Positions 1 to 64,000 of a stretch of DNA of 64,000 nt are shown here, piece by piece. The DNA is taken from positions 6,942,198 through 7,006,197 of the forward strand of contig NZ_AP023355.1 of assembly GCF_016865425.1 (NCBI RefSeq), read 5' to 3'. The notes beneath the pieces are model-generated. The model was not told the origin of the DNA, made no database searches, and saw only the letters and a list, made by a program, of their open reading frames with translations. Numbering within the stretch: the stretch's first letter is position 1; every line of letters begins with the position of its first letter. A program made the position numbers and the translations under genes. Source of the DNA: Actinocatenispora thailandica (GTDB taxonomy: Bacteria; Actinomycetota; Actinomycetes; Mycobacteriales; Micromonosporaceae).

Positions 1-182
1 TCGTCGAACATGCCGTACAGGATCTTGCGGTGCACCGGCTTGAGGCCGTCCCGCACCTCGGGCAGCGCGCGGCCGACGATCACGCTCATCGCGTAATCGA
101 GGTACGACCGCTGCATCTCGACTTCGAGCCCGACCGGCTCGATCCGGTCTCCGCCGCCCGGCGGCACCGTCGTCTCGGTCAC
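1..182 (-). CDS. gyrA: DNA gyrase subunit A, N-terminal fragment (cut by window edge)
   Basis: The reverse strand encodes the first 60 residues of GyrA from a GTG start, and the gene runs out of the left edge. A short Pro/Gly-rich leader is followed by the conserved start of the breakage-reunion domain, including [20 protein letters not shown] and then [20 protein letters not shown]. GyrA is the DNA-cutting subunit that pairs with GyrB to add negative supercoils. An AGAGG ribosome binding site lies a few bases before the GTG. gyrB lies 104 bp upstream on the same strand, and that gap carries three DnaA-box-like sequences. The active-site tyrosine lies outside the window. Confidence 0.96.
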
Positions 183-197
183 GAATTACCTCTTCGC

Positions 198-227
198 TGT
201 GGATATCGCTGTGGATAGTGTGGATGA
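198..227 (-). promoter_or_regulatory. Three tandem DnaA-box-like nonamers between gyrB and gyrA
   Basis: Read on the minus strand the sites are TCATCCACA (227-219), CTATCCACA (218-210) and ATATCCACA (206-198). All point the same way, with 0 and 3 bp between them, and lie 16-45 bp upstream of the gyrA start. Each keeps the ATCCACA part of the TTATCCACA consensus. DnaA is known to act as a transcription factor at such clusters, so control of gyrA by DnaA is a reasonable inference. No binding data are available. Confidence 0.55.
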
Positions 228-286
228 TCAGCCACTCAGCGTGGCCCGCTGCTGACTCCGGTCGATCCCAACCTTCTGATCCGTAG

Positions 287-2236
<1,950 letters not shown>

Positions 2237-2946
2237 CCTCTGTCACTTTCTCCGCGAACCGGCAGTGGAGCCGGGTGCCGGGCCGCGAGGGTCGGGCGAA
2301 CGCGGGCAGCGAACGGCACGCGCACCCGCCCACGGCGGGCCGGGAAGGGATTCCGGACCTGGTGCATCGAACCGGACGCCCGGCCGTCGGCCAGCTGTCG
2401 GCCCACGCCCCTTTTGCACGAAGGTCGCCGGGGCGGCGGCCGACGGCCGAGGCCCCGCGGCCTCCCACGCGTGCCGATCGATCCCCGCGCTTGCGGGTCG
2501 AACGGCTGAACTCCGTGTCAATATTACTTGGCTCTGCCGACATAACCGCGATGCGGCACCCCTGACGTGGCCGAGAAGACCAGAAAAAGCGGGTGGACGC
2601 ACCCCCCTACCAGGATGGGGGGTGCCACGCGGCCTCGGCGCGGCAGACCCGGTTGGCCGGAAGCGACCCCCGCACCGGCGGTGCGGGGCCGCCGCGGGGA
2701 GCCTCCGCCACGATACCCGGGGACCCCGGCGCGAACGGGTCGAACCGGACAGCCGACCGGCCCGATCAGCGCGCCGCCACCCCGCCCGGCCGGCCCCGAA
2801 CCGGTACGGTCGCGGGCGATCACCCTGCGCAACCGGTACCGGCCCGAACGGCCGCCGGTCGCGGCGCACCGGAAAGCTCCGCACTCGACCACCCAACCGA
2901 ACGGCGGCCCGCCCCATCGGTACGGGTAGCAGGATCGGGAGGGCGG
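2237..2946. other. Divergent intergenic region, gyrB / first ECF sigma gene
   Basis: This 710-bp gap is G+C-rich apart from a small A+T-rich island near 2515-2530. On the minus strand the island contains TAATAT (2526-2521), a good -10 element for gyrB. That would imply a leader of roughly 280 nt. No convincing -35 element is visible at the right spacing. Open frames crossing the gap on both strands are low-complexity Pro/Arg/Gly strings and I do not regard them as genes. Confidence 0.4.
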
Positions 2947-3474
2947 ATGGATCCACGGCAACGGCAGAACTACGAGTCCTACATCCAGGGCCGGGTGACC
3001 TCGCTACGGCGCACCGCGTACCGGCTGGCCGGCAGCTGGGACGCCGCCGACGACCTGGTGCAGGACACGTTCGTCAAGCTGTACCTGCACTGGGCGAAGG
3101 CAACGGCCGCGCGGTCGATCGACGCGTACAGCCGGCGCATCCTCGTCAACACCTTCCTCGAACAGCTGCGCCGACCCTGGTACCGGCGGGTGCTGTCGGT
3201 CGCAACGCCGCCCGACCGGCCCACCGGCGCCGTCGACCACGACGGTGCGCTCGACCTGCGCGCCGCCCTCGACCGGCTCGCCGCGGGCCAGCGCGCCGTC
3301 CTGATCCTGCGGTACTGGGAGGGCCTGGACGTGGCCGAAACCGCGGAGGCGCTCGGGTGCTCCGTGGGCACGGTCAAGAGCCAGACCTCCGCCGCCATCG
3401 GCCGACTCCGCCGCCTGCTGCCCGAGTACGCGGGAGTCGCGGAACCGGCCGGCACAGACAGGAGCACGAGATGA
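2947..3474 (+). CDS. ECF sigma factor, SigE-like small family (module 1)
   Basis: The 175-residue protein has the layout of the small SigE-type extracytoplasmic-function sigma factors of actinomycetes. Region 2 includes RTAYRLAGSWDAADDLVQDT and SRRILVNTFLEQLRR. Region 4 includes RAVLILRYWEGLDVAETAEA and the helix-turn-helix CSVGTVKSQT. Such factors direct RNA polymerase to a small regulon, often autoregulated. The ATG at 2947 has GGGAGG just upstream; a frame open further upstream encodes only low-complexity sequence and was rejected. The last codon and stop overlap the next gene as ATGA, so the two are translationally coupled. The signal sensed is unknown. The copy at 4646-5161 is a paralog. 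Confidence 0.9.
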   Translation: MDPRQRQNYESYIQGRVTSLRRTAYRLAGSWDAADDLVQDTFVKLYLHWAKATAARSIDAYSRRILVNTFLEQLRRPWYRRVLSVATPPDRPTGAVDHDGALDLRAALDRLAAGQRAVLILRYWEGLDVAETAEALGCSVGTVKSQTSAAIGRLRRLLPEYAGVAEPAGTDRSTR

Positions 3475-4529
3475 ACGACGAGAAGCTGCGCGAGCTGTTC
3501 GCGGACGCCGACCCGGTCGACGAACCGCCGCTCGCCCCCGGGTACCTGGCCTCGACGGCGGAGGCCGCGGATCGGGCGGTACGGCGCCGCCGGCTGCGCC
3601 GGTTCACCATCGGCGGTGTCGCCGTGGTCGCGGCGCTCGCGGCCACCGGCCTGGCGGTCCAACCGCAGCTGCCCGGTACGACCACGGCGCGGGTCTCCGC
3701 AGCGGCCACCGGCGGGGGCAACTACGACCCGCTCGTCTCCCGGCTGAGCCCCGGGTGGCTGCCCGCCGGCGCGAACCTGCACGAGCAGTCGGTCGAGAAC
3801 AAGGTGCAGTCACTGCGCTTCGAGAAGTGGGAGGGCACCGCGAAGCGGATCGAGCGGATCGACTGGGGAGTCGAGCTCTACCTGTACCCGCCGGGGATCA
3901 AACCCGCGTCCGACGGCCCGCACGAACACCTGCAGTTCGGCCACGGCACCAGGACCGACCCGGTGCAGGGCATGCCGGCCGAGGTGCTCGGCAAGGCGCC
4001 CGGCTACCGGCTCGCCTGGCGGTACCCGTCCGGCGCGCACGCGATCGTCCAGATCGACGCCTCCGGCCAGACCGGCCAGGCCAGCAAGGAGCCGGCGGAC
4101 TACCAGACCGGGTTCGGCGACCGGGCCGCGTCGGTGGCCCGCAAGATCGCCGCAAACCTGCGGATCGACGGCAACACGCCGCTGAAGTTCCCGTTCGCGT
4201 TGCACCTCCCCGCCGGCCAGCACGTGGTGGCGGCGACCTCACGCATTATGCGGGGCAACGACGGCAAGCTGGCCACCAACGCCCTGCTGACCTGGGGCAC
4301 CAGCGGGCGGATGAAGACCTGGTCGACGGTGCAGACGATCTCGCCGGCAACGAAGGGCAAGCCGGAGACGTTCGTCAGCGGTGTCTACTCCATCCCGAAC
4401 ACGCACGGCTTCATGCTGCAGGCATCGGTCGCCGGGCACGGCGACAGCAAGCAGCTCGCCGACCAGGTACAGGTCTTCGGGTCACCGACCGACGTGACCA
4501 CCTGGCGGGCCGACCCGGTCCGCGACTGA
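3471..4529 (+). CDS. One-pass membrane protein paired with ECF sigma factor (putative anti-sigma/sensor)
   Basis: The 352-residue protein overlaps the sigma gene by ATGA and has GGAG 6 bp before its start. Residues 1-44 are cytoplasmic, acidic and then Arg-rich (AVRRRRLRRF). One hydrophobic helix follows at about 45-63, and about 290 residues lie outside the membrane. I see no zinc-binding HxxxCxxC motif, so it is not a classical ZAS-type anti-sigma. The gene position suggests it controls the sigma factor. The outer domain shares motifs such as DPLVSRLSPGW, VQGMPAE, YPSGAHA and NLRIDGNT with the partner in module 2, and both proteins end in TWRADP-R. I recognise no named domain. The function is inferred from context only. 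Confidence 0.75.
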   Translation: MNDEKLRELFADADPVDEPPLAPGYLASTAEAADRAVRRRRLRRFTIGGVAVVAALAATGLAVQPQLPGTTTARVSAAATGGGNYDPLVSRLSPGWLPAGANLHEQSVENKVQSLRFEKWEGTAKRIERIDWGVELYLYPPGIKPASDGPHEHLQFGHGTRTDPVQGMPAEVLGKAPGYRLAWRYPSGAHAIVQIDASGQTGQASKEPADYQTGFGDRAASVARKIAANLRIDGNTPLKFPFALHLPAGQHVVAATSRIMRGNDGKLATNALLTWGTSGRMKTWSTVQTISPATKGKPETFVSGVYSIPNTHGFMLQASVAGHGDSKQLADQVQVFGSPTDVTTWRADPVRD

Positions 4530-4554
4530 CCGCGCCGCCGCCCACCGCCCCGCC

Positions 4555-4581
4555 CGCCGCCGGTTCCCGGAACCGGCGGCG
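4555..4581 (+). terminator. Rho-independent-type hairpin after ECF module 1
   Basis: An 11-bp perfect stem (CGCCGCCGGTT / AACCGGCGGCG) with a 5-nt loop lies 25 nt after the stop of the membrane-protein gene. There is no T-run, as is common in high-GC actinobacteria. It separates the two ECF modules into independent transcription units. Confidence 0.7.
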
Positions 4582-4645
4582 GCTTCGTGCAACCCGGCCG
4601 GTACCCGATCGCATCTGCAGTAGGGACGGCACGGAAGGGGCCACG

Positions 4646-5161
4646 GTGCGCGTTGACTGGGAGCACGAGTACGTCGAGTACGTGCGGGTGCGGTTACCGC
4701 TGCTGCGGCGCACCGCGTACCAGCTGGTCGGCGACGGGCAGCGGGCCGACGATGTGGTGGCGCAGACGCTGACCGACCTGTACGTGCGCTGGCGCCGCGC
4801 CCGCCGCGCGGACCATCTCGACGCCTACGTACGGCGCATGTTGATCAACACGTTCCTCAGCGACAAGCGCCGTGCCTGGTCCCGGGTGCGGCTGCTGGCG
4901 GAACTGCCGGATCGGCCCGCCCCGGCCGGCGACCGCATCGAGGACCGCGACCTGGTACGGCAGGGGCTGCTCGCGGTGCCGCCACGGCAGCGCGCGGTAC
5001 TGGTCCTGCGGTACCTGCACGACCTGCCGGTCACCGAGGTCGCCGACCTGCTCGGCTGTTCCACCGGCACGGTCAAGAGCCAGGCCGCGCGCGGGCTGGC
5101 CACGTTGCGGCGGGCGCTCGGGGTCGCGGCCCCAGCCGCCGCGGAGAGGACCATCAGATGA
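4646..5161 (+). CDS. ECF sigma factor, SigE-like small family (module 2)
   Basis: The 171-residue protein is a paralog of the factor at 2947-3474. Region 2 reads LLRRTAYQLVGDGQRADDVV and MLINTFLSDKRRAW. Region 4 reads RQRAVLVLRYLHDLPVTEVA and LLGCSTGTVKSQAARGL. The GTG at 4646 sits after GGAAGGGG. A longer frame upstream is the shadow of the module-1 membrane-protein gene. The stop overlaps the next start as ATGA, the same coupling as in module 1. The pair therefore looks like a tandem duplication of an ECF/partner cassette, diverged well beyond recent duplication. What it senses is unknown. Confidence 0.9.
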   Translation: MRVDWEHEYVEYVRVRLPLLRRTAYQLVGDGQRADDVVAQTLTDLYVRWRRARRADHLDAYVRRMLINTFLSDKRRAWSRVRLLAELPDRPAPAGDRIEDRDLVRQGLLAVPPRQRAVLVLRYLHDLPVTEVADLLGCSTGTVKSQAARGLATLRRALGVAAPAAAERTIR

Positions 5162-6200
5162 ACGATCAGGAACTCTTGGCGCCGCTGCGCGAACTGGACC
5201 CCCGGTGGCGGGCACCGACCTGGTGTCCGACGCCGTCCGGCGCGGCCGGCAGGTCCGCCGACGGCGCAACGTCGTGCTCGCCGGTACCGCGGGAGTGGTG
5301 GCGGTGGCGCTGGGCGGTACTGGTCTGGTGGTCCGTTCGCAGCTGCCCGGGACGACGGCGCGCGTCGCCGCGGCATCCGACGGCGGCGGCCGCTACGACC
5401 CGCTGGTCTCCCGGCTCGCCCCGGGGTGGATGCCGAGCGGCGCGACGGTCCGGCAGCGGGGTACGACGCGGGACAGGCTGCAGTCGCTGACATACCTGCG
5501 CTCGGTCCCCGATCCGAAGGAGCCGAAGGCGGTGCGGTTCGTGTGGATCGTCGAGCTGACCCTGTTCGCGCCGGGGGTACGGCCCGTTCCCGCGAGGACC
5601 GCGGAGGACGGTCCGCTGGAGGGCCTCACGTTCGGCAGCGGGAAGAAGGTGGCGCCGGTCCAGGGCATGCCCGCCGAGCTGCTTCCCGACCCCAACGGCT
5701 ACACCCTCGAGTGGGCGTACCCGTCCGGCGCGCACGCCGTGGTCACTATCCCGGTGACGGGTGGCAGCCGCGGTACCGGGGCGGTAGGGCCCGGCGCGAC
5801 AGCCGGCACCGGCTTCGGCGACCGGACTCCGGCGGTGGCGCGCAGAATCGCCGAGAACCTGCGCATCGACGGCAACACGGCGCTGAGGTTCCCGTTCGCG
5901 CTGCGGTTGCCCGCCGGCCAGCACGTGGTGGGCGCCGGCACGACGTACGCGGACAGCGGGAGCCTCGGAGGAACGAGCGCCACGCTGCGCGTCGGCACCA
6001 GCGACCAGCCGAAGACGTGGTCGTCCATCTCGCTGAGCTCGGACATCGCCCCCGGAAAGCACGTCACGGTACGCCACGGCTTCATGGTCCAGGTGACACC
6101 CGCGCGCGGGGTGGCCGCCGCGACCCTGACCCACGGGCTCCGGATCTTCGGCGAACCGCGGGACCCGAGCACCTGGCGAGCCGACCCGATCCGAGGCTGA
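5158..6200 (+). pseudogene. Partner membrane protein of ECF module 2, frame broken by -1 in a C-run
   Basis: Translation from the ATG at 5158 gives MNDQELLAPLRELDP and then runs out of frame. The rest of the protein is read one frame over and continues to 6200. It comprises DAVRRGRQVRRRRN, a membrane helix, then RYDPLVSRLAPGWMPSG and the ending TWRADPIRG. The break is at the C-run 5199-5203 (5 C). Adding one C gives DPPVAGTDLVSDAVRRG and restores a protein of about 347 residues, collinear with the module-1 partner. The span is 1043 bp, one base short of a whole number of codons. I infer either a shortened homopolymer in the assembly or a recent loss of function. The intact reading would be a one-pass putative anti-sigma/sensor protein. 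Confidence 0.8.
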
Positions 6201-6225
6201 TCCGCGCCGCGTCGGCCGCACCGCT

Positions 6226-6258
6226 CGCTGCCGCCGGGTCCGCACCCCTGCGGCAGCG
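6226..6258 (+). terminator. Hairpin after ECF module 2
   Basis: A 9-bp perfect inverted repeat (CGCTGCCGC / GCGGCAGCG) with a 15-nt loop lies 25 nt after the module-2 partner gene and before the convergent dciA gene. There is no T-run. It could stop transcription from either side. Confidence 0.5.
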
Positions 6259-6353
6259 CCGTGCACCCAGGCCGGTTGCCCTGGGACGCGTTCGGCGTTT
6301 CGTTCGGCCGCCCGGCGCGGCGGTGGATCCGTTGCCAGACGGCGGATCCCCGA

Positions 6354-7178
6354 TCAGCCGTACGTGTCGCCCGGCCCCGGGCCGGGCACCCGCAGCGGGC
6401 CGTGCCGCCAGGACGGCGCCGCCGGGCCGTGGATGCGCAGCCGCTTCACCGGGCTGGGCCGCACCTCCTGCGCGATCTTGGCGAGGATCTTGCCGCTGAG
6501 CAGCCGCAGCTGGGTGGCCCAGGCGGTCGACTCCGCCTCGATCGTCAGCTCGCCCTCGACCAGCTTCACCGGCCGGCAGTGCGCGGCGATGTCCGCGCCC
6601 ACCACGCGTTCCCAGGCGCCGAAGACGGTCGCCTCGGCGGCCGGCTGCTGCCAGCCGCGGTCCCGGACCAGCTTGCCCAGCAACGCGCCGAACAGCTGCG
6701 GGTCGCGCGGATCGGGCCCGGGGCCGGAGTAGCCGCGCTTGCGGTACCGCCGGGGATCGCCGCCGCGCGATCGCGTCGACCCACCACGCTCGCCACGTTT
6801 CGCCTTCGCGGCCGCCAGCACCGCCCGGGCCAGCTCCGGGCCGGCCAGCCCGTCCGGTACCCCCGCCGGCCGGTCGCCGGCCGTCGCACCGGCAGCTTCG
6901 CCGGACCGGGCGTTGTCGCCGGACCGGATGTCGTCGCTGGCCTGGGTGTTCTTGCCGGCCCGGGTGTTCTCGCCGACCCGGCCGTCGACCCCACCGCTGT
7001 CCGAGCCGCCGGCGGCCGCGTCCCGCGCCTGCCCGGTCGCCCGGCCACCGCGTCGAGCACCGGTCTGCTCACCGCGCTGCCCGCCGGGGCGGGCGGTGTG
7101 CCGACCATCGGTGTCATCGCCGCGCTGCCCGCCGGGGCGGGCGCCCCGGTCACCGTCGGCGGTGCGGTCAGAGGACAC
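6354..7178 (-). CDS. dciA: DciA-family (DUF721) replicative helicase-associated protein
   Basis: The C-terminal 100 or so residues are a DUF721/DciA domain: [20 protein letters not shown], then [39 protein letters not shown] and VKRLRIHGP. DciA loads or assists the replicative helicase DnaB in bacteria without DnaC. About 150 residues of low-complexity Gly/Arg/Asp sequence precede it, including twice-repeated ARPGGQRG and GEN/GDN segments. The GTG at 7178 has GAGG 6 bp upstream and overlaps the recF stop by 11 bp, which argues for coupling. Another GTG at 7214 would add 12 residues. Its position after recF matches other actinobacteria. gyrB, the usual next gene, is displaced by the ECF modules. 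Confidence 0.85.
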
Positions 7179-8337
7179 GGCGCACCTCGCCGGCAGCCAC
7201 GTCGTACCGCCCACCCTGCAGCGCGGGCGGCACGTCCTCGGCGACCGCGCAGGTGACCAGCACCTGGTCCGCGCCGCCGACCAGGTCGGCCAGCCGCGCC
7301 CGGCGCCCCGAGTCCAGCTCGGCGAACACGTCGTCGAGGATCAGCACCGGCTCGGCCCCGGTACTGCGCAACAGTTCGAAGCTCGCCAGCCGCAACGCCA
7401 GCGCGACCGACCAGCTCTCGCCGTGACTCGCGTACCCCTTGACCGGCAGGTCACCGAGGCGCAGCAGCAGCTCGTCGCGATGCGGCCCGTGCAGCGTGGT
7501 GCCGCGCTCCACTTCCTGCGGCCGGGCCCTGGCCAGCGCCGCCGACAGCCGGGCGGCGAGCACGTCCCGGTCGGCGGTCAGCTCCGCCTCGCCGTCCGCC
7601 GCCAACGTCGACCGGTACGCCGCGTGCACCCGGCCCTTGCCCTGGCTGACCGCGTCGTACGCCTTCTCCAGGTGCGGGCCGAGCGCGGCGACGAGCTCCA
7701 GCCGGCCGGCGACCAGATCGGCGCCGTGCCGGGCGAGATGGCTGTCCCACACGTCCAGGGTGCGCAGATCGGCCGCGGCACTCGACTCGCCGTCGCCGCC
7801 GTGGCCGCGCCGGCCGGCCCGGCGCGCCAGGTACGAGGTGCGCAGCAAGGCGTTGCGCTGTTTGAGAACTCGGTCGTAGTCGGCCCGGACACCGGCATAG
7901 CGCGGGTAGCGCGACACCAGCAGCTCGTCCAGGTAGCGCCGCCGCTCCGACGGGTCGCCGCGCACCAGCGCGAGATCCTCCGGCGCGAACAGCACGGTAC
8001 GCAGGGCGCCGAGGATCTCGCGGGCCCGGGGCACCGGTGACCGGTTCAGCCGGGCCCGGTTCGCCTTACCGGGCACCAACTCCAGCTCCAGCACCAGCTC
8101 GCGGCCGTCGTTGACGACCACCGCGCGGATCACCGCGCGGGCGGCACCGGCCCGGACCAGCGGGGCGTCGGACGAGACCCGATGGCTGCCCAGCGTGGCC
8201 AGGTAACCGAGCGCCTCCATCAGGTTCGTCTTGCCCTGCCCGTTGGGCCCGACGAACACGCTCGGACCCGGGGACAAGGACACCGACACCTGTGGATAGC
8301 TGCGGAAGTCGACCAACTCGACCGCTCGGACGTACAT
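7168..8337 (-). CDS. recF: DNA replication/repair protein RecF
   Basis: RecF is an SMC-like ATPase that helps load RecA at single-strand gaps together with RecO and RecR. The 389-residue protein starts [15 protein letters not shown]. It has the Walker A motif GPNGQGKT at residues 30-37, the RecF stretch [20 protein letters not shown], a signature region LHGPHRDEL and a Walker [14 protein letters not shown] near the end. The length and all motifs are normal for the family. It lies between gnd (64 bp upstream) and dciA (11-bp overlap) on the strand leading away from oriC. Confidence 0.97.
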
Positions 8338-8401
8338 CCCTCATCCCCCAGGTGTCGCCGCCGGCGGTGGACGGCCGTGCCGTCCGCGCCCCGTGGACGG
8401 A

Positions 8402-9286
8402 TCAGCCGTCCGCGTCCTCCTTCACCGCGTGCCCACCGAACTGGTGGCGCAGCGCGGCGACCGCCTTCATCGTCGGCGATTCCTCCTGCCGGGAACCGAA
8501 CCGGGCGAACAGCGAGGCGGAGATGACGTTCAGCGGGACGCCGAGCCGGATCGCCTCCTCGACCGTCCACCGGCCTTCGCCGGAGTCGGCCGCGTAGCCG
8601 GCGATCTTGGCCAGCTTCGGGTCGTCGTCGAGTGCCCGGTCGAGCAGGTCCAGCAGCCAGGACTGGATGACGGTGCCCTTGCGCCAGGACTTGATCGCGC
8701 CCGGCACGTCGTCGACGATCTCGGACGCCTCCAGCAGCTCGAAGCCCTCCGCGTACGCCTGCATCATCCCGTATTCGATGCCGTTGTGCACCATCTTGGT
8801 GTAGTGCCCGGCGCCGACACCGCCCGCGTGCACGAAGCCGAACTCGCCCTCCGGCTTGAGCGCGTCGAAGATCGGCTGGGCCTTGGCGACGTCCTCGTCC
8901 GTCCCGCCGACCATCAGCGCGTAGCCGTTCTGCAGGCCCCAGACGCCACCGGAGACACCGCAGTCCACGTACCCGATGCCCTTCGGGGCCAGCTGCTCGG
9001 CGTGCACCTTGTCGTCGGTGAAGCGCGAGTTGCCACCGTCGATGACGACGTCGCCCGGCGACAGCAGCTCGCCCAGCTCCTCGACCGTCTGCCGGGTCGG
9101 GTCACCGGCCGGCACCATCACCCACACCACGCGCGGCGCGGGCAGCCGCTCCACCAGCTCGGCGAGGCTGGCCACATCGGCAATGTCGGGGTTCCGGTCG
9201 TAGCCGACGACCTCGTGCCCGGCCAGACGCAACCGCTCCCGCATGTTGCCGCCCATCTTGCCGAGACCGATGAGCCCGAGTTGCAT
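8402..9286 (-). CDS. gnd: 6-phosphogluconate dehydrogenase (decarboxylating), short form
   Basis: This enzyme oxidises 6-phosphogluconate to ribulose 5-phosphate and CO2 in the pentose phosphate pathway. The 294-residue protein is the short GntZ/YqeC-like type, not the 470-residue type. The Rossmann motif GLGKMG is at residues 7-12, followed by YDRNPD, which suggests NAD rather than NADP use (inference). DGGNSRFTDD, CGVSGGVWGLQNGYALMVGG and the catalytic GAGHYTKMVHNGIEYGMMQ segment are intact. Placement between dnaN and recF is standard in many actinobacteria and has no obvious link to replication. Confidence 0.95.
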   Translation of the reverse strand: MQLGLIGLGKMGGNMRERLRLAGHEVVGYDRNPDIADVASLAELVERLPAPRVVWVMVPAGDPTRQTVEELGELLSPGDVVIDGGNSRFTDDKVHAEQLAPKGIGYVDCGVSGGVWGLQNGYALMVGGTDEDVAKAQPIFDALKPEGEFGFVHAGGVGAGHYTKMVHNGIEYGMMQAYAEGFELLEASEIVDDVPGAIKSWRKGTVIQSWLLDLLDRALDDDPKLAKIAGYAADSGEGRWTVEEAIRLGVPLNVISASLFARFGSRQEESPTMKAVAALRHQFGGHAVKEDADG

Positions 9287-9411
9287 GTCCCCTCCAGATT
9301 CCGCTCCGCCGACGGCGCATCGACACCGGGATCGTCGGTGCCGATCGCCCCGCGACGACGGTACGCGGGTGGTTCACCGGCGCCGCGACCCGGCACCGCG
9401 GCTGTGGCCGA

Positions 9412-10548
9412 CTACTGGTTGGCGAACCGCACCGGCATGATCAGGTACCGGTAGGAGGTGTCGTCGTCGTTGTCCTCGGTGCTGCCGGACACCACCGCCG
9501 GCTTCATCGGGTCGACGAACGACAGCTTCGCGATCGGCCGCCCCAGCTGCGCCAGCCCGTCGAGCAGGTACTGCGGGTTGAACGCGGTGGTCATCGGCTC
9601 CCCGTCGTACTCGCACTCCAGCGCCTCGGAGGCGCGGGCGTCCTCGGTGGCGCCGGCCTCGACGACGAGTCCGTCGGACGAGAACGACAGCCGGACCGGG
9701 TTGTTGCGCTCGGCGACCAGCGCGACCCGCTTGACCACCTCGGCCAGCGCGGCGGCCGGCACCCGGGCGTGCGAGGTGAACTCGGCCGGGAAGATCGAGC
9801 GCAGCGGCGGGTAGTTGTCACCCTCCAGCAGCCGGCTGGTGGTGCGACGCTCGCCACCGGCGAAGCCGATCATGCCCTCGCCGGCGCCGGGCGCGGACAG
9901 CGCGATCCCGACGCTCCCGCCGAGCGGCCCGAGGGCACGCGCGGTCTCGCTCAGCGTGCGTGCCGGCACCAGCGCGGACAGGCTGGTGTCCGCCTCGTCC
10001 GGCTGCCACTCCAGCTCGCGCATGGCGGCCCGGTAGCGGTCGGTGGCGAGCAGGGTGAGCGTGTTGCGCTCCAGCTCGAACTTGACCCCGGTGATCATCG
10101 GCAGCGTCTCGTCGCGACCGGCCGCGATCGCGACCTGTGCCACCGCGGTGGCGAACAGCGCCGCGTCGATGCGACCGGCGGAACGTGGCATCGCCGGCAA
10201 CGCCGGATAGTCCTCGACCGGCATCGTCGGCAGCGTGAACCGCGCGCTGCCGCAGGTGATCTCGACCCTCGAACCCTCGGTGGCGACGTCGACCGGTTTC
10301 GCCGGCAACGCCCGGGTGATCTCGGCCAGCAACCGGCCGGAGACCAGCACGGTGCCCTCCTCGTCCGGCTGGACGTCGACCTGCACCTGGCTGGAGACCT
10401 CGTAGTCGAAGCCGGACACGGTCAGCCGACCGTCACCGACGGCGAGCAGCACGCCGGCCAGCACCGGCACCGGAGGCCGGTTCGGCAGGCTCTTCGCGGT
10501 CCAGGCGACGGCGTCGGCGAGCGCATCCCGCTCAACCCGGAATTTCAT
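9412..10548 (-). CDS. dnaN: DNA polymerase III sliding clamp (beta subunit)
   Basis: The 378-residue ring-forming clamp tethers DNA polymerase III and other clamp-binding proteins to DNA. It has the three-domain DnaN layout, starting MKFRVERDALADAVAWTAKS, with PVLAGVLLAV and the domain-2/3 segment ALVPARTLSETARAL. It ends with the typical tail YLIMPVRFANQ that forms part of the peptide-binding pocket. The ATG has GGAGGGACC just upstream. It lies on the far side of oriC from dnaA and is read away from oriC. Confidence 0.97.
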   Translation of the reverse strand: MKFRVERDALADAVAWTAKSLPNRPPVPVLAGVLLAVGDGRLTVSGFDYEVSSQVQVDVQPDEEGTVLVSGRLLAEITRALPAKPVDVATEGSRVEITCGSARFTLPTMPVEDYPALPAMPRSAGRIDAALFATAVAQVAIAAGRDETLPMITGVKFELERNTLTLLATDRYRAAMRELEWQPDEADTSLSALVPARTLSETARALGPLGGSVGIALSAPGAGEGMIGFAGGERRTTSRLLEGDNYPPLRSIFPAEFTSHARVPAAALAEVVKRVALVAERNNPVRLSFSSDGLVVEAGATEDARASEALECEYDGEPMTTAFNPQYLLDGLAQLGRPIAKLSFVDPMKPAVVSGSTEDNDDDTSYRYLIMPVRFANQ

Positions 10549-10859
10549 GCGGTCCCTCCTGGGAGAGCGTCGGTCGGGCGCCGACGGCGTCCGTCACGCA
10601 TCGGCGTCGCGGGTCGGCTGGTCGTGGCGCAGGCCCGCCTCAGGACCTTACGGGCACCCACCGACAACTCGACGAATGCCCGGGCCGTCCGGGGCGTGCG
10701 CTGCGGGTCTCGATTCTAAGGGCCCGGTCGAGTCGTTGCGGACGGTTCTCCCGGTGCGGGGTGGCTCAGGTACGGCTCGGGCGCTTGGCTGCTTCCCGGG
10801 ACCCAGACGATTGGCTTTTCGTTCTCTTAGAAGAACTCACCCATCAACGTCATAGGGGC
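10549..10859. other. dnaN upstream region with an A+T-richer stretch beside oriC
   Basis: No gene is seen. It should hold the dnaN promoter on the minus strand. The segment 10808-10855 (gattggcttttcgttctc and onward) is clearly less G+C-rich than its surroundings and abuts the DnaA-box array. It is the best candidate for the DNA-unwinding element of the origin. Confidence 0.45.
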
Positions 10860-11213
10860 TGTGGAAACTGTGGAGAACCGACGTTTTCCCTGATCCGGCT
10901 CGGTTGAGGGGTGTGGGAAAGCTGTGTGCGCAGCGGTTGATGACTCGGCGCGTCGTCCACAGGCGGCCCGGCGGCTCCCCGTTGTCCACGCGTTGTCCCA
11001 AGGCTCGCGGGCTTATCCACCGTGCTGTCCCCAGGTCTTCCCCAGGGTTGTCCCCAGCGTGAACCATGGTCGGCAACCGGTGGAAAACTCTGTCCACCGG
11101 CCGTCCACACGCTGTCCCCAGGACACGCCGGCTTGACCACAGGCAATCCACCGATTTGTCCACAGCCCTTGTGCACAGCATGTTGATACACCTGTGGATG
11201 AAGTTGTGGATCG
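10860..11213. other. oriC: Chromosomal replication origin oriC (DnaA-box array)
   Basis: About 15 DnaA-box-like nonamers lie in roughly 350 bp between dnaN and dnaA. A perfect TTGTCCACA is at 11156-11164. Close variants on the plus strand include TCGTCCACA 10953-10961, TTGTCCACG 10982-10990, TTATCCACC 11013-11021, CTGTCCCCA 11025-11033, TTGTCCCCA 11048-11056, CTGTCCACC 11090-11098, CCGTCCACA 11101-11109, CTGTCCCCA 11112-11120, TTGACCACA 11133-11141 and TTGTGCACA 11169-11177. Minus-strand boxes flank the array (TGTGGAAAC 10860, TGTGGAGAA 10869, TGTGGATGA 11193, TGTGGATCG 11205). Most central boxes share one orientation and the outer ones are reversed. Actinobacterial origins have this G-containing box type and position. 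Confidence 0.9.
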
Positions 11214-11531
11214 AGCCCGTGTGAGGCTCGTCGCTTTCGGTGCGAGCGCCCCGATCGGGGGTCTGCTCGGGGTCTGCGGGACACCGGCCGGCCGCACCCC
11301 GGCGCGTTTTGTCCGACTCGGCTGACCGGCCAACGGCACGAGAGACGCCCGCACGAGAGGCAAGAGACGCCGGCAGGAGAGGCGAAAGGCGCCCGCACAG
11401 AGCGGGAAGGGCGCCTGCAGGAGGGAAGGGCCGCCCGCACGAGGACGGCGCCCGCAGGAAGGTAGGAGTACGGCGAGGAGCACTGCTCGGCCGAGCCAGG
11501 ACCGCCGCAAGGCCGGCCCCAGCGACTCGCC
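11214..11531. repeat. Purine-rich degenerate repeats between oriC and the dnaA 3' end
   Basis: No gene is seen. From about 11340 to 11465 the plus strand repeats a loose motif of the type GACGCCCGCACGAGAGGCAA (variants GACGCCGGCAGGAGAGGCGA, GCGCCCGCACAGAGCGGGAA, GCGCCTGCAGGAGGGAAG) at irregular 20-26 bp steps. It lies just after the dnaA stop codon and could affect dnaA transcript ends, but no clear hairpin terminator is present. Confidence 0.5.
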
Positions 11532-13556
11532 CTACGGCTCCTGCTGCTTGATCCGGTTGGTGAGCTCGGCGATCTGGTTGTACAGCGTGCGCCGCTCGGC
11601 CATCTGCCGACGGATCTTGCGGTCCGCGTGCATCACGGTCGTGTGGTCACGCCCGCCGAATGCCTGGCCGATCCGTGGCAATGACAGGTCGGTCAGCTCC
11701 CGGCACAGGTACATGGCCACCTGGCGGGCGTTCACCAGCACCCGGGAGCGCGAGTGCCCGCGCAGGTCGTCGATGCTGACGCCGAAGTAGTCGCAGGTCA
11801 GTTCCATGATCTGCTCGGAGTTGATCTCCGGTCCGGCGCCGTCCGGGATCAGGTCCCGCAGCACCTCCTCGGCCAGCCCGAGATCGACCGCCGCGCGGTT
11901 CAGGCTGGCGAACGCGGTGACCCGGATCAGCGCCCCCTCCAGCTCCCGGATGGAGTTCTGGATCCGGGACGCGATGAACTCCAGCACATCGAGCGGCGCG
12001 TACAGCCGCTCGTGCGCCGCCTTCTTCTGCAGGATCGCGATCCGCGTCTCCAGATCCGGCGGCTGGATGTCCGCGAGCAGCCCCCACTCGAACCGGGTGC
12101 GCAGCCGGTCCTCCAGGGTGGACAGCTGCTTCGGTGACCGGTCCGAGGTGATGACGATCTGCTTGTTCGCGTTGTGCAGCGTGTTGAAGGTGTGGAAGAA
12201 CTCCTCCTGGGTGCGCTCGGCGCGCTCCAGGAACTGGATGTCGTCGATCAGCAGGATGTCGGCGTCCCGGTAGCGCCGCTGGAACGCCTGCATCTTGTCG
12301 TCCCGCAGCGAGTTGATGAAGTCGTTGGTGAACTCCTCGGTCGACACGTACCGCACCGAGCGGGCGTTGCCGAGGCTCGCCGCGTAGTGCCCGATCGCGT
12401 GCAGCAGGTGCGTCTTGCCGAGGCCGGACCCGCCGTACACGAACAGCGGGTTGTACGCCTTGGCCGGCGACTCGGCGACCGCGATCGCCGCCGCGTGGGC
12501 GAACCGGTTGCTGGAGCCGATCACGAACGTCTCGAAGGTGTACTTCGGGTTCAGCCGGCTGACCGCGTCGGCGCCGCGGCCGGTGTAGTCGCGCAGCTGG
12601 CCACCCGGCCGTACCGGGGAAGCCGAGTCGCCGCGGCCGGTGCCCTCGGAGCCGAGGCGGTGGCCCCGGTCCGGCCGGGCCGCGGCCGGTGGCCGGACCG
12701 GTTCGGCGCCGGGGTCGTCGCCGGCGCGCTGGGGCGGTGCGCCGGCCGGTCCGGTGACGGTCGGCGCGGTGCGCCGGGGTGGCGACGCGGCCCGGCTGGC
12801 CGTGGGGATGTCGAGGCCGGGGAGCTGCGGCGCCGGAATGCCGAGCGGAAGTTGCCCGTCCGGTTCGGTCGCCCGGCGGTAGTCGTCCGGCTCGGTCCGG
12901 TCCTGCGCCGGCGGCGGGTAGTCACCCGGCGTGGGGCGGTAGCCGCCGGGGATGGGCCGGTAGTCCCGGGTATCGGCCGGGTAGTCCCGCCCGTCGTGCC
13001 GGTAGCCGGCGGCGTCCGGGCGGTAGTCCGGGGCGTCTGGGCGGTAGTCCGGCCCGTCCGACTGGTACCCGCGCCGGTCCGGCGCGAAGTCGTTGCTCTC
13101 GGGCCGGTACTCCGCAGGCTCGGGGCGGAACTCGACGCCCTCCGGCCGGTAGTCGGACCCGTCCGGGCGGTAGTCCGGCGGCGCGGGCGGGTAGTCGCTG
13201 GCCGGGCCGCGGTAGTCGGGTGCCGCGGCCCGGAAGTCGGGTGCGGTCGGTGGCAGCGTCGCGCCCGGGTCGCCGGCCACCTGGTCGGGGTCGTCCGACG
13301 GCTGCACCGCGACGGCCAACTGGATGGTGCGCCCCAGTCGGCGGGACAGCGCCTCGGTGATGGCCGGACGCAGTCGCGACTCGATCGCGTCGCGGGTGAA
13401 CGGGTTCGGTGCGGCGATGAACGCGGTGTCCTCGACCAGCGCCAGCGGCCGGGTCAGCCGCAGCCACGCCTGCTGCTGCGGGGAGAGGGTTTCGTTGGCG
13501 AGTTCCTCGGTCGCCGCGACCCACACGGCGGCAAGGTTGACCGCGTCGTCGCCCAC
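11532..13556 (-). CDS. dnaA: Chromosomal replication initiator DnaA with aromatic heptad-repeat linker
   Basis: DnaA binds the oriC boxes and opens the origin. From the GTG at 13556 it is 674 residues, longer than average because of its linker (domain II). Domain I is [16 protein letters not shown] and onward. Domain II holds 16 consecutive heptads with an aromatic residue at the third place (for example PDYRPDA, SDYRPEG, GGYRPTP) over residues 106-217. The AAA+ domain has Walker A GGSGLGKT near 375, Walker [11 protein letters not shown] and sensor [10 protein letters not shown]. Domain IV has the box-reading [20 protein letters not shown] lies 9 bp before GTG 13556; an ATG at 13577 would add 7 residues but lacks a visible ribosome binding site. 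DnaA boxes upstream suggest autoregulation. Confidence 0.97.
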
Positions 13557-13670
13557 CGCTGTGCACCCCCTCGCCATCGCGGGCAGCCCCGGTGCTCGGC
13601 TGCTGCCCGACCGGCGGCGGCGAACCCGCTGCGGTGCATCGTACGGCGCCGTGAGCAGCAGGCTCGCAAG

Positions 13671-13703
13671 TTATCCACAGGTCCATCCACAGCCTGTGGA
13701 TCG
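13671..13703 (-). promoter_or_regulatory. DnaA boxes in the dnaA promoter region
   Basis: A perfect TTATCCACA (13671-13679), CCATCCACA (13683-13691) and an opposed TGTGGATCG (13695-13703) lie 115-150 bp upstream of the dnaA start. A possible -10 for dnaA, TACGAT, is read on the minus strand at 13643-13638, so the boxes would overlap or abut the -35 region. Repression of dnaA by its own product is known in other bacteria and is inferred here. Confidence 0.65.
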
Positions 13704-14106
13704 TTCTGGAGCTTCCAGTATCAACCAGGGACGAACCGCGCGAACCAGATTCGCGCAGACTCCGGTGAGACGCCGCGATGCCGGACGCCGGCACGCCCGT
13801 ACACGGTCGCACACCGCGTCCAGCTGTCTTCGAGCCGGGTGCACCGGTAACCGGCGACGCTAACAGCGTGGAGCCCGCCGGGACAAGATACCGGCGCGGG
13901 CGGCCGCCCGGGGGCTGCCGGAGCAGCGCGGGTCGGAACCGCCGGGCAGCGTTTGATACCGTAGAGCCGCATGTCTGCGCCCCTTGGGCGCTGCCCGATG
14001 ACCTGACGGCCACGGCACGCGATCGGGGGTCGCCGACTCTCGACGCGCCAGCAGTTCCGGCGCGGGCCGTACTTTCCCGACGGTACCTGATCTTGGAGAA
14101 CCTGAC
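13704..14106. other. Divergent dnaA / rpmH promoter region
   Basis: With the dnaA leader this is a 550-bp gap. Long frames crossing it are shadows of the dnaA region. The rpmH side should carry the promoter of the rpmH-rnpA-yidD-yidC group. I see no confident -35/-10 pair. GGAGAA ahead of rpmH at about 14094 is its ribosome binding site. Confidence 0.4.
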
Positions 14107-14244
14107 GTGAGCAAGCGCACCTACCAGCCGAACACCCGCCGGCGCGCGAAGACCCACGGCTTCCGGCTGCGCATGCGCACGCGTGCCGGTCGCGCCATCC
14201 TGGCCGCTCGCCGCCACAAGGGCCGCGCCCGCCTCTCGGCCTGA
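14107..14244 (+). CDS. rpmH: 50S ribosomal protein L34
   Basis: A GTG-started 45-residue Arg/Lys-rich protein, too short for a usual frame scan. It begins [20 protein letters not shown] and continues [20 protein letters not shown], the canonical L34 sequence. L34 is a large-subunit protein near the exit tunnel. GGAGAA lies 8 bp upstream. The gene starts the conserved rpmH-rnpA-yidD-yidC-jag group opposite dnaA. Confidence 0.97.
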
Positions 14245-14270
14245 TCCGTACCTGACACGCTGAGTTCATC

Positions 14271-14674
14271 GTGCTGCCGCCCGCCGCGCGGCTGCGTCGC
14301 CGCGCCGAGTTCGCCGCGACCACCCGCGGCGGGCGTCGTGCTGGGCGGGGGCGCTCGTCGTGCACGTCGCGACGCCGCAGCCCGGCACGAACCGGGACAC
14401 ACCGTCGGGCGGCGCGCGGTTCGGCTTCGCCGTTTCCCGGGCGGTGGGCAACGCGGTGATCCGCAACAAGGTCCGCCGCCGGCTGCGGCACCTGGCCAGC
14501 GAGCGGTTGGACCAGCTGCCGGCCGGTACCACCGTTCTGGTGCGCGCCCTGCCTGCCGCCGCGGCCCGCTCCTTCCAGCAGCTCGGCCGCGATCTCGACG
14601 CGGCCCTCACGGCCGCGACCGCACCGCGCGGGACGCAGCGCCGGAAACCCCCCAGGACGGGGGAAGCATCGTGA
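14271..14674 (+). CDS. rnpA: Ribonuclease P protein component, frame broken by -1 in a G-run
   Basis: RnpA is the protein subunit of RNase P, which trims the 5' leader of tRNA precursors. The N-terminal part reads [20 protein letters not shown] from GTG 14271. The rest, [12 protein letters not shown] and then the signature [20 protein letters not shown], is read one frame over. The break is at the G-run 14347-14351 (5 G). One more G gives [14 protein letters not shown] and a normal protein of 134 residues. The span of 404 bp is one base short of whole codons. Since rnpA is essential, the break is most likely a sequencing or assembly error. Starting at GTG 14360 instead would lose the first helix. 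The stop overlaps the yidD start (GTGA). Confidence 0.9.
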
Positions 14675-14964
14675 ACGCCACCACCTACCCGCAGAGCGAC
14701 GCCAGCTTGCCGGCCGGCAGGGCGGGCCGGGTGCTGATAGCCCCGATCGTCGCGTACCGTCGTTGGATAAGCCCGGCACTGCCGGCTCGCTGTCGGTTCC
14801 ATCCCTCGTGCAGCGCATACGCGCTACAGGCCGTGACGGTACATGGCGCGTTGCGCGGGGCCGGCCTCGCGATCTGGCGGCTGTTGCGCTGCCAACCGTT
14901 CCACCCGGGCGGGTACGACCCGGTGCCGCCGCCTCGGCACCGCGCCGATGTGACTGGAGCCTGA
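14671..14964 (+). CDS. yidD: Membrane protein insertion efficiency factor YidD
   Basis: The 97-residue protein has the YidD core: [40 protein letters not shown] and [17 protein letters not shown], with the three conserved cysteines. YidD is a small membrane-associated helper of YidC-dependent insertion. GTG 14671 overlaps the rnpA stop and follows GGGGGAAG. A longer frame from 14338 only reads through rnpA in the wrong frame. yidC starts 3 bp after the stop. Confidence 0.93.
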
Positions 14965-14967
14965 GTA

Positions 14968-16266
14968 GTGAGTCTGGACTTCCTCTACACCGCGATCTCG
15001 TGGGTCATGCTGCGCTGGCACGCCCTCTGGGACGCCATCGGACTCGGCAACAACCAGTTCCTCGGCACCGACTGGGACTGGGTGCTGTCGATCGTGTTCC
15101 TGGTGATCACGATCCGCGCCGTGCTGTTCCCGCTGTACGTCAAGCAGATCAAGTCGCAACGCGCCATGCAGGCACTGCAGCCCAAGATCAAGGAGCTGCA
15201 GGCCAAGTACAAGGGCGGCGACAAGCAGGCGATGCAGCAGGAAATGATGGAGCTGTACCGCAAGGAGAAGGCGAACCCGCTGATGGGCTGCCTTCCCCTC
15301 GCGCTGCAGGCGCCGGTGCTGCTGTCCCTGTTCCACGTGCTGCGCCACCTGAGCAAGGTGACCGGCGACCACAGCAACGCGTTCAAGTCGCTGTACGGCT
15401 GGACCGTCGCGCAGTTCGACAGCGCGTCGCACGCCCACCTGTTCGGCGCACCGATCGCGGCGAGCTTCAAGTCCAACCAGGCCACCCTGGACGCGCTCAA
15501 CTCCAGCGCGCTGCACGTCCGGATCGTCGCCGGCGTCCTGATCGCCGCGATGATCGTCACGACGTTCCTCACCCAGCGGCAGATGATCGCCCGCACCGGC
15601 TACGCCACCGACCCGCAGCAGAAGATGATCCAGCGGGTCATGCTGTACGGCGTCCCGGTGATGCTGCTGGTCTCCGGTTCGATCTTCCCGATCGGTGTGG
15701 TCATCTACTGGACCACCTCCAACCTCTTCTCGCTCGCCCAGCAGAGCTGGATCCTGCACAAGTACCCGCCGCCGCCGAACGCTGCGAAGGCCGCCGCCGA
15801 GGCCGGCAAGCCGCTCAAGGGCAAGGCCGCCGAGGAGGCGCGCAAGGTCGTCGAGCAGCGTCGCGAGGCCGCGAAGGCGCTCGCGCCGAAGCCCGGCGCC
15901 AAGCCGGTCCGGAAGCGCACCGCCGCCGGCACCTCCTCCGGTACCGGCGAGGACGGCAGCGCCGAGAGCGGCCAGCCGGCGAAGAAGGCCGGTGCCCAAG
16001 CGGCCAAGAAGACCGGCGCCCAGCCGGCGAAGAAGACCGGCGCGCAGCCGGCGAAGAAGGCTGCCGCCGGCAAGTCGACCAGGACCACCGCGGGCAAGCC
16101 GGCCAAGAAGGCGGCGCCGGGCCAGGCGAGGAAGACCGGCCAGGGTGGTACGTCCGCGTCTGGCACCGGTCGCACCGGCAAGGGCTCGACGAACGGTACG
16201 AAGGTGTCCGGGTCGTCCGGTACCGCGGCCTCCGGCAAGGCAGGCAAGCGGAAACCGGGCTCGTGA
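14968..16266 (+). CDS. yidC: Membrane protein insertase YidC (Oxa1 family)
   Basis: YidC inserts and folds inner-membrane proteins, alone or with Sec. The 432-residue actinobacterial form lacks the large outer domain. It has LDFLYTAISWVMLRWHALWD, a helix near residues 35-55, the cytoplasmic hairpin LQPKIKELQAKYKGGDKQAM, PLMGCLPLALQAPVLLSLFH, and two late helices around TFLTQRQMI and GVPVMLLVSGSIFP. From about residue 270 the tail is rich in Lys, Ala and Pro, with repeated AKKTGAQP units, typical of tails that contact ribosomes. The start is GTG 14968, 3 bp after yidD. jag follows after 166 bp. Confidence 0.96.
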   Translation: MSLDFLYTAISWVMLRWHALWDAIGLGNNQFLGTDWDWVLSIVFLVITIRAVLFPLYVKQIKSQRAMQALQPKIKELQAKYKGGDKQAMQQEMMELYRKEKANPLMGCLPLALQAPVLLSLFHVLRHLSKVTGDHSNAFKSLYGWTVAQFDSASHAHLFGAPIAASFKSNQATLDALNSSALHVRIVAGVLIAAMIVTTFLTQRQMIARTGYATDPQQKMIQRVMLYGVPVMLLVSGSIFPIGVVIYWTTSNLFSLAQQSWILHKYPPPPNAAKAAAEAGKPLKGKAAEEARKVVEQRREAAKALAPKPGAKPVRKRTAAGTSSGTGEDGSAESGQPAKKAGAQAAKKTGAQPAKKTGAQPAKKAAAGKSTRTTAGKPAKKAAPGQARKTGQGGTSASGTGRTGKGSTNGTKVSGSSGTAASGKAGKRKPGS

Positions 16267-16432
16267 GCCGTGCCGCGGCGACGGTGGCACCCTGTCAGGG
16301 AGGGGCCGACGCGCTGCGGAGCCGGCCGGCGTGGGGCGACGGTCGGTGGGTGACGGCGCGCGTGGCGTGCCGACAATCAGACAGTGACCGGCGTTCCGTG
16401 GGAACGCCCAGCGGACTTGGAGTAACACTGCC

Positions 16433-17011
16433 GTGACCGATACCAGTACCAACGCGGTGGACGCCGACGAGAAGCCCGAGGCGGCGAACGACGCGCCGGC
16501 CGAGGAGTCGGCGTCGGACACCGATGGCGCGCGCGCGGCGTCGGACGACTCCGAGGCGCTGTTCGGCGAGAGCGAGATCGCTGCGGACTACATCGAGGGC
16601 CTGCTCGACATCCTCGACTACGACGGGGACATCGACGAGCTCGTGCAGTCCGGCCGGCCGGTCGTCGAACTGGTCGGCGACCACCTGGACCCGCTGATCG
16701 GGCAGCGTGGCGCGACGCTGGAAGCGCTGCAGGAGCTGGCCCGGCTGGCCGTCTTCCAGCACACCGGCTCGCCGAGCCGACTGCTCCTCGACGTCGGTGG
16801 GTTCCGCGCCGCGCGGCGTAAGGAACTCGGCGCGATCGCGAAGAACGCCGTCGAGAAGGTACGCGAGCACGGGGATCCGGTGAAGCTGGAGCCGATGAGC
16901 GCGTTCGAGCGCAAGTGCGTGCACGACGTGATCAACGAACTGTCCGATGTGGAAAGTGAGTCGGAGGGCGTGGAGCCGCACCGCCAGATCGTGGTGCGGG
17001 CGGTGAGCTGA
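16433..17011 (+). CDS. jag: Jag/KhpB RNA-binding protein (KH + R3H)
   Basis: The 192-residue protein has an acidic N-terminal 55 residues. A KH-like domain follows, including ADYIEGLLDILDYDGDIDEL and HLDPLIGQRGATLEALQELA. The C-terminal R3H domain holds RAARRKELGAIAKNAVEKVR and PMSAFERKCVHDVINELSDV. Jag/KhpB proteins bind RNA and affect envelope growth and division in other bacteria. The GTG start follows the yidC gap, and a strong terminator follows the stop, ending the group. Confidence 0.93.
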   Translation: MTDTSTNAVDADEKPEAANDAPAEESASDTDGARAASDDSEALFGESEIAADYIEGLLDILDYDGDIDELVQSGRPVVELVGDHLDPLIGQRGATLEALQELARLAVFQHTGSPSRLLLDVGGFRAARRKELGAIAKNAVEKVREHGDPVKLEPMSAFERKCVHDVINELSDVESESEGVEPHRQIVVRAVS

Positions 17012-17028
17012 CCCCGAGCCGTACGAGG

Positions 17029-17065
17029 AGGGCCGGGCCTGCGGGAGCAGGGCTCGGCCCTTTTT
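17029..17065 (+). terminator. Terminator of the rpmH-jag group
   Basis: The left arm AGGGCCGgGCCT (17029-17040) pairs with AGGGCtCGGCCCT (17049-17061) across an 8-nt loop, followed by a T5 run (17061-17065). This is one of the few hairpins here with a classical T-tract. It sits 18 bp after the jag stop. Confidence 0.85.
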
Positions 17066-17301
17066 CGTGCGCGGCGGGAGGTGAGCCGGCGGCTGGTTCG
17101 GGGTGCTTCGGGATGCTTCGGGGTGCTGTTCGGGGTGCGAGCTACCGCTGCGCGGTTCGGATGCGTGGCCCGTGGCGGGTGTAGCCCGAGCCACTCCGGT
17201 GGCTGTTCGCTCCCGACACGTTCCTTGACTCGGGTGATGGTTGACGGATCTGTGTCGGCTGACGCTTGACAGGTGATCGGGCGGTGGCCAGCATCCGGGC
17301 C

Positions 17302-17670
17302 ATGCCACGGGTCCGGTTCTTCTTCGACGCGGGCTCCGGGGGAGTTCTGTGGCCGGAGTCCGACCAGGATCAGCAGCGGTACGGCTGTCCGGTCGACCTC
17401 GTTCGTCTGCCGGTCGGTCAGCCTCTCCGGGACCAGCTCGCATCGCTGGTCGAGCAGTACGACGGGTCACTGAACTGGGACTACCCGCCCGATCCGGGTC
17501 CGTGGCGCGAGCACGAGTGTGAGCGCTTCAACCAGGCAGTACGTCATGCTCTCCGTCAGCTCGGTGAGGAGCTTGGCCCCGGCTGGGAGATCGTCGACGA
17601 GTTTCAGGACCTCCACGAGGACCCTGGCCTCGATCGCTACGGGGCCGACCCGCGTCGCTTCCAACGCTGA
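17302..17670 (+). CDS. Small hypothetical protein (FFFDAGSGG...WDYPPDPGPW)
   Basis: I do not recognise a named family. The 122-residue soluble protein begins MPRVRFFFDAGSGGVLWPES. It contains DQLASLVEQYDGSLNWDYPP, the Trp/Pro-rich PDPGPWREHECERFNQAVRH, and LGPGWEIVDEF near the end. The composition is balanced, with many Asp, Glu and aromatic residues, unlike low-complexity shadow frames. The ATG at 17302 was chosen because the upstream codons of the frame look non-coding. It stands alone between the jag terminator and a long non-coding stretch. Confidence 0.65.
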   Translation: MPRVRFFFDAGSGGVLWPESDQDQQRYGCPVDLVRLPVGQPLRDQLASLVEQYDGSLNWDYPPDPGPWREHECERFNQAVRHALRQLGEELGPGWEIVDEFQDLHEDPGLDRYGADPRRFQR

Positions 17671-18782
17671 CCGGGGCCGTAGGTCAAGCATCAGCTGATG
17701 CACGACTGTCAACCATCACCCGAGACCGGACGTTCGCTCCACGAAACGTGGTGGGCGGTCACCCTGGTTCGCTGTTCGGTTCGGCTGCGTCAGGTGGTCG
17801 GTCTGGTTCTGGCCCCGTGTTCGGGTCGGGTGCGTGGCGGCCGGTCCGGCGCGAGGCGGTCCGGTCCGGTCCGCTCCGGGGCGATGCGTTGCGCGCAGCC
17901 CTCGCGACGTTCGCTCCGGATACCAGGAAATGGGGGCAGGCGCTGCCGCCGGTCGGCGGGGCCCGGCGCGGGAATCCTGGGCAGGGCTGCGCCCTCTCCT
18001 CGCCCCCTCCCCGCCGCCTCCCGCCGAGCGCGGCGCCAGTCGGCCGATGACCGGGATGGCCGATCGGCGGGGCACTCCCTGCCGCGAGCGGCCATCCCGG
18101 CCGGCGGTGGGCCATCCCGGCCCGCGGTCCGCCACCCCCGGCGTCAACCGGAATTGGTGGCCGGGATGGACCGTGCCGGGCCGGGTTTCGGTTGCCGGAC
18201 GGGACCGTGCCGGGCTGGGTTTCGGTGGCCGGACGGGACCGTGTCCGACCGGTTCCGGTCGGCGGATCCTGTGGCCGGGATCGGGCCCGGGTCTCCGTCC
18301 CCGGGTCTCCGTCCCCGGATCGGACTCGGCCGGTCGTCCGTGTCCGAGCTTCGGGCGTCCGGTGCTGGGCGTGCGGTCCGTTCGGGCGCCATCGATGCCC
18401 CGGAGGGGCGCTGCGGTTTCGGGTGGCGCTCGGTCTGGAGAGCTTCGGCGCACGGTGTCGTCCCGCGGGGCGCCGAACATCTCCGAAGCCCGGTCCGGAG
18501 CCGTCCGGCGCCCCCGCCGGTCGCCCGGATGGTGGGATCGAGATTCGTGGCCGGCCGGGCGCCGGGTTTCGGTGATTCGAGTTTTGTCAGTGTCGAATCG
18601 GGGCGTGAGGTCCTGGTCGCGGATTTTTGGTGACCTTTTTAGGGCTTAATGCGAAGTTTTCCGGTCCGTGGGGCGGAGGTCTGGTTCGGCGAGTGCCGCG
18701 AGTCTTCGCGGACGTTGAGATGTTGATGACTCGGTCGGCACGGCGTCGGGGCCGAGGTGCGTACGGCGTCGAGAATCGGTGC
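17671..18782. repeat. Long non-coding stretch with tandem repeats upstream of rsmG
   Basis: This is 1.1 kb without a convincing gene; open frames on both strands are Arg/Pro/Gly-rich shadows. It contains a 34-bp tandem repeat of about 2.3 units starting at 18169, 18203 and 18237 (each begins GACCGTG). A GGGTCTCCGTCCCC direct repeat lies near 18290-18318, and several GGCCATCCCGGCC-type units near 18090-18130. The last part, 18595-18720, is less G+C-rich and probably holds the rsmG-parAB promoter. Confidence 0.6.
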
Positions 18783-19493
18783 ATGGCTGAATCCACCGAC
18801 CCGAACGCCGGCGCGGGTGCGTTGCCCCCCGAGCTGGCCGATACGGCACGACGGGTGTTCGGGGCCCGGCTGCCGCTGGCCGAGCGATACGCGGAGCTGC
18901 TTGCCACCGAGGGCACCCTGCGCGGCTTGGTCGGACCGCGAGAGACGCCGCGGCTGTGGGACCGGCATCTGCTGAACTGCGCGGTACTGGAGGAGCTGCT
19001 CCCCGTCGGGTCGGTTGTGGCGGATGTCGGATCCGGCGCGGGCTTGCCCGGTATCGTCCTCGGAGTGGCCCGCCCCGATCTGTCGATCGTGTTGATCGAG
19101 TCGCTGGCGCGGCGAACCGCCTTCCTGGACGAGGTCGTCGACGAGCTTCAGCTTTCGCGAGTCACCGTGGTGCGTGGACGCGCGGAGGAGCTGGCGGGTC
19201 GGATCGCGCAACCGGATGTGGTGACGGCCCGTGCGGTCGCTTCGTTGGATCGGTTGGCGCGATGGTGCCTGCCGTTGCTCCCGGCCGGGGGTCGGCTCCT
19301 TGCGATGAAGGGGTCCACTGCCGCCGAGGAGATCGCGGAGCACGCGGCGCAGATCCGCCGGTCCGGGGGCGACGAACCGCGGGTACTGCAGTGCGGGGTT
19401 GGTCTGTTGGACCCGGCGACCACGGTGGTCGAGGTGGTCCGGCGCAGTGGGGTGAACAGCAACAAGAAGAAACGGGGGCGGGCCAACACATGA
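18783..19493 (+). CDS. rsmG: 16S rRNA (guanine527-N7)-methyltransferase RsmG
   Basis: RsmG (GidB) methylates G527 of 16S rRNA with S-adenosylmethionine; loss gives low-level streptomycin resistance in other bacteria. The 236-residue protein contains YAELLATEGTLRGLVGPRE, TPRLWDRHLLNCAVL, the SAM-binding VADVGSGAGLPGIVLGVARP, and LLPAGGRLLAMKG. ATG 18783 fits the family start; in-frame ATGs at 18627 and 18720 add unlikely sequence. The C-terminus is Lys/Asn-rich. It is followed by parA, as in most actinobacteria. Confidence 0.95.
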   Translation: MAESTDPNAGAGALPPELADTARRVFGARLPLAERYAELLATEGTLRGLVGPRETPRLWDRHLLNCAVLEELLPVGSVVADVGSGAGLPGIVLGVARPDLSIVLIESLARRTAFLDEVVDELQLSRVTVVRGRAEELAGRIAQPDVVTARAVASLDRLARWCLPLLPAGGRLLAMKGSTAAEEIAEHAAQIRRSGGDEPRVLQCGVGLLDPATTVVEVVRRSGVNSNKKKRGRANT

Positions 19494-19807
19494 TCTTCGG
19501 GCAGTACGGAGGGGTGAGTCGCCACGCCGGCAGCCCATTCGGTACGGATGGGTATGCCGCGGCAAGGTTTCCAAGCCACGGCGTTTCGGCGACACGCGAT
19601 GGTCATGCCGCACGGATCGCCGTAGGCTTGCCGCACACCGGTACGAACACCGGAACGACGGACATCGGCCACGGCGGTTCGCTGACGCCTCCGCACCGGC
19701 GAAACCCGGTCGCTTCCCGGCAGAGCTCGGGTCGGCGCAATGGTGTCGCTGTGGCAGGCTCCCCGATGAGTACCGGTGATTCCCCCAATCGACCGAACGA
19801 GGGCAGC
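19494..19807. other. rsmG-parA gap (possible parA promoter or longer N-terminus)
   Basis: 314 bp. The parA frame stays open throughout, so a longer ParA cannot be excluded. The encoded residues (Gly/Thr/His-rich) do not resemble ParA. ATG 19766 is an alternative parA start, 14 codons upstream of the one chosen. No parS site lies here. Confidence 0.35.
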
Positions 19808-21015
<1,208 letters not shown>

Positions 21016-21019
<4 letters not shown>

Positions 21020-22047
21020 AGAATCGCCGCGGTGGCCTCGGGCGTGGGCTCGGTGCGCTCATCCCCACCGGCCTGACCGACGCGTCCACCGCGACGCAGG
21101 AGCCGCCCGTCTCCGCTCCCCCGGTGCCGTCGCCCGCGATGTCGCCCGCGCCGATGCCGCCCGCTCCGGCCGAGGACCGGCTCGACGCCGGTACCCCGGA
21201 CGCGGACGCCGACCTCGCTCCGGTACCGGGTGCGCGGTTCCGGGAGATCCCGGTCGCCGCGATCGAGCCGAACTCGAAGCAGCCCCGGCAGGTCTTCGAC
21301 GAGGAGGCGCTCGAGGAGCTGCGGACCTCGATCGAGCAGGTCGGCTTCCTGCAGCCGATCGTGGTCCGCGAGCTGGACTCCGGCCGGTACGAGCTGGTCA
21401 TGGGTGAGCGTCGCTGGCGCGCGGCGCAGTCGCTCGGGCGGGAGAACATCCCCGCCATCGTGCGGGAAACCCCGGACGACGACATGCTCCGGGACGCGCT
21501 CCTGGAGAACGTCCATCGGGCCAACCTGAACCCGCTGGAGGAGGCCGCCGCGTACCAGCAGCTGCTGGAGGAGTTCGGTGCGACCCACGAGGAGCTGGCG
21601 AAGCGGATCGGCCGCAGCCGGCCGCAGATCTCCAACACGATTCGGCTGCTGAACCTGCCACCGGCGGTACAGCGTCGGGTGGCGGCCGGCGTGCTGTCCG
21701 CTGGGCACGCGCGGGCGCTGCTGGCGATGGACGACGCCGACCGGCAGGATGATGTCGCCAAGCGCATCGTCGCCGAGGGGCTGTCGGTACGGGCGACCGA
21801 GGAGCTGGTCGCGCTGACCGCCGGTTCTCCGGCCGGCAAGCGCAAGGAGGCCAACGCCGACAAGAAGCCCACCGCGCACTCCCCTGCGGTGACCGAGTTG
21901 GCCGACCGGCTGTCGGACAAGTTCGACACCCGGGTGAAGGTGGACCTGGGGCGACGGAAGGGCAGGATCGTCGTCGAGTTCGCGACCGTCGACGACCTTG
22001 AACGGATCGTCGGGATCATGGGAATCAACGGTCGCGCGAACGACTGA
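21016..22047 (+). CDS. parB: Chromosome partitioning protein ParB
   Basis: ParB binds parS, spreads as a CTP-dependent clamp and works with ParA. The 343-residue protein starts [20 protein letters not shown], as actinobacterial ParBs do. A Pro/Ala-rich linker is followed by the CTPase/ParB-N domain ([40 protein letters not shown]), the helix-turn-helix [20 protein letters not shown], and a C-terminal dimer domain ([20 protein letters not shown]). The ATGA overlap with parA implies co-translation. Four parS sites lie within 2.4 kb. Confidence 0.97.
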
Positions 22048-22190
22048 TCCCTCCACTCCGCTGACGGCGGCCCCGCATTGACGGCGGCCGCCGTTCGCTT
22101 GTTCCGGCATCGCTCTCGCGTGACCGATCCTGGGGCCGCCTCGCCCTGACCGGCCGGCCGTCGGCTGACCGTGACCGGGTGATGCGCCGT

Positions 22191-22204
22191 GTTTCACGTG
22201 AAAC
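22191..22204. promoter_or_regulatory. parS site 3
   Basis: An exact GTTTCACGTGAAAC core preceded by T, so 15 of the 16 consensus bases match. It lies 144 bp after parB. Confidence 0.92.
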
Positions 22205-22290
22205 CGAGGCGCGGACGGGCGAGCGACTCGCCGCAGGCCGCACCGCCGGCCGGTGCTGGTGTCGACTCTGGCCGTTGTCCGGGACGATCG

Positions 22291-22304
22291 GTTTCACGTG
22301 AAAC
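22291..22304. promoter_or_regulatory. parS site 4
   Basis: An exact GTTTCACGTGAAAC core, 100 bp after site 3, in non-coding DNA. Confidence 0.92.
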
Positions 22305-22395
22305 GTGACTGGCGTAGGTGACCCTCGGGACAGCACGGCAGCAAGGAAACGTCGGAGACACATCGGCGTGGTGTCATGCTCGCCGGAGGTGCTCG

Positions 22396-22911
22396 ATGCT
22401 CGAACCCGAGATCAGACCGCGGCCTGCCCGACTGGACGACCTGCCCCGGCTGACGGAGATCTACAACCACTACGTGCTGACCACAGCGATCACGTTCGAC
22501 GTGGAGCCGGTGACGGTCGAGGGGCGCCGCGGTTGGTTCGACGAGCACGCGCCGAAGGGGCGCCATCGGCTCCTGGTCGCCGACTACGACGGGGTGGTGC
22601 TCGGCTATGCGTCCAGCAGCCAGTTCCGTGCGAAGCCGGCCTACGAGACGTCGGTCGAGCTGAGTGTCTACCTGGCGCCGGAGCACACCGGGTACGGTGC
22701 GGGATCCCTGCTGTACCGCCAACTGCTCGACGAACTCGACGGGGCCGACGTGCATCGCGTGTACGCCGGGGTGTGTCTGCCCAACGAGGCCTCGGTGCGG
22801 CTGCACCGGAGCCTCGGATTCCAGTCGGTCGGGGTGTACCGGGAGGTCGGGCGGAAGTTCGGCCGGTACTGGGACGTGCAGTGGTTCGAGCGCGGGGTGG
22901 GCACCCCTTAG
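22396..22911 (+). CDS. GNAT N-acetyltransferase, phosphinothricin acetyltransferase-like
   Basis: The 171-residue protein has the PAT/MddA-type GNAT sequence. It starts PEIRPARLDDLP-like (RPRPARLDDLPRLTEIYNHY), with ITFDVEPVTVEGRRGWFDEH, the beta-4 strand YETSVELSVYLAPEHTGYGA (acetyl-CoA loop) and CLPNEASVRLHRSLGF. Relatives acetylate small amino compounds such as phosphinothricin or methionine derivatives; the actual substrate is unknown. ATG 22396 follows GGAGG by 7 bp; an open frame from 22318 covers part of the parS region and was rejected. Confidence 0.88.
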   Translation: MLEPEIRPRPARLDDLPRLTEIYNHYVLTTAITFDVEPVTVEGRRGWFDEHAPKGRHRLLVADYDGVVLGYASSSQFRAKPAYETSVELSVYLAPEHTGYGAGSLLYRQLLDELDGADVHRVYAGVCLPNEASVRLHRSLGFQSVGVYREVGRKFGRYWDVQWFERGVGTP

Positions 22912-23498
22912 GGTCTCGGCCCACGGCGTCCCGGGTTCTGGGTGTCCCGGGCCACGGCGGCCCGGCACTGGGTGCCCCCGGGCACTGGGCGTCCCGGACC
23001 GCCGGCGTCCCGGGTTCTGGGTGTCCCGGGCCCACGGCGTCCCGGACGCGGGTTGCTTCCCGGTACGGGAGTGGCTCGTCAGGTCGCGCGACGGCGCGGG
23101 TACCGCCTCGCTTCGATGGTGTGGGCCCACGGTCATGTCCGCTCGGGCCGGCAAGCTCGCGAAGAGCGGCCAGGTCCAACCTTCCCAAGGCCGTGGGGAG
23201 TCTGGCGGGTCACGCACTGACGACGGCGCCGGAAACCGCCTTCCCCAGGCCCGTTGGGGAGCCTGGCTCACCGCTCCACTGCCCCGTGGGGTGCCCCTCC
23301 ACCGCACTGCGGGAGTCTGAGCTCGCCCGCTACGCCACACTGCGGGGAGGCCGAGTCTCCCGCTGCCGACACTGCGGGGGAGGCTGAGCTTGCCTCCTCC
23401 CGCGCAGTGCGGCGAGGGTGCGCTTTCCCGTCCGCCGTCCTGCGGGGACGCTGAGTTCGGTCCTTCCCCGGCCGCGGGAGGGGAAGTGGAGGAGCGCC
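22912..23498. repeat. Non-coding stretch with direct repeats after the GNAT gene
   Basis: No gene is seen in 587 bp. Near 22915-23060 there are several GGCGTCCCGGG/CCCGGGC units. Two long copies start at 22925 and 23004 (79 bp apart), each reading GGCGTCCCGGGTTCTGGGTG and then TCCCGGG. A second set, CACTGCGGG(G)AGGCTGAG-like, occurs three times near 23305-23395. It ends in the GGAGGAG ribosome binding site of the next gene. Confidence 0.55.
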
Positions 23499-24222
23499 GT
23501 GGAGTACGTCTGGGACCGGGTCGACGAGGTCGGAGCCCCCGAGGAGCTGGTGGAGGTACAGGAGGGGCTGGAGTCCTGGGACGTCGTTCGGGCCTACCGG
23601 GGTGCGATGCGGGAGCTGACCGGGGCGGTCGGGGTGCTCGACCTGGGGCCGGGCCGGGCGGCGAGACGACGTACGTCGGGATGGACAACTCGCTCGCGAT
23701 GGCGCGGCGGGCGCTCGCCCGGGGAGACGGATGGTGGTAGGAGACGCGACGGCACTGCCGTTCGCGGACGCCGCGTTCGCTGCGGTGCGGGCGGACCGGG
23801 TGTTCCAGCATCTGGCGCATCCGGTGCGGGCGCTCGCCGAGGCCGCGCGGGTGGCGCGGCCGGGCGGCCCGGTGGTGGTGGCAGATCCGGACCAGTCGAC
23901 GCTGCTGATCGATGCCGGCGGCTGCCCGCTCGCCGCCGAGGTCACCGAGTTCCGGCGCACGCACGTGCGCAACGCGGACTTCGCCGGAAGGGCGGCCGAT
24001 GCCTTCGAGACGGCCGGGCTGATCGACGTCGGTGCCCGCCGGTGGCGGCTCACCCTCACCGACCCGGCCCGCGCGTTCGGGATCATCACCTGGGGACAGG
24101 CGATGGTCGAGGAAGGGCTGTTCGATCGACGGCAGTGCCGCGAGTGGGAGCAGGCGCTCGCCGCGGGCCCGTTCCGGTACCAGCTCGACTACGTGGTCAC
24201 CGTGGGGTTCCGCGCGGCGTGA
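23499..24222 (+). pseudogene. SAM-dependent methyltransferase gene with two frame breaks
   Basis: Three consecutive frames together give one class I methyltransferase of about 241 residues. Frame 1 from GTG 23499 (GGAGGAG upstream) reads [20 protein letters not shown] and on to GVLDLG. Frame 2 continues [20 protein letters not shown] and RRALARGD. Frame 3 gives [40 protein letters not shown] and the tail. Motif I would be VLDLGAGPGGE. One added G in the run after CTG (near 23646-23649) and one more near 23729-23730 restore it; 724 bp + 2 is a whole number of codons. It is either a pseudogene or two shortened homopolymers. The substrate is unknown. Confidence 0.75.
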
Positions 24223-25318
24223 CGGTGCCGGCGGGCGCGAGGTGCGCGGACACGAACGTCAACATCGCGGGTGCCGCGAGCTGAGCCAGGTGCCAGGTGT
24301 GCGCCGAGTCCTCGGTACGGGTGGTGACGTGCTGGCCGCAGGCCCGCAACGCCGCAGCCAGCCGCACGTTGTCGCGGCGTTCCGGTGCCGACGCGTGCCG
24401 CGGCCAGTCGAGGAGCACCGGGACCGGCGCGGCGAACCGCATGGTCGGCAGGTAGTCGAGGATTCGGTTGTGCCGCAACAGATCCGGCCGATCCTGCAAC
24501 GCCGTCGACTCCGGGCCGGCGCCGGCCGTGGGGTACGGCTCCAGCGCGGCGATCGAGCCGAACCGGCCGGTGTGGTGCAATCCCAGGTTGAGCGCGCAGA
24601 ACCCGCCGGAGGACATCCCGGCGAGGGCCCTCCCCCGCCGGTCGGCGATGGTACGGAAGTGCCGGTCCAGGTAGCCGGGCACGGTGTCGTCCGCGGCGGT
24701 GCCGGTCAGGAACGATTCGAGCTTCGGGCCGGACACCGCGTCGAGGCATTCGGTGTCGTGCAGCCCGCCGAGCGTCGTGTCCGGCATGGCGACGATCATC
24801 GGGCGGGCCTGACCGCGCGCGATCAGCTCGTCGAGTACCGCCCGCAGCCGTCCCGCGATCAGCCAGTCGTTGCTGCGGCCCGGCCACCCCCCGTAGAGGT
24901 ACAGCACCGGGTACCGCCGGGTGTCTCCGCGATACCCGGGCGGCAGGTAGACGTACATGGTCTGAGCCGGTACGGACAGCCGCGGCGAGCCGAGCCGCAC
25001 CGACACCACCGCCGAACCGCGCCCGGCCGGCAGGTCGCGGTCACCGTGCACCCGTGGCGGCCCGGTGAACCCGAGTACCGGCGGGATCGCGGCCGGCGTG
25101 GTCACGTAGCCGGCGTAGCTGTTGAGGCCCAGCAGCAGCCCGCCGACCACCCCGACGACGGCGATCACGACGATCGGGCTGCGCCGCCGTGGCCGGCCCC
25201 GCCGCCACCGCAGGACCACCAGGCCGACCACGGCCGCGACGGTGCCCAGCATCACCCCGGCCGGCACCCACCACGAGGTCATCGGCGTCGGAGGACCCAC
25301 CAACGCCGTACCGAGCAT
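24197..25318 (-). CDS. Membrane-anchored esterase (alpha/beta hydrolase, esterase D/antigen 85-like)
   Basis: The 373-residue protein has two N-terminal membrane helices (about residues 17-37 and 48-66). An exported esterase domain follows: VPAQTMYVYLPPGYRGDTRR, YPVLYLYGGWPGRSNDW, the nucleophile elbow GMSSGG within ALAGMSSGGFCALNLGLHH, and a late His in DSAHTWHLAQL. This is the PF00756 putative esterase layout, a family that includes mycolyltransferases and carbohydrate esterases. The substrate is unknown. The 3' end overlaps the convergent methyltransferase gene by 26 bp. Confidence 0.82.
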   Translation of the reverse strand: MLGTALVGPPTPMTSWWVPAGVMLGTVAAVVGLVVLRWRRGRPRRRSPIVVIAVVGVVGGLLLGLNSYAGYVTTPAAIPPVLGFTGPPRVHGDRDLPAGRGSAVVSVRLGSPRLSVPAQTMYVYLPPGYRGDTRRYPVLYLYGGWPGRSNDWLIAGRLRAVLDELIARGQARPMIVAMPDTTLGGLHDTECLDAVSGPKLESFLTGTAADDTVPGYLDRHFRTIADRRGRALAGMSSGGFCALNLGLHHTGRFGSIAALEPYPTAGAGPESTALQDRPDLLRHNRILDYLPTMRFAAPVPVLLDWPRHASAPERRDNVRLAAALRACGQHVTTRTEDSAHTWHLAQLAAPAMLTFVSAHLAPAGTVTPRGTPR

Positions 25319-25739
25319 GATCGCCTCCCACCCCCCACGCTACGACCCGCCCCCGCGACGCAGCCCGCAATCGGATGGACGGCCGCAACCTGCTGATCGG
25401 CGACGCGCGGTCGATCGCCGCTCAGCAGGTTGCGGAGGCTCCGGAACGGCCAGCGCCTGGAGCGAGCGCCGGGTGGGCCTGGCTCCTCCGCGTCTGGAGC
25501 GAGCGCCGAGTGGGCCGGCCTTCCCACCGCGCTGCAACGAGTGCCCGGGCGGGCCGCCGTCTCCCCGCGCTGGAGCGAGCGCCGGGCGGGCCGTCTCCCC
25601 GCGTGTGGAGCGAGAGCTCGGGCGGCGGTGGCCTGCCCGCCCGCGACCGGGTGGCCAGCCAACGGACGTGGCCCGCCGCCCCCGGAGGGAGGGCGTCGGC
25701 CCGGCGGCCGGATCGACCCGCCGGGCCTGCGGGAGGCGG
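25319..25739. repeat. Intergenic direct-repeat array, about 37-bp period
   Basis: A region without a gene between the divergent start of the esterase gene and the end of ddl. From 25457 to about 25620 five degenerate copies start at 25457, 25494, 25532, 25570 and 25605. The best-conserved core is CTGGAGCGAGCGCCGGG. It lacks the exact repeats and unique spacers of CRISPR. Confidence 0.65.
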
Positions 25740-26699
25740 TCAGCGACCCCGGGCGCTCGCCCGCGCGGCGAGGTTGTGCAGTACCGAGCCGAGCCGCAGC
25801 CCGGCCGCCTCGACCGCCATCGGCAACAGCGACGTCTCGGTCATCCCCGGCGCCGTGTTCGCCTCCAGTACCTGGATCTCCCCGTCCGGGCCGACGATCA
25901 TGTCGATCCGGGACAGGTCGCGCAGCCCGAGCACGGTGTGCACCCGCACCGCCGTCTCGGACACCTCGTCGAGCACCTTCTCCGGCAGCCGGGCCGGGCA
26001 GTGCCAGGTGGTGATCCCCGCGGTGTAGCGGGCGGCGTAGTCGTAGTTGCCGTCCGGCGGCTCGATCTCGACGGCCGGCAGGGCACGCGGCCCGTCGCCC
26101 TCGTCGAGCACGCTGACCGCGACGTCGACACCCGGCACGAACCGCTCGATGAGCACCGTCGGCGCGTAAGAGAAGGCGCCGACCATGGCGGCCGGCAGCG
26201 CGTCGGCGGACCGGACCGCGGCGACGCCGAGCCCGGACCCGCCGTGTACCGGCTTGACCACGAGCGGCAGCCCGAGCCGGGCGACGATGTGGTCCAGCAG
26301 GCTCTGCGCACCGAGTTCGGAGAAGGTGGAGTGCGGCAGCGTCACCCACGGCGGGGTGGCGATGCCGGCGTCGGACAGGATCGACTTCGCGCTGGCCTTG
26401 TCCCAGGCGAGTCGGGCGGCGCGGGCGGTCGACCCGACGTAGGGCACGCCGACCAGGTCGAGCACGCCGGGCAGCGAACCGTCCTCGCCGGGGCTGCCGT
26501 GCACGGCGGGGAACACCGCGTCCGGCCGCTCGGCCGAAAGGTAGGGCAGCAGCGTCACGTCGACGTCGCGCAGCTCGACGTCCAGCCCGGCCGCGGTGAG
26601 CGCGTCGACGACCCGGCGGCCGGACCGCAGCGACACGTCCCGCTCGTACGACAGGCCGCCGGCGACCACGAGAACCCGCGGCGGCAGTTCGGCGGTCAC
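25740..26699 (-). CDS. ddl: D-alanine--D-alanine ligase family protein
   Basis: ATP-grasp ligase of 319 residues. It has VLVVAGGLSYERDVSLRSGR at the start, FPAVHGSPGEDGSLPGVLDL, the flexible-loop region VVKPVHGGSGLGVAAVRSAD, and the metal-binding end IQVLEANTAPGMTETSLLPM. Ddl joins two D-Ala for peptidoglycan precursors. The protein is shorter than typical Ddl (about 350-370 residues), so a related dipeptide ligase is possible. GTG 26699 overlaps the aminotransferase stop (GTGA), so the two are coupled. Confidence 0.85.
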   Translation of the reverse strand: MTAELPPRVLVVAGGLSYERDVSLRSGRRVVDALTAAGLDVELRDVDVTLLPYLSAERPDAVFPAVHGSPGEDGSLPGVLDLVGVPYVGSTARAARLAWDKASAKSILSDAGIATPPWVTLPHSTFSELGAQSLLDHIVARLGLPLVVKPVHGGSGLGVAAVRSADALPAAMVGAFSYAPTVLIERFVPGVDVAVSVLDEGDGPRALPAVEIEPPDGNYDYAARYTAGITTWHCPARLPEKVLDEVSETAVRVHTVLGLRDLSRIDMIVGPDGEIQVLEANTAPGMTETSLLPMAVEAAGLRLGSVLHNLAARASARGR

Positions 26700-28003
26700 G
26701 CGATGCCCGGCGGTACGTCGCCGGTGACCCGTCGCGGTGCGCCGGCGCTGCCGGTGGCCCCGAACGTACTGCGCAACGTCAGTTCCTCCTCGATCACCCG
26801 GCCGAGCCGGCGGACGCCCTCGCGCAGCCGGTCCGGCGGCGGGAAACAGTACGACAACCGCATGTGCCGGGCCCCCGACCCGTCGGCGTAGAAGCCGGTG
26901 CCCGGAACGTACGCCACCCGGGCGTTGATCGCGCGCGGCATCATCGCCTTCGAGTCCAGCGACTCGGGCAGGGTGACCCAGATGTAGAAGCCGCCGGCCG
27001 GCCTGGTCCAGCTGACCCCGGCGGGCATCGCCTCGTCGAGGGTGCTCAGCGTGGCGTCCCGACGCTCCCGGTACAGCTCCTGGAAGACCTTCAGCTGCTC
27101 GCGCCAGGGCATCGTGGCGAAGTAGCGGGCCACCACCCGCTGGTTGAAGGTGGCCGGGCAGAGGATCGCGGCCTCGGATGCCATCACCAGCTTCTCCCGC
27201 ACCGCGTGCGGCGCGAGGATCCAGCCGAGGCGGACGCCGGCCGCGAACGTCTTGGAGAAGGTACCGAGGTAGAGCACGCCGTCCCGGGCGCGGGCGCGCA
27301 GCGGCGCCGGCGGGTCCTGCTCGAACCCGAGCAGCCCGTACGGGTTGTCCTCCAGCACGAGCAGCCGGTGCCGCTGGCAGATCTCCAGGATCTGCTCGCG
27401 CCGCTGCTCGGCCAGGGTCACCCCGGCGGGGTTGTGGAACGCGGGCACCGTGTACAGGAACTTGGCCCGCCGCCCGGAGGCCGCGACGTCGGCGATCGCC
27501 TGCTCCAGCGCGGCCGGTACCAGCCCGTCGTCGTCCATCGGCACGTGCACCACGTCGGCCTGCGCCGCCTGGAAGACGCCGAGCGCGCCCACGTAGCTGG
27601 GTGCCTCGGCGAGCACCACGTCGCCGGGGTCGAGGAACACCCGGGACACCAGGTCGAGCGCTTGCTGCGAGCCGGTGGTGACGACCACGTCGTCGGGCGA
27701 GGCGCCGCCGGAGGCGTCGATGCCCTCCTCGGCCATCACCGCGCAGATCTGCTCCCGCAGCACCAGCTCGCCCTGGCCGCCGGTGTAGTTGAGCGCCGGG
27801 GCGCCCTCGCGGGCCACCAGCTCGGCCATCATGTCGCCGATCGCGTCCAGCGGCAGCGCGGCGGTGAACGGGGAGCCGCCGGCCAGCGAGACGACCTCGG
27901 GCCGGTTCGCGACCGAGAACAGTGCGCGGATCTCGGATGCCTTCATCCCGTGCACCCGCTGCGCGTACAGATCGGTGTAGTCGTCCAGTGTGGTGCCGGA
28001 CAC
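26696..28003 (-). CDS. PLP-dependent aminotransferase, class I/II (2-aminoadipate/MocR-like)
   Basis: A 435-residue fold-type I aminotransferase. It contains EVVSLAGGSPFTAALPLDAI, ALNYTGGQGELVLREQICAV, DDVVVTTGSQQALDLVSRVF, LEDNPYGLLGFEQ, the Schiff-base lysine in YLGTFSKTFAAGVRLGW, and MRLSYCFPPPDRLREGVRRL. The amino donor and acceptor are unknown. GTG 28003 was chosen because GAGGGGG lies just upstream; the frame stays open to 28783 but runs under another gene. Coupling to ddl suggests a role with D-amino acids or wall precursors (inference). Confidence 0.88.
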   Translation of the reverse strand: MSGTTLDDYTDLYAQRVHGMKASEIRALFSVANRPEVVSLAGGSPFTAALPLDAIGDMMAELVAREGAPALNYTGGQGELVLREQICAVMAEEGIDASGGASPDDVVVTTGSQQALDLVSRVFLDPGDVVLAEAPSYVGALGVFQAAQADVVHVPMDDDGLVPAALEQAIADVAASGRRAKFLYTVPAFHNPAGVTLAEQRREQILEICQRHRLLVLEDNPYGLLGFEQDPPAPLRARARDGVLYLGTFSKTFAAGVRLGWILAPHAVREKLVMASEAAILCPATFNQRVVARYFATMPWREQLKVFQELYRERRDATLSTLDEAMPAGVSWTRPAGGFYIWVTLPESLDSKAMMPRAINARVAYVPGTGFYADGSGARHMRLSYCFPPPDRLREGVRRLGRVIEEELTLRSTFGATGSAGAPRRVTGDVPPGIA

Positions 28004-28243
28004 AGCGCCCCCTCGTTGCGATCCTCGCCGGCCGCAAGGACCAGCGTCGGGCTCGACCGGCGCCCGGGGAAGCTTCCGGCAGCGGTGGCGGGTCCGTACC
28101 CGCGGCGCACGGTTACCGCACTCTACCGGCCAGCGTGGAGCAATCGCTGCGCTACGTGATGCAGACCGCGTAGGATTCCACCCCGAGAGAGCGCGGTACC
28201 GGCCGTGACGTGCCCGCCGGTGCCGATCCAGCAGGGGGTGGCG
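28004..28243. other. Divergent promoter region, aminotransferase / GNAT
   Basis: 240 bp between two divergently read genes; it must hold both promoters. No confident elements are visible. Confidence 0.3.
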
Positions 28244-28915
28244 GTGTCTCGACGGTTGGTGAATCTCACCCTCGACACCCTGGAGGATCTGCCCAGTCGC
28301 TGCCGTGGCTGCGTGTTCTGGGAACTCGATCCGGTGGCCGCGGATCGCGCCGCGCGTGCCGGTGACGCGGAGCTGTCGAAGGAGGCGTGGACGTCCCAGA
28401 CGCTGCTCGAGTGGGGCTCCTGCGGCAAGTTGATCTACGTCGACGAGGCCCCCGCCGGGTACGTCCTGTTCGCGCCGCCGGCGTACGTGCCGCGGTCGAT
28501 CGCCTTCCCCACCAGCCCGGTGAGCCCGGACGCGGTGTTGCTGATGGCCGCGTACGTGGTGCCCGACTTCGCCGGCGGCGGGCTGGGCCGGATGCTCGTG
28601 CAGGGGGTGGCCCGCGATCTGACCCGGCGCGGCATCAAGGCGATCGAGGCGTTCGGTCGGGAGCAGGCGCCGGCCGGCGGCGAGCAGCCGGCCGCGTCGG
28701 GCGCGGGCCTGCCGGGCGAGCAGCGGTGCGTCGTGCCGGCCGACTTCTTCCGCTCGGTCGGTTTCAAGACGGTCCGGCCGCATCCCCGGTTTCCGCGGCT
28801 ACGGATGGAACTGCGGACCGCGCTGTCCTGGAAGAGCGACGTGGAGGCCGCGCTGGACAAGCTGCTCGGTTCGATGCGGCCGGAGGCGTTGCTGCATCCG
28901 GCGCTGCCGCACTGA
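28244..28915 (+). CDS. GNAT-family N-acetyltransferase
   Basis: The 223-residue protein has RCRGCVFWELDPVAADRAAR near its start, KLIYVDEAPAGYVLFAPPAY, and the acetyl-CoA strand-loop LMAAYVVPDFAGGGLGRMLV. A Gly/Ala-rich insert (GEQPAASGAGLPGEQ) is followed by PADFFRSVGFKTVRPHPRFP. GTG 28244 follows AGGGGG by 7 bp; an ATG-less extension to 28205 is possible. Related genes are neighbours of parB/trxA in other actinobacteria. The substrate is unknown. Confidence 0.85.
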   Translation: MSRRLVNLTLDTLEDLPSRCRGCVFWELDPVAADRAARAGDAELSKEAWTSQTLLEWGSCGKLIYVDEAPAGYVLFAPPAYVPRSIAFPTSPVSPDAVLLMAAYVVPDFAGGGLGRMLVQGVARDLTRRGIKAIEAFGREQAPAGGEQPAASGAGLPGEQRCVVPADFFRSVGFKTVRPHPRFPRLRMELRTALSWKSDVEAALDKLLGSMRPEALLHPALPH

Positions 28916-29129
28916 CCGGTGTTGTCGCGCTGGCCGGCGCTGCAGCCCGCCGCGCCGACCGGCGTTGTCGCGCGGACCGGTGCTGCGGCACTGATGGGCG
29001 CTGCTGGACTGGCCGGCGCTGCGGCACTGACCGGTGCTGCTGGACCAGCCGGTGTGGTGGCAGCGGCGGCGTTGCGACCCGGCCGGCAAGCGCTTTCCTC
29101 GGGGCTCGGGGCTCGGGGTTCGCGATCGA
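28916..29129. repeat. Short degenerate GCTG/GGCACTGACCGGTG repeats
   Basis: Between two converging genes the sequence repeats ACCGGTGCTGCGGCACTG-like units (near 28914, 28960, 28977, 29007 and 29028) at 15-30 bp spacing. No gene is seen and no clean hairpin terminator. Confidence 0.45.
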
Positions 29130-30272
29130 TCAGTGGGCGGCGAGCGCGCTGCGCAGCGAGCTGACGTCGAAGGTGCCGGTCGGGAAGTCGGCGTCCTTGG
29201 TCAAGTACATCCGCTGGATGGCGGCCACCATCGCCTCCACCACCCGGTCCCGGAACACCGGATCGATCAGCTTCGCCCGGTCGTCCGGCGAGGTCAGGTA
29301 GCCGACCTCGACCCGCACTGCCGGCATCCGGGTCAGCCGCAGCAGGTCCCAGCCCTTGGCGTGCGCACCGCAGTCGAGCATCCCGGTCCGGGCCGCGACC
29401 TCGCGCTCGACCAGCCCGGCGAGCTGCTCACCGACGGTGGAGGTGACCCCGACCGGCCCGCCGAAGTGGTACGCGGCCACGCCCTGTGCGGCCGGGTTCG
29501 GATGCCCGTCGCAGTGCAGCGAGACGAGCAGATCGGCACCGAGATCGTTGGCGAACCGGGCGCGCTCCCGCTCCGGGAACCAGGTGTCGCGGTTGCGGGT
29601 CAGGTGCACCTGGACGCCGGCCGCGGCGAGCCGGCCCTCCAGCCGGGAGGCCAGGTCGTACACGATGTCGGCCTCGGTCCAGCGGAGCATCCCGTCGGGG
29701 ACGGTGACACCGGTGTCATCGCCGCCGTGCCCGGGATCGATGACGATCCGCTTGCCGACCAGGGCGGGCCCGGCGTGGTGCAGCAGCGCCGACTCGCGCA
29801 GCAACTGCGGGCGCCCTCCGGTGACCTTGCGGCCGAGGCGGCGCAGCGCGGCCATGGTGGCCGGGCCGAACGAACCGTCGGCGGTCAGCCCGACCTCGCG
29901 CTGGAACCTGCCGAGCGCGTGCGCGGTCCGGTCGCCGAAGACCGCGTCGGCGCGGCCCACGTCGTACCCCATTTCGAGCAGGCGCTCCTGCAGGGTGCGG
30001 ACGTCGTCGCCGGTGAGCGGTTCGGGGTGAGCGGCGAACAGCGGGCGGTCGCCGAGCTGCCAGCGGGCGCCGTCCAGCGCGTGCCAGGTCTGGTCGTCGA
30101 CCACACCGTCCGCGATCAGCCCACGGGACTGCTGGAACGCGCGGACGGCGCGCTCGGCGGTCGGGTCGTACCGATCGTCGCCGGTGTCGTCCGGGAGCAT
30201 TCCGAGCCGGACGAGGACGGTGCGGATCTCAGCTGCCGCCGGACCGCGGTCACCCGGTCGGATCGGACGCAT
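29130..30272 (-). CDS. cwlM: CwlM-type N-acetylmuramoyl-L-alanine amidase (two PG-binding domains + Amidase_3)
   Basis: The 380-residue protein has two PG_binding_1 domains: IRTVLVRLGMLPDDTGDDRY with RAFQQSRGLIADGVVDDQTW, and RTLQERLLEMGYDVGRADAV with GRFQREVGLTADGSFGPATM. The Amidase_3 domain follows, and its zinc and catalytic residues are all present: IDPGHGGDDTG, RWTEADIVYD, LVSLHCDGH and VRVEVGYL. There is no signal peptide. In mycobacteria CwlM is cytoplasmic and activates MurA when phosphorylated, so a regulatory role is likely here too. Its place beside trxA-trxB matches Rv3915-Rv3914-Rv3913. Confidence 0.92.
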   Translation of the reverse strand: MRPIRPGDRGPAAAEIRTVLVRLGMLPDDTGDDRYDPTAERAVRAFQQSRGLIADGVVDDQTWHALDGARWQLGDRPLFAAHPEPLTGDDVRTLQERLLEMGYDVGRADAVFGDRTAHALGRFQREVGLTADGSFGPATMAALRRLGRKVTGGRPQLLRESALLHHAGPALVGKRIVIDPGHGGDDTGVTVPDGMLRWTEADIVYDLASRLEGRLAAAGVQVHLTRNRDTWFPERERARFANDLGADLLVSLHCDGHPNPAAQGVAAYHFGGPVGVTSTVGEQLAGLVEREVAARTGMLDCGAHAKGWDLLRLTRMPAVRVEVGYLTSPDDRAKLIDPVFRDRVVEAMVAAIQRMYLTKDADFPTGTFDVSSLRSALAAH

Positions 30273-30513
30273 ACGTGGTGCCTCCCTCGCGGCATCGACT
30301 TTCGTGGCGGCGCGCAGCGGCCACGACGAATGCTGGCCGCGGAAAGCGCGGCGCGAGCATCACAGACATCGGAGCGTACTCCGTGGTCCGGGTTGGCCCC
30401 GTACGGGCCGACGCCTACCGGCCGCGAGGGATGCGTCATTTGTTCGCGTTCGTACCGAAACGACGCAACGTACCGAAAGGGTGGCGGTTCGGGACCGGGT
30501 GCCCCGCCCGGAT

Positions 30514-30544
30514 CCGGGTAGCAGGCTGGCTGCCCGCTACCCGG
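30514..30544 (-). terminator. Hairpin between trxA and cwlM
   Basis: A 9-bp perfect stem CCGGGTAGC/GCTACCCGG with a 13-nt loop, about 65 bp after the trxA stop. No T-run. Confidence 0.5.
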
Positions 30545-30589
30545 CGACGGGTGGCCCTACTGGCAACCCGGTCCCTACATCCGACTTAG

Positions 30590-30607
30590 CGTCCGGGCCG
30601 CCGGACG
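30590..30607 (-). terminator. Hairpin directly after the trxA stop codon
   Basis: A 7-bp stem CGTCCGG/CCGGACG with a 4-nt loop abuts the trxA TAA. It is probably the end of the trxB-trxA transcript. Confidence 0.6.
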
Positions 30608-30925
30608 TTACAGGCTGGACTCGATGAACTTCGCCAGCGCGCTCTTCGGCTGCGCGCCCACCACCGACTGCACCGGCTCGCCGCCCTTGAACACGGTCAG
30701 GGTGGGGATCGACATCACGCCGTAGTTCCGCGCGGTGTTCGGGTTCTCGTCGATGTTGAGCTTGACGATCTCGACCTGGTCCGCGTACTGCTGGCCCAGC
30801 TCCTCCAGCACCGGGGAGACCTTCTTGCACGGCCCACACCACTCGGCCCAGAAGTCGACCAGGACCGGCTTGTCCGCCTTCAGCACGTCGGCGTCGAAGC
30901 TGGCGTCGGTGACGGCCTTGCTCAT
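30608..30925 (-). CDS. trxA: Thioredoxin
   Basis: The 105-residue small disulfide reductase has the active site WCGPC at residues 29-33 within [20 protein letters not shown], cis-Pro in [18 protein letters not shown], and normal family length. ATG 30925 has GAGAGGGG 7 bp upstream; a longer frame overlapping trxB was rejected. It lies 28 bp after trxB, so the reductase and its substrate are co-transcribed. Confidence 0.97.
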
Positions 30926-30953
30926 GTTCGTACCCCTCTCGAAAGGATCTTGC

Positions 30954-31883
30954 TCACTCGACGGACGCGAGATAACGCTCGGCGTCCAGCGCGGCGACAC
31001 ACCCGGTGCCTGCCGCGGTGATGGCCTGCCGGTACGAGTGGTCGACCAGGTCGCCGCAGGCGAACACGCCGGTCACGTCGGTGCGGCTGGTCGGCGACTC
31101 GGCCCGCACGTACCCCTCGTCGTCGATGGCGACCTGCCCGGCGAACAGCTCGCTGCGCGGGTCGTGGCCGATCGCGATGAACAGGCCGGTGACGTCCAGG
31201 GTGGACTCCTCGCCGGACTTCGTGTTACGCAGCGTGACGCCCTCGACCTTGTCGGCGCCCAGCACCTCGGTGACCACCGAGTCCCAGATCACCTTGATCT
31301 TCTCGTTCTTCAGCGCGCGCTCGGCCATGATCGGGCTGGCCCGGAACTCGTGCCGGCGGTGGATGATCGTGACGGTCTCGGCGAACTTGGTGAGGAACGT
31401 CGCCTCCTCCATCGCCGAGTCACCGCCGCCCACCACCGCGATGTGCTGGTTGCGGAAGAAGAACCCGTCACAGGTCGCGCAGGACGAGACGCCGTGGCCG
31501 AGCAGCTTCTGCTCGCCCGGCACGTTCAGCGGCCGCCAGGCCGAACCGGTGGCCAGGATGACCGCCTTCGCCTGGTACTCGGTGTCGCCGACCCAGACCC
31601 GCTTGACGTCGCCGGCCAGCTCGACCCGCGTCACGTCGTCGGTCAGCAGCTCGGCGCCGAACCGCTCCGCCTGCTTGCGCATGTTGTCCATCAGGTCCGG
31701 GCCGTCGATCCCGTCCGGGAAGCCGGGGAAGTTCTCCACCTCGGTGGTGGTCATCAACGCACCACCGGACTGCGCGCCCTCGATGACCAGCGGGTTCAGA
31801 TTCGCCCGAGCCGCATACACCGCGGCGGTGTAGCCCGCCGGCCCGGACCCGATGATGATCAGGTTTCGGACGTCTGCCACCAC
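30954..31883 (-). CDS. trxB: Thioredoxin reductase (NADPH)
   Basis: The 309-residue flavoenzyme has FAD-binding [20 protein letters not shown], the redox-active CATC at about residues 135-138 ([14 protein letters not shown]), NADPH-binding [15 protein letters not shown], and [20 protein letters not shown] at the end. It reduces TrxA with NADPH. GTG 31883 is taken as the start, with the next codon also GTG and GAGGG a few bases upstream. A 202-bp gap separates it from the sigM-linked anti-sigma gene. Confidence 0.97.
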
Positions 31884-32085
31884 ACGACCCTCTTCCTTGA
31901 CTGCCCGGACCGGCCCGTCTGTGCCGGACCCGAAGCCTCTGCCGACAGAACGCCATCGTACGGACCGAGATTCCCCGTTGCGGTCTGCGTCACGCGGCGC
32001 CGGCGGGCGTCCCCGCCCGGCCGGGTACGAGCAGAGCAGGGGTCGGGCAGTGCGGGTCGCCGCACCGGCCGGGTGCCCCGACCGG

Positions 32086-33036
32086 TCAGGACGCGTGCAG
32101 CGAGATGGTCGAGGTCTGGTACTGCAGGTGTGCGCCGTCGGTACCGCACTCCGGGCCGACCACCGAGATCCGGGTGGCCGAGCCGGCGGACGCCACGACC
32201 ACCGCCGCCGGCCGGCTGCGGAACAGCGCGAAGTCGACGAGCGAGGCGGTGTAGCCGCCCGGCACGCCCAGCTGGTGCAGGCACCGGTCCAGCCGGGCCG
32301 GGTCGGTCAACGGCCGCAACTCCCCCGGTACCGCCGCGGCCACAGCGCTACTGGAAAGCGCTTGCTGTCCGGCTCGGTCGGCCGCCTGCGGCACCGTGTC
32401 GACGGTGTAGTCGGTGCCGCTCGCGGCGAGTCGGACACCGTCGGTCGGCCGGGCGTCCTTGGGCGCGATCTGCGCGTGGTTCGGCCCCTTCGTCGTGGGC
32501 GACGGCGTAGCCCCCTGCCGCGCCGAACCGGCCCGGCTCGACGACGCGTCCCGGTCCTGGCCGCCGGTCAGCACGCTCGCCCCAGCGATCCCGGCGAACG
32601 CGAGCACCAGCACCCCGGCCGCGGCGCCGGCCAGCCACTGCGCCCGCCGCCGACGGGACCGCCGATCCCGATCCAGCGCCACCACCGGGTGCCCGGCCGG
32701 CCGCTGCTCCCGGAACCCCTCCCCGAGCCGGGACAGCAACTCCGGCGGCATCGTGGTCGGGACCGTTCCGACGTGCGCCAGGTCGGCCCTGACCGCGGCG
32801 TCGGCCGGCACCGCCGCCGCGTGCGCGGACCGCCACTCCGGCCGCGTCGCGATCAGCTCCGCCACCTGCTCCTCGACCCCGGTACCGGCGAGGGCGCCGC
32901 CGACGTAGTCGGCGAGCAGCTCGTCGTCGACCTCCGGGCTGCGCCGGGCCGCCGCCACCAGCCGCCGCACCTCGGCCAGGTAGTCGGCGTCGGGCTGCTC
33001 CGCATCGGGCGACGGGGACCGCAGATCGTCGCTCAC
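32086..33036 (-). CDS. Putative anti-sigma-M factor (membrane protein)
   Basis: The 316-residue protein starts 4 bp inside the sigM end (ATGA-type overlap). Residues 1-130 are cytoplasmic with [20 protein letters not shown] and [21 protein letters not shown] helix at about 135-155 ([20 protein letters not shown]) is followed by an outer Ser/Thr/Ala-rich domain with [20 protein letters not shown] and two cysteines. The position matches RsmA/Rv3912 of mycobacteria, the anti-SigM factor. No zinc motif is visible. Confidence 0.8.
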
Positions 33037-33683
33037 GTCGCCCCCCTCCCCCGTCGGGTACCGCCGTCCTCGCTGCCGGCCGTCTCAGATCTGACGTCCG
33101 GCGGCGGCGTCTGGTTCCGCAGGTGACCCAGTCGGGCGGCCAGCCTCGACCGGCCGCGCGCACACCGGCTCTTGATCGTGCCCGCCGCCACCCCGAGGAT
33201 CTGGGCCGCCTCGGCGACCGGGTAGCCGTACACGTCGACCAGGACCAGCGCGGCTCGCTGGTCCGGCGGCAACTCGGCCAGCGCGGCCTGCACGGTCAGC
33301 GCGGTGTCCCGGTCGGCCACCTGCGGGCCGGCGGCGACCGGTTCGGCGGTACCCGAGTCGGGCAGCGGCACGGTGGGCCTGGCCTGCCGGCGCCGGGCCC
33401 GGTCCAGGCAGGCGTTGACCACGATGCGGTGCAGCCAGGTGGTCACCGCCGAGTCGCCACGGAACCGGTCGGCCTTCCGGTACGCCGAGATCAGCGCGTC
33501 CTGGACCGCGTCCGCCGCCTCCTCGCGGTCGCCGAGGGTGCGCAGCGCCACCGCCCACAGCCGATCCGCGTGCCGGCGTACCAGCGTCTCGAAGGCGGCC
33601 GGATCGCCCGCGACGTGCGCCCGGAGGAGCTCGGTGTCGCCACGCGGGTCCATCCCGCTCTCGGTCGGCAGGTCGTGTCGCAC
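33033..33683 (-). CDS. sigM: ECF RNA polymerase sigma factor SigM
   Basis: The 216-residue ECF factor has region 2 LLRAHVAGDPAAFETLVRRH, DREEAADAVQDALISAYRKA and WLHRIVVNACLDRARRR, and region 4 LAELPPDQRAALVLVDVYGY with VAAGTIKSRCARGRSRLAAR. In mycobacteria SigM is in the same neighbourhood (trxB, anti-sigma, murJ). Start is GTG 33683 or ATG 33653. The anti-sigma gene overlaps its end. Confidence 0.92.
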   Translation of the reverse strand: MRHDLPTESGMDPRGDTELLRAHVAGDPAAFETLVRRHADRLWAVALRTLGDREEAADAVQDALISAYRKADRFRGDSAVTTWLHRIVVNACLDRARRRQARPTVPLPDSGTAEPVAAGPQVADRDTALTVQAALAELPPDQRAALVLVDVYGYPVAEAAQILGVAAGTIKSRCARGRSRLAARLGHLRNQTPPPDVRSETAGSEDGGTRRGRGAT

Positions 33684-33746
33684 GGTCGGGTCACTCGGCC
33701 GGATCGCGCCGGCCCGGGACGGCCAACCGGACCCGCGGGGAGTCGG

Positions 33747-35258
33747 TCACTGCCCGCGGACCTTGATGTCCTTGACGCCGAGCTGGTAGCCACCGTCCTG
33801 CGCCTGCGGCAGCTTCGTGATCCAGACCATCAGGTAGCGGGTCTTGACGCCGCTCAGCGTCCACGACTTCGTCACCTGGACCACCTGCTGTTTGGCGCCC
33901 GGCACCTGCTTGTAGTCGGACACCACCGAGTCGTCCTCGGCCGTGGTGCCGGAGCCCCCGTTGGCCGGGTCGGACTTGCCCGTCCGCAGCCCCACGGTGG
34001 CGCCGCCGTCGCTGAGCACCACCGACACGGTGGAGATGTCGCGAACCTTGCCGAGGTCGAGCAGGATGCCCATGCCTCGCTTGAAGCCGCCGAAGTTGGC
34101 CTGCTGGTAGTCCTGCGTCTCCCACTGCGTCGTGGCGCTGTCGTCGATCGCGTACTGCGAGTCCTTCAGCTCGGTGCGGTCGCCCTGGTCGGGGTCGACG
34201 ATCCGCACGTTGGCCGGCTTGATCGCGGTCGGGGCGCTGCCGCCGCCCTGGCTGGACTGGCTGGTCGGGTTGCCGCTCGGCGTCCCGCCGGTGGCGGTGT
34301 TGCTGTTCAGCCACTTCGTGCCGATCAGCAGGCCGAGCAGGGAGATCACCGCGAGGCCGGCGATGCCGACGGTCAGCTTCTTCCACCGCGGCCGGCGCTC
34401 CGGCGGATCCGGGGTCTCCACGGTGACCAGGTCGAGCGGACCGCTGACCTCGTTGGCGATGTTGAGCCGGGCCAGCTCGCCGGACAGCTCGGCCGCGGTC
34501 GGCGCCGCGAGCTGGTCGTCCAGCAGGTCCATGGTCAACGCGTCGATGTAGTTCGGCACGTCCGGCCGGACCTGGCGGGGCGCGGCCAGCTTGCCGTCCA
34601 CGGTCTGCGCCGGCGGGAGCCCGAAGTCGCCGGGCAGCTCGGTCGGCCAGGTGCCGGTCAGCGCGCAGTACAGGACGCCGCCCAGGCCACGGATGTCGCC
34701 CTCCTGGCTGGCGTCGGCGGAGGCGCGAGCGTCGGCGAGCACGATTCGTTCGGCGCCGAGCAGCACCGTGTTCGGGTGCACGTTGCCGTGCGCCACACCG
34801 GTCTCGTGGATGGCGGCCAGCGCGTCGGCGATCGCGTACGCGACGGCGGTGGCGCGGACCGGGTCGAGCGGGCCGTCGGTGGCGACGATCTCGCGGAGCG
34901 GGTGACCGTCCACGTACTCGCGCACCACGTACGCACGGTCGCCTTCGTCGACCGCGTCGTAGACGCCGACGGTGTGCGGATGGACCACCCGGCTGGCGGC
35001 GACGGCGGCCTGCAGCATGTCGTTCGCGGAGTCGCCGCCGGGGTATTTGAGGACGATGGTGACCGGGCGGCGGAGGATGACATCCACTCCACGCCACACC
35101 TGCCGCCCCGTGGAGTCGTCGTGGATGTGCTCCTCGAGGCGGTACCGGTCGGCGAGCACCTCGCCAACCGCGGGTGCTCCGACCTGGGTCAACCCAGTCC
35201 TCCCTCCGGCTGGCCCCCGGGCAGCGGCTGGCTCTAGTGCGACCCGTCGTTCACTCAC
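33747..35258 (-). CDS. Membrane pseudokinase partner of MurJ
   Basis: The 503-residue protein has a Ser/Thr-kinase fold at residues 30-260: LADRYRLEEHIHDDSTGRQV, the ATP-lysine-like TIVLKYPGG, YVVREYVDGHPLREIV, and AIHETGVAHGNVHPNTVLL. The catalytic HRD loop is HGN and the DFG motif is ADA, so it is likely inactive. A helix (about 300-320, GIAGLAVISLLGLLIG) leads to an outer domain resembling discoidin/sugar-binding folds (FKRGMGILLDLGKVRDISTV). In mycobacteria this part is fused to MurJ (MviN) and binds FhaA when phosphorylated; here it is a separate gene. Confidence 0.85.
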   Translation of the reverse strand: MSERRVALEPAAARGPAGGRTGLTQVGAPAVGEVLADRYRLEEHIHDDSTGRQVWRGVDVILRRPVTIVLKYPGGDSANDMLQAAVAASRVVHPHTVGVYDAVDEGDRAYVVREYVDGHPLREIVATDGPLDPVRATAVAYAIADALAAIHETGVAHGNVHPNTVLLGAERIVLADARASADASQEGDIRGLGGVLYCALTGTWPTELPGDFGLPPAQTVDGKLAAPRQVRPDVPNYIDALTMDLLDDQLAAPTAAELSGELARLNIANEVSGPLDLVTVETPDPPERRPRWKKLTVGIAGLAVISLLGLLIGTKWLNSNTATGGTPSGNPTSQSSQGGGSAPTAIKPANVRIVDPDQGDRTELKDSQYAIDDSATTQWETQDYQQANFGGFKRGMGILLDLGKVRDISTVSVVLSDGGATVGLRTGKSDPANGGSGTTAEDDSVVSDYKQVPGAKQQVVQVTKSWTLSGVKTRYLMVWITKLPQAQDGGYQLGVKDIKVRGQ

Positions 35259-35800
35259 AGCCTAGGTCCTCCGCGCCGCGTGCAGGCAGCACCCTGCTCA
35301 ACTCCCGCGTGTTGGTCACGTCTCGGTAACCCGCGTCACTACGGCGGGTAGTGCCCCGACCGATGTCATGGCCGTCTCGGCCCGTGCCACCGTATCGCGT
35401 CTCCGTCCGGTACTCGATGGTCGGAATGTCTTTCGTTACGACCGTCCTCATTTGTCGAACTCCACGGATGTGCCTGCTGACCAGCGAGTTACCGATATGC
35501 ACCGGGTGCCGGCGGTGCATGGTGTCGACAGTCATACACGTACCGCCGACGGGCCCGGTTGCGCCGGCCCGGATGCGTCACACCCGCGACTGGTGATCAC
35601 CGTTCGTGCTGGTACATGTGTGTGCGGTGGCGTTTGCCGGGGTCGGCGCCCGCGGAGCGTGGGTGTGGCGAGCCTCTCAGTCGTCCTGGCGACCGGAGAA
35701 ACGGATGTTGCCGGACAAGGCTCCCCGATAAACAGTACTACCAGGCGGTAACACGGCATATCGGATGGCAACCGCCGCACGGACTGTGCATGCTGTCCCC
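35259..35800. other. Intergenic region, less G+C-rich than neighbours
   Basis: 542 bp upstream of the pseudokinase gene and of the small gene at 35801. The part 35330-35540 is visibly poorer in G+C. It probably holds the promoter of the pseudokinase-sigM group on the minus strand. Frames here are not convincing as genes. Confidence 0.4.
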
Positions 35801-36085
35801 ATGGTTGCGTCGATGATGTTCGACTCCGACCGGCTGGTGCTGCTGTGGCCCCTCCCGCCGGAACAGCGCACCAGCGAAGGGATCGGCATCGGGAGCACCG
35901 TCTACCACGCGTGGCTCGCCTACCCGGACGCCGAAGCGCTGCGCCCCGAACCGGCGGCGGCGTCCGACGCGCTGCTGGTACACCGCATCGACCGCGGCTA
36001 CCTGATCCGGCACGACGGCACCGTGGTCCGGCAGTTGATCGCCGGCACCGAGGAACTCCTCCGCGCCGCCTACCAGACCCGATGA
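35801..36085 (+). CDS. Small hypothetical protein
   Basis: A 94-residue protein from ATG 35801 (ATG 35813 also possible). It has DSDRLVLLWPLPPEQRTSEG, GIGSTVYHAWLAYPDAEALR and HRIDRGYLIRHDGTVVRQLI. No family is recognised. The composition is that of a real folded protein, and it has several aromatic and charged residues. It stands between murJ, which reads toward it, and the pseudokinase promoter region. Confidence 0.55.
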   Translation: MVASMMFDSDRLVLLWPLPPEQRTSEGIGIGSTVYHAWLAYPDAEALRPEPAAASDALLVHRIDRGYLIRHDGTVVRQLIAGTEELLRAAYQTR

Positions 36086-36169
36086 GCCGCCGGCGGCAGG
36101 CAGCCCGGCCATCCGCCGCCCCGCCCGGCCTACCGGGCATCGCTCCGGCGGGCGCCGAGCGGCCGAACC

Positions 36170-38197
36170 TCAGCGGCCGACCTTGCTGCGGACCATCCCG
36201 ACGAGCTGGCTGATCTCCCGCACCCGCAACGCGTACGCGAGGCCGAAGTAGACGAGCGCGAGAACCGCGCCACCCGCGACCAGCTCGGCCAGGCTCGCGA
36301 CCCGGCCGTCCCCCAGCACCCCGCCGAGCGCCCTCGCCACCAGCCACGCGGGCACCGCGGCGACCGCACCGGCCAGTACCAGCCGGAGCAGGGTGCTCGC
36401 CACCTGGCGCAGGCCGAGCGCCCCGATCCGGCGGCGCAGCAGCGCGTACGACACGATCGCCGCGACCACGAACGACACCGCGTTGCCCAGCAGCAGCAGC
36501 GGCACCACGTAGTCGATCGGCGCCAGGAACCAGACCGCCACGTCGAACGCGATCTTGACCAGCACCACCGGCACGTTCACCAGCGCCGGGGTGCGGGTGT
36601 CGGGCATCGCGTAGAAGGTGAAGATCTGCAGCTGGCTCACCGCGAACGGCACCAGCCCGAACCCCGCCATCGCGATCGCCAGCCCGGCCGAGTGCGCCGC
36701 GCCGGCGTCGAAGTGCCCGTACTGGAACAGCACGACGCCCAGCTGCGAGCCGAACACCGCCAGCGCCACCGTGCCCGGGATCAGCAGCACCGAGGAGAGC
36801 CGGGTCCCCAGGGACAGGTAGTTGGAGACGTCGCCGAACCGGCGGTCCGCCGCCGCCGCGCTCATCCGCGGCATCAGCGCCGTCATCACCGACACCGCGG
36901 CGATCCCGTTGATCGTCATCATCAGCAGGAAGCCGTAGTCGTACACGATGGTGCCGGTGTCGTTGTGGCCCCGGGTGGTGAGACCGGCGATCTTGACGAC
37001 CACCAGCATGCCGACCTGGCTGATCGCCACGTAACACAGCGCCCAGCCGGCCAGCCGGCCGATCTCGCGCAACCCCATGCCGCGGAACGAGAACCGCAAC
37101 CGGAACCCGTAGCCCACCTTCCGCAGCGCCGGCGTCAGCGCCAGCACCTGCACGCACATCGCGATGGTGAAGCCGGAACCGATCAGCGCGATCTTCGGCA
37201 TCGTCATCGAGTCGAGCGTCGGCTTGTCCGGCCAGATCAGCGCGAACATCACGAAGAAGCCGATGATGACGATGTTGTTCAGGATCGGTGCCCAGGTCGG
37301 CGCCGCGAACGAGCCGCGGGTGTTCAGCACCGCCTGGAACATCGCCGACAGGCCCATGAAGAAGATCGCCGGCAGCATGAAGTAGCTCAGCGACGTGACC
37401 GTGTCGTGGATCGGCGTGCCACGGGCCAGCACCCAGGACACCACCGGCGCACCGATGGTCACGATCGCCGCCATCACCAGCAACAGCGTCGCCGCCAGCG
37501 TGACGAACCGTTCGGTGAACGCCTCGCCACGGTCCGGGTCGCTCTTGCGCGCCCGCACCAGCAGCGGCACCACGACACTGGTCAGCGTGCCGCCCATGAG
37601 CAGCTCGTACAGCATCTGCGGCGAGTAGACGGCCTGGGTGTACGCGTTGCCCACGTTCAGGCCGAGCGCCGCGCCGATCGCGACGGTACGGCCGTAGCCC
37701 AGGATGCGGCTGACCAGGTTGAGCCCGGCCATCATCGCGCTGTTGCGCATCACGCCGCGATCGCCGCCGGCCTCCGGTTCGGGGGTCGGCGGTACCTCAC
37801 CGGTCGGCGGCATGGTCGCCGTCGCGGTCGGATCCGGCACCGCACCCTGGGGTGCGGACATGGCGGCGACCTCCTGCTCGACGGCGAACGAGGACCGGTA
37901 GAGCCCGTCCCCGGCGGCGGTCGGGGACGGTGGAACGGGTACCTGCCGGTCGGGCTCGCCGGGCAGCCCGGCCGGTGCGGCGTACCGCGCCGCCGGGTCG
38001 TCGCCGAGCCGGCTGGCGTCGTCGCCGAGCCGGGTGGCGTCGTCGCCGAGCCGGGTGGCGTCGTGGCCGGGCCGGGTGGCGTCGTGGCCGGGCCGGGTGG
38101 CGTCGGCCGGCACCGGGTGCTGGATGCGCGGATCGTCGCCGCTGCGGTACACCCGGCCCTGCGGGCTACTCATGGTTCGCTCGTCGTGCTCGCTCAT
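36170..38197 (-). CDS. murJ: Lipid II flippase MurJ (MviN)
   Basis: MurJ flips lipid II across the membrane. The 675-residue protein has about 145 N-terminal cytoplasmic residues with five heptads (DATRPGH, DATRPGH, DATRLGD, DATRLGD, DASRLGD; residues 32-66). Around 14 membrane helices follow: SAMMAGLNLVSRILGYGRTV, YSPQMLYELLMGGTLTSVVV, SYFMLPAIFFMGLSAMFQAV and NTRGSFAAPTWAPILNNIVI. It ends after ALRVREISQLVGMVRSKVGR, with no kinase part. GGAG lies 7 bp before ATG 38197. The Nudix gene lies 21 bp upstream on the same strand. Confidence 0.96.
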   Translation of the reverse strand: MSEHDERTMSSPQGRVYRSGDDPRIQHPVPADATRPGHDATRPGHDATRLGDDATRLGDDASRLGDDPAARYAAPAGLPGEPDRQVPVPPSPTAAGDGLYRSSFAVEQEVAAMSAPQGAVPDPTATATMPPTGEVPPTPEPEAGGDRGVMRNSAMMAGLNLVSRILGYGRTVAIGAALGLNVGNAYTQAVYSPQMLYELLMGGTLTSVVVPLLVRARKSDPDRGEAFTERFVTLAATLLLVMAAIVTIGAPVVSWVLARGTPIHDTVTSLSYFMLPAIFFMGLSAMFQAVLNTRGSFAAPTWAPILNNIVIIGFFVMFALIWPDKPTLDSMTMPKIALIGSGFTIAMCVQVLALTPALRKVGYGFRLRFSFRGMGLREIGRLAGWALCYVAISQVGMLVVVKIAGLTTRGHNDTGTIVYDYGFLLMMTINGIAAVSVMTALMPRMSAAAADRRFGDVSNYLSLGTRLSSVLLIPGTVALAVFGSQLGVVLFQYGHFDAGAAHSAGLAIAMAGFGLVPFAVSQLQIFTFYAMPDTRTPALVNVPVVLVKIAFDVAVWFLAPIDYVVPLLLLGNAVSFVVAAIVSYALLRRRIGALGLRQVASTLLRLVLAGAVAAVPAWLVARALGGVLGDGRVASLAELVAGGAVLALVYFGLAYALRVREISQLVGMVRSKVGR

Positions 38198-38218
38198 GCT
38201 CGGTCTCCGCTGCGCCCG

Positions 38219-39211
38219 TCACGCGCCGGGCTTCGCGAGCAGCCCCGGCACCTGCGCGACCAGCCGCCGCTCGTCGGGGTGCGCGAGCCGCTGCGGGATG
38301 TCGTCGAGTGGCACCCATGCGACCTCCACCACCTCCCGGTCCCGGTCGGACAGCTCGCCGTCGACGAACCGCAGCAGGAAATGGTGCACGGTCTTGTGGA
38401 TCTTCTCGCCGTGCAGCATGAACCAGTAGTCGACCTCGCCGAGCCGGTGGCGCACCTCGGAGGACACCCCGGTCTCCTCCTCGATCTCGCGTACCGCGGT
38501 CTGCTCCAGGGTCTCACCCAGCTCCACGTGGCCCTTCGGAAGCGACCAGATCAGCCGGCCACGCCGGTCGTGCTTGCCGATGAGCACGCCGAACGTGCCG
38601 TCCTCGCGCACGTCGACGACCAGCCCACCGGACGACACCTCCTCGATCCGGCCGGACCGGGTGCGCCGCCGGCCGCGGATCTGACCCGGCGGGGGCGCCT
38701 CCACCCGGCGCTTGCGCCGCTTCCTCGCCGCCGGCCGGGCGGCCGGTGCGACGGCATCCGCAGGCGCCTCGGTGCTGCCGGCGCGGTCGGCCGGTGCCGC
38801 ACTCGGCTGACCGGACGAGCCGCCGCGGCGCCGGCGCCGCCGCTTGCGCCGCCGGCCGCTGGCCGCGCTCTCGGCCCCGGCGGCGGCGTCCGCCGGCGGG
38901 CCGTCGCCGGGGGTCGGCTCGGAACGATCGCCGTCGCCGGCCGTGGGCCCGCCGGACGCCGAGTCGCCCGGCGCGGAGTCGCCCGGCGCGGAGTCGCCCG
39001 GCGCGGAGTCGCCCGGCGCCGACTCGGTCGACCCGGGCTTCGCCGGCGCGCCACGGTGCCGCGGACGGCGCCGGCGACGGGACCGCCGGCGCGGCGAGTC
39101 GCCGGTACCGGATGCGGTGTTGGCGTCGTTTGTCGCATTGCTCGGCCGTGTCGTCGACCCGTCGGCAGGGGCACCCTGTTCGACGGCGGGTGTACGGTCA
39201 CGGCTCGGCAT
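38219..39211 (-). CDS. Nudix hydrolase, MutT4-like, with Arg/Pro-rich N-terminus
   Basis: A 330-residue protein. The Nudix domain occupies the last 140 residues: LIGKHDRRGRLIWSLPKGHV, the Nudix box GHVELGETLEQTAVREIEEE-TGV, and FLLRFVDGELSDRDREVVEV. The first 180 residues are Arg- and Ala/Pro-rich and include four perfect APGDS units (about residues 65-84). Its place between murJ and pcnA-type genes matches Rv3908 (mutT4). It hydrolyses a nucleoside diphosphate derivative; the substrate is unknown. Confidence 0.88.
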   Translation of the reverse strand: MPSRDRTPAVEQGAPADGSTTRPSNATNDANTASGTGDSPRRRSRRRRRPRHRGAPAKPGSTESAPGDSAPGDSAPGDSAPGDSASGGPTAGDGDRSEPTPGDGPPADAAAGAESAASGRRRKRRRRRRGGSSGQPSAAPADRAGSTEAPADAVAPAARPAARKRRKRRVEAPPPGQIRGRRRTRSGRIEEVSSGGLVVDVREDGTFGVLIGKHDRRGRLIWSLPKGHVELGETLEQTAVREIEEETGVSSEVRHRLGEVDYWFMLHGEKIHKTVHHFLLRFVDGELSDRDREVVEVAWVPLDDIPQRLAHPDERRLVAQVPGLLAKPGA

Positions 39212-39523
39212 GACACGACCCTAGCGCCCGCTTCCGCGACCGGTTGACGGGAACGGACGTGCCGGAGTAGAGGTCGGCGGCCGGCCCGATCCGGCGCGTG
39301 CACCGACCCGTCGGGCCCGTCGCCCGGCTCGGTACGCTGGCCGGGCCATGACCATGCACCCGGGCGGCCCTTGCCGCCGCACCCCGACCCGCGCCGCCGA
39401 CCGGTGCACCGCCGCCCGCTGCCCCGGGCCGTACCGTCCGCGGAGCGCCGGCCGGAACAAGCAGCGGACGACCACACGTCCGGTGGCGCCGGATGCCCGG
39501 TCGGAGCGCAGCGGGGAGCGGGC
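39212..39523. other. Divergent promoter region, Nudix / CCA-adding enzyme
   Basis: 312 bp between divergent genes. The frame open from 39371 is a Pro/Arg-rich upstream extension without homology to the enzyme. No clear promoter elements are visible. Confidence 0.35.
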
Positions 39524-41008
39524 ATGAGCGCCCTGCGGCGGGAGCCGTCCGAGGTGCAGCGCCGCGCCGCCGCCGAACTGATCACGGTCCCGCCGGTGGC
39601 GGACGAGCTCGGCCAGCGGTTCGCCGCCGCCGGGCACGAGCTGTACCTGGTCGGCGGGTCGGTCCGGGACGCGCTGCTGCGCCGACCCGGCGCCCTGCTG
39701 TCCGCCGGCGTCGACCTCGCCGACGCGCGCGAGCAGGACCTGGACTTCGCCACCAGCGCGCACCCGGAGCAGACGCTGGAACTGCTGACCGGCTGGGCGG
39801 AGGCGACCTGGACCACCGGGATCGCGTTCGGCACGATCGGCGCGCAGCGCCGCGGCCTGCGGATCGAGATCACCACCTACCGGGCCGAGGCGTACGACCG
39901 GGTCAGCCGCAACCCGATCGTCCAGTACGGCACCAGGCTCGACGACGATCTGGCCCGCCGCGACTTCACCGTCAACGCGATGGCGTTCTCGGTGCCCGGG
40001 CACGAGTTCGTCGACCCGTACGGCGGGCTCGTCGACCTGGCCGGCAAGGCACTGCGCACGCCCGGTGCGCCGGCCGACTCGTTCGCCGACGACCCGCTGC
40101 GGATGCTGCGCGCCGCCCGGTTCGCCGCGCAGCTGCGGTTCGACGTCGACCCGGCGGTCCGGCAGGCGATCGTCGAGATGGCCGCCGACCTCGGCCGGAT
40201 CACCGCGGAACGGATCCGGGACGAGCTGACCAAGCTGCTGACCGGCGCCGACCCGGTCGCCGGGCTGCGGCTGCTGGTCGACACCGGGCTGGCCGAGACC
40301 TTCCTGCCCGAGCTGCCCGCGCTGCGGATGCAGATCGACGAGCACGCGCAGCACAAGGACGTCTACGAGCACACGCTCACCGTGGTGAACAACGCGGTAC
40401 GCCTGGAGGGGGCGGACGGCCCCGACTTCATCCTGCGGATGGCCGCGCTGATGCACGACATCGGCAAGCCGGCCACCAAGGCGATCGGTGCCGACGGCGG
40501 CGTCTCGTTCCACCACCACGAGGTCGTCGGCGCGCGGATGACGCGGCAGCGGATGAAGGCGTTGAAGTTCCCGAAGGACACCATCGCCCAGGTGTCCCGG
40601 CTGGTCGCGCTGCACCTGCGGTTCTACGGGTACGGGCGGGGCGAGTGGACCGACTCCGCGGTCCGGCGGTACGTCACGGACGCCGCCGACCTGCTGCCCC
40701 GGCTGCACAAGCTGGTCCGGTCCGACTGCACCACCCGGAACCGGCGGAAGGCCGCCGGGCTGGCGCGCGACTACCAGGCGCTGGAGGACCGGATCGAGCG
40801 CATCCAGGCCGAGGAGGACCTCGCCCGGGTCCGGCCCGACCTGGACGGCAACGCGATCATGAAGCTGCTCGACATCCCGCCGGGCCCGGCCGTCGGCGCC
40901 GCCTGGAAGTACCTGAAGGAACTGCGGCTGGAACGCGGCCCGTTGCCGCCGGACGAGGCGGAGGCCGAGCTGTTCCGCTGGGCCCGCGAGCACGACATCA
41001 TCACCTAG
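39524..41008 (+). CDS. CCA tRNA nucleotidyltransferase
   Basis: The 494-residue enzyme adds or repairs the 3'-CCA end of tRNA. It has the class II nucleotidyltransferase motif LYLVGGSVRDALL near residue 40 with DLDFATSAHPEQTLELL, RRDFTVNAMAFSV, LRMLRAARFAAQLRFDVDPA, and an HD-type domain (AALMHDIGKPATKAIG) in the C-terminal half. ATG 39524 follows GGGGAG. The order pcnA-mutT4 matches M. tuberculosis Rv3907c-Rv3908. The stop is immediately followed by a heptanucleotide repeat. Confidence 0.95.
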   Translation: MSALRREPSEVQRRAAAELITVPPVADELGQRFAAAGHELYLVGGSVRDALLRRPGALLSAGVDLADAREQDLDFATSAHPEQTLELLTGWAEATWTTGIAFGTIGAQRRGLRIEITTYRAEAYDRVSRNPIVQYGTRLDDDLARRDFTVNAMAFSVPGHEFVDPYGGLVDLAGKALRTPGAPADSFADDPLRMLRAARFAAQLRFDVDPAVRQAIVEMAADLGRITAERIRDELTKLLTGADPVAGLRLLVDTGLAETFLPELPALRMQIDEHAQHKDVYEHTLTVVNNAVRLEGADGPDFILRMAALMHDIGKPATKAIGADGGVSFHHHEVVGARMTRQRMKALKFPKDTIAQVSRLVALHLRFYGYGRGEWTDSAVRRYVTDAADLLPRLHKLVRSDCTTRNRRKAAGLARDYQALEDRIERIQAEEDLARVRPDLDGNAIMKLLDIPPGPAVGAAWKYLKELRLERGPLPPDEAEAELFRWAREHDIIT

Positions 41009-41090
41009 GCCGCTGGCCGCTGGCCGCTGGCCGCTGGCCGCTGGCCGCTGGCCGCTGGCCGCTGGCCGCTGGCCGCTGGCCGCTGGCCGC
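41009..41090. repeat. Heptanucleotide tandem repeat GCCGCTG x 11.7
   Basis: Eleven perfect GCCGCTG units and a partial twelfth start on the base after the stop codon of the CCA-adding enzyme gene. The array has no interruptions. Such a perfect short-unit array is rare in bacterial chromosomes and could vary in copy number by slippage. Confidence 0.95.
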
Positions 41091-41246
41091 GCCGGCCGGT
41101 CGGTAGCCGGATGCCCGCTGTTTGTACATCACGACCGGCTGGCATTGCCCTGCCGGATTCGCCCCGGCATGATCGCAGGAGCCTGCCGCCCCCGGGGCGG
41201 CGGACGAACCGAGCGGTGCCGGTACGCCAGCGACGGGAGACCGGAG

Positions 41247-41891
41247 ATGCTGAACTTCGTCCTGAACCTCATGCTGTCGTACGGGCCGAACATCGTCGCC
41301 GCGGCGGTCGGCATCGTGCTGTCCCTGATCATGATCAAGCGCCGCGGCTCGCTGTACGCGTTGTTCGGGTTCCTGGCGATGCTGGTCGCGGTCGGTCTGG
41401 GCACCGTCGACCTCGTCTACTTCACCTGGTTCGCCAGCCACGACCCGGACACCGCGATCATGGTCGGCCGGGTGATCACCGGAGCCGCCGACGTCGTCGC
41501 GCTCGGGTCCTGGGCGCTGATCCTGGTGGCGCTGTTCCGCAAGCCGGAGGCGGCGACCACCACCGCCCGTACCGGTGGCGCCGGGGCGGCGCCGGCCGGC
41601 TGGCCGGGCCAGCCCGCCGGCCCCACGTTCGGCAGCCAGCCGCCGGCGGGCCCCGCCCCCTCCCAGCCCGGCGGCGGCCAACCGGTCTCCGGCCAACCGG
41701 CCGCCAGCCAGCCCGGGGTCGGCCAGCCTGGTGCGGGGCAGCCGGCGCCGGGGCAACCCGGTACCGGGCAACCGGGCGGTGGCCAGCCGGGCACCGGGTT
41801 CGGGCAGCCACAGCCCGGTGCGCCGGGCTTCGGCGGCGGCAACCCCGGCGCGCAGTGGGGTCAACCGGGCAGCGGCCCGTCGCCGTACTGA
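41247..41891 (+). CDS. Small membrane protein with Pro/Gln/Gly tail ending GSGPSPY (paralog 1)
   Basis: The 214-residue protein has three membrane helices in the first 105 residues (NLMLSYGPNIVAAAVGIVLS, LYALFGFLAMLVAVGLGTVD, VITGAADVVALGSWALILVA). A tail of about 105 residues follows with repeated GQP(A/G) units (QPGVGQPGAGQPAPGQPGTG). GGAG lies 4 bp before ATG 41247. The end, GSGPSPY, is the same as that of the next gene. The function is unknown; secretion or scaffold roles of such tails are guesses. Confidence 0.75.
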   Translation: MLNFVLNLMLSYGPNIVAAAVGIVLSLIMIKRRGSLYALFGFLAMLVAVGLGTVDLVYFTWFASHDPDTAIMVGRVITGAADVVALGSWALILVALFRKPEAATTTARTGGAGAAPAGWPGQPAGPTFGSQPPAGPAPSQPGGGQPVSGQPAASQPGVGQPGAGQPAPGQPGTGQPGGGQPGTGFGQPQPGAPGFGGGNPGAQWGQPGSGPSPY

Positions 41892-42098
41892 TCGGACCGC
41901 GCGTCGGGTCGGCCGGACCCGTGCCGGCGCCAGCCACCGGATCGCGACGCCGGCTTCGTGACGCCGGAGCGGCGCGGCGGCCCGTGCTGGTCTCGCCGGT
42001 CGATCGGCGGCTGACCCGGTGCCGCTACCGTCAGGGTTCCCGCCGACCGTTCGGGTCCGCCGGCCCGTTCTTCCCAGCAGCACGGAGAGGACCCGCAG

Positions 42099-42704
42099 AT
42101 GCCCGGATTCGTCACCCTGCTCATCGACCTCGCACTGAGCCTGCCCGGCGCGGTCGTCGCCGGCATCGGGCTGGTGCTGTCGATGACGAACCGCCGCCGG
42201 CTCGGCAGCTCCGCCGGACCGATGCTGGTCGCGTTCATCCTGCTGCTCGTCGCGGCGGTGGTCTCCGCCGGTCAGATGGTCTTCAGCGTCTTCAGCCCGG
42301 ACATGATGGTCCGGAACCACTGGAGCTACAGCACGTTGAGCATGATCCTCGGCGGCATCGGTGCGGTGCACACGCTGATCGCGACGGCCGGTTGGGTGGT
42401 GCTGCTGATCGCGATCTTCCGCCGCCGCGACACCGCGACCACGCCGGCGACCCCGACCTGGAACCAGCCTCCGGCGGCCCAGTTCGACGCCTCCGCATCG
42501 TTGCCCGCACCGCAGCCGGGTGTGACCACGCCGCAGTTCGGTGCGGGACAGCAGCCGGGTGTGACCACGCCGCAGTTCGGTGCGGGACAGCAGCCGGGTG
42601 TGACCACGCCGCGGTACGGCACCGCCGAGGCGCCCGGGGCTCCGGCGGGTGAGCAGCAGCCGGGCGGCTGGACGACCCCCGGCAGCGGCCCCTCCCCGTA
42701 CTGA
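42099..42704 (+). CDS. Small membrane protein with repetitive tail ending GSGPSPY (paralog 2)
   Basis: A 201-residue protein with three membrane helices: TLLIDLALSLPGAVVAGIGL, PMLVAFILLLVAAVVSAGQM and ILGGIGAVHTLIATAGWVVL. The tail contains the 13-residue unit QPGVTTPQFGAGQ twice and a third partial copy, encoded by 39-bp tandem repeats (from 42512, 42551 and 42590). GAGAGGACC precedes the ATG. Organisation and tail end resemble the gene upstream. The function is unknown. Confidence 0.75.
   Translation: MPGFVTLLIDLALSLPGAVVAGIGLVLSMTNRRRLGSSAGPMLVAFILLLVAAVVSAGQMVFSVFSPDMMVRNHWSYSTLSMILGGIGAVHTLIATAGWVVLLIAIFRRRDTATTPATPTWNQPPAAQFDASASLPAPQPGVTTPQFGAGQQPGVTTPQFGAGQQPGVTTPRYGTAEAPGAPAGEQQPGGWTTPGSGPSPY
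42512..42615 (+). repeat. 39-bp tandem repeat in the tail of paralog 2
   Basis: Two near-perfect 39-bp units and a third partial one start at 42512, 42551 and 42590, each beginning GCAGCCGGGTGTGACCACGC. The unit length keeps the frame and encodes QPGVTTPQFGAGQ. Confidence 0.9.
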
Positions 42705-42769
42705 CCGACGAGGAAACCGCCGCCCTCATCCGGTTCGCGCCGCTGATCTGCGGGCACGTACGGCGGAGG

Positions 42770-43420
42770 TCAGAGGCGGGCGAGGGCGCGGATCGGGAAG
42801 GTGGCCATGCCGCGCACCGGCGGGGGTACCGCGGTGAGTCGGGCCCCGTCGTCCGGCAGCGCGGCGAGGTTGGTGAGGTGTTCGACGATCGGGATGCCGG
42901 CGCCCAACAGTCCATTGTGGACGGGGCGGGCGGGGTCGGTGACATCGTCGATGTTGAGCGCGTCGATACCGACCAGTGCGACGTTCGCGTCGATCAGCGC
43001 CCGGGCGGCGTCCCCGGTCAGGTAGGGGCTCCCGGTCAGGTAGCCGGGCGTGCCCCAGCGCCGGGACCAGCCGGTCTCGACCAGTACCGCGTGCCCCCAC
43101 AACCGGCCGGGATCGCCGAGCAGTGCGGCCCCGACGCTCGGCGCGTCGACCGCGCGTACCACCGCGATCGGCACGTCGACGAGCCGCTCCGGTGGCAGCG
43201 CGGCGAGATCGGCGCCGTCCTGGTGATAGTGGTACGGCGTGTCGAGGTAGGTGCCGGTGTTGGCGACCATGTCGATGCCGTGGATGGCGAACGAGACACC
43301 GTCGGCCAGGTGCGCGGTGCTCGCCGCGCGGCTGGTGTGTTCCCGGATCGCCGGCCCCGGTAGCCCCGGGTAGGTGACCATGCCGTCGGTGATCGGGTGC
43401 GAGAGTTCGACGAACGTCAT
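42770..43420 (-). CDS. Cyclase family protein (kynurenine formamidase-like)
   Basis: The 216-residue protein of the PF04199 family starts MTFVELSHPITDGMVTYPGL. Its metal-site region reads VANTGTYLDTPYHYHQDG, the NTGTYxDxPxH variant instead of HxGTHxDxPxH. It also has GHAVLVETGWSRRWGTPGYL, VALVGIDALNIDD and NLAALPDDGARLTAVPPPVR. Family members hydrolyse amide or lactone bonds such as N-formylkynurenine; the substrate is unknown. ATG 43420 overlaps the MFS stop, so the pair is coupled. Confidence 0.85.
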   Translation of the reverse strand: MTFVELSHPITDGMVTYPGLPGPAIREHTSRAASTAHLADGVSFAIHGIDMVANTGTYLDTPYHYHQDGADLAALPPERLVDVPIAVVRAVDAPSVGAALLGDPGRLWGHAVLVETGWSRRWGTPGYLTGSPYLTGDAARALIDANVALVGIDALNIDDVTDPARPVHNGLLGAGIPIVEHLTNLAALPDDGARLTAVPPPVRGMATFPIRALARL

Positions 43421-44718
43421 GACACTCCACTGTGGACGGGATAGAGGCGGGGTACCAGCCGGTGCCCGAAGCCGACCAGCGCGTACCCGACGCCGACGAC
43501 GAGTACCGCGGTCAGCGAGTGGCCGTCCGGTGGCAGCAGCACCGCGCCGAGGAACAGGCCGAGCACGTAGCAGATGTTGTAGGTGGTGTCGTTGACGCTG
43601 AACACCCGGCCGCGGAACTCGTCCGCGCTCTCCCGTTGCAGCGTCGTGTCCACCACGATCTTGGTGCCCTGCGAGGCGATGTTGATCGCGAACACCGCGA
43701 CCACCAGCAGCAGCTCCTGGAACGGCGACCCGAGTACCGCCACCACCAGCCCGGCGCCGGCCAGCAGCAGCGTGACCCAGTTCCGGTCGCCGAGCCGGCG
43801 CGCCGCGGGTGGCGTGATCACCGCGCCGAGGAACGAACCGACCCCGCCCGCGACCACCACCTCGGCCAGCCCGGCGATCGAGTGGGTGTAGTCGGTCCCG
43901 GTGTTGAAGTAGTTGCGGTACAGCAGCAGCGCGGCGACCGTCAGCACCCCGTAGAGGATGCGGTAGGCGGACTGCGCGGCCAGCACTGCGGTGGAGCCGG
44001 CGTGGCCGAGCAGGTGCCGGGCGCCGGCGACCATGCCGCGCAGCACCCCGTACAGCTCGGCGACGATGCTGCCGTCGACCGGGGCGGAGGCGTCCGGGCC
44101 GAGTTCCCGGCCGTGGAAGAAGACGGCGGCGAGTATCCCGGCGACCAGGTAGCCGGCGGCGGCAGCGGCGGCGAGCAGCCCGTACCCGGCGGCGCCCGCT
44201 CCGGCGAGCACCTGGAGCAACGCCGACACCCCGAGCGCGAGCGAGTTGCAGACCGTACCGAGGGTGGGTGAGACGGCGTTCGCGGTGATCAGCCGCGGAC
44301 CGTCGACGACGTGCGGCATCGCCGCCGAGTGCCCGGCCAGAATGAACCGGTTGATCCCGATCACCAGCAGCGCCAGCAGGATGAACAGTGCGTTCGGGTG
44401 GCCGGTGTAGAGCAGCGCGGCGGCCGGCAGCGCGAGCGCGCAGCGCAGCACGTTCGCGTAGCTGATCACGTTGCGGCGCAGCCACCGGTCCAGGAAGACG
44501 CCGACGAACGGGCCGAGGATCGAGTACGGCAGCAGCAGTACCGCGAAGCCGGTCGCGATCGCCACCGGATCGTTGTGCTGGTCGGGGTTGAACAGGATGC
44601 TTCCGGCCAGCGCGCCGGAGAACAGGCCGTCGGAGAACTGGCTGGTCAGCCGCGCGATCAGGAGCCGCCGAAACTGCCGACCGGTCAACAGGACGCGCAG
44701 GTTCCGCTTACTCGGCAC
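43417..44718 (-). CDS. MFS transporter
   Basis: The 433-residue protein has about 12 membrane helices, with RLLIARLTSQFSDGLFSGAL, LLLPYSILGPFVGVFLDRWL, RNVISYANVLRCALALPAAA and VFAINIASQGTKIVVDTTLQ. The motif-A-like loop is GVFLDRWLRRN. The substrate is unknown. GTG 44718 was chosen because the frame above it (to 44901) is Arg/Pro-rich and lies outside the family pattern. Coupling to the cyclase gene suggests export or import of that enzyme's substrate or product. Confidence 0.85.
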   Translation of the reverse strand: MPSKRNLRVLLTGRQFRRLLIARLTSQFSDGLFSGALAGSILFNPDQHNDPVAIATGFAVLLLPYSILGPFVGVFLDRWLRRNVISYANVLRCALALPAAALLYTGHPNALFILLALLVIGINRFILAGHSAAMPHVVDGPRLITANAVSPTLGTVCNSLALGVSALLQVLAGAGAAGYGLLAAAAAAGYLVAGILAAVFFHGRELGPDASAPVDGSIVAELYGVLRGMVAGARHLLGHAGSTAVLAAQSAYRILYGVLTVAALLLYRNYFNTGTDYTHSIAGLAEVVVAGGVGSFLGAVITPPAARRLGDRNWVTLLLAGAGLVVAVLGSPFQELLLVVAVFAINIASQGTKIVVDTTLQRESADEFRGRVFSVNDTTYNICYVLGLFLGAVLLPPDGHSLTAVLVVGVGYALVGFGHRLVPRLYPVHSGVS

Positions 44719-44816
44719 GCCTGCGACCCTAGCGGCTGGGAGCGCCCGCACCGGCAGCGCGGCCGGCGGCGCGCCGCCGGACCGTACACCGGGTGGGGTA
44801 TCCGGGGTGCCCTCCC

Positions 44817-44832
44817 TACCGCCGCCGGGGTA
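44817..44832. promoter_or_regulatory. Possible CsoR-type operator TACC-N8-GGTA
   Basis: TACC 44817-44820 and GGTA 44829-44832 are separated by GCCGCCGG and lie about 50 bp before the first gene of the multicopper-oxidase operon. A related GGGGTAT occurs at 44794-44801. The spacing and G-tracts recall copper-responsive CsoR operators. Weak evidence. Confidence 0.25.
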
Positions 44833-44882
44833 TGCCGGGTTTCTCCGCTGGCACGAAGACACCGCTCCGCCGCGTCGGCAGG

Positions 44883-45329
44883 ATGGCGAGCGTGAATCCA
44901 TCAGAACCGGCAGCGCGACGCGTGTCGCCGGTGTTCGTCGTATTTCTCCGGATCGTGACGACGCTGTTCGCCGCGACCCTGCTGTGGCAGCCGATCTCCG
45001 CCGGCACGTTCGTCTCCGGTCAGCCGGGCATGATGACCTGGCACGCGGTCGGTGCCGCCCTCGCGATGTTCCTCACCCTGCCGATGATGCTCGCCGGCCT
45101 GCTGCTGCTCGTCGGCGGCGGCACCAGGTGGCCGCTGGCCGCGTCCGCGCTGCTGCTGGTGCTGGTGATCGCGCAGATGGCGGCCGGCAGCACCCGGGTC
45201 CTCGCGGTACACCTGCCGCTGGGTACCGCGCTGTTCGGCGCCGGCATGGCGTTCGCCTGGTGGTCCTGGACCAAGCGCGCCGGCCAGCGGCGCCGGAGTG
45301 GCCGCGCGGCGACGGCGGTGGCGCGATGA
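44883..45329 (+). CDS. Four-helix membrane protein with two conserved His (oxidase operon, paralog A)
   Basis: The 148-residue protein has four helices. Paired with the next gene it conserves LRxxxxLxxxxLWQPxxAGxF, a His after helix 1 (H54 in MMTWHAVGAALAMF), and AVHxPLG (H110) in helix 4. Two His in separate helices are compatible with heme or metal binding, but that is inference. ATG 44883 was chosen, with GTG 44892 as an alternative. The stop overlaps the next start (ATGA). Confidence 0.75.
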   Translation: MASVNPSEPAARRVSPVFVVFLRIVTTLFAATLLWQPISAGTFVSGQPGMMTWHAVGAALAMFLTLPMMLAGLLLLVGGGTRWPLAASALLLVLVIAQMAAGSTRVLAVHLPLGTALFGAGMAFAWWSWTKRAGQRRRSGRAATAVAR

Positions 45330-45724
45330 CCGCCGTGCAGTCCACCGCCCCGGCGATCCGGGCCCCCTTCGTGCTGCTGCTGCGGGTGTCGGCGGTACTG
45401 ACCATGGCCGTGATGCTGTGGCAGCCCACCATGGCCGGGCTGTTCACCACCGGCCGGGTCAGCTACCTGACCCTGCACGACATCGGCGCCGGCGTCGCCG
45501 CGCTGCTGGCCGCGCTGGACGTCGTCGCCGCGGTACTGCTGCGCTGGCCCGGCCGCGGCTCGGCGGCACTGATCCCGCACGCGGTCGCGATGCTGGTGCT
45601 GGTGGGCGTGCAGATGGCACTCGGGTTCACCCAACTCGTCGCGGTACACATCCCGCTCGGCGTCCTGTTGTTCGGTATGGCGCTGGGATTCACGGCGCGC
45701 GCGTTCGCTCGGAGGAAGTCATGA
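45326..45724 (+). CDS. Four-helix membrane protein with two conserved His (oxidase operon, paralog B)
   Basis: The 132-residue paralog of the previous protein has AVMLWQPTMAGLFTTG, H51 in YLTLHDIGAGVAALL, QMALGFTQLVAVHIPLG with H108, and a basic end FARRKS. It overlaps its neighbours on both sides (ATGA with paralog A, ATGA with the oxidase). The three genes form one translationally coupled operon, which suggests the membrane proteins serve the oxidase. Confidence 0.78.
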   Translation: MTAVQSTAPAIRAPFVLLLRVSAVLTMAVMLWQPTMAGLFTTGRVSYLTLHDIGAGVAALLAALDVVAAVLLRWPGRGSAALIPHAVAMLVLVGVQMALGFTQLVAVHIPLGVLLFGMALGFTARAFARRKS

Positions 45725-47271
45725 ACCGCCGTCGGGTACTGGGACTGTTCGGTGCGGCCGGAGCCGCCGTCGCGGCGGGCGGCGCGCTCGCCGGCTGCGG
45801 CGAGACCACCGAGACGGCCGGCATCGTACTGCCGTCGGCCGCCCCGCTGCCGCCGCGCTTCCGGGTACCGCTGCCGATCCCGGCGACGAAGAAACCGGCG
45901 CGCACCGTGCACGGGGTCGACGAGTACGAGGTGACGCAGCGGATCGGCGACGCCGAGATCCTGCCCGGGAAGACCACGAAGGTGTGGGGCTTCGACGGTA
46001 CGTTCCCCGGGCCGACGTTCGAGGCGCGCGCCGGGCACGAGATGCGGGTGAGGATCCGCAACGAACTGCCGCAGCCGACGTCGACGCACCTGCACGGCGG
46101 AATCACGGCGCCCGCCTCCGACGGGTACCCGACCGATCTGGTGGTGCCGGTCGGCGGCAGCTTCGACACGCACCGGAAGCACTCCGGCGAGATGCCGATG
46201 ACGGTGCGCCCGCAGGACTGGACGCTGCACCAGGGCAGCAAGGAGTACCGCTACCCGCTGGGGCAGCGGGCCGCGACGCTGTGGTACCACGATCACCGGA
46301 TGGACTTCTCCGCGCCGCAGGTGTGGCGCGGGCTGGTCGGCATGTTCGTGGTGCGGGACGACGAGGACGACGCGCTGCCGCTGCCCAAGGGCGACCGGGA
46401 GATCCCGCTGCTGATCTGCGACCGGTCCTTCACCGCGGACGGCTCGTTCTCCTACCCGTCGCTGGATCCGTCGCTGACCATGACCCCGGGCGTCCGGTCG
46501 AAGTACATGCAGGGCGTGCAGGGTGACGTGATCCTCGTCAACGGTGCGCCGTGGCCGGAACTTTCGGTAGCGCCGGTGCGCTACCGGTTCCGGATCCTCA
46601 ACGCCTCCAACGCCCGGCGGTACGAGCTGGCCCTCGATCCCGGCGGCCACCTGGTCCAGGTGGGCAGCGACCAGGGGCTGCTCGCCGCGCCGCGCACGCA
46701 CTCCAGCATCGTGCTGTCGCCGGCCGAACGGTTCGACGTCGTCGTGGACTTCTCGGCGTACCGGCCGGGCAGCACGGTGACGCTGGTGAACCGGCTGGGC
46801 AGCGGCGCGGCCGGGCAGGTGATGCGGTTCCGGATCGGCGGCCGGGCCACCGACGACTCGCACGTCCCGGCGCGGCTGTCGCAGGTGGAGACGCTGAAGC
46901 GGTCGCAGGCCAAGGTGACCCGGCAGTTCGACTTCCGCCGCACCGACAACGGCTGGACCATCAACAAGCAGTACTTCAGCCCGTCGACGGTGCTCGCCCG
47001 GCCCGCCCTGAACTCGGTCGAGCTGTGGCGGTTCACCAGCGACTTCCACCACCCGGTGCACACCCACCTGGCGCACTTCCAGGTGCTGAGCCGGGACGGG
47101 CACGAGCCGGCCGCCACCGATCACGGCTGGAAGGACGTCGTCGACCTCCGCCCGTACGAGGTGGTGGAGGTGCTGGTGCGCTTCACCGGCTTCCGCGGCC
47201 GGTACATGCTGCACTGCCACAACCTGGAACACGAGGACATGGCCATGATGGCCAACTTCCAGGTGGTCTGA
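45721..47271 (+). CDS. Exported multicopper oxidase (lipoprotein-type, laccase/bilirubin oxidase-like)
   Basis: The 516-residue protein starts MNRRRVLGLFGAAGAAVAAG with a twin-Arg stretch and a lipobox ending LAGC (Cys26). Copper sites: HLHGG at 123-127, WYHDH at 188-192, HPVHTHLAHFQ near the end, and HCHNLEHEDMAM from 498 (type 1 Cys499, axial Met509). It likely oxidises phenols, bilirubin-like compounds or Cu(I) at the outer face. Coupling to the two four-helix proteins is unusual. Confidence 0.93.
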   Translation: MNRRRVLGLFGAAGAAVAAGGALAGCGETTETAGIVLPSAAPLPPRFRVPLPIPATKKPARTVHGVDEYEVTQRIGDAEILPGKTTKVWGFDGTFPGPTFEARAGHEMRVRIRNELPQPTSTHLHGGITAPASDGYPTDLVVPVGGSFDTHRKHSGEMPMTVRPQDWTLHQGSKEYRYPLGQRAATLWYHDHRMDFSAPQVWRGLVGMFVVRDDEDDALPLPKGDREIPLLICDRSFTADGSFSYPSLDPSLTMTPGVRSKYMQGVQGDVILVNGAPWPELSVAPVRYRFRILNASNARRYELALDPGGHLVQVGSDQGLLAAPRTHSSIVLSPAERFDVVVDFSAYRPGSTVTLVNRLGSGAAGQVMRFRIGGRATDDSHVPARLSQVETLKRSQAKVTRQFDFRRTDNGWTINKQYFSPSTVLARPALNSVELWRFTSDFHHPVHTHLAHFQVLSRDGHEPAATDHGWKDVVDLRPYEVVEVLVRFTGFRGRYMLHCHNLEHEDMAMMANFQVV

Positions 47272-47299
47272 CGGCGGAAGTTGGTGCGCACAGGTGTGC

Positions 47300-47338
47300 A
47301 GAGCGGCTCTGCCCACTGATAGGCACCACCGGTGGTGC
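47300..47338. repeat. Two palindromes after the oxidase gene
   Basis: CAGAGCGGCTCTG (47300-47312) and the perfect 16-bp GCACCACCGGTGGTGC (47323-47338). They are surrounded by imperfect direct repeats of GGTGCGCACAGGTGTGCAGAGC type. They may be part of a transcript-end structure. Confidence 0.5.
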
Positions 47339-47372
47339 GTCCAGGTGGGCAGAGCAAAGGACCACCAACACA

Positions 47373-47407
47373 GCGGCCCTGACCACGAAGCTCGTGATCA
47401 GGGCCGC
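47373..47407. terminator. Strong bidirectional hairpin between oxidase and flotillin genes
   Basis: GCGGCCCTGA pairs with TCAGGGCCGC, and after one C/A mismatch CACGA pairs with TCGTG, giving a stem of about 16 bp. It lies between two convergent genes. No T-run. Confidence 0.8.
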
Positions 47408-47443
47408 TGCTGTCGGGGATGCGCCGTCAGCCGGCGTCGACGG

Positions 47444-48937
47444 TCACTCGGCGTCAACGGTCGGCACCAGGTCGGTCGTGCCGGGCTTGCTGCCGTTCTC
47501 CTTGCTGCCGCCGGCGATGCGGGCCAGCAGCGCGGAGAAGTCGACCCCGGTCAGGTCGGTACCGAGCTGCAGGCCCTGCGCGACCGTGGATGCCACGTTC
47601 TTGGTCACCGTGCTCGCGCCGTCGGTGGAGATCACCGTCATCTTGTCGATGCCGGCCATCGGCTTGGCGGCCGCCTCGACGACCTCCGGCAGCATCTTCA
47701 CCAGCATCTCCAGCACGGCGGCCTCGCCGTACTTGTCGAACGCGTCGGCCTTGAGCCGCATCGCCTCGGCCTCGGCCTGGCCGCGGGCCAGCACCGCCGC
47801 CGCGTCCGCCTCACCCTCGCGCTGCACCGCCTGGGCGAGCGCGGTGCGCTGGGCCAGGTCACCCTCACCGGTCAGCCGCGCCTGTTCGGCATCCGCGTGC
47901 GCGGCCTCGACGGTCGCCCGGCGCTGCGCCTCGGCGCGCAGGATGGCTGCGTTCTTCTCGGCCTCGGCCTTCAGGATCGCCGCGTTCTTCGACGCCTCCG
48001 CCTCCTGCTCCACCTTGTACCGCGCGGCGTCGGCCGGCTTGCGCACCTCGGTGTCGAGCTGGCGTTCCTTCAGCTCGGCGTTGCGCTGCGCCACCTTCTG
48101 CTGCTCGGCGAGGATCGCCTGGTCCCGCTCGGCCTTGGCCAGCGGGCCGGCCGCCTCCGACTTCTGGGTGGCGGCGTCGATCTCGGCCTGGATGCCGGCC
48201 CGCTTGAGCGCCAGGTTCCGCTCCGACTCGGCGATGACCTCCTCGGCGCGCAGCCGCTCCTGCTCGGCCGACTGGCGGGCGGTCGCCTCGGCGATCGCCG
48301 CTTCCTTGACCGCCCGGGCGGCCTCGGGGCGGCCGAGGTTCTTCAGATAGTCGCCCTCGGTGCGGATGTCCTGCAACTGGAACGTGTCCAGCACCAGGCC
48401 CTGGTTGGTCAGCGAGTTCTCCGCCTCCTCGGCCACCTCGGAGGCGAACGCGGCGCGATCGCGGATGATCTCCTCGATGGTCAGCCGGCCGACGATGGAA
48501 CGCAGCGCGCCGGCGAGCACCTCACCGGTGAAGCCCTCGATCTCGTCCTGCTGGTCCAGGAACCGCTGGGCGGCGGCGCGGATCGCGTCCTCGGTGCCGC
48601 CGACCTTGACGATCGCGACCGCGTCCAGGTTGCAGGTGATGCCCTGCTTGTTGACCGCGCCGGAGACGGTGACCGGGATGCGCCGGCTGGACAGGTCGAG
48701 GATCTGCAGCCGCTGCACGACCGGCACCACGAACACCGAGGCACCCATCACGACCTTCTGGCCGGACAGGTCGGTCAGCCGGCGGCCGTCCGCGCCGAGC
48801 GTCGACTTGCCCTTGCGGCCGGTGACGATGAACGCCTCGTTCGACCCGGCGACCTTGATCCTGGACAGCACCAGGGCGACGATCAGGATCACCAGCACCA
48901 CGATGCCGGCGATCCCGATCAGGATGGGAGTGGTCAT
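47444..48937 (-). CDS. Flotillin-family (SPFH/band 7) membrane scaffold protein
   Basis: A 497-residue protein. It has an N-terminal helix (IGIAGIVVLVILIVALVLSR), the SPFH domain (NEAFIVTGRKGKSTLGADGR, VFVVPVVQRLQILDLSSRRI), and a long Ala/Glu coiled-coil (residues 210-400, KNAAILKAEAEKNAAILRAE). The C-terminus includes VEAAAKPMAGIDKMTVISTD. Flotillins organise membrane domains. The NfeD-like gene lies 61 bp upstream, the usual partner. Confidence 0.93.
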   Translation of the reverse strand: MTTPILIGIAGIVVLVILIVALVLSRIKVAGSNEAFIVTGRKGKSTLGADGRRLTDLSGQKVVMGASVFVVPVVQRLQILDLSSRRIPVTVSGAVNKQGITCNLDAVAIVKVGGTEDAIRAAAQRFLDQQDEIEGFTGEVLAGALRSIVGRLTIEEIIRDRAAFASEVAEEAENSLTNQGLVLDTFQLQDIRTEGDYLKNLGRPEAARAVKEAAIAEATARQSAEQERLRAEEVIAESERNLALKRAGIQAEIDAATQKSEAAGPLAKAERDQAILAEQQKVAQRNAELKERQLDTEVRKPADAARYKVEQEAEASKNAAILKAEAEKNAAILRAEAQRRATVEAAHADAEQARLTGEGDLAQRTALAQAVQREGEADAAAVLARGQAEAEAMRLKADAFDKYGEAAVLEMLVKMLPEVVEAAAKPMAGIDKMTVISTDGASTVTKNVASTVAQGLQLGTDLTGVDFSALLARIAGGSKENGSKPGTTDLVPTVDAE

Positions 48938-48998
48938 CTCTGTCCTTTGTGGATAGTGGGGATTCTGGGAACTTCCGGCGGAACGGCGTCGGGCCCGG

Positions 48999-49541
48999 TC
49001 ACCCGTCGACGGCCGGCGGCAGCCGCAGGTCGGTCTCCTCGACCACGACGCTGGTCTCGCTCGGCGTCTCGATGACGAGCACCGACGTGCCGAGCGGCAG
49101 CGCCCGCGCGGACCGCGCGTTGTACTTCAGCACCTGACCGGACACGGTGAGCTTGACCTCGCCGTACCCACCGGAGCGGATCGGCGTGGTGACGGTGCCG
49201 AGCGCGCCGATCAGGTCGTCGCGGGTGAGCGTCGCGTCGGTCGGCATCCGCATCAGCGCGCGGGTCAACCGGATGACCAGCCACCCGGTCGGGAATGCGG
49301 TGGCGAGGCCGGCGACGCCGCCGAGCAGCGCGGACGGCGCGCCGGAGCCGGGCACCAGCGCCGCGACGATCCCACCGACGAAGCCGAACGCGCCGACGAA
49401 CCCGGCCACGACCGGCACCGAGAACGGCCCGTCCACGTCGGCATGGCCGAGCTGGAACAGCTCACCGAACAGCAGCGAGAGGGCGAGCAACACGACGCCG
49501 AGCGCGCCGACGACCAGGAACGCACCGGTCACCCAGTCCAT
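48999..49541 (-). CDS. NfeD-like membrane protein, flotillin partner
   Basis: The 180-residue protein has helices at 7-27, 43-63 and 69-89 (VTGAFLVVGALGVVLLALSL, VAGFVGAFGFVGGIVAALVP). A C-terminal OB-fold NfeD domain follows: LIGALGTVTTPIRSGGYGEV, KYNARSARALPLGTSVLVIE and TPSETSVVVEETDLRLP. Such proteins are encoded next to flotillins in many bacteria. Confidence 0.88.
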   Translation of the reverse strand: MDWVTGAFLVVGALGVVLLALSLLFGELFQLGHADVDGPFSVPVVAGFVGAFGFVGGIVAALVPGSGAPSALLGGVAGLATAFPTGWLVIRLTRALMRMPTDATLTRDDLIGALGTVTTPIRSGGYGEVKLTVSGQVLKYNARSARALPLGTSVLVIETPSETSVVVEETDLRLPPAVDG

Positions 49542-49658
49542 GCCGCCCCTTCCCGCCGCGTTGCAGCCAGGGTAGCGACCGTCCGCTCGTGCCGGCCGGC
49601 CGCAGGGTGACCAATCACCGCAACCACCCCGGATCGGACGCCCCCGAGCCGCGCCGGG

Positions 49659-51131
49659 TCAGCGACAGCCGCAACCGGCCAGGCTGGCGGCGACCCCGTC
49701 GATCGCCGCCGTCGCCGCCGCGCCGTCGTCGTTGCCGTTCGCGAGCACGGCGAACGCGAGCAGCCGCTGATCCGCGTCGACCACCAGCCCGGCGAGCCCC
49801 TGGACCCCGGCCAGCGTGCCGGTCTTCGCCCGCAGCACGCCCGCGGCCCGGTGCGCGGAGCCGCGCCGGTACCGGTCGGCCAGGGCCCCGGAGTAGCCGG
49901 CGACCGGGAGACCGGTGTACACACTGGACAGTTCGGGCCGCGAACCGCCGGCGGCGAGCCGCAGTACCGCGGTGAGCAGCGCCGGGTCGAGCCGGTCGGC
50001 CCGTGACAGCCCGCTCGCGTCGGCCATCCGCAGGTCGCCGACCGGTAGGTCGAGATCGCGCAGTACGGCGTGGATCGCGGTCGCCGCGCCGGCGAAGCTG
50101 GCCGGTTCGTGCCGGGCCAGGGCCACCTGCCGGCCGAGCGCCTCGGCGATCACGTTGTCGCTCGTCCGCAGCATCCGTTCGACCAGCGAGGCGAGCGGCG
50201 CCGACCGGACCGTGCCGAGCGGCCGGGCGCCACGGGCCGCCCGCCCGCGCCGCACCGCGCTCGCCGGCAACCCCAGCAACTGGGCGAACTTGATGCCGGC
50301 GTCGAGGTCCGGCGCCGTCGACCGGTTGCGGTCGTAGCGCGGTGCGGTACGACCGCCGTCCACCATCAGCGCGGTGATCGGCGCCACGTCACCGTTCACC
50401 CGCACGTCGCCGTCCCAGCCGGGCGCCCGATCCGGCCCGGTGAACAGCGTCGCGTCCACCAGCACCCGGCGCGGTGCGTGCCCGAGCCGCCGGCGTACCT
50501 GCCTGGCCAGGTCGGTGAGCCGGGCCGCCCCGCGGTAGCTGCCGCCGACCGACACCGACAGGGTGGGATCCCCGCCGCCGACGAGCACCACGTCGCCGGG
50601 CCGCTCGCCGGCCACCGCGGTGGTCCGGAACCGCCGGTCGGCGCCGAGCACGGTCAGCGCCGCCGTCGCCGTGGTCAGCTTCGCCGTCGCCGCGGGCACC
50701 CGGGCGCCGGTACCGGCGGAGTAGAGCGTGCCACCGGTCGCCGCGTCCACGACCGAGACGCCGACCTCGGTGCCGAGCCGAGGGTCGCCGAGCCGGGCAC
50801 CCAGCGTGCGGGCGAGGCCGGCGGCGCTGGGCGGTCGGCCGCCGGCCAGCGCGGGCAGCACCGGGCCGGGGTCGGTACCCGACCAGGACGGTGCCGGTGG
50901 CCGGTCCGCAACCGGCGCGGCCGGGCGGGGCGGCCGGTTCCCGCCGAGCACGAGCAGGGCAACGGCGAGCACCACGGTGAGCCCGATCCCGCTGCGGACC
51001 GGGATGCGCCGCCGCTGCCGGTGCCGCCCGGTCACGACGCCGGCCGACCGCCCGGGGCCCGAGCGGCGCCCGTCGCCCGCCGCACCCCGCCGCCCGGTCG
51101 GGGCTGGCCCGATCGGTGCTGGCCCGGTCAC
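49659..51131 (-). CDS. DacB-like PBP (peptidase S13) lacking the catalytic serine
   Basis: The 490-residue protein has a Pro/Gly/Arg-rich N-terminus, a helix near residues 45-62 and a peptidase S13 (PBP4/DacB-like) domain. In the family SxxK motif the serine is replaced by Ala148 (VPAATAKLTTATAAL; codon GCG at 50688-50690). SDN (LRTSDNVIAEALG) and KTG (RAKTGTLAGVQG) are intact. Without the serine, D-Ala-D-Ala cleavage should be lost. GTG 51131 overlaps the upstream PBP stop (GTGA). Confidence 0.85.
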   Translation of the reverse strand: MTGPAPIGPAPTGRRGAAGDGRRSGPGRSAGVVTGRHRQRRRIPVRSGIGLTVVLAVALLVLGGNRPPRPAAPVADRPPAPSWSGTDPGPVLPALAGGRPPSAAGLARTLGARLGDPRLGTEVGVSVVDAATGGTLYSAGTGARVPAATAKLTTATAALTVLGADRRFRTTAVAGERPGDVVLVGGGDPTLSVSVGGSYRGAARLTDLARQVRRRLGHAPRRVLVDATLFTGPDRAPGWDGDVRVNGDVAPITALMVDGGRTAPRYDRNRSTAPDLDAGIKFAQLLGLPASAVRRGRAARGARPLGTVRSAPLASLVERMLRTSDNVIAEALGRQVALARHEPASFAGAATAIHAVLRDLDLPVGDLRMADASGLSRADRLDPALLTAVLRLAAGGSRPELSSVYTGLPVAGYSGALADRYRRGSAHRAAGVLRAKTGTLAGVQGLAGLVVDADQRLLAFAVLANGNDDGAAATAAIDGVAASLAGCGCR

Positions 51132-53092
51132 GGCGCGGCCGGCGAGGCGGCGGGCAGCGGGCCGCCGGGCACCGACCCGGGTCGGATGCGTGCGAGGAGC
51201 CGACCCGGCAGGTCCGCCGCCGGCGGTCGACCGCCGGCGGCGCCGACCCGTACCACGGTCGCCTGCGCGTCGTCCGCGCTCGCCGCCCAGGCCGAGCGAA
51301 CGCGCTTGCCCTGGCGCTGGACGCTGGTGCGGTACAGGGTCGGTTCCGGCGCCCGCAGCACCCGGGTCGGGCCGGCCGCGGCAGGCACCTTCGGGAACTG
51401 CCCGGCGACGTCCCGGGTCTGCGCCGCGGCCGACGCGCCGAACGCCCGCCGGGTGGCCGGTGCCGCCCGGTACAGCAGGGTGCCGGACCAGGACCGGGCC
51501 GCGGCGACGACGTGCCGGGCGACCGCCACACCGTCGTTGCCGAGAGTGGCGTACCCGCTGGCCAGGTCGGCCGGGCTGACCGGGTAGCCGCCGAGCGCGA
51601 TGGCCGGCCGGGTCAGCGCCGGCTGCGGATCGTCCGGACCGTCGACGAGACTCGGCCGCCCGTCGTAGCGCGCGGCGATGCCGGCGGCGCGCACGTCGTG
51701 CACGATCCGGACCGGGTCGGTCGCCCGCGCCACCCGGTAGAGCACCGTGTCGTACGAGCCGGCAACCGCCTCGTCGATGGTGCACCGGGGGCACTGCGCG
51801 TTGCCCGGGTTGTACAGCGGGACGCCGTTGCGGTCCGGGAACTGCTGCGGGGATCGACCGTCCCACAACCGATCCCGGTCCAGGCCGTGCTGGAACGCGC
51901 TGGCCAGCGCCAGCGGGGTGAACACCGCGCCGGGCACCGCCGCGGCGCCGGCGTGGTCGAAGTACCCGAAGCCCTTCGTGTTGCCGTGGTAGGCGCGGAC
52001 GCCGCCGGTCTGCGGATCGACCGACACCACCGCGACCGCCAGGTTCGCGGACCGCGCCTCCCGCCGCAGCGCCGCCTCGGTGCGCTGCTGGGCGGCCCGG
52101 TCGATCGTGGTCACCACCCGCAGCCCGCCGGTACGCAGCTGCTGGGCGGTGATGCCGTGCCGTTCCAGCTCCCATTCGACCTGCTGCGCGATCAGCCCGG
52201 ACGGGCCGGACAGGTCGGCCTCGGTCGGTGGCCTCGTCGCCGGGAACCGCAGCCGGGCCGCCTGACCCGCGCCGAGCCAGTGCTGCGACACCAGCCCGGC
52301 CCGCACGTACCGCCAGCGGGCGCGGGCACCGGCCGGATCGACCGCCGGGTCGAAGTTCGTCGGATCCTTGATGACGGTGGCGAGGACCATCCCCTGCGCG
52401 GTGTCCAGCCGCTCCACCGGCACCCCGAAGTACGCCCGGGCCGCCGCGTCGATCCCGTACGCGCCGCGGCCGAAGTAGATCGTGTTCAGGTACCGGCCGA
52501 GGATCTGGTCCTTGCCGTACCGGCGCTCCAGCTTCTCCGCCAGCACGATCTCGCGCATCTTGCGGGACACCGTCCGGTCCAGCGTCAGGTACGCGTTGCG
52601 CACGTACTGCTGGGTGATCGTCGACGCGCCCTCCGCACCGCCGTCGGTCAGGTCGGCCCACACCGCCCGGGTGATGCCCCGCCCGGACACCGCGCCGTGC
52701 GTGTAGAAGGACCGGTCCTCGGCGGCCAGTACGGCCCGGCGCACCGTCAGCGGCACCCGGCTCAGCGGTACCGCGGTGCGGTCGACGACCCCGATCCGGG
52801 CGAGGACGGTGTGGCCGTCCGAGTAGTAGAGCACCGACTGTTGCGGCTGCACCGGGTCGGCCGGCAGCGGCAGGCCGACCGCCCAGCCGACCAGCGCCAG
52901 GCTCGCGGTCAGCAGCAGCGCACCGAACCCGGCCACCGCCCGGCGGACCCGGCGGACCCACCGCCGGACCGGTCGCCGGCGCCGACCGCGCCGTCCGGTG
53001 GCCGTGCGCAGGATCCGCCGTACCAGGAGCGCCGCCGGGGAGTTCACCACGTCACGGACACGGGGGCGGAACCGCGCGGCGTTGCCCGGCAT
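51128..53092 (-). CDS. Class A PBP with intact GT51 but degenerate transpeptidase
   Basis: The 654-residue protein has a helix at 52-75 and a GT51 domain with Glu125 in AAEDRSFYTHGAVSGRGI, GASTITQQYVRNAYL and YGKDQILGRYLNTIYFGRGA. The transpeptidase-like domain has lost its motifs: SxxK is PGAVFTPL (Ala389, Thr392), SxN is SYD (446-448) and no KTG is seen. It may still polymerise glycan strands. It is coupled to the DacB-like gene, which lacks its own serine. Confidence 0.88.
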   Translation of the reverse strand: MPGNAARFRPRVRDVVNSPAALLVRRILRTATGRRGRRRRPVRRWVRRVRRAVAGFGALLLTASLALVGWAVGLPLPADPVQPQQSVLYYSDGHTVLARIGVVDRTAVPLSRVPLTVRRAVLAAEDRSFYTHGAVSGRGITRAVWADLTDGGAEGASTITQQYVRNAYLTLDRTVSRKMREIVLAEKLERRYGKDQILGRYLNTIYFGRGAYGIDAAARAYFGVPVERLDTAQGMVLATVIKDPTNFDPAVDPAGARARWRYVRAGLVSQHWLGAGQAARLRFPATRPPTEADLSGPSGLIAQQVEWELERHGITAQQLRTGGLRVVTTIDRAAQQRTEAALRREARSANLAVAVVSVDPQTGGVRAYHGNTKGFGYFDHAGAAAVPGAVFTPLALASAFQHGLDRDRLWDGRSPQQFPDRNGVPLYNPGNAQCPRCTIDEAVAGSYDTVLYRVARATDPVRIVHDVRAAGIAARYDGRPSLVDGPDDPQPALTRPAIALGGYPVSPADLASGYATLGNDGVAVARHVVAAARSWSGTLLYRAAPATRRAFGASAAAQTRDVAGQFPKVPAAAGPTRVLRAPEPTLYRTSVQRQGKRVRSAWAASADDAQATVVRVGAAGGRPPAADLPGRLLARIRPGSVPGGPLPAASPAAP

Positions 53093-53303
53093 GGAACAAC
53101 TGTGGCCTTTGCCTCAATCTCGATGATCCGGACAGCCCGCCGCCTCGACGAACCGGACGGTGGGTGGTCTCGATGTTCTGGAGAGCCTGCCGTCCCGGTG
53201 ACTCGGGCAGCCCGCCGCCTCGATGGCCTGAGTAGCCCGGAGCTCCGATGAGGACGTCCGATGCCCGCCGGAAAGTGTCGGTGGGCACTGCGAGGATGGC
53301 GGC
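53093..53303. repeat. Promoter gap with a repeated GGCAGCCCGCCGCCTCGA block
   Basis: A divergent gap between the PBP and ogt genes. CAGCCCGCCGCCTCGA occurs twice (near 53134 and 53208), with related TCTCGATG and CCGGAG units between. No other structure seen. Confidence 0.4.
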
Positions 53304-53795
53304 ATGCGTTGGTTGAGGGTGCCGTCCCCGATCGGCGACCTGGTCGCGGTCGCCGACGACGACGCGCTGCGGCAGCTCCGGTTCGGCGGCCCGTCCCCGG
53401 CCGGCGAGCCGTCCCCGGCCGATCCGGTGCTGGCCGCCACCGCCCGCCAGCTCGACGAGTACTTCGCCGGCCGGCGCACCGGGTTCGACCTGCCGTTGCA
53501 CCTGGTCGGCAGCGAGTTCGAGCGGGCCGTGTGGGCCGAGCTGACCCGCATCCCCTACGGCGAGACGTGCAGCTACGGCGACGTGGCGCGGGCGGTCGCG
53601 GACGACGTGGGCGCCTCTCGTGCGGTGGGCACCGCGAACAATCACAACCCGATCCCGGTGATCGTGCCGTGCCACCGGGTCGTCGGCGCCAACCGCAAGC
53701 TGGTCGGCTACGGCGGTGGCCTGCCACGCAAGGTGTTCCTGCTGGAGCTGGAGGCGCGCGTTCAGCTCACCGCGGGCGGCCTGTTCGCCGGCTGA
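53304..53795 (+). CDS. ogt: Methylated-DNA--protein-cysteine methyltransferase
   Basis: The 163-residue suicide protein removes O6-alkyl groups from guanine. It contains FERAVWAELTRIPYGETCSY, SRAVGTANNHNPIPVIV and the acceptor motif PCHRV with Cys123, then GYGGGLPRKVFLLELEARV. ATG 53304 fits the family start. It stands alone. Confidence 0.95.
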   Translation: MRWLRVPSPIGDLVAVADDDALRQLRFGGPSPAGEPSPADPVLAATARQLDEYFAGRRTGFDLPLHLVGSEFERAVWAELTRIPYGETCSYGDVARAVADDVGASRAVGTANNHNPIPVIVPCHRVVGANRKLVGYGGGLPRKVFLLELEARVQLTAGGLFAG

Positions 53796-53958
53796 GCCGG
53801 CCTCCCGTGCCGTGACCTTCCCGCCAAGCCCGCCCGCGCCAAGCCCGCCCGCGCCCGGACCGGCCACGCCCGGACTGGCCACGCCCGGACCGGCCGGGGC
53901 GAGGCTTCGCGGGCCGGTGTCCTTGCCAGCGGGGGCGTCCCCGGGCGGGGACGACGGC

Positions 53959-53989
53959 GGGGCACCTCACCGGTGCGGTGACGTGCCCC
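53959..53989. terminator. Strong hairpin between ogt and ino1
   Basis: A long near-perfect stem: GGGGCAC with GTGCCCC and, inside, TCACCG with CGGTGA around a GTG loop. It lies between convergent genes, 14 bp from the ino1 stop. Confidence 0.8.
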
Positions 53990-54003
53990 GGTTCGTCGGA
54001 CGA

Positions 54004-55083
54004 TCAGCGGTCGAGTTCGCCGGCGATGAACTTGTCCACCGCGTCCCGCGCCGTCGAGTCGTCGTACTGCTCCGGCGGCGACTTCATGAAGTAGGACGAG
54101 GCGGACAGGATCGGGCCACCGATGCCGCGGTCCTTGGCGATCTTCGCCGCGCGCAGCGCGTCGATGATGATGCCGGCCGAGTTCGGCGAGTCCCACACCT
54201 CCAGCTTGTACTCCAGCTGCAGCGGCACGTCACCGAACGCCGAGCCCTCCAGCCGGACCAGCGCGTACTTCCGGTCCTCCAGGAACGGCACGTAGTCCGA
54301 CGGGCCGATGTGCACGTCGGCGGTCCGCATCTCGTGCGGGATCTGGGACGTCACCGACTGCGTCTTCGAGATCTTCTTGGACTTCAGCCGCTTGCGCTCC
54401 AGCATGTTCATGAAGTCCATGTTCCCGCCGAAGTTCAGCTGGTACGTCCGGTCCAGCCGCACCCCGCGGTCCTCGAACAGCTTCGCCAGCACCCGGTGCG
54501 TGATGGTCGCGCCGACCTGGGACTTGATGTCGTCACCGACGATCGGCACCCCGGCGTCGGTGAACTTCTTGGCCCACACCGGATCCGAGGCGATGAACAC
54601 CGGCAGCGCGTTGACGAACGCGACTCCCGCGTCGATCGCGCACTGCGCGTAGAACTTGTCGGCCTCCTCGGACCCGACCGGCAGGTACGACACGAGCACG
54701 TCGACGTTCGCCTCGCGCAGCGCGGCCACCACGTCGACCGGCTGGTCGTCGGACTCCTGGATCGTCTCCCGGTAGTACTCGCCGAGCCCGTCGAAGGTGT
54801 GGCCCCGCTGGACGGTGACGCCGGCCGGCGGTACGTCGCAGATCTTGATCGTGTTGTTCTCGCTGGCCACGATCGCCTCGGACAGGTCGCGGCCGACCTT
54901 CTTGGCGTCCACGTCGAAGGCCGCGACGAACTCCACGTCGCCGACGTGGTAGTCGCCGAACGTGACGTGCATGAGTCCCGGCACGCGATCCGACGGGTCG
55001 GCGTCACGGTAGTAGTGCACCCCCTGGACCAGGGACGCGGCGCAATTGCCCACTCCGACGATGGCAACGCGGACAGAACCCAT
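54004..55083 (-). CDS. ino1: Myo-inositol-1-phosphate synthase
   Basis: The 359-residue enzyme converts glucose 6-phosphate to inositol 1-phosphate, needed for mycothiol and phosphatidylinositol. It has the NAD-binding [60 protein letters not shown] and [28 protein letters not shown] sits 6 bp before ATG 55083. PadR lies upstream as in M. tuberculosis Rv0047c-Rv0046c. Confidence 0.97.
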
Positions 55084-55163
55084 GTCTGCCTCCTTCTCTA
55101 GACGGCCACAGCGGGCGCGCGATCGCGGTGTGCGCCACGCCCGTGTGGTGCTTTGCGACGGGC

Positions 55164-55835
55164 CTAACCGGGCCGGCGTTCGCCGGCGGGCCGGTCGGGC
55201 CCAGTGGTGTTCGGGTCGGCCGCGCCCGGACTCGGGTGCGGGGTGGTGACGGTCGGCGGCTGACCGGTGCGTTCGTGCACGATCAGCTCCTCCAGCCAGC
55301 GGACCTCGCGGTCGGCCGCTTCCAGGCCGTGCCGCTGCAGCTCCAGGCTGTACGCGTCGAGTCGTTCCGCGGCGCGGTTGAGCGCGTCCCGGAGGCCTTC
55401 CCGGCGCTCCTCGACCCGGCGGCGGCGGCCTTCCAGGATCCGCAGCCGGGTCGCCGCGTCGGTACGGCCGAAGAACGCGAAGTGCACGCCGAACGCGGCG
55501 TCGTCGTACGCCTCCGGGCCGACCTGGGCGAGCAGGTCGCCGAACCGTTCCTTGCCCTCCGCGGTCAGCTTGTAGCTGATCCGGCTGCGCTTGCCGAAGC
55601 CGGTCTTGCGCCGCAGGGTGCGCGGTTCGGCGTCGCTGGACGGTGCCGCGGGCCGGACCGGATCCGAGTCCTCGGTGATCCAGCCGGCCTGCTGCATCCG
55701 GCGCAGCGTGGGGTAGAGCGTGCCGTAACTGATCGCGGCCCGGAACGGTCCGAGCATCGTGGTCAGTCGCTTGCGCAGCTCGTACCCGTGCATGGGCGAC
55801 TCGTGCAGCAGGCCGAGCACCGCGAGATCCAGCAC
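55164..55835 (-). CDS. PadR-family transcriptional regulator
   Basis: The 223-residue protein has the PadR winged helix ([40 protein letters not shown]) and [20 protein letters not shown], then a helical C-terminal dimer part ([20 protein letters not shown]). The GTG at 55835 is the first codon. A 9-3-9 inverted repeat 58 bp upstream fits autoregulation. ino1 follows after 80 bp and is probably in the same operon. Confidence 0.93.
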
Positions 55836-55892
55836 CGGTCGCCACCTCCCACCCGCGGGTCGTCACTGCCAGCGACCCCGTGGGGCCGCGCC

Positions 55893-55913
55893 GATGTATC
55901 GGCTCGATACATC
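55893..55913. promoter_or_regulatory. PadR-type operator (9-3-9 inverted repeat)
   Basis: GATGTATCG pairs with CGATACATC across GCT, a perfect palindrome with ATGT/ACAT ends, as in known PadR operators. It lies between padR and the DUF5318 gene, upstream of both. Confidence 0.75.
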
Positions 55914-55980
55914 GACACCATAACAGCCACCCGACGTGCGGGGAACCCGCGACGTTGGGCCTCCGCACCGCTCAGCGGAA

Positions 55981-55995
55981 ACTACTCTGAGTAGT
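55981..55995. promoter_or_regulatory. Palindrome ACTACTC-T-GAGTAGT
   Basis: A perfect 7-1-7 inverted repeat, 58 bp before the DUF5318 gene and in the shared padR/DUF5318 promoter region. The binding protein is unknown. Confidence 0.55.
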
Positions 55996-56052
55996 GCCCG
56001 TTTTAACCTTGCACGGGTGTGCGTCGACAGCGTTGGCGCGTACCCTCGTGCC

Positions 56053-56451
56053 ATGCGCACGCAGCGGCAGGTCGTCGACTACTCGCTCCAGAAGCGAGCG
56101 ACGCTGCGCGCGCTGTTCTCCGGGCGGATCGGGACCTACGAAGCCTGCGACGCCTCTCCGTACCTGCTCAACGCGGCACGGTTCCACGGCGAGCGCACCG
56201 AGGCGCAGTGCCCGGTCTGTCGGCGTGAACCGCTCTGGCACGTGCACTACATCTACGGCGACGAGCTGAAGCAGTCCGCTGGCCAGGCTCGGCGCAAGGC
56301 CGAGCTGACGACACTGGCCCAGACCTACCGCGAGTTCAACGTGTATGTGGTGGAGGTCTGCCGCGGCTGCGGCTGGAACCACCTGGCCGAGCAGTTCCTG
56401 CTCGGTCGCGGGGTCGGTGACCCCGGCACACGCCACGAGGCGGCCGAGTGA
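56053..56451 (+). CDS. DUF5318 protein
   Basis: The 132-residue protein has RQVVDYSLQKRATLRALFSG, CPVC, REPLWHVHYIYGDELKQSAG and CRGC near the end, so two CxxC pairs that could bind zinc. It matches DUF5318 (M. tuberculosis Rv0049) and sits before ponA as there. ATG 56053 chosen over a longer frame. Confidence 0.9.
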   Translation: MRTQRQVVDYSLQKRATLRALFSGRIGTYEACDASPYLLNAARFHGERTEAQCPVCRREPLWHVHYIYGDELKQSAGQARRKAELTTLAQTYREFNVYVVEVCRGCGWNHLAEQFLLGRGVGDPGTRHEAAE

Positions 56452-56528
56452 ACACGCTCACCGCCACCGCCCGATGCGGCGGAGCGTGGAGCCTGTGTGC
56501 GGTGGTGCGGTGTAGCTCACACGAACCG

Positions 56529-56552
56529 GACGGCGGCTGGGCAGCCGCCGTC
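56529..56552 (+). terminator. Hairpin after DUF5318 gene
   Basis: A perfect 10-bp stem GACGGCGGCT/AGCCGCCGTC with a 4-nt loop, 78 bp after the stop and 22 bp before the ponA start. It may also affect ponA. Confidence 0.65.
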
Positions 56553-56573
56553 CCCGACGGCATGGTGTGACGA

Positions 56574-59500
56574 ATGACGAGCCCCCCGAACCGCCCGCGT
56601 GGCTCGGCCCGGGTCCCCGGGCCGGATCCCGACGGTCCCGGTGGTGTCCGCGATCCGGGCCAGTCCGGGCGACACGGCGTCCCCGGTAGCCCTGGCGCGG
56701 CCAGCGACTACGGCACGGCACGGCACGGTGCAGCCGGGCCCGACCAGCCGTACCGGCGAGGTCTGGGTGGCGGGTCGGCCGACCGACCCGCCACCGGCAC
56801 CTACGGCGGTTCGGCGCGCCCGGCCACCGGGAGCGGTTCCGCCCCGCGCGAGCCCGGCACCGGGTACGGCCGCCCGCCCCGGCACGGCGCGAGCGACGAA
56901 CCGCCGAGCGGCCGGCATTCGGTCGGCGGCGGCCGGCACTCGTCCGAGCCGCCGACCGGCTCCGCCTCCGTCGGCGGCGCCACCCGGCGCAGCGCCTTCG
57001 GCAGCGGCGCCACCGGCTCGGCCTCCGTGGGCAGCGCCTCGGTCGGGTCCGCCTCGGTCGGGTCGGCCTCGGTCGGTAGCGCCTCGGTCGGGTCGGCATC
57101 GGTCGGTAGTGCCTCGGTCGGGTCCGCCTCGGTCGGGTCCGCCTCCGTCGGTGGTGCCGGCATGGGCCGTGCCTCGGTCCGGCCCGCCGGACCGGACGGG
57201 CCGTCGGACTTCTTCGGTGACGACGGCAGCCCGCTGAGCCGCGCCGAGGAGCGCCGCCGTTCGCGCGAGACGCCGCGGGCGGCGAAGAAGCGGCGCCGCC
57301 GACGCCGCATCATCGCCGGTGTCGCGGTGCTGCTGCTGCTCACCGGCATCGGCACCATCGGCGGCGCGTTCTACTTCACCAACGTCACGCTGCCCGGCCA
57401 GCTTCCCACCCCGCAGGCGTCGACGTTCTACTACGACGACGGCAAGACGCCGATGGCGCGGCTCGGCGCGAGCGACTCCAACCGGCACGTCGTCGACATC
57501 GACAAGGTGCCGGAGCGGGTGCAGTACGCGGTGGTGGCGGCGGAGGACAAGACGTTCTTCACCAACTCCGGCGTCGACTTCAAGGGCACCGTCCGGGCGT
57601 TGTGGAACAACGTGACCGGCGGCGACACCCAGGGCGCGTCGACGATCACCCAGCAGTACGCGAAGCTGTCCGAGGACGCGAACACCGCAGCGGACCGCAC
57701 GTACACCCAGAAGCTCAAAGAAGCGGTCGTGGCGATAAAGCTCGACCAGAAGTACTCCAAGAAGCAGATCCTCGGCTTCTACCTCAATGCGGTCTACTTC
57801 GGCCGCGGTGCGTACGGGATCCAGGCGGCGGCGCAGGTCTACTACCACAAGGACATCAGCAAGTTGACCACCGAGGAGGCGGCCGTGCTGGCCTCGGTGA
57901 TCAAGGACCCGTCGCAGGACGACCCGGCGGTCGACAAGAAGCTCGCCCAGGCTCGCTGGGAGTACACGCTCCGGCAGATGACCAAGCTGGGCAAGTACCA
58001 CAAGACCGTCTCGCTGGCGAACTATCCGATGCCGGACAAGCCGAAGGCCAACACCGGGGCGAGCTTCGGGCTGGACAAGCCGACCGGCTTCGTGGTCACC
58101 CAGGTGATCAACGAACTCGCCCGCAACCGCACACTCTCCGACGCCTCCACCTACCACAAGGCGCGGGAGGAGACGAAGCAGAAGCTGGAGACCGGCGGGT
58201 ACAAGATCGTCACCACGATCAACAAGAAGGCCGAGGACGACGCGATCTCCTCCGCCCACGAGGTGATGAACGGCGACCAGGAAGACAAGGACGCCCAGAA
58301 GAAGAACCACCACCGCCTCGCCACCTCGCTGGTCTCGGTCCAGCCCGGCACCGGCAAGGTGATCGCCTATTACGGCGGCGACGACGGCACCGGGTTCGAC
58401 ATGGCGGCCAACCCACACCAGCCCGGCTCCTCGTTCAAGGTGTACGCGCTGGCCCTGGCGATCAACAACGGCATCTCGGTCAAGTCGCTGTGGAACGGTG
58501 ACGAGTCGGAGAAGTTCGACGACCGCGGTGGCGACGGCAAGGTGCACAACTCCGACGGCGAGCACTGCAACGACGGCGGGATGGACGCCCAGGGCCACGA
58601 GCTGTGCACCCTGTGGAAGGCGACGGCGATGTCGCTGAACACGGTGTTCTATGCCTTGACCCAGAAGGAAGGCAAGGACAAGGTGCTCCAGCTGGCGCAC
58701 GACGCCGGCATCAACTCCATCACCTCGGACGGCTCCAACGGTAAGCCGGCGAAGACGTTCGACCTCAACACCACCAGCGCGCAGGACGTCGTCGCGCAGG
58801 GCGGCCTGGGCAACGAGATCGGCTTCGGCCAGTACCCGGTGACCGCGCTGGACCACGCGAACGGCTACGCCACCCTGGCGAACAAGGGCGTCTACACCAC
58901 CGAGCACTTCGTCACGAAGCTGACCGACTCGCACGGCGCCACGGTGGACCTGCCCAAGGTCAAGCACCGCCGGGTGATCAGCGCCTCGGCCGCTGCCGAC
59001 CTCGACTGGGTGCTGCAGAAGGTCGCCACCAACGAGAAGCAGAAGATCGACCCGCCCCGGCAGCAGGCCAACAAGACCGGCACCTGGGAGTGGCCGAACA
59101 AGGACAACGTCAACGCCAACTCGCACGCCTGGATGTGCGGGTACGTGCCGCAGCTCGCCACCGTGGTCTGGATCGGGCGAAAGAAGGGTGACGGCCCGAT
59201 CTACAACATGTGGGGCGCCCCGATGTACGGCTCGGAGTACCCGTCGTTCATCTGGAAGGCGTTCATGACCAAGGTGTTGCCGGACCTGAACATGCCGGCG
59301 GAGAACTTCCCGACACCGGTGTTCGGCGGCAGCGAGACCGCCGGTCAGGTGGCGTCCTCGTCGCCGTCACCGTCGCCGACGCCCAAGAACCACAATCCGC
59401 ATCCGACCGGGCACCCGACGGGTACCGCCACGCCGCCAGGCTGGCCGCCGGGTACCGGCACACCGACCGGTGGCGCGTCCTCACCGACCTGCAACAAGTG

Positions 59501-59576
59501 GGATCCGACCTGCCAGACCGGCGGACCGGGCAACGGGAACAACCCGGCCGGGAACAACGTCGCCCCCGCCGGGTAG
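56574..59576 (+). CDS. Bifunctional class A penicillin-binding protein (PonA1-like)
   Basis: The 1000-residue protein polymerises and crosslinks peptidoglycan. A 245-residue cytoplasmic N-terminus has nine SASVG units (57018-57152). A helix at 246-268 leads to GT51 with Glu324 in AAEDKTFFTN and GASTITQQYAKLSED. The transpeptidase is intact: SxxK Ser619 in PGSSFKVYAL, SLN at 687 and KTG at 834. The tail is Pro/Thr/Gly-rich with two cysteines. It has the same neighbours as Rv0050 (ponA1). Confidence 0.93.
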   Translation: MTSPPNRPRGSARVPGPDPDGPGGVRDPGQSGRHGVPGSPGAASDYGTARHGAAGPDQPYRRGLGGGSADRPATGTYGGSARPATGSGSAPREPGTGYGRPPRHGASDEPPSGRHSVGGGRHSSEPPTGSASVGGATRRSAFGSGATGSASVGSASVGSASVGSASVGSASVGSASVGSASVGSASVGSASVGGAGMGRASVRPAGPDGPSDFFGDDGSPLSRAEERRRSRETPRAAKKRRRRRRIIAGVAVLLLLTGIGTIGGAFYFTNVTLPGQLPTPQASTFYYDDGKTPMARLGASDSNRHVVDIDKVPERVQYAVVAAEDKTFFTNSGVDFKGTVRALWNNVTGGDTQGASTITQQYAKLSEDANTAADRTYTQKLKEAVVAIKLDQKYSKKQILGFYLNAVYFGRGAYGIQAAAQVYYHKDISKLTTEEAAVLASVIKDPSQDDPAVDKKLAQARWEYTLRQMTKLGKYHKTVSLANYPMPDKPKANTGASFGLDKPTGFVVTQVINELARNRTLSDASTYHKAREETKQKLETGGYKIVTTINKKAEDDAISSAHEVMNGDQEDKDAQKKNHHRLATSLVSVQPGTGKVIAYYGGDDGTGFDMAANPHQPGSSFKVYALALAINNGISVKSLWNGDESEKFDDRGGDGKVHNSDGEHCNDGGMDAQGHELCTLWKATAMSLNTVFYALTQKEGKDKVLQLAHDAGINSITSDGSNGKPAKTFDLNTTSAQDVVAQGGLGNEIGFGQYPVTALDHANGYATLANKGVYTTEHFVTKLTDSHGATVDLPKVKHRRVISASAAADLDWVLQKVATNEKQKIDPPRQQANKTGTWEWPNKDNVNANSHAWMCGYVPQLATVVWIGRKKGDGPIYNMWGAPMYGSEYPSFIWKAFMTKVLPDLNMPAENFPTPVFGGSETAGQVASSSPSPSPTPKNHNPHPTGHPTGTATPPGWPPGTGTPTGGASSPTCNKWDPTCQTGGPGNGNNPAGNNVAPAG
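57018..57152 (+). repeat. 15-bp tandem repeat in ponA N-terminus
   Basis: Nine 15-bp units (TCGGCCTCGGTCGGG-like) encode SASVG nine times. Third-codon positions vary but the peptide is constant, so selection on the protein is likely. Confidence 0.95.
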
Positions 59577-59618
59577 CGGGGTGCACACCCGCCGACGACG
59601 TCGGGCAGGATGGGCGGC

Positions 59619-61097
59619 ATGACTGGCGAGACCCGAAACGTCCCGTCGAGGATCGGCGGGCCGCGCCTGCGGCTGCCCGACGAACCGGCCCGGGAGGACT
59701 GGTTCGCCGGCGGGTTGTCCGAGGCGATCGGCGGACCGCTCGGCGACCATGCCGTGCGGCCGCCGGTCCGTCGTTACCTCACGCCGGTACGGATCGTGCT
59801 GGCGCTGGCGTGCCTGCTGTTCGCGCTGCACTGGGTGCAGAAGTCGCCGTGCCGGGACGGCGCGTGGGGCAATCTGAAGCAGTACAAGGACCACTGCTAC
59901 ACCGATGTCCTCGCGCTCTACTACGCGGAAGGGCTCGGCGACGGCAAGGTGCCCTACGTCGACCACGCGGTCGAGTACCCGGTGCTGACCGGCGTCTTCA
60001 TGGGCGCGCTCGGGCTGCCGGTGCACGCCCTCGCCCAGCACGTCGAGATCAACCAGGGCAAGTGGTTCTACGACCTGAACGCGATCATCCTGTCGCTGCT
60101 CGGCGTCGGTACGGTCGCGATGGTGCTGGCGTTGAGACGCCGACGACCGTTCGACGCGCTGCTGCTCGCGGTCGCCCCGGCGATGCTCGTCACCGCCACC
60201 GTCAACTGGGACCTGCTCGCCATCGCGCCCACCGTCGGCGCGCTGCTGGCCTGGTCCAGACGACGACCGGCGCTCGCCGGGCTGCTGTTCGGGCTCGGCG
60301 TGGCAGCGAAGTTCTACCCGCTGCTCATCCTCGGCCCGCTGCTGGTGCTGGCGCTGCGCAGCGGGAAGCTGCGGCAGGCCGGCACCACGGTGCTGACCGC
60401 CGCCGCCACCTGGGTCGTGATCAACGCGCCGGTCGCGATGCTCTACACCGACTCGTGGCTCCAGTTCTTCCGGCTCAACTCCAGCCGGGGCGTCGACTGG
60501 GGCACCGTCTGGTATGTCGGGGCGCACTTCCCGACCGGCGGGAACAACGCCGGCCTGCCCGGCTTCGGCTACCTGAGCACCCACATCACCACCCTCAACC
60601 TGCTGTACGGGGTGCTGTTCGCGCTCTGCTGCCTCGCCATCGGCGCGCTCGCCCTGCTCGCTCCGCGCCGGCCCCGGCTGGCGCAGCTGGCGTTCCTGGT
60701 CGTGGCCTGCTTCCTGATCACCGGCAAGGTCTGGTCCCAGCAGTACGTGCTGTGGCTGATCCCGCTGGCGGTGCTGGCCAGACCGCGCTGGGGTGCCTTC
60801 CTCGCCTGGCAGCTCGCCGAGATCGGCTACTTCCTCGCGTTCTACGCCGAGCTGATGGCCGCCTCCGGCACCACCGTGGTACCGGAGTGGGTGTTCGTGT
60901 TCTTCTCGCTGTGCCGGCTGGTCACGCTCGTCGTGCTGGTCGGGTACGTGGTGCGCGACATCCTGGTGCCGGCCCGCGACGTGATCCGGGCCGACGGCAG
61001 CGACGACCCGGACGGCGGCGAGTTCGACCACGCCCCGGACGTACCGTGGCTGCCCGGCGCCGTGCGGCCGACCGCGCCGGCCCCCGCCCCTTCTTGA
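59619..61097 (+). CDS. GT87-family membrane glycosyltransferase
   Basis: About 10 membrane helices in 492 residues with CYTDVLALYYAEGLGDGKVP, YVDHAVEYPVLTGVFMGALG (DUF2029/GT87 signature), LVTATVNWDLLAIAPTVGAL and GVAAKFYPLLILGPLLVLAL. Such proteins use polyprenyl-phosphate sugars. Rv0051 follows ponA1 in mycobacteria in the same way. ATG 59619 preferred to 59610. Confidence 0.85.
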   Translation: MTGETRNVPSRIGGPRLRLPDEPAREDWFAGGLSEAIGGPLGDHAVRPPVRRYLTPVRIVLALACLLFALHWVQKSPCRDGAWGNLKQYKDHCYTDVLALYYAEGLGDGKVPYVDHAVEYPVLTGVFMGALGLPVHALAQHVEINQGKWFYDLNAIILSLLGVGTVAMVLALRRRRPFDALLLAVAPAMLVTATVNWDLLAIAPTVGALLAWSRRRPALAGLLFGLGVAAKFYPLLILGPLLVLALRSGKLRQAGTTVLTAAATWVVINAPVAMLYTDSWLQFFRLNSSRGVDWGTVWYVGAHFPTGGNNAGLPGFGYLSTHITTLNLLYGVLFALCCLAIGALALLAPRRPRLAQLAFLVVACFLITGKVWSQQYVLWLIPLAVLARPRWGAFLAWQLAEIGYFLAFYAELMAASGTTVVPEWVFVFFSLCRLVTLVVLVGYVVRDILVPARDVIRADGSDDPDGGEFDHAPDVPWLPGAVRPTAPAPAPS

Positions 61098-61391
61098 CGC
61101 CCGGCCGAGCCGGCGCGGCAGTACCGCCGGCACCAGCCCGCCCGAGCACCGCGTGTCGGTCTGCTCGACGCCCGAGCACTGCGCGTCGGTCTGTTCGACG
61201 CCCGAGCACTGCGCGTCGGTCTGTTCGACGCCCGAGCACTGCGCGTCGGTCTGCTCGACGCCCGAGCACCGCGCGTCGGTCTGCTCGACGCCCGCCGGCC
61301 GCGCGCCGCGGCCCGGCGGGCGGGCGCGCGGGCGCCGCCGTCACCCCTCGGCACCCAGTGACACCGAGGGCTCACGGCGAAAGGGAAACAC
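61098..61391. repeat. Intergenic 30-bp tandem repeat, five copies
   Basis: Units start at 61141, 61171, 61201, 61231 and 61261, each beginning CCCGAGCACYGCGYGTCGGT and ending CTGYTCGACG, with a partial sixth. Few mismatches. No spacers, so not CRISPR. No gene supported. Confidence 0.9.
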
Positions 61392-62438
61392 GTGCTGGAA
61401 CACGAGCTGCCGGCCGGGATGGCCGACTTCATCGGAACCGAGTTCGGCCCGCGCGGGCGGCGCTGGCTCGACGACCTGCCGGCACTGGTCGACACGACCT
61501 GCCGGCGCTTCGGGGTGCGGATCACCGGCCCGGTGCTGCCCGGCGGCACCCACTCGTACGTGGTGCCGGTGCGCGGCGACGGGCGCGAGCTGGTGCTGAA
61601 GGTACCGGTGCTGGACGAGGAGAACTTCGCCGAATGCGCGGCGCTGCGCTGCTACGCCGGCGACGGCGCGGTGCGGCTGTACGACGTCGACCTCGACTCC
61701 GGTGCGCTGCTGCTGGAGCGCGCCGACCCGGGCACCCCGCTGCTCACCGAGTACGAGCGGGGTGCGCTGTCGCTGGACGAGGTCGTCGACGTCGCGGCGG
61801 GCCTGCTGCGGCGACTCCGCCGGGTACCGGCCGGCGACCTGAGCCATCCGGCGCCGCAGTCGGACGGCCCCGCAGCGGCCACCGTGGCCGAGCCGTTCCC
61901 GCTGGTCCGGGACCTGGCACTGCGGTGGGCGCGGGAGCTGCCCGAGGCGTACCGCCGGTTCACCGACGCGCCGCCGCCGAGCCCGGCCGGGGCGGCGCCG
62001 AGCGCCGGTGGTGCACGGCCCACCGCACCGCGGGGCGCCGGCGGGCCGCTGCCGAAACCGCTGTTCGACGAGGCGAGCGAGCTGTGTGTCGGGTTCGCCG
62101 AACCGGACGGCGCCGAGGTACTGGTCAACCGGGACGCGCACACCGGCAACGTGCTGTCCGGCCGGGGCGGTACGGCCTGGCTGCTGATCGACCCGAAGCC
62201 GGTCGTCGGCGATGCCGCGTTCGACGCCGGTCACCTGGTCTGGGACCTGCTCCGGTACGAGCCGGTCCCGGCCCGCGCGGCCCGACTCGTCGATCGCGTC
62301 GCCGCCGGCCTCGCCGTCGACCGGGCCAGGGTGCGCGGCTGGGCGCTGATTCGGGCGGTGCAGAACCTGACCTGGGCGGTACCCGCCGGCGAGGCGGCGC
62401 CCTACCTGGCCGGTGCCGCCGCGCTCGCCGCGAGCTGA
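61392..62438 (+). CDS. Aminoglycoside/streptomycin 6-kinase-like phosphotransferase
   Basis: The 348-residue protein of the aminoglycoside/hydroxyurea kinase family (PF04655) has LPGGTHSYVVPVRGDGRELV-LKVP, ALLLERADPGTPL, the catalytic LVNRDAHTGNVLSGRGGTAW and LLIDPKPVVGDAAFDAGHLV. A Pro/Gly-rich insert interrupts it near residue 200. Known relatives phosphorylate streptomycin; activity here is not shown. The GTG start follows AAGGGAAA. Confidence 0.85.
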   Translation: MLEHELPAGMADFIGTEFGPRGRRWLDDLPALVDTTCRRFGVRITGPVLPGGTHSYVVPVRGDGRELVLKVPVLDEENFAECAALRCYAGDGAVRLYDVDLDSGALLLERADPGTPLLTEYERGALSLDEVVDVAAGLLRRLRRVPAGDLSHPAPQSDGPAAATVAEPFPLVRDLALRWARELPEAYRRFTDAPPPSPAGAAPSAGGARPTAPRGAGGPLPKPLFDEASELCVGFAEPDGAEVLVNRDAHTGNVLSGRGGTAWLLIDPKPVVGDAAFDAGHLVWDLLRYEPVPARAARLVDRVAAGLAVDRARVRGWALIRAVQNLTWAVPAGEAAPYLAGAAALAAS

Positions 62439-62475
62439 CCGGCCCGCCCCGGGGCTGTCCGATCCCGGGCGATCT

Positions 62476-62507
62476 CCCGCTCCCGGACCGAACGGTCCGG
62501 GAGCGGG
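62476..62507. terminator. Bidirectional hairpin, streptomycin-kinase-like / membrane protein genes
   Basis: A perfect 14-bp stem CCCGCTCCCGGACC/GGTCCGGGAGCGGG with loop GAAC between convergent genes. Confidence 0.85.
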
Positions 62508-62508
62508 G

Positions 62509-64000
62509 CTACTTCGGGTCGAGGGTGTAGACGACCGCCGGGCCGGTGTCGGAGAGCTTGACGCCGAGCCCGATGGTCGACTTCGAGATCACGTTCTGGT
62601 ACGGCGTGCCCGCCAACCCGTCGCGGAACACCACGACCGTGCGCACCCCCAGATTGCGCAGGTAGTCGACGCTGCGCTGGCTGGGGAAGTCGGCCGCCAC
62701 CCGCCGGATCTCGTCCTGCTTGGCCGGCTGCACCCCGCTGCCGCCGTTGACCAGCTGCGGGAACCCGTCGGTCGACCAGTACATGTACCGCTGGTCGGTG
62801 AGGGTGTCGGTCGGCAGGATCAGCACCGGGCCGGCGATCGCGTGCAGCTCCTTGGGCTCGGTCGGTACCTGCGGGTGCGGCGTCCGGGCCCATCCCTCGA
62901 CCAGCACCAGCACCAGCGGCACCGCGACGAGCAGCCGCAGCGCGGGGCCGATCCGGCGCGGGTTGCGGCCCCGGGAGACGGCGAACTCGTCCGCCCGCTG
63001 GCTGAGCGCGTTCACCGCACCGGCGGCGAGCAGCGCGAGCAGCAGCGTCGTCCACAGCACCAGCCGGCCCGGGGTCCGGATCGCGTCCCACGCCGGCAGG
63101 TGGTCGTAGAGCACCAGGTAGGTGTACCGGCCGCCGCCCGGGAAGGCGGTACCCATCGCCAGCACCGCGCTGACCGCGACACCGGCCAGCAGCAGCAGCC
63201 GGGTCCGGATCCGCCAGCTGGACAGGAACAGCCCGAGCACCGCGAACGCCACCAGCACCATCCCGACCAGCAGCGTCATCTCCGGCTGGAACGGCAGTGC
63301 CTGGCGGGCCTGCGCGTGCGTGTCACCCCACAACCAGGACTGTTCCGGCGCGATGAAGAACCCCTGCCACGGCGGCGAGAACAGCTTCAGCTCGGCGACC
63401 GTGCGGCGCGCCTCCGGATGGTCGTGCACCGCACGCAGGTACGGCAGGCCCAGGTAGAGGCAGGTCGCACCGAAGACGGCGAGCCCGCCCAGGTTGCCGA
63501 GCAGCAGGGACAGGTGGAACCGGCCGGCCGGCCCGCCGTCCTTCCGCACCCGTCGGCGGATCCGGCGGACCAGCCAGACCGCGCAGCCCACCACGACCAG
63601 CACGCCGAGCAGGTAACAGAACGGCAGCCCCAGCCCCCAGCCGAGGGTGACCTGCCAGGCGGCGACCAGCCAGCCGCCGAGGGCCCAGCCCCAGCGGATC
63701 CGGCCGGGCCCGCCGGCCCGGCGGAAGCTGAAGCCGTGTCCCCGGGCCAGCATCGCCAGCGCGAGCGCGATGCCGCCGGTGGACAGGATGTTCAGGTGAC
63801 CGCCGTGCGCCAGGCGCCACGGCGCGTAGGCGAACGCCGCCGCGGCCATCGCCGCGCCGGGCTTGCGGGTGCCGAGCTGCCGGCACAGCGCGTACATCCC
63901 GACGAAGGCGAGCGCGTAGGCCAGCACGTAGAGGATGTTGTACCGGACCAGCGCGGCGACCGGGCCGGTGCCGATCATGCCGAGCGGCGCGTACCCGAGC
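62509..64000 (-). CDS. Polytopic membrane protein, GT-C glycosyltransferase-like (5' end outside window)
   Basis: About 10 helices with APWRLAHGGHLNILSTGGIA, TCLYLGLPYLRAVHDHPEAR, DHLPAWDAIRTPGRLVLWTT and an outer C-terminal part SQRSVDYLRNLGVRTVVVFR. The frame stays open past the ATG at 63978 to the window end (LGYAPLG before it), and relatives have about 100 more N-terminal residues. The function is unknown; a sugar transferase role is inferred from the layout. Confidence 0.75.
   Translation of the reverse strand, partial: LGYAPLGMIGTGPVAALVRYNILYVLAYALAFVGMYALCRQLGTRKPGAAMAAAAFAYAPWRLAHGGHLNILSTGGIALALAMLARGHGFSFRRAGGPGRIRWGWALGGWLVAAWQVTLGWGLGLPFCYLLGVLVVVGCAVWLVRRIRRRVRKDGGPAGRFHLSLLLGNLGGLAVFGATCLYLGLPYLRAVHDHPEARRTVAELKLFSPPWQGFFIAPEQSWLWGDTHAQARQALPFQPEMTLLVGMVLVAFAVLGLFLSSWRIRTRLLLLAGVAVSAVLAMGTAFPGGGRYTYLVLYDHLPAWDAIRTPGRLVLWTTLLLALLAAGAVNALSQRADEFAVSRGRNPRRIGPALRLLVAVPLVLVLVEGWARTPHPQVPTEPKELHAIAGPVLILPTDTLTDQRYMYWSTDGFPQLVNGGSGVQPAKQDEIRRVAADFPSQRSVDYLRNLGVRTVVVFRDGLAGTPYQNVISKSTIGLGVKLSDTGPAVVYTLDPK

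What the first reader, a model, noticed from the sequence alone, without database searches (positions are those of the whole stretch)
49659..53092. Two overlapping PBP genes that have both lost their serine-enzyme catalytic residues
The class A PBP keeps its GT51 glycan polymerase but SxxK reads A389-V-F-T392, SxN reads SYD and there is no KTG. The DacB-like protein next to it keeps SDN and KTG but its SxxK serine is Ala148 (PAATAK). The genes share a GTGA overlap. Loss in both halves of one operon suggests a non-catalytic pair, perhaps a glycan polymerase with a penicillin-blind, substrate-binding partner. The intact PonA-like PBP at 56574 could supply crosslinking.
Basis: partly seen in the sequence, partly recalled or inferred. 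Interest (0 to 1): 0.7.

Follow-up and report, generated by a model that had tools for sequence, protein, structure and literature searches.

The report
Wall-building enzyme with dead crosslinking domain
A soil-type actinomycete carries a cell-wall glycan polymerase whose crosslinking half has lost its active site, a loss that recurs in one lineage of such enzymes, while its partner peptidase lost its active site only in this species among those compared.

Summary
The sequence observation holds. The PBP (51128-53092, -) keeps GT51, but SxxK reads AVFT, SxN reads SYD and KTG is gone. The overlapping DacB (49659-51131, -) keeps SDN and KTG but has Ala148.

The two losses differ. The sister species G003 has an equally dead PBP (AAFT/SYG, about 80% identical) but an intact DacB (PASTAK). 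DacB Ala148 is one TCG-to-GCG difference; 31 of 31 other DacBs examined keep Ser. So this is not a conserved non-catalytic pair.

The PBP belongs to an accessory Micromonosporaceae clade (23 members, support 100/99) in which 11 of 23 lack the nucleophile, with 6-9 losses on bootstrap trees if serine is never regained. 0 of 101 other class A PBPs lack it. GT glutamates persist in 22 of 23. Ten of 23 carry a C-terminal NodB deacetylase (5) or beta-lactamase-fold (5) domain, found in 0 of 95 controls.

Best reading: a class A PBP reduced to a glycan polymerase, in a lineage repeatedly joined to a second wall enzyme; here a DacB by operon, inactivated in this species. Polymerase activity and coupling are inferred; nothing was assayed.

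The parts
51128..53092 (-). Class A PBP gene, 654 aa: GT51 polymerase plus pseudo-transpeptidase domain
   Evidence: clade tree
52301..52807 (-). GT51 (Transgly) domain, residues 96-264; E125 and E181 kept
   Evidence: PF00912, 191.2 bits
51413..52033 (-). Degenerate transpeptidase domain, residues 354-560 by Pfam
   Evidence: PF00905, 25.1 bits, cut-off 22.1; 42 of 95 TP sites invariant in ten intact members changed, against 7 of 86 GT sites
51917..51928 (-). SxxK position, reads A389-V-F-T392
   Evidence: aligned to E. coli PBP1B GSLAK
49659..51131 (-). DacB/PBP4-like (S13) gene, 490 aa; conserved start probably at codon 33
50688..50690 (-). DacB nucleophile codon: GCG (Ala148); TCG (Ser) in the sister species G003
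51128..51131 (-). GTGA overlap between the PBP stop and a DacB GTG; also present in G003
56574..59576 (+). PonA-like class A PBP with intact SxxK, SxN and KTG (comparison, not part of the cassette)

Best explanation
The window holds a two-gene accessory cassette. Gene 1 is a class A PBP by descent that has lost D,D-transpeptidase chemistry and acts as a membrane-anchored GT51 glycan polymerase, its TP domain kept as a non-catalytic scaffold. Gene 2 is a second DacB (PBP4-type DD-carboxypeptidase/endopeptidase), found among the genomes searched only in this species and its sister, in an overlapping operon; it is intact in the sister and carries Ala for Ser at the nucleophile here. Mechanism proposed: the polymerase extends strands from lipid II and leaves crosslinking to other enzymes of the cell (intact class A or B PBPs, or L,D-transpeptidases, for which a DD-carboxypeptidase makes the tetrapeptide donor). 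Shown here: residue losses, their conservation and recurrence, purifying selection, synteny. Inferred: membrane anchoring, GT activity, loss of penicillin binding, coupling, and who crosslinks. In the wider clade the same polymerase is fused to a NodB deacetylase or a beta-lactamase-fold domain in 10 of 23 members, so joining to a second wall enzyme looks like a theme of the lineage.
For: Sister species: AAFT/SYG/RTS with GT intact and DacB PASTAK. Clade of 23 at 100/99 on the GT plus linker region; Ser lost in 11 of 23, KTG Lys lost in two more (G035, G074). Irreversible Ser losses on 1000 bootstrap trees: 6 (56), 7 (574), 8 (369), 9 (1); with free reversal 4-7 changes. Controls 79 of 79 and 22 of 22 keep SxxK. 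GT glutamates kept in 22 of 23. Sites invariant in ten intact members: window changed 7 of 86 GT and 42 of 95 TP. dN/dS window/G003: GT 0.34, TP 0.41, dacB 0.31; G036/G144, also TP-dead, GT 0.14 and TP 0.40. C-terminal enzyme domains in 10 of 23 against 0 of 95 controls. Precedent (abstract and passages): PBP1b S510A polymerises glycan, and its GT activity plus a DD-carboxypeptidase plus an L,D-transpeptidase, with raised (p)ppGpp, supports E. coli growth under beta-lactam (PMC5089857).
Against: No biochemical data and no structural model (predictor switched off). The cassette is dispensable: the close relative G001 lacks it. dN/dS of the PBP (0.43) and dacB (0.31) exceeds that of all eight flanking genes measured (0.02-0.26), so constraint is relaxed. 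TP dN/dS in TP-dead pairs (0.25-0.41) overlaps that in the other pairs (0.19-0.33), and by conserved sites G105, G138 and G035 (6-8 of 95 changed) lie within the range of intact members (0-9 of 95-104), so several copies look freshly inactivated. G026 lost most of TP and one GT glutamate. The clade's backbone is weakly supported: 8 of 30 inner branches of the tree are open. No neighbour is shared across the clade. The KTG alignment in the window is uncertain because the region is degenerate. DacB Ala148 is a single base and cannot be checked against reads.
Confidence: 0.72

Rival explanations
1. Plain decay: the accessory PBP and DacB are drifting to pseudogenes, and TP loss is only the first visible step.
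For: Patchy: 20 of 121 family genomes hold a clade PBP at E <= 1e-95 (after two outsiders are dropped); missing from G001 although its sister G003 and the more distant G000 have it; elevated dN/dS; G026, G129 and G080 strongly altered.
Against: Frames are open; in 11 of 11 Ser-lost members fewer conserved GT sites than TP sites changed (0-9 of 86 against 6-53 of 95); GT dN/dS is 0.14-0.34 in four TP-dead pairs; the loss is shared across speciation in window/G003 and in G036/G144.
Confidence: 0.15
2. One reading: a selected non-catalytic pair, with a penicillin-blind DacB that binds stem peptides beside the polymerase.
For: At 88 sites conserved in 30 other DacBs the window has only two private changes (S148A, T416A), so the fold should persist. 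E. coli PBP4 active-site mutants still go to midcell, S62G more diffusely, and PBP4 crosslinks to PBP1A in cells (PMC9166362, passages).
Against: Sister DacB is intact; 31 of 31 other DacBs keep Ser; no DacB in the 20 other clade stretches searched. In E. coli, PBP4(S62A) did not change the crosslinkage made by PBP1A in vitro (PMC9166362, figure legend).
Confidence: 0.1
3. DacB Ala148 is a sequencing error or strain polymorphism; the cassette is a polymerase plus an active DD-carboxypeptidase. This concerns the DacB codon only and can hold together with the best explanation for the PBP.
For: One base differs from the sister codon; SDN and KTG are kept.
Against: One-contig assembly, open frame; a second private change at a conserved site (T416A) and none private to G003, though 2 against 0 is weak.
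Confidence: 0.12

Closest known systems
Bifunctional class A PBPs (PBP1A/PBP1B, PF00912 + PF00905)
   Same: Descent, domain order, GT51 glutamates, recognisable TP region
   Different: SxxK, SxN and KTG all lost; in 10 of 23 clade members also a C-terminal NodB or beta-lactamase-fold domain
E. coli PBP1b S510A (laboratory mutant)
   Same: Polymerase with Ser-to-Ala in SxxK; polymerises glycan and supports L,D-transpeptidase growth (PMC5089857, passages)
   Different: Made in the laboratory; here natural, recurrent and followed by further TP decay
Monofunctional glycosyltransferases (TIGR02070; MtgA/SgtB, names recalled)
   Same: GT51 activity expected without TP activity
   Different: Retains a TP-derived domain; TIGR02070 score 107.1 is below the 182.65 cut-off
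PBP4/DacB, peptidase family S13 (E. coli PBP4, 2ex2; the carboxypeptidase 1w79, Actinomadura R39 by recall)
   Same: PF02113 264.8 bits, TIGR00666 199.6 over 107.8; SDN and KTG kept
   Different: Nucleophile Ser replaced by Ala in the window copy; encoded beside a class A PBP
B. subtilis PBP 2B S309A (structural role of an inactive PBP)
   Same: A PBP that works without its serine while another PBP supplies catalysis (PMC5656894, passages)
   Different: A division PBP without GT51 (class B by recall), laboratory mutant

Membership tests
Bifunctional class A PBP | GT51 domain with both catalytic Glu | tested here: met
Bifunctional class A PBP | Transpeptidase domain with SxxK, SxN, KTG | tested here: not met
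   AVFT / SYD / RTS
Bifunctional class A PBP | Covalent penicillin binding | not testable with these tools
   predicted absent from loss of Ser
Monofunctional glycosyltransferase (MtgA type) | GT51 without TP-derived domain, over TIGR02070 cut-off | tested here: not met
   PF00905 25.1 bits still present; TIGR02070 107.1 under 182.65
Micromonosporaceae accessory class A PBP clade with TP loss (defined here) | Monophyly with TP-intact and TP-dead relatives | tested here: met
   100/99 support, 23 rows of a 33-row tree
PBP4/DacB (S13) | PF02113 and TIGR00666 over cut-off | tested here: met
PBP4/DacB (S13) | SxxK serine | tested here: not met
   Ala148, codon GCG; Ser in 31 of 31 others
PBP4/DacB (S13) | SDN and KTG | tested here: met
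Pseudoenzyme under selection (PBP TP domain) | dN/dS under 1 across TP-dead pairs | tested here: met
   TP 0.41, 0.40, 0.25, 0.39 in four pairs, NG86, no standard errors computed; in G013/G074 the second keeps Ser and lacks the KTG lysine

The most novel reading that the evidence does not exclude
One lineage of class A PBPs in Micromonosporaceae has become a modular strand-making platform: the polymerase is kept, the D,D-transpeptidase is switched off again and again at its nucleophile, and the polymerase is joined by fusion or operon to a wall-editing enzyme (NodB deacetylase, beta-lactamase-fold SxxK domain, DacB), so that it lays down glycan that is deacetylated or peptide-trimmed rather than D,D-crosslinked, for L,D-crosslinked wall or for spore and sporangium envelopes.
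Probability: 0.33. Interest if true: 0.8.

Novelty: new variant of a known kind. Interest (0 to 1): 0.6.

Why it matters
Class A PBPs are taught as bifunctional. A natural lineage that keeps the polymerase and repeatedly discards the penicillin-sensitive half, with intact and dead relatives side by side, gives a ready comparison for an open question: what the TP domain contributes to glycan synthesis apart from crosslinking. The NodB and beta-lactamase-fold fusions on class A PBPs are unexpected and open to direct test. It also warns that counts of PBPs by Pfam hit can overstate crosslinking capacity and penicillin targets in actinomycetes: the window PBP still passes the PF00905 cut-off.

Tried and rejected
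Rejected: joint loss as a conserved trait of the operon (sister DacB intact). Rejected as less likely: recent horizontal arrival of the cassette. dS of pbp (0.29) is close to that of the flanking genes (0.12-0.28) and dS of dacB (0.39) is somewhat above them; and G001, which lacks the cassette, groups with G003 (194 informative sites against 79 and 67, G002 as outgroup), so loss in G001 from a shared ancestor fits better. Rejected: a conserved gene neighbourhood across the clade; clusters found in three or more genomes were the PBP itself, frames overlapping it, or a few scattered distant ORFs. The promoter and terminator scan gave no promoter-like site and one terminator-like site, which lies outside the two genes.

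Literature: searches listed no paper whose title or shown abstract describes natural TP-dead class A PBPs or NodB fusions of them; the library lacks most subscription journals. A near precedent: tables in PMC6273383 mark several Streptomyces class A and C beta-lactamase homologues as lacking SXXK or other active-site residues (passages). Passages only were read of PMC6804068, PMC6273383, PMC9166362, PMC5656894, PMC5089857 (64, with part of its abstract), PMC13251363 and PMC5814848.

Rows dropped or added before counts: G067 and G061 (one search hits, all three motifs intact) fall outside the clade with PonA (98/92); G026 was added although below the 1e-95 cut, and A. flavus. Of the 22 proteins used as controls, eight (PonA and seven others) were in the tree; the rest were left out of the clade by their lower similarity only. 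Six of the 22 were not in the domain scan, which cover 79 plus 16.
Full report
Observation. The PBP is a GT51 protein (PF00912, 191.2 bits) with a barely recognisable transpeptidase domain (25.1 bits; PonA of the same genome scores 85.1). Its motif positions read A389-V-F-T392, SYD and R588-T-S. HMMER aligns A389 to the serine of E. coli PBP1B GSLAK. The DacB is an S13 protein (PF02113 264.8 bits, TIGR00666 199.6 bits) whose PAATAK aligns with PASTQK of E. coli PBP4. The stop/start overlap is present and also occurs in the sister species, although the sister's start aligns to window codon V33.

The two losses are not alike. Of four genomes held for the genus, two (G000, the window's, and G003) have the pair. 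In G003 the PBP is equally dead (AAFT/SYG/RTS) but the DacB has PASTAK. The DacB difference is TCG against GCG. 31 of 31 other DacB sequences examined keep the serine: the sister, four paralogs in the genus and 26 family loci; the further matches, whose DNA was not fetched, were not examined. At 88 DacB sites conserved in at least 95% of 30 others the window has two private changes (S148A, T416A), G003 none, and both share five. So the DacB loss is species-level among those compared, recent, or even an error; the PBP loss is older.

The PBP belongs to a clade with recurrent transpeptidase loss. Searching 121 family genomes gave 23 places in 22 genomes at E <= 1e-95. I dropped G067 and G061, which group with PonA, and added G026 and Actinoplanes flavus: 23 members, 100/99 support on the GT plus linker region (residues 70-350). 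A. flavus, of Micromonosporaceae, nests among them. Ser is lost in 11 of 23 (Ala in ten, Gly in one); two more keep Ser but lose the KTG lysine (G035, G074); ten keep Ser, SxN and K(T/S/A)G. If serine is never regained, 1000 bootstrap trees need 6 to 9 losses (6 in 56, 7 in 574, 8 in 369, 9 in one; ML tree 7); with free reversal 4 to 7 changes. The backbone of the clade is poorly resolved (8 of 30 inner branches of the tree open), which these counts take in. Controls: 79 of 79 class A PBPs from the genome-contig scan keep SxxK and SxN, and 22 of 22 proteins outside the clade do too. Genus searches at the same cut: in g66, 3 of 7 genomes hold a member and all three are Ser-less; in g34, 2 of 7 and both Ser-less.

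Selection. The GT catalytic glutamates are kept in 22 of 23; G026 lost one and most of its TP domain, so that copy looks degenerate. Of sites invariant in the ten intact members, the window changed 7 of 86 in GT and 42 of 95 in TP; the other twelve TP-dead members changed 0-9 of 86 and 6-53 of 95; leave-one-out values for the intact ten are 0-5 (of 86-91) and 0-9 (of 95-104). G105, G138 and G035, with 6-8 TP changes, are inside the intact range. dN/dS (NG86): window/G003 GT 0.34 and TP 0.41; G036/G144 0.14 and 0.40; G105/G138 0.32 and 0.39; G013/G074 0.26 and 0.25; five further pairs, two of which share A. flavus and one of which includes G035, GT 0.09-0.29 and TP 0.19-0.33. Constraint is somewhat relaxed but present. 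That Ala is the replacement in ten of eleven suggests a structural demand on the site; this is inference, and the ten are not independent.

Locus history. In G001 and G002 the ogt gene lies directly beside the gene for a small protein (called NfeD-like by me; no Pfam hit), with no cassette. G001 groups with G003 rather than lying outside both (194 informative sites against 79 and 67). dS of pbp is 0.29 and of dacB 0.39; eight flanking genes range from 0.12 to 0.28. The simplest history is presence in the common ancestor and loss in G001. The cassette is therefore dispensable.

Fusions. Five members end in a NodB polysaccharide deacetylase domain (G105, G138, G035, G084, G125b) and five in a beta-lactamase-fold domain, PF13354 (G142, G125a, G134, G031, A. 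flavus). The NodB domains keep TFDD, HSxxHD and the later motifs; the beta-lactamase-fold domains keep SVVK/SVIK, SDN and KNG (motif meanings recalled). Thirteen have neither, among them the window and G003. Of 95 control class A PBPs scanned the same way (79 plus 16 of the 22), none has either domain. TP serine is lost in two of five NodB fusions and none of five beta-lactamase-fold fusions, so fusion and TP loss do not go together in any simple way. A second wall enzyme joined to this polymerase is thus a theme of part of the lineage; that the DacB of the window is the operon form of it is my inference.

Mechanism. The proposal is a glycan polymerase with a non-catalytic TP scaffold that leaves crosslinking to others. 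The genome has five other GT51 proteins with intact TP motifs, three transpeptidase proteins without GT51 and four YkuD proteins. Precedents, passages read: PBP1b S510A polymerises glycan, and its GT activity with a DD-carboxypeptidase, an L,D-transpeptidase and raised (p)ppGpp supports E. coli growth under beta-lactam (PMC5089857); PBP4 S62A neither binds Bocillin nor has carboxypeptidase activity, PBP4 crosslinks to PBP1A in cells, and PBP4(S62A) did not change PBP1A crosslinkage in vitro (PMC9166362); PBP 2B S309A supports division if PBP 3 is present (PMC5656894). None of this was measured for the window's proteins.

Verdict. The paired-loss interpretation fails on the sister DacB. It is a new variant of class A PBP rather than a new kind of system.

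Noticed in passing
L158:7912-10731, L159:6569-9505, L152:7240-10029, L054:438-3329, L162:7158-9878: Class A PBPs with a C-terminal NodB polysaccharide deacetylase domain, three of them with a dead transpeptidase (two Ser-less, one without the KTG lysine).
   Followed up: partly
L149:6713-9478, L150:8271-11087, L151:8075-10879, L155:2806-5649, L064:5872-8733: Class A PBPs with intact transpeptidase motifs and a C-terminal beta-lactamase-fold (PF13354) domain carrying SxxK and SDN.
   Followed up: partly
window 57014-57188: PonA has an N-terminal array of 15- and 45-base units coding SASVG-like repeats.
   Followed up: no
L147:10087-11490: The intact clade PBP of G097 is followed by an EPSP-synthase-family gene that reads like MurA (PF00275, 249.6 bits; MurA is my reading).
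   Followed up: no
L167:7815-9323: The G026 copy lost most of its transpeptidase domain and one GT51 glutamate: probably a decaying gene.
   Followed up: partly
L150 and L162 (genome G125): One genome carries two clade members, one with a beta-lactamase-fold domain and one with a NodB domain.
   Followed up: no
L145:7517-7691: Empty site in G001 between ogt and the NfeD-like gene, where the window and G003 hold the cassette.
   Followed up: yes
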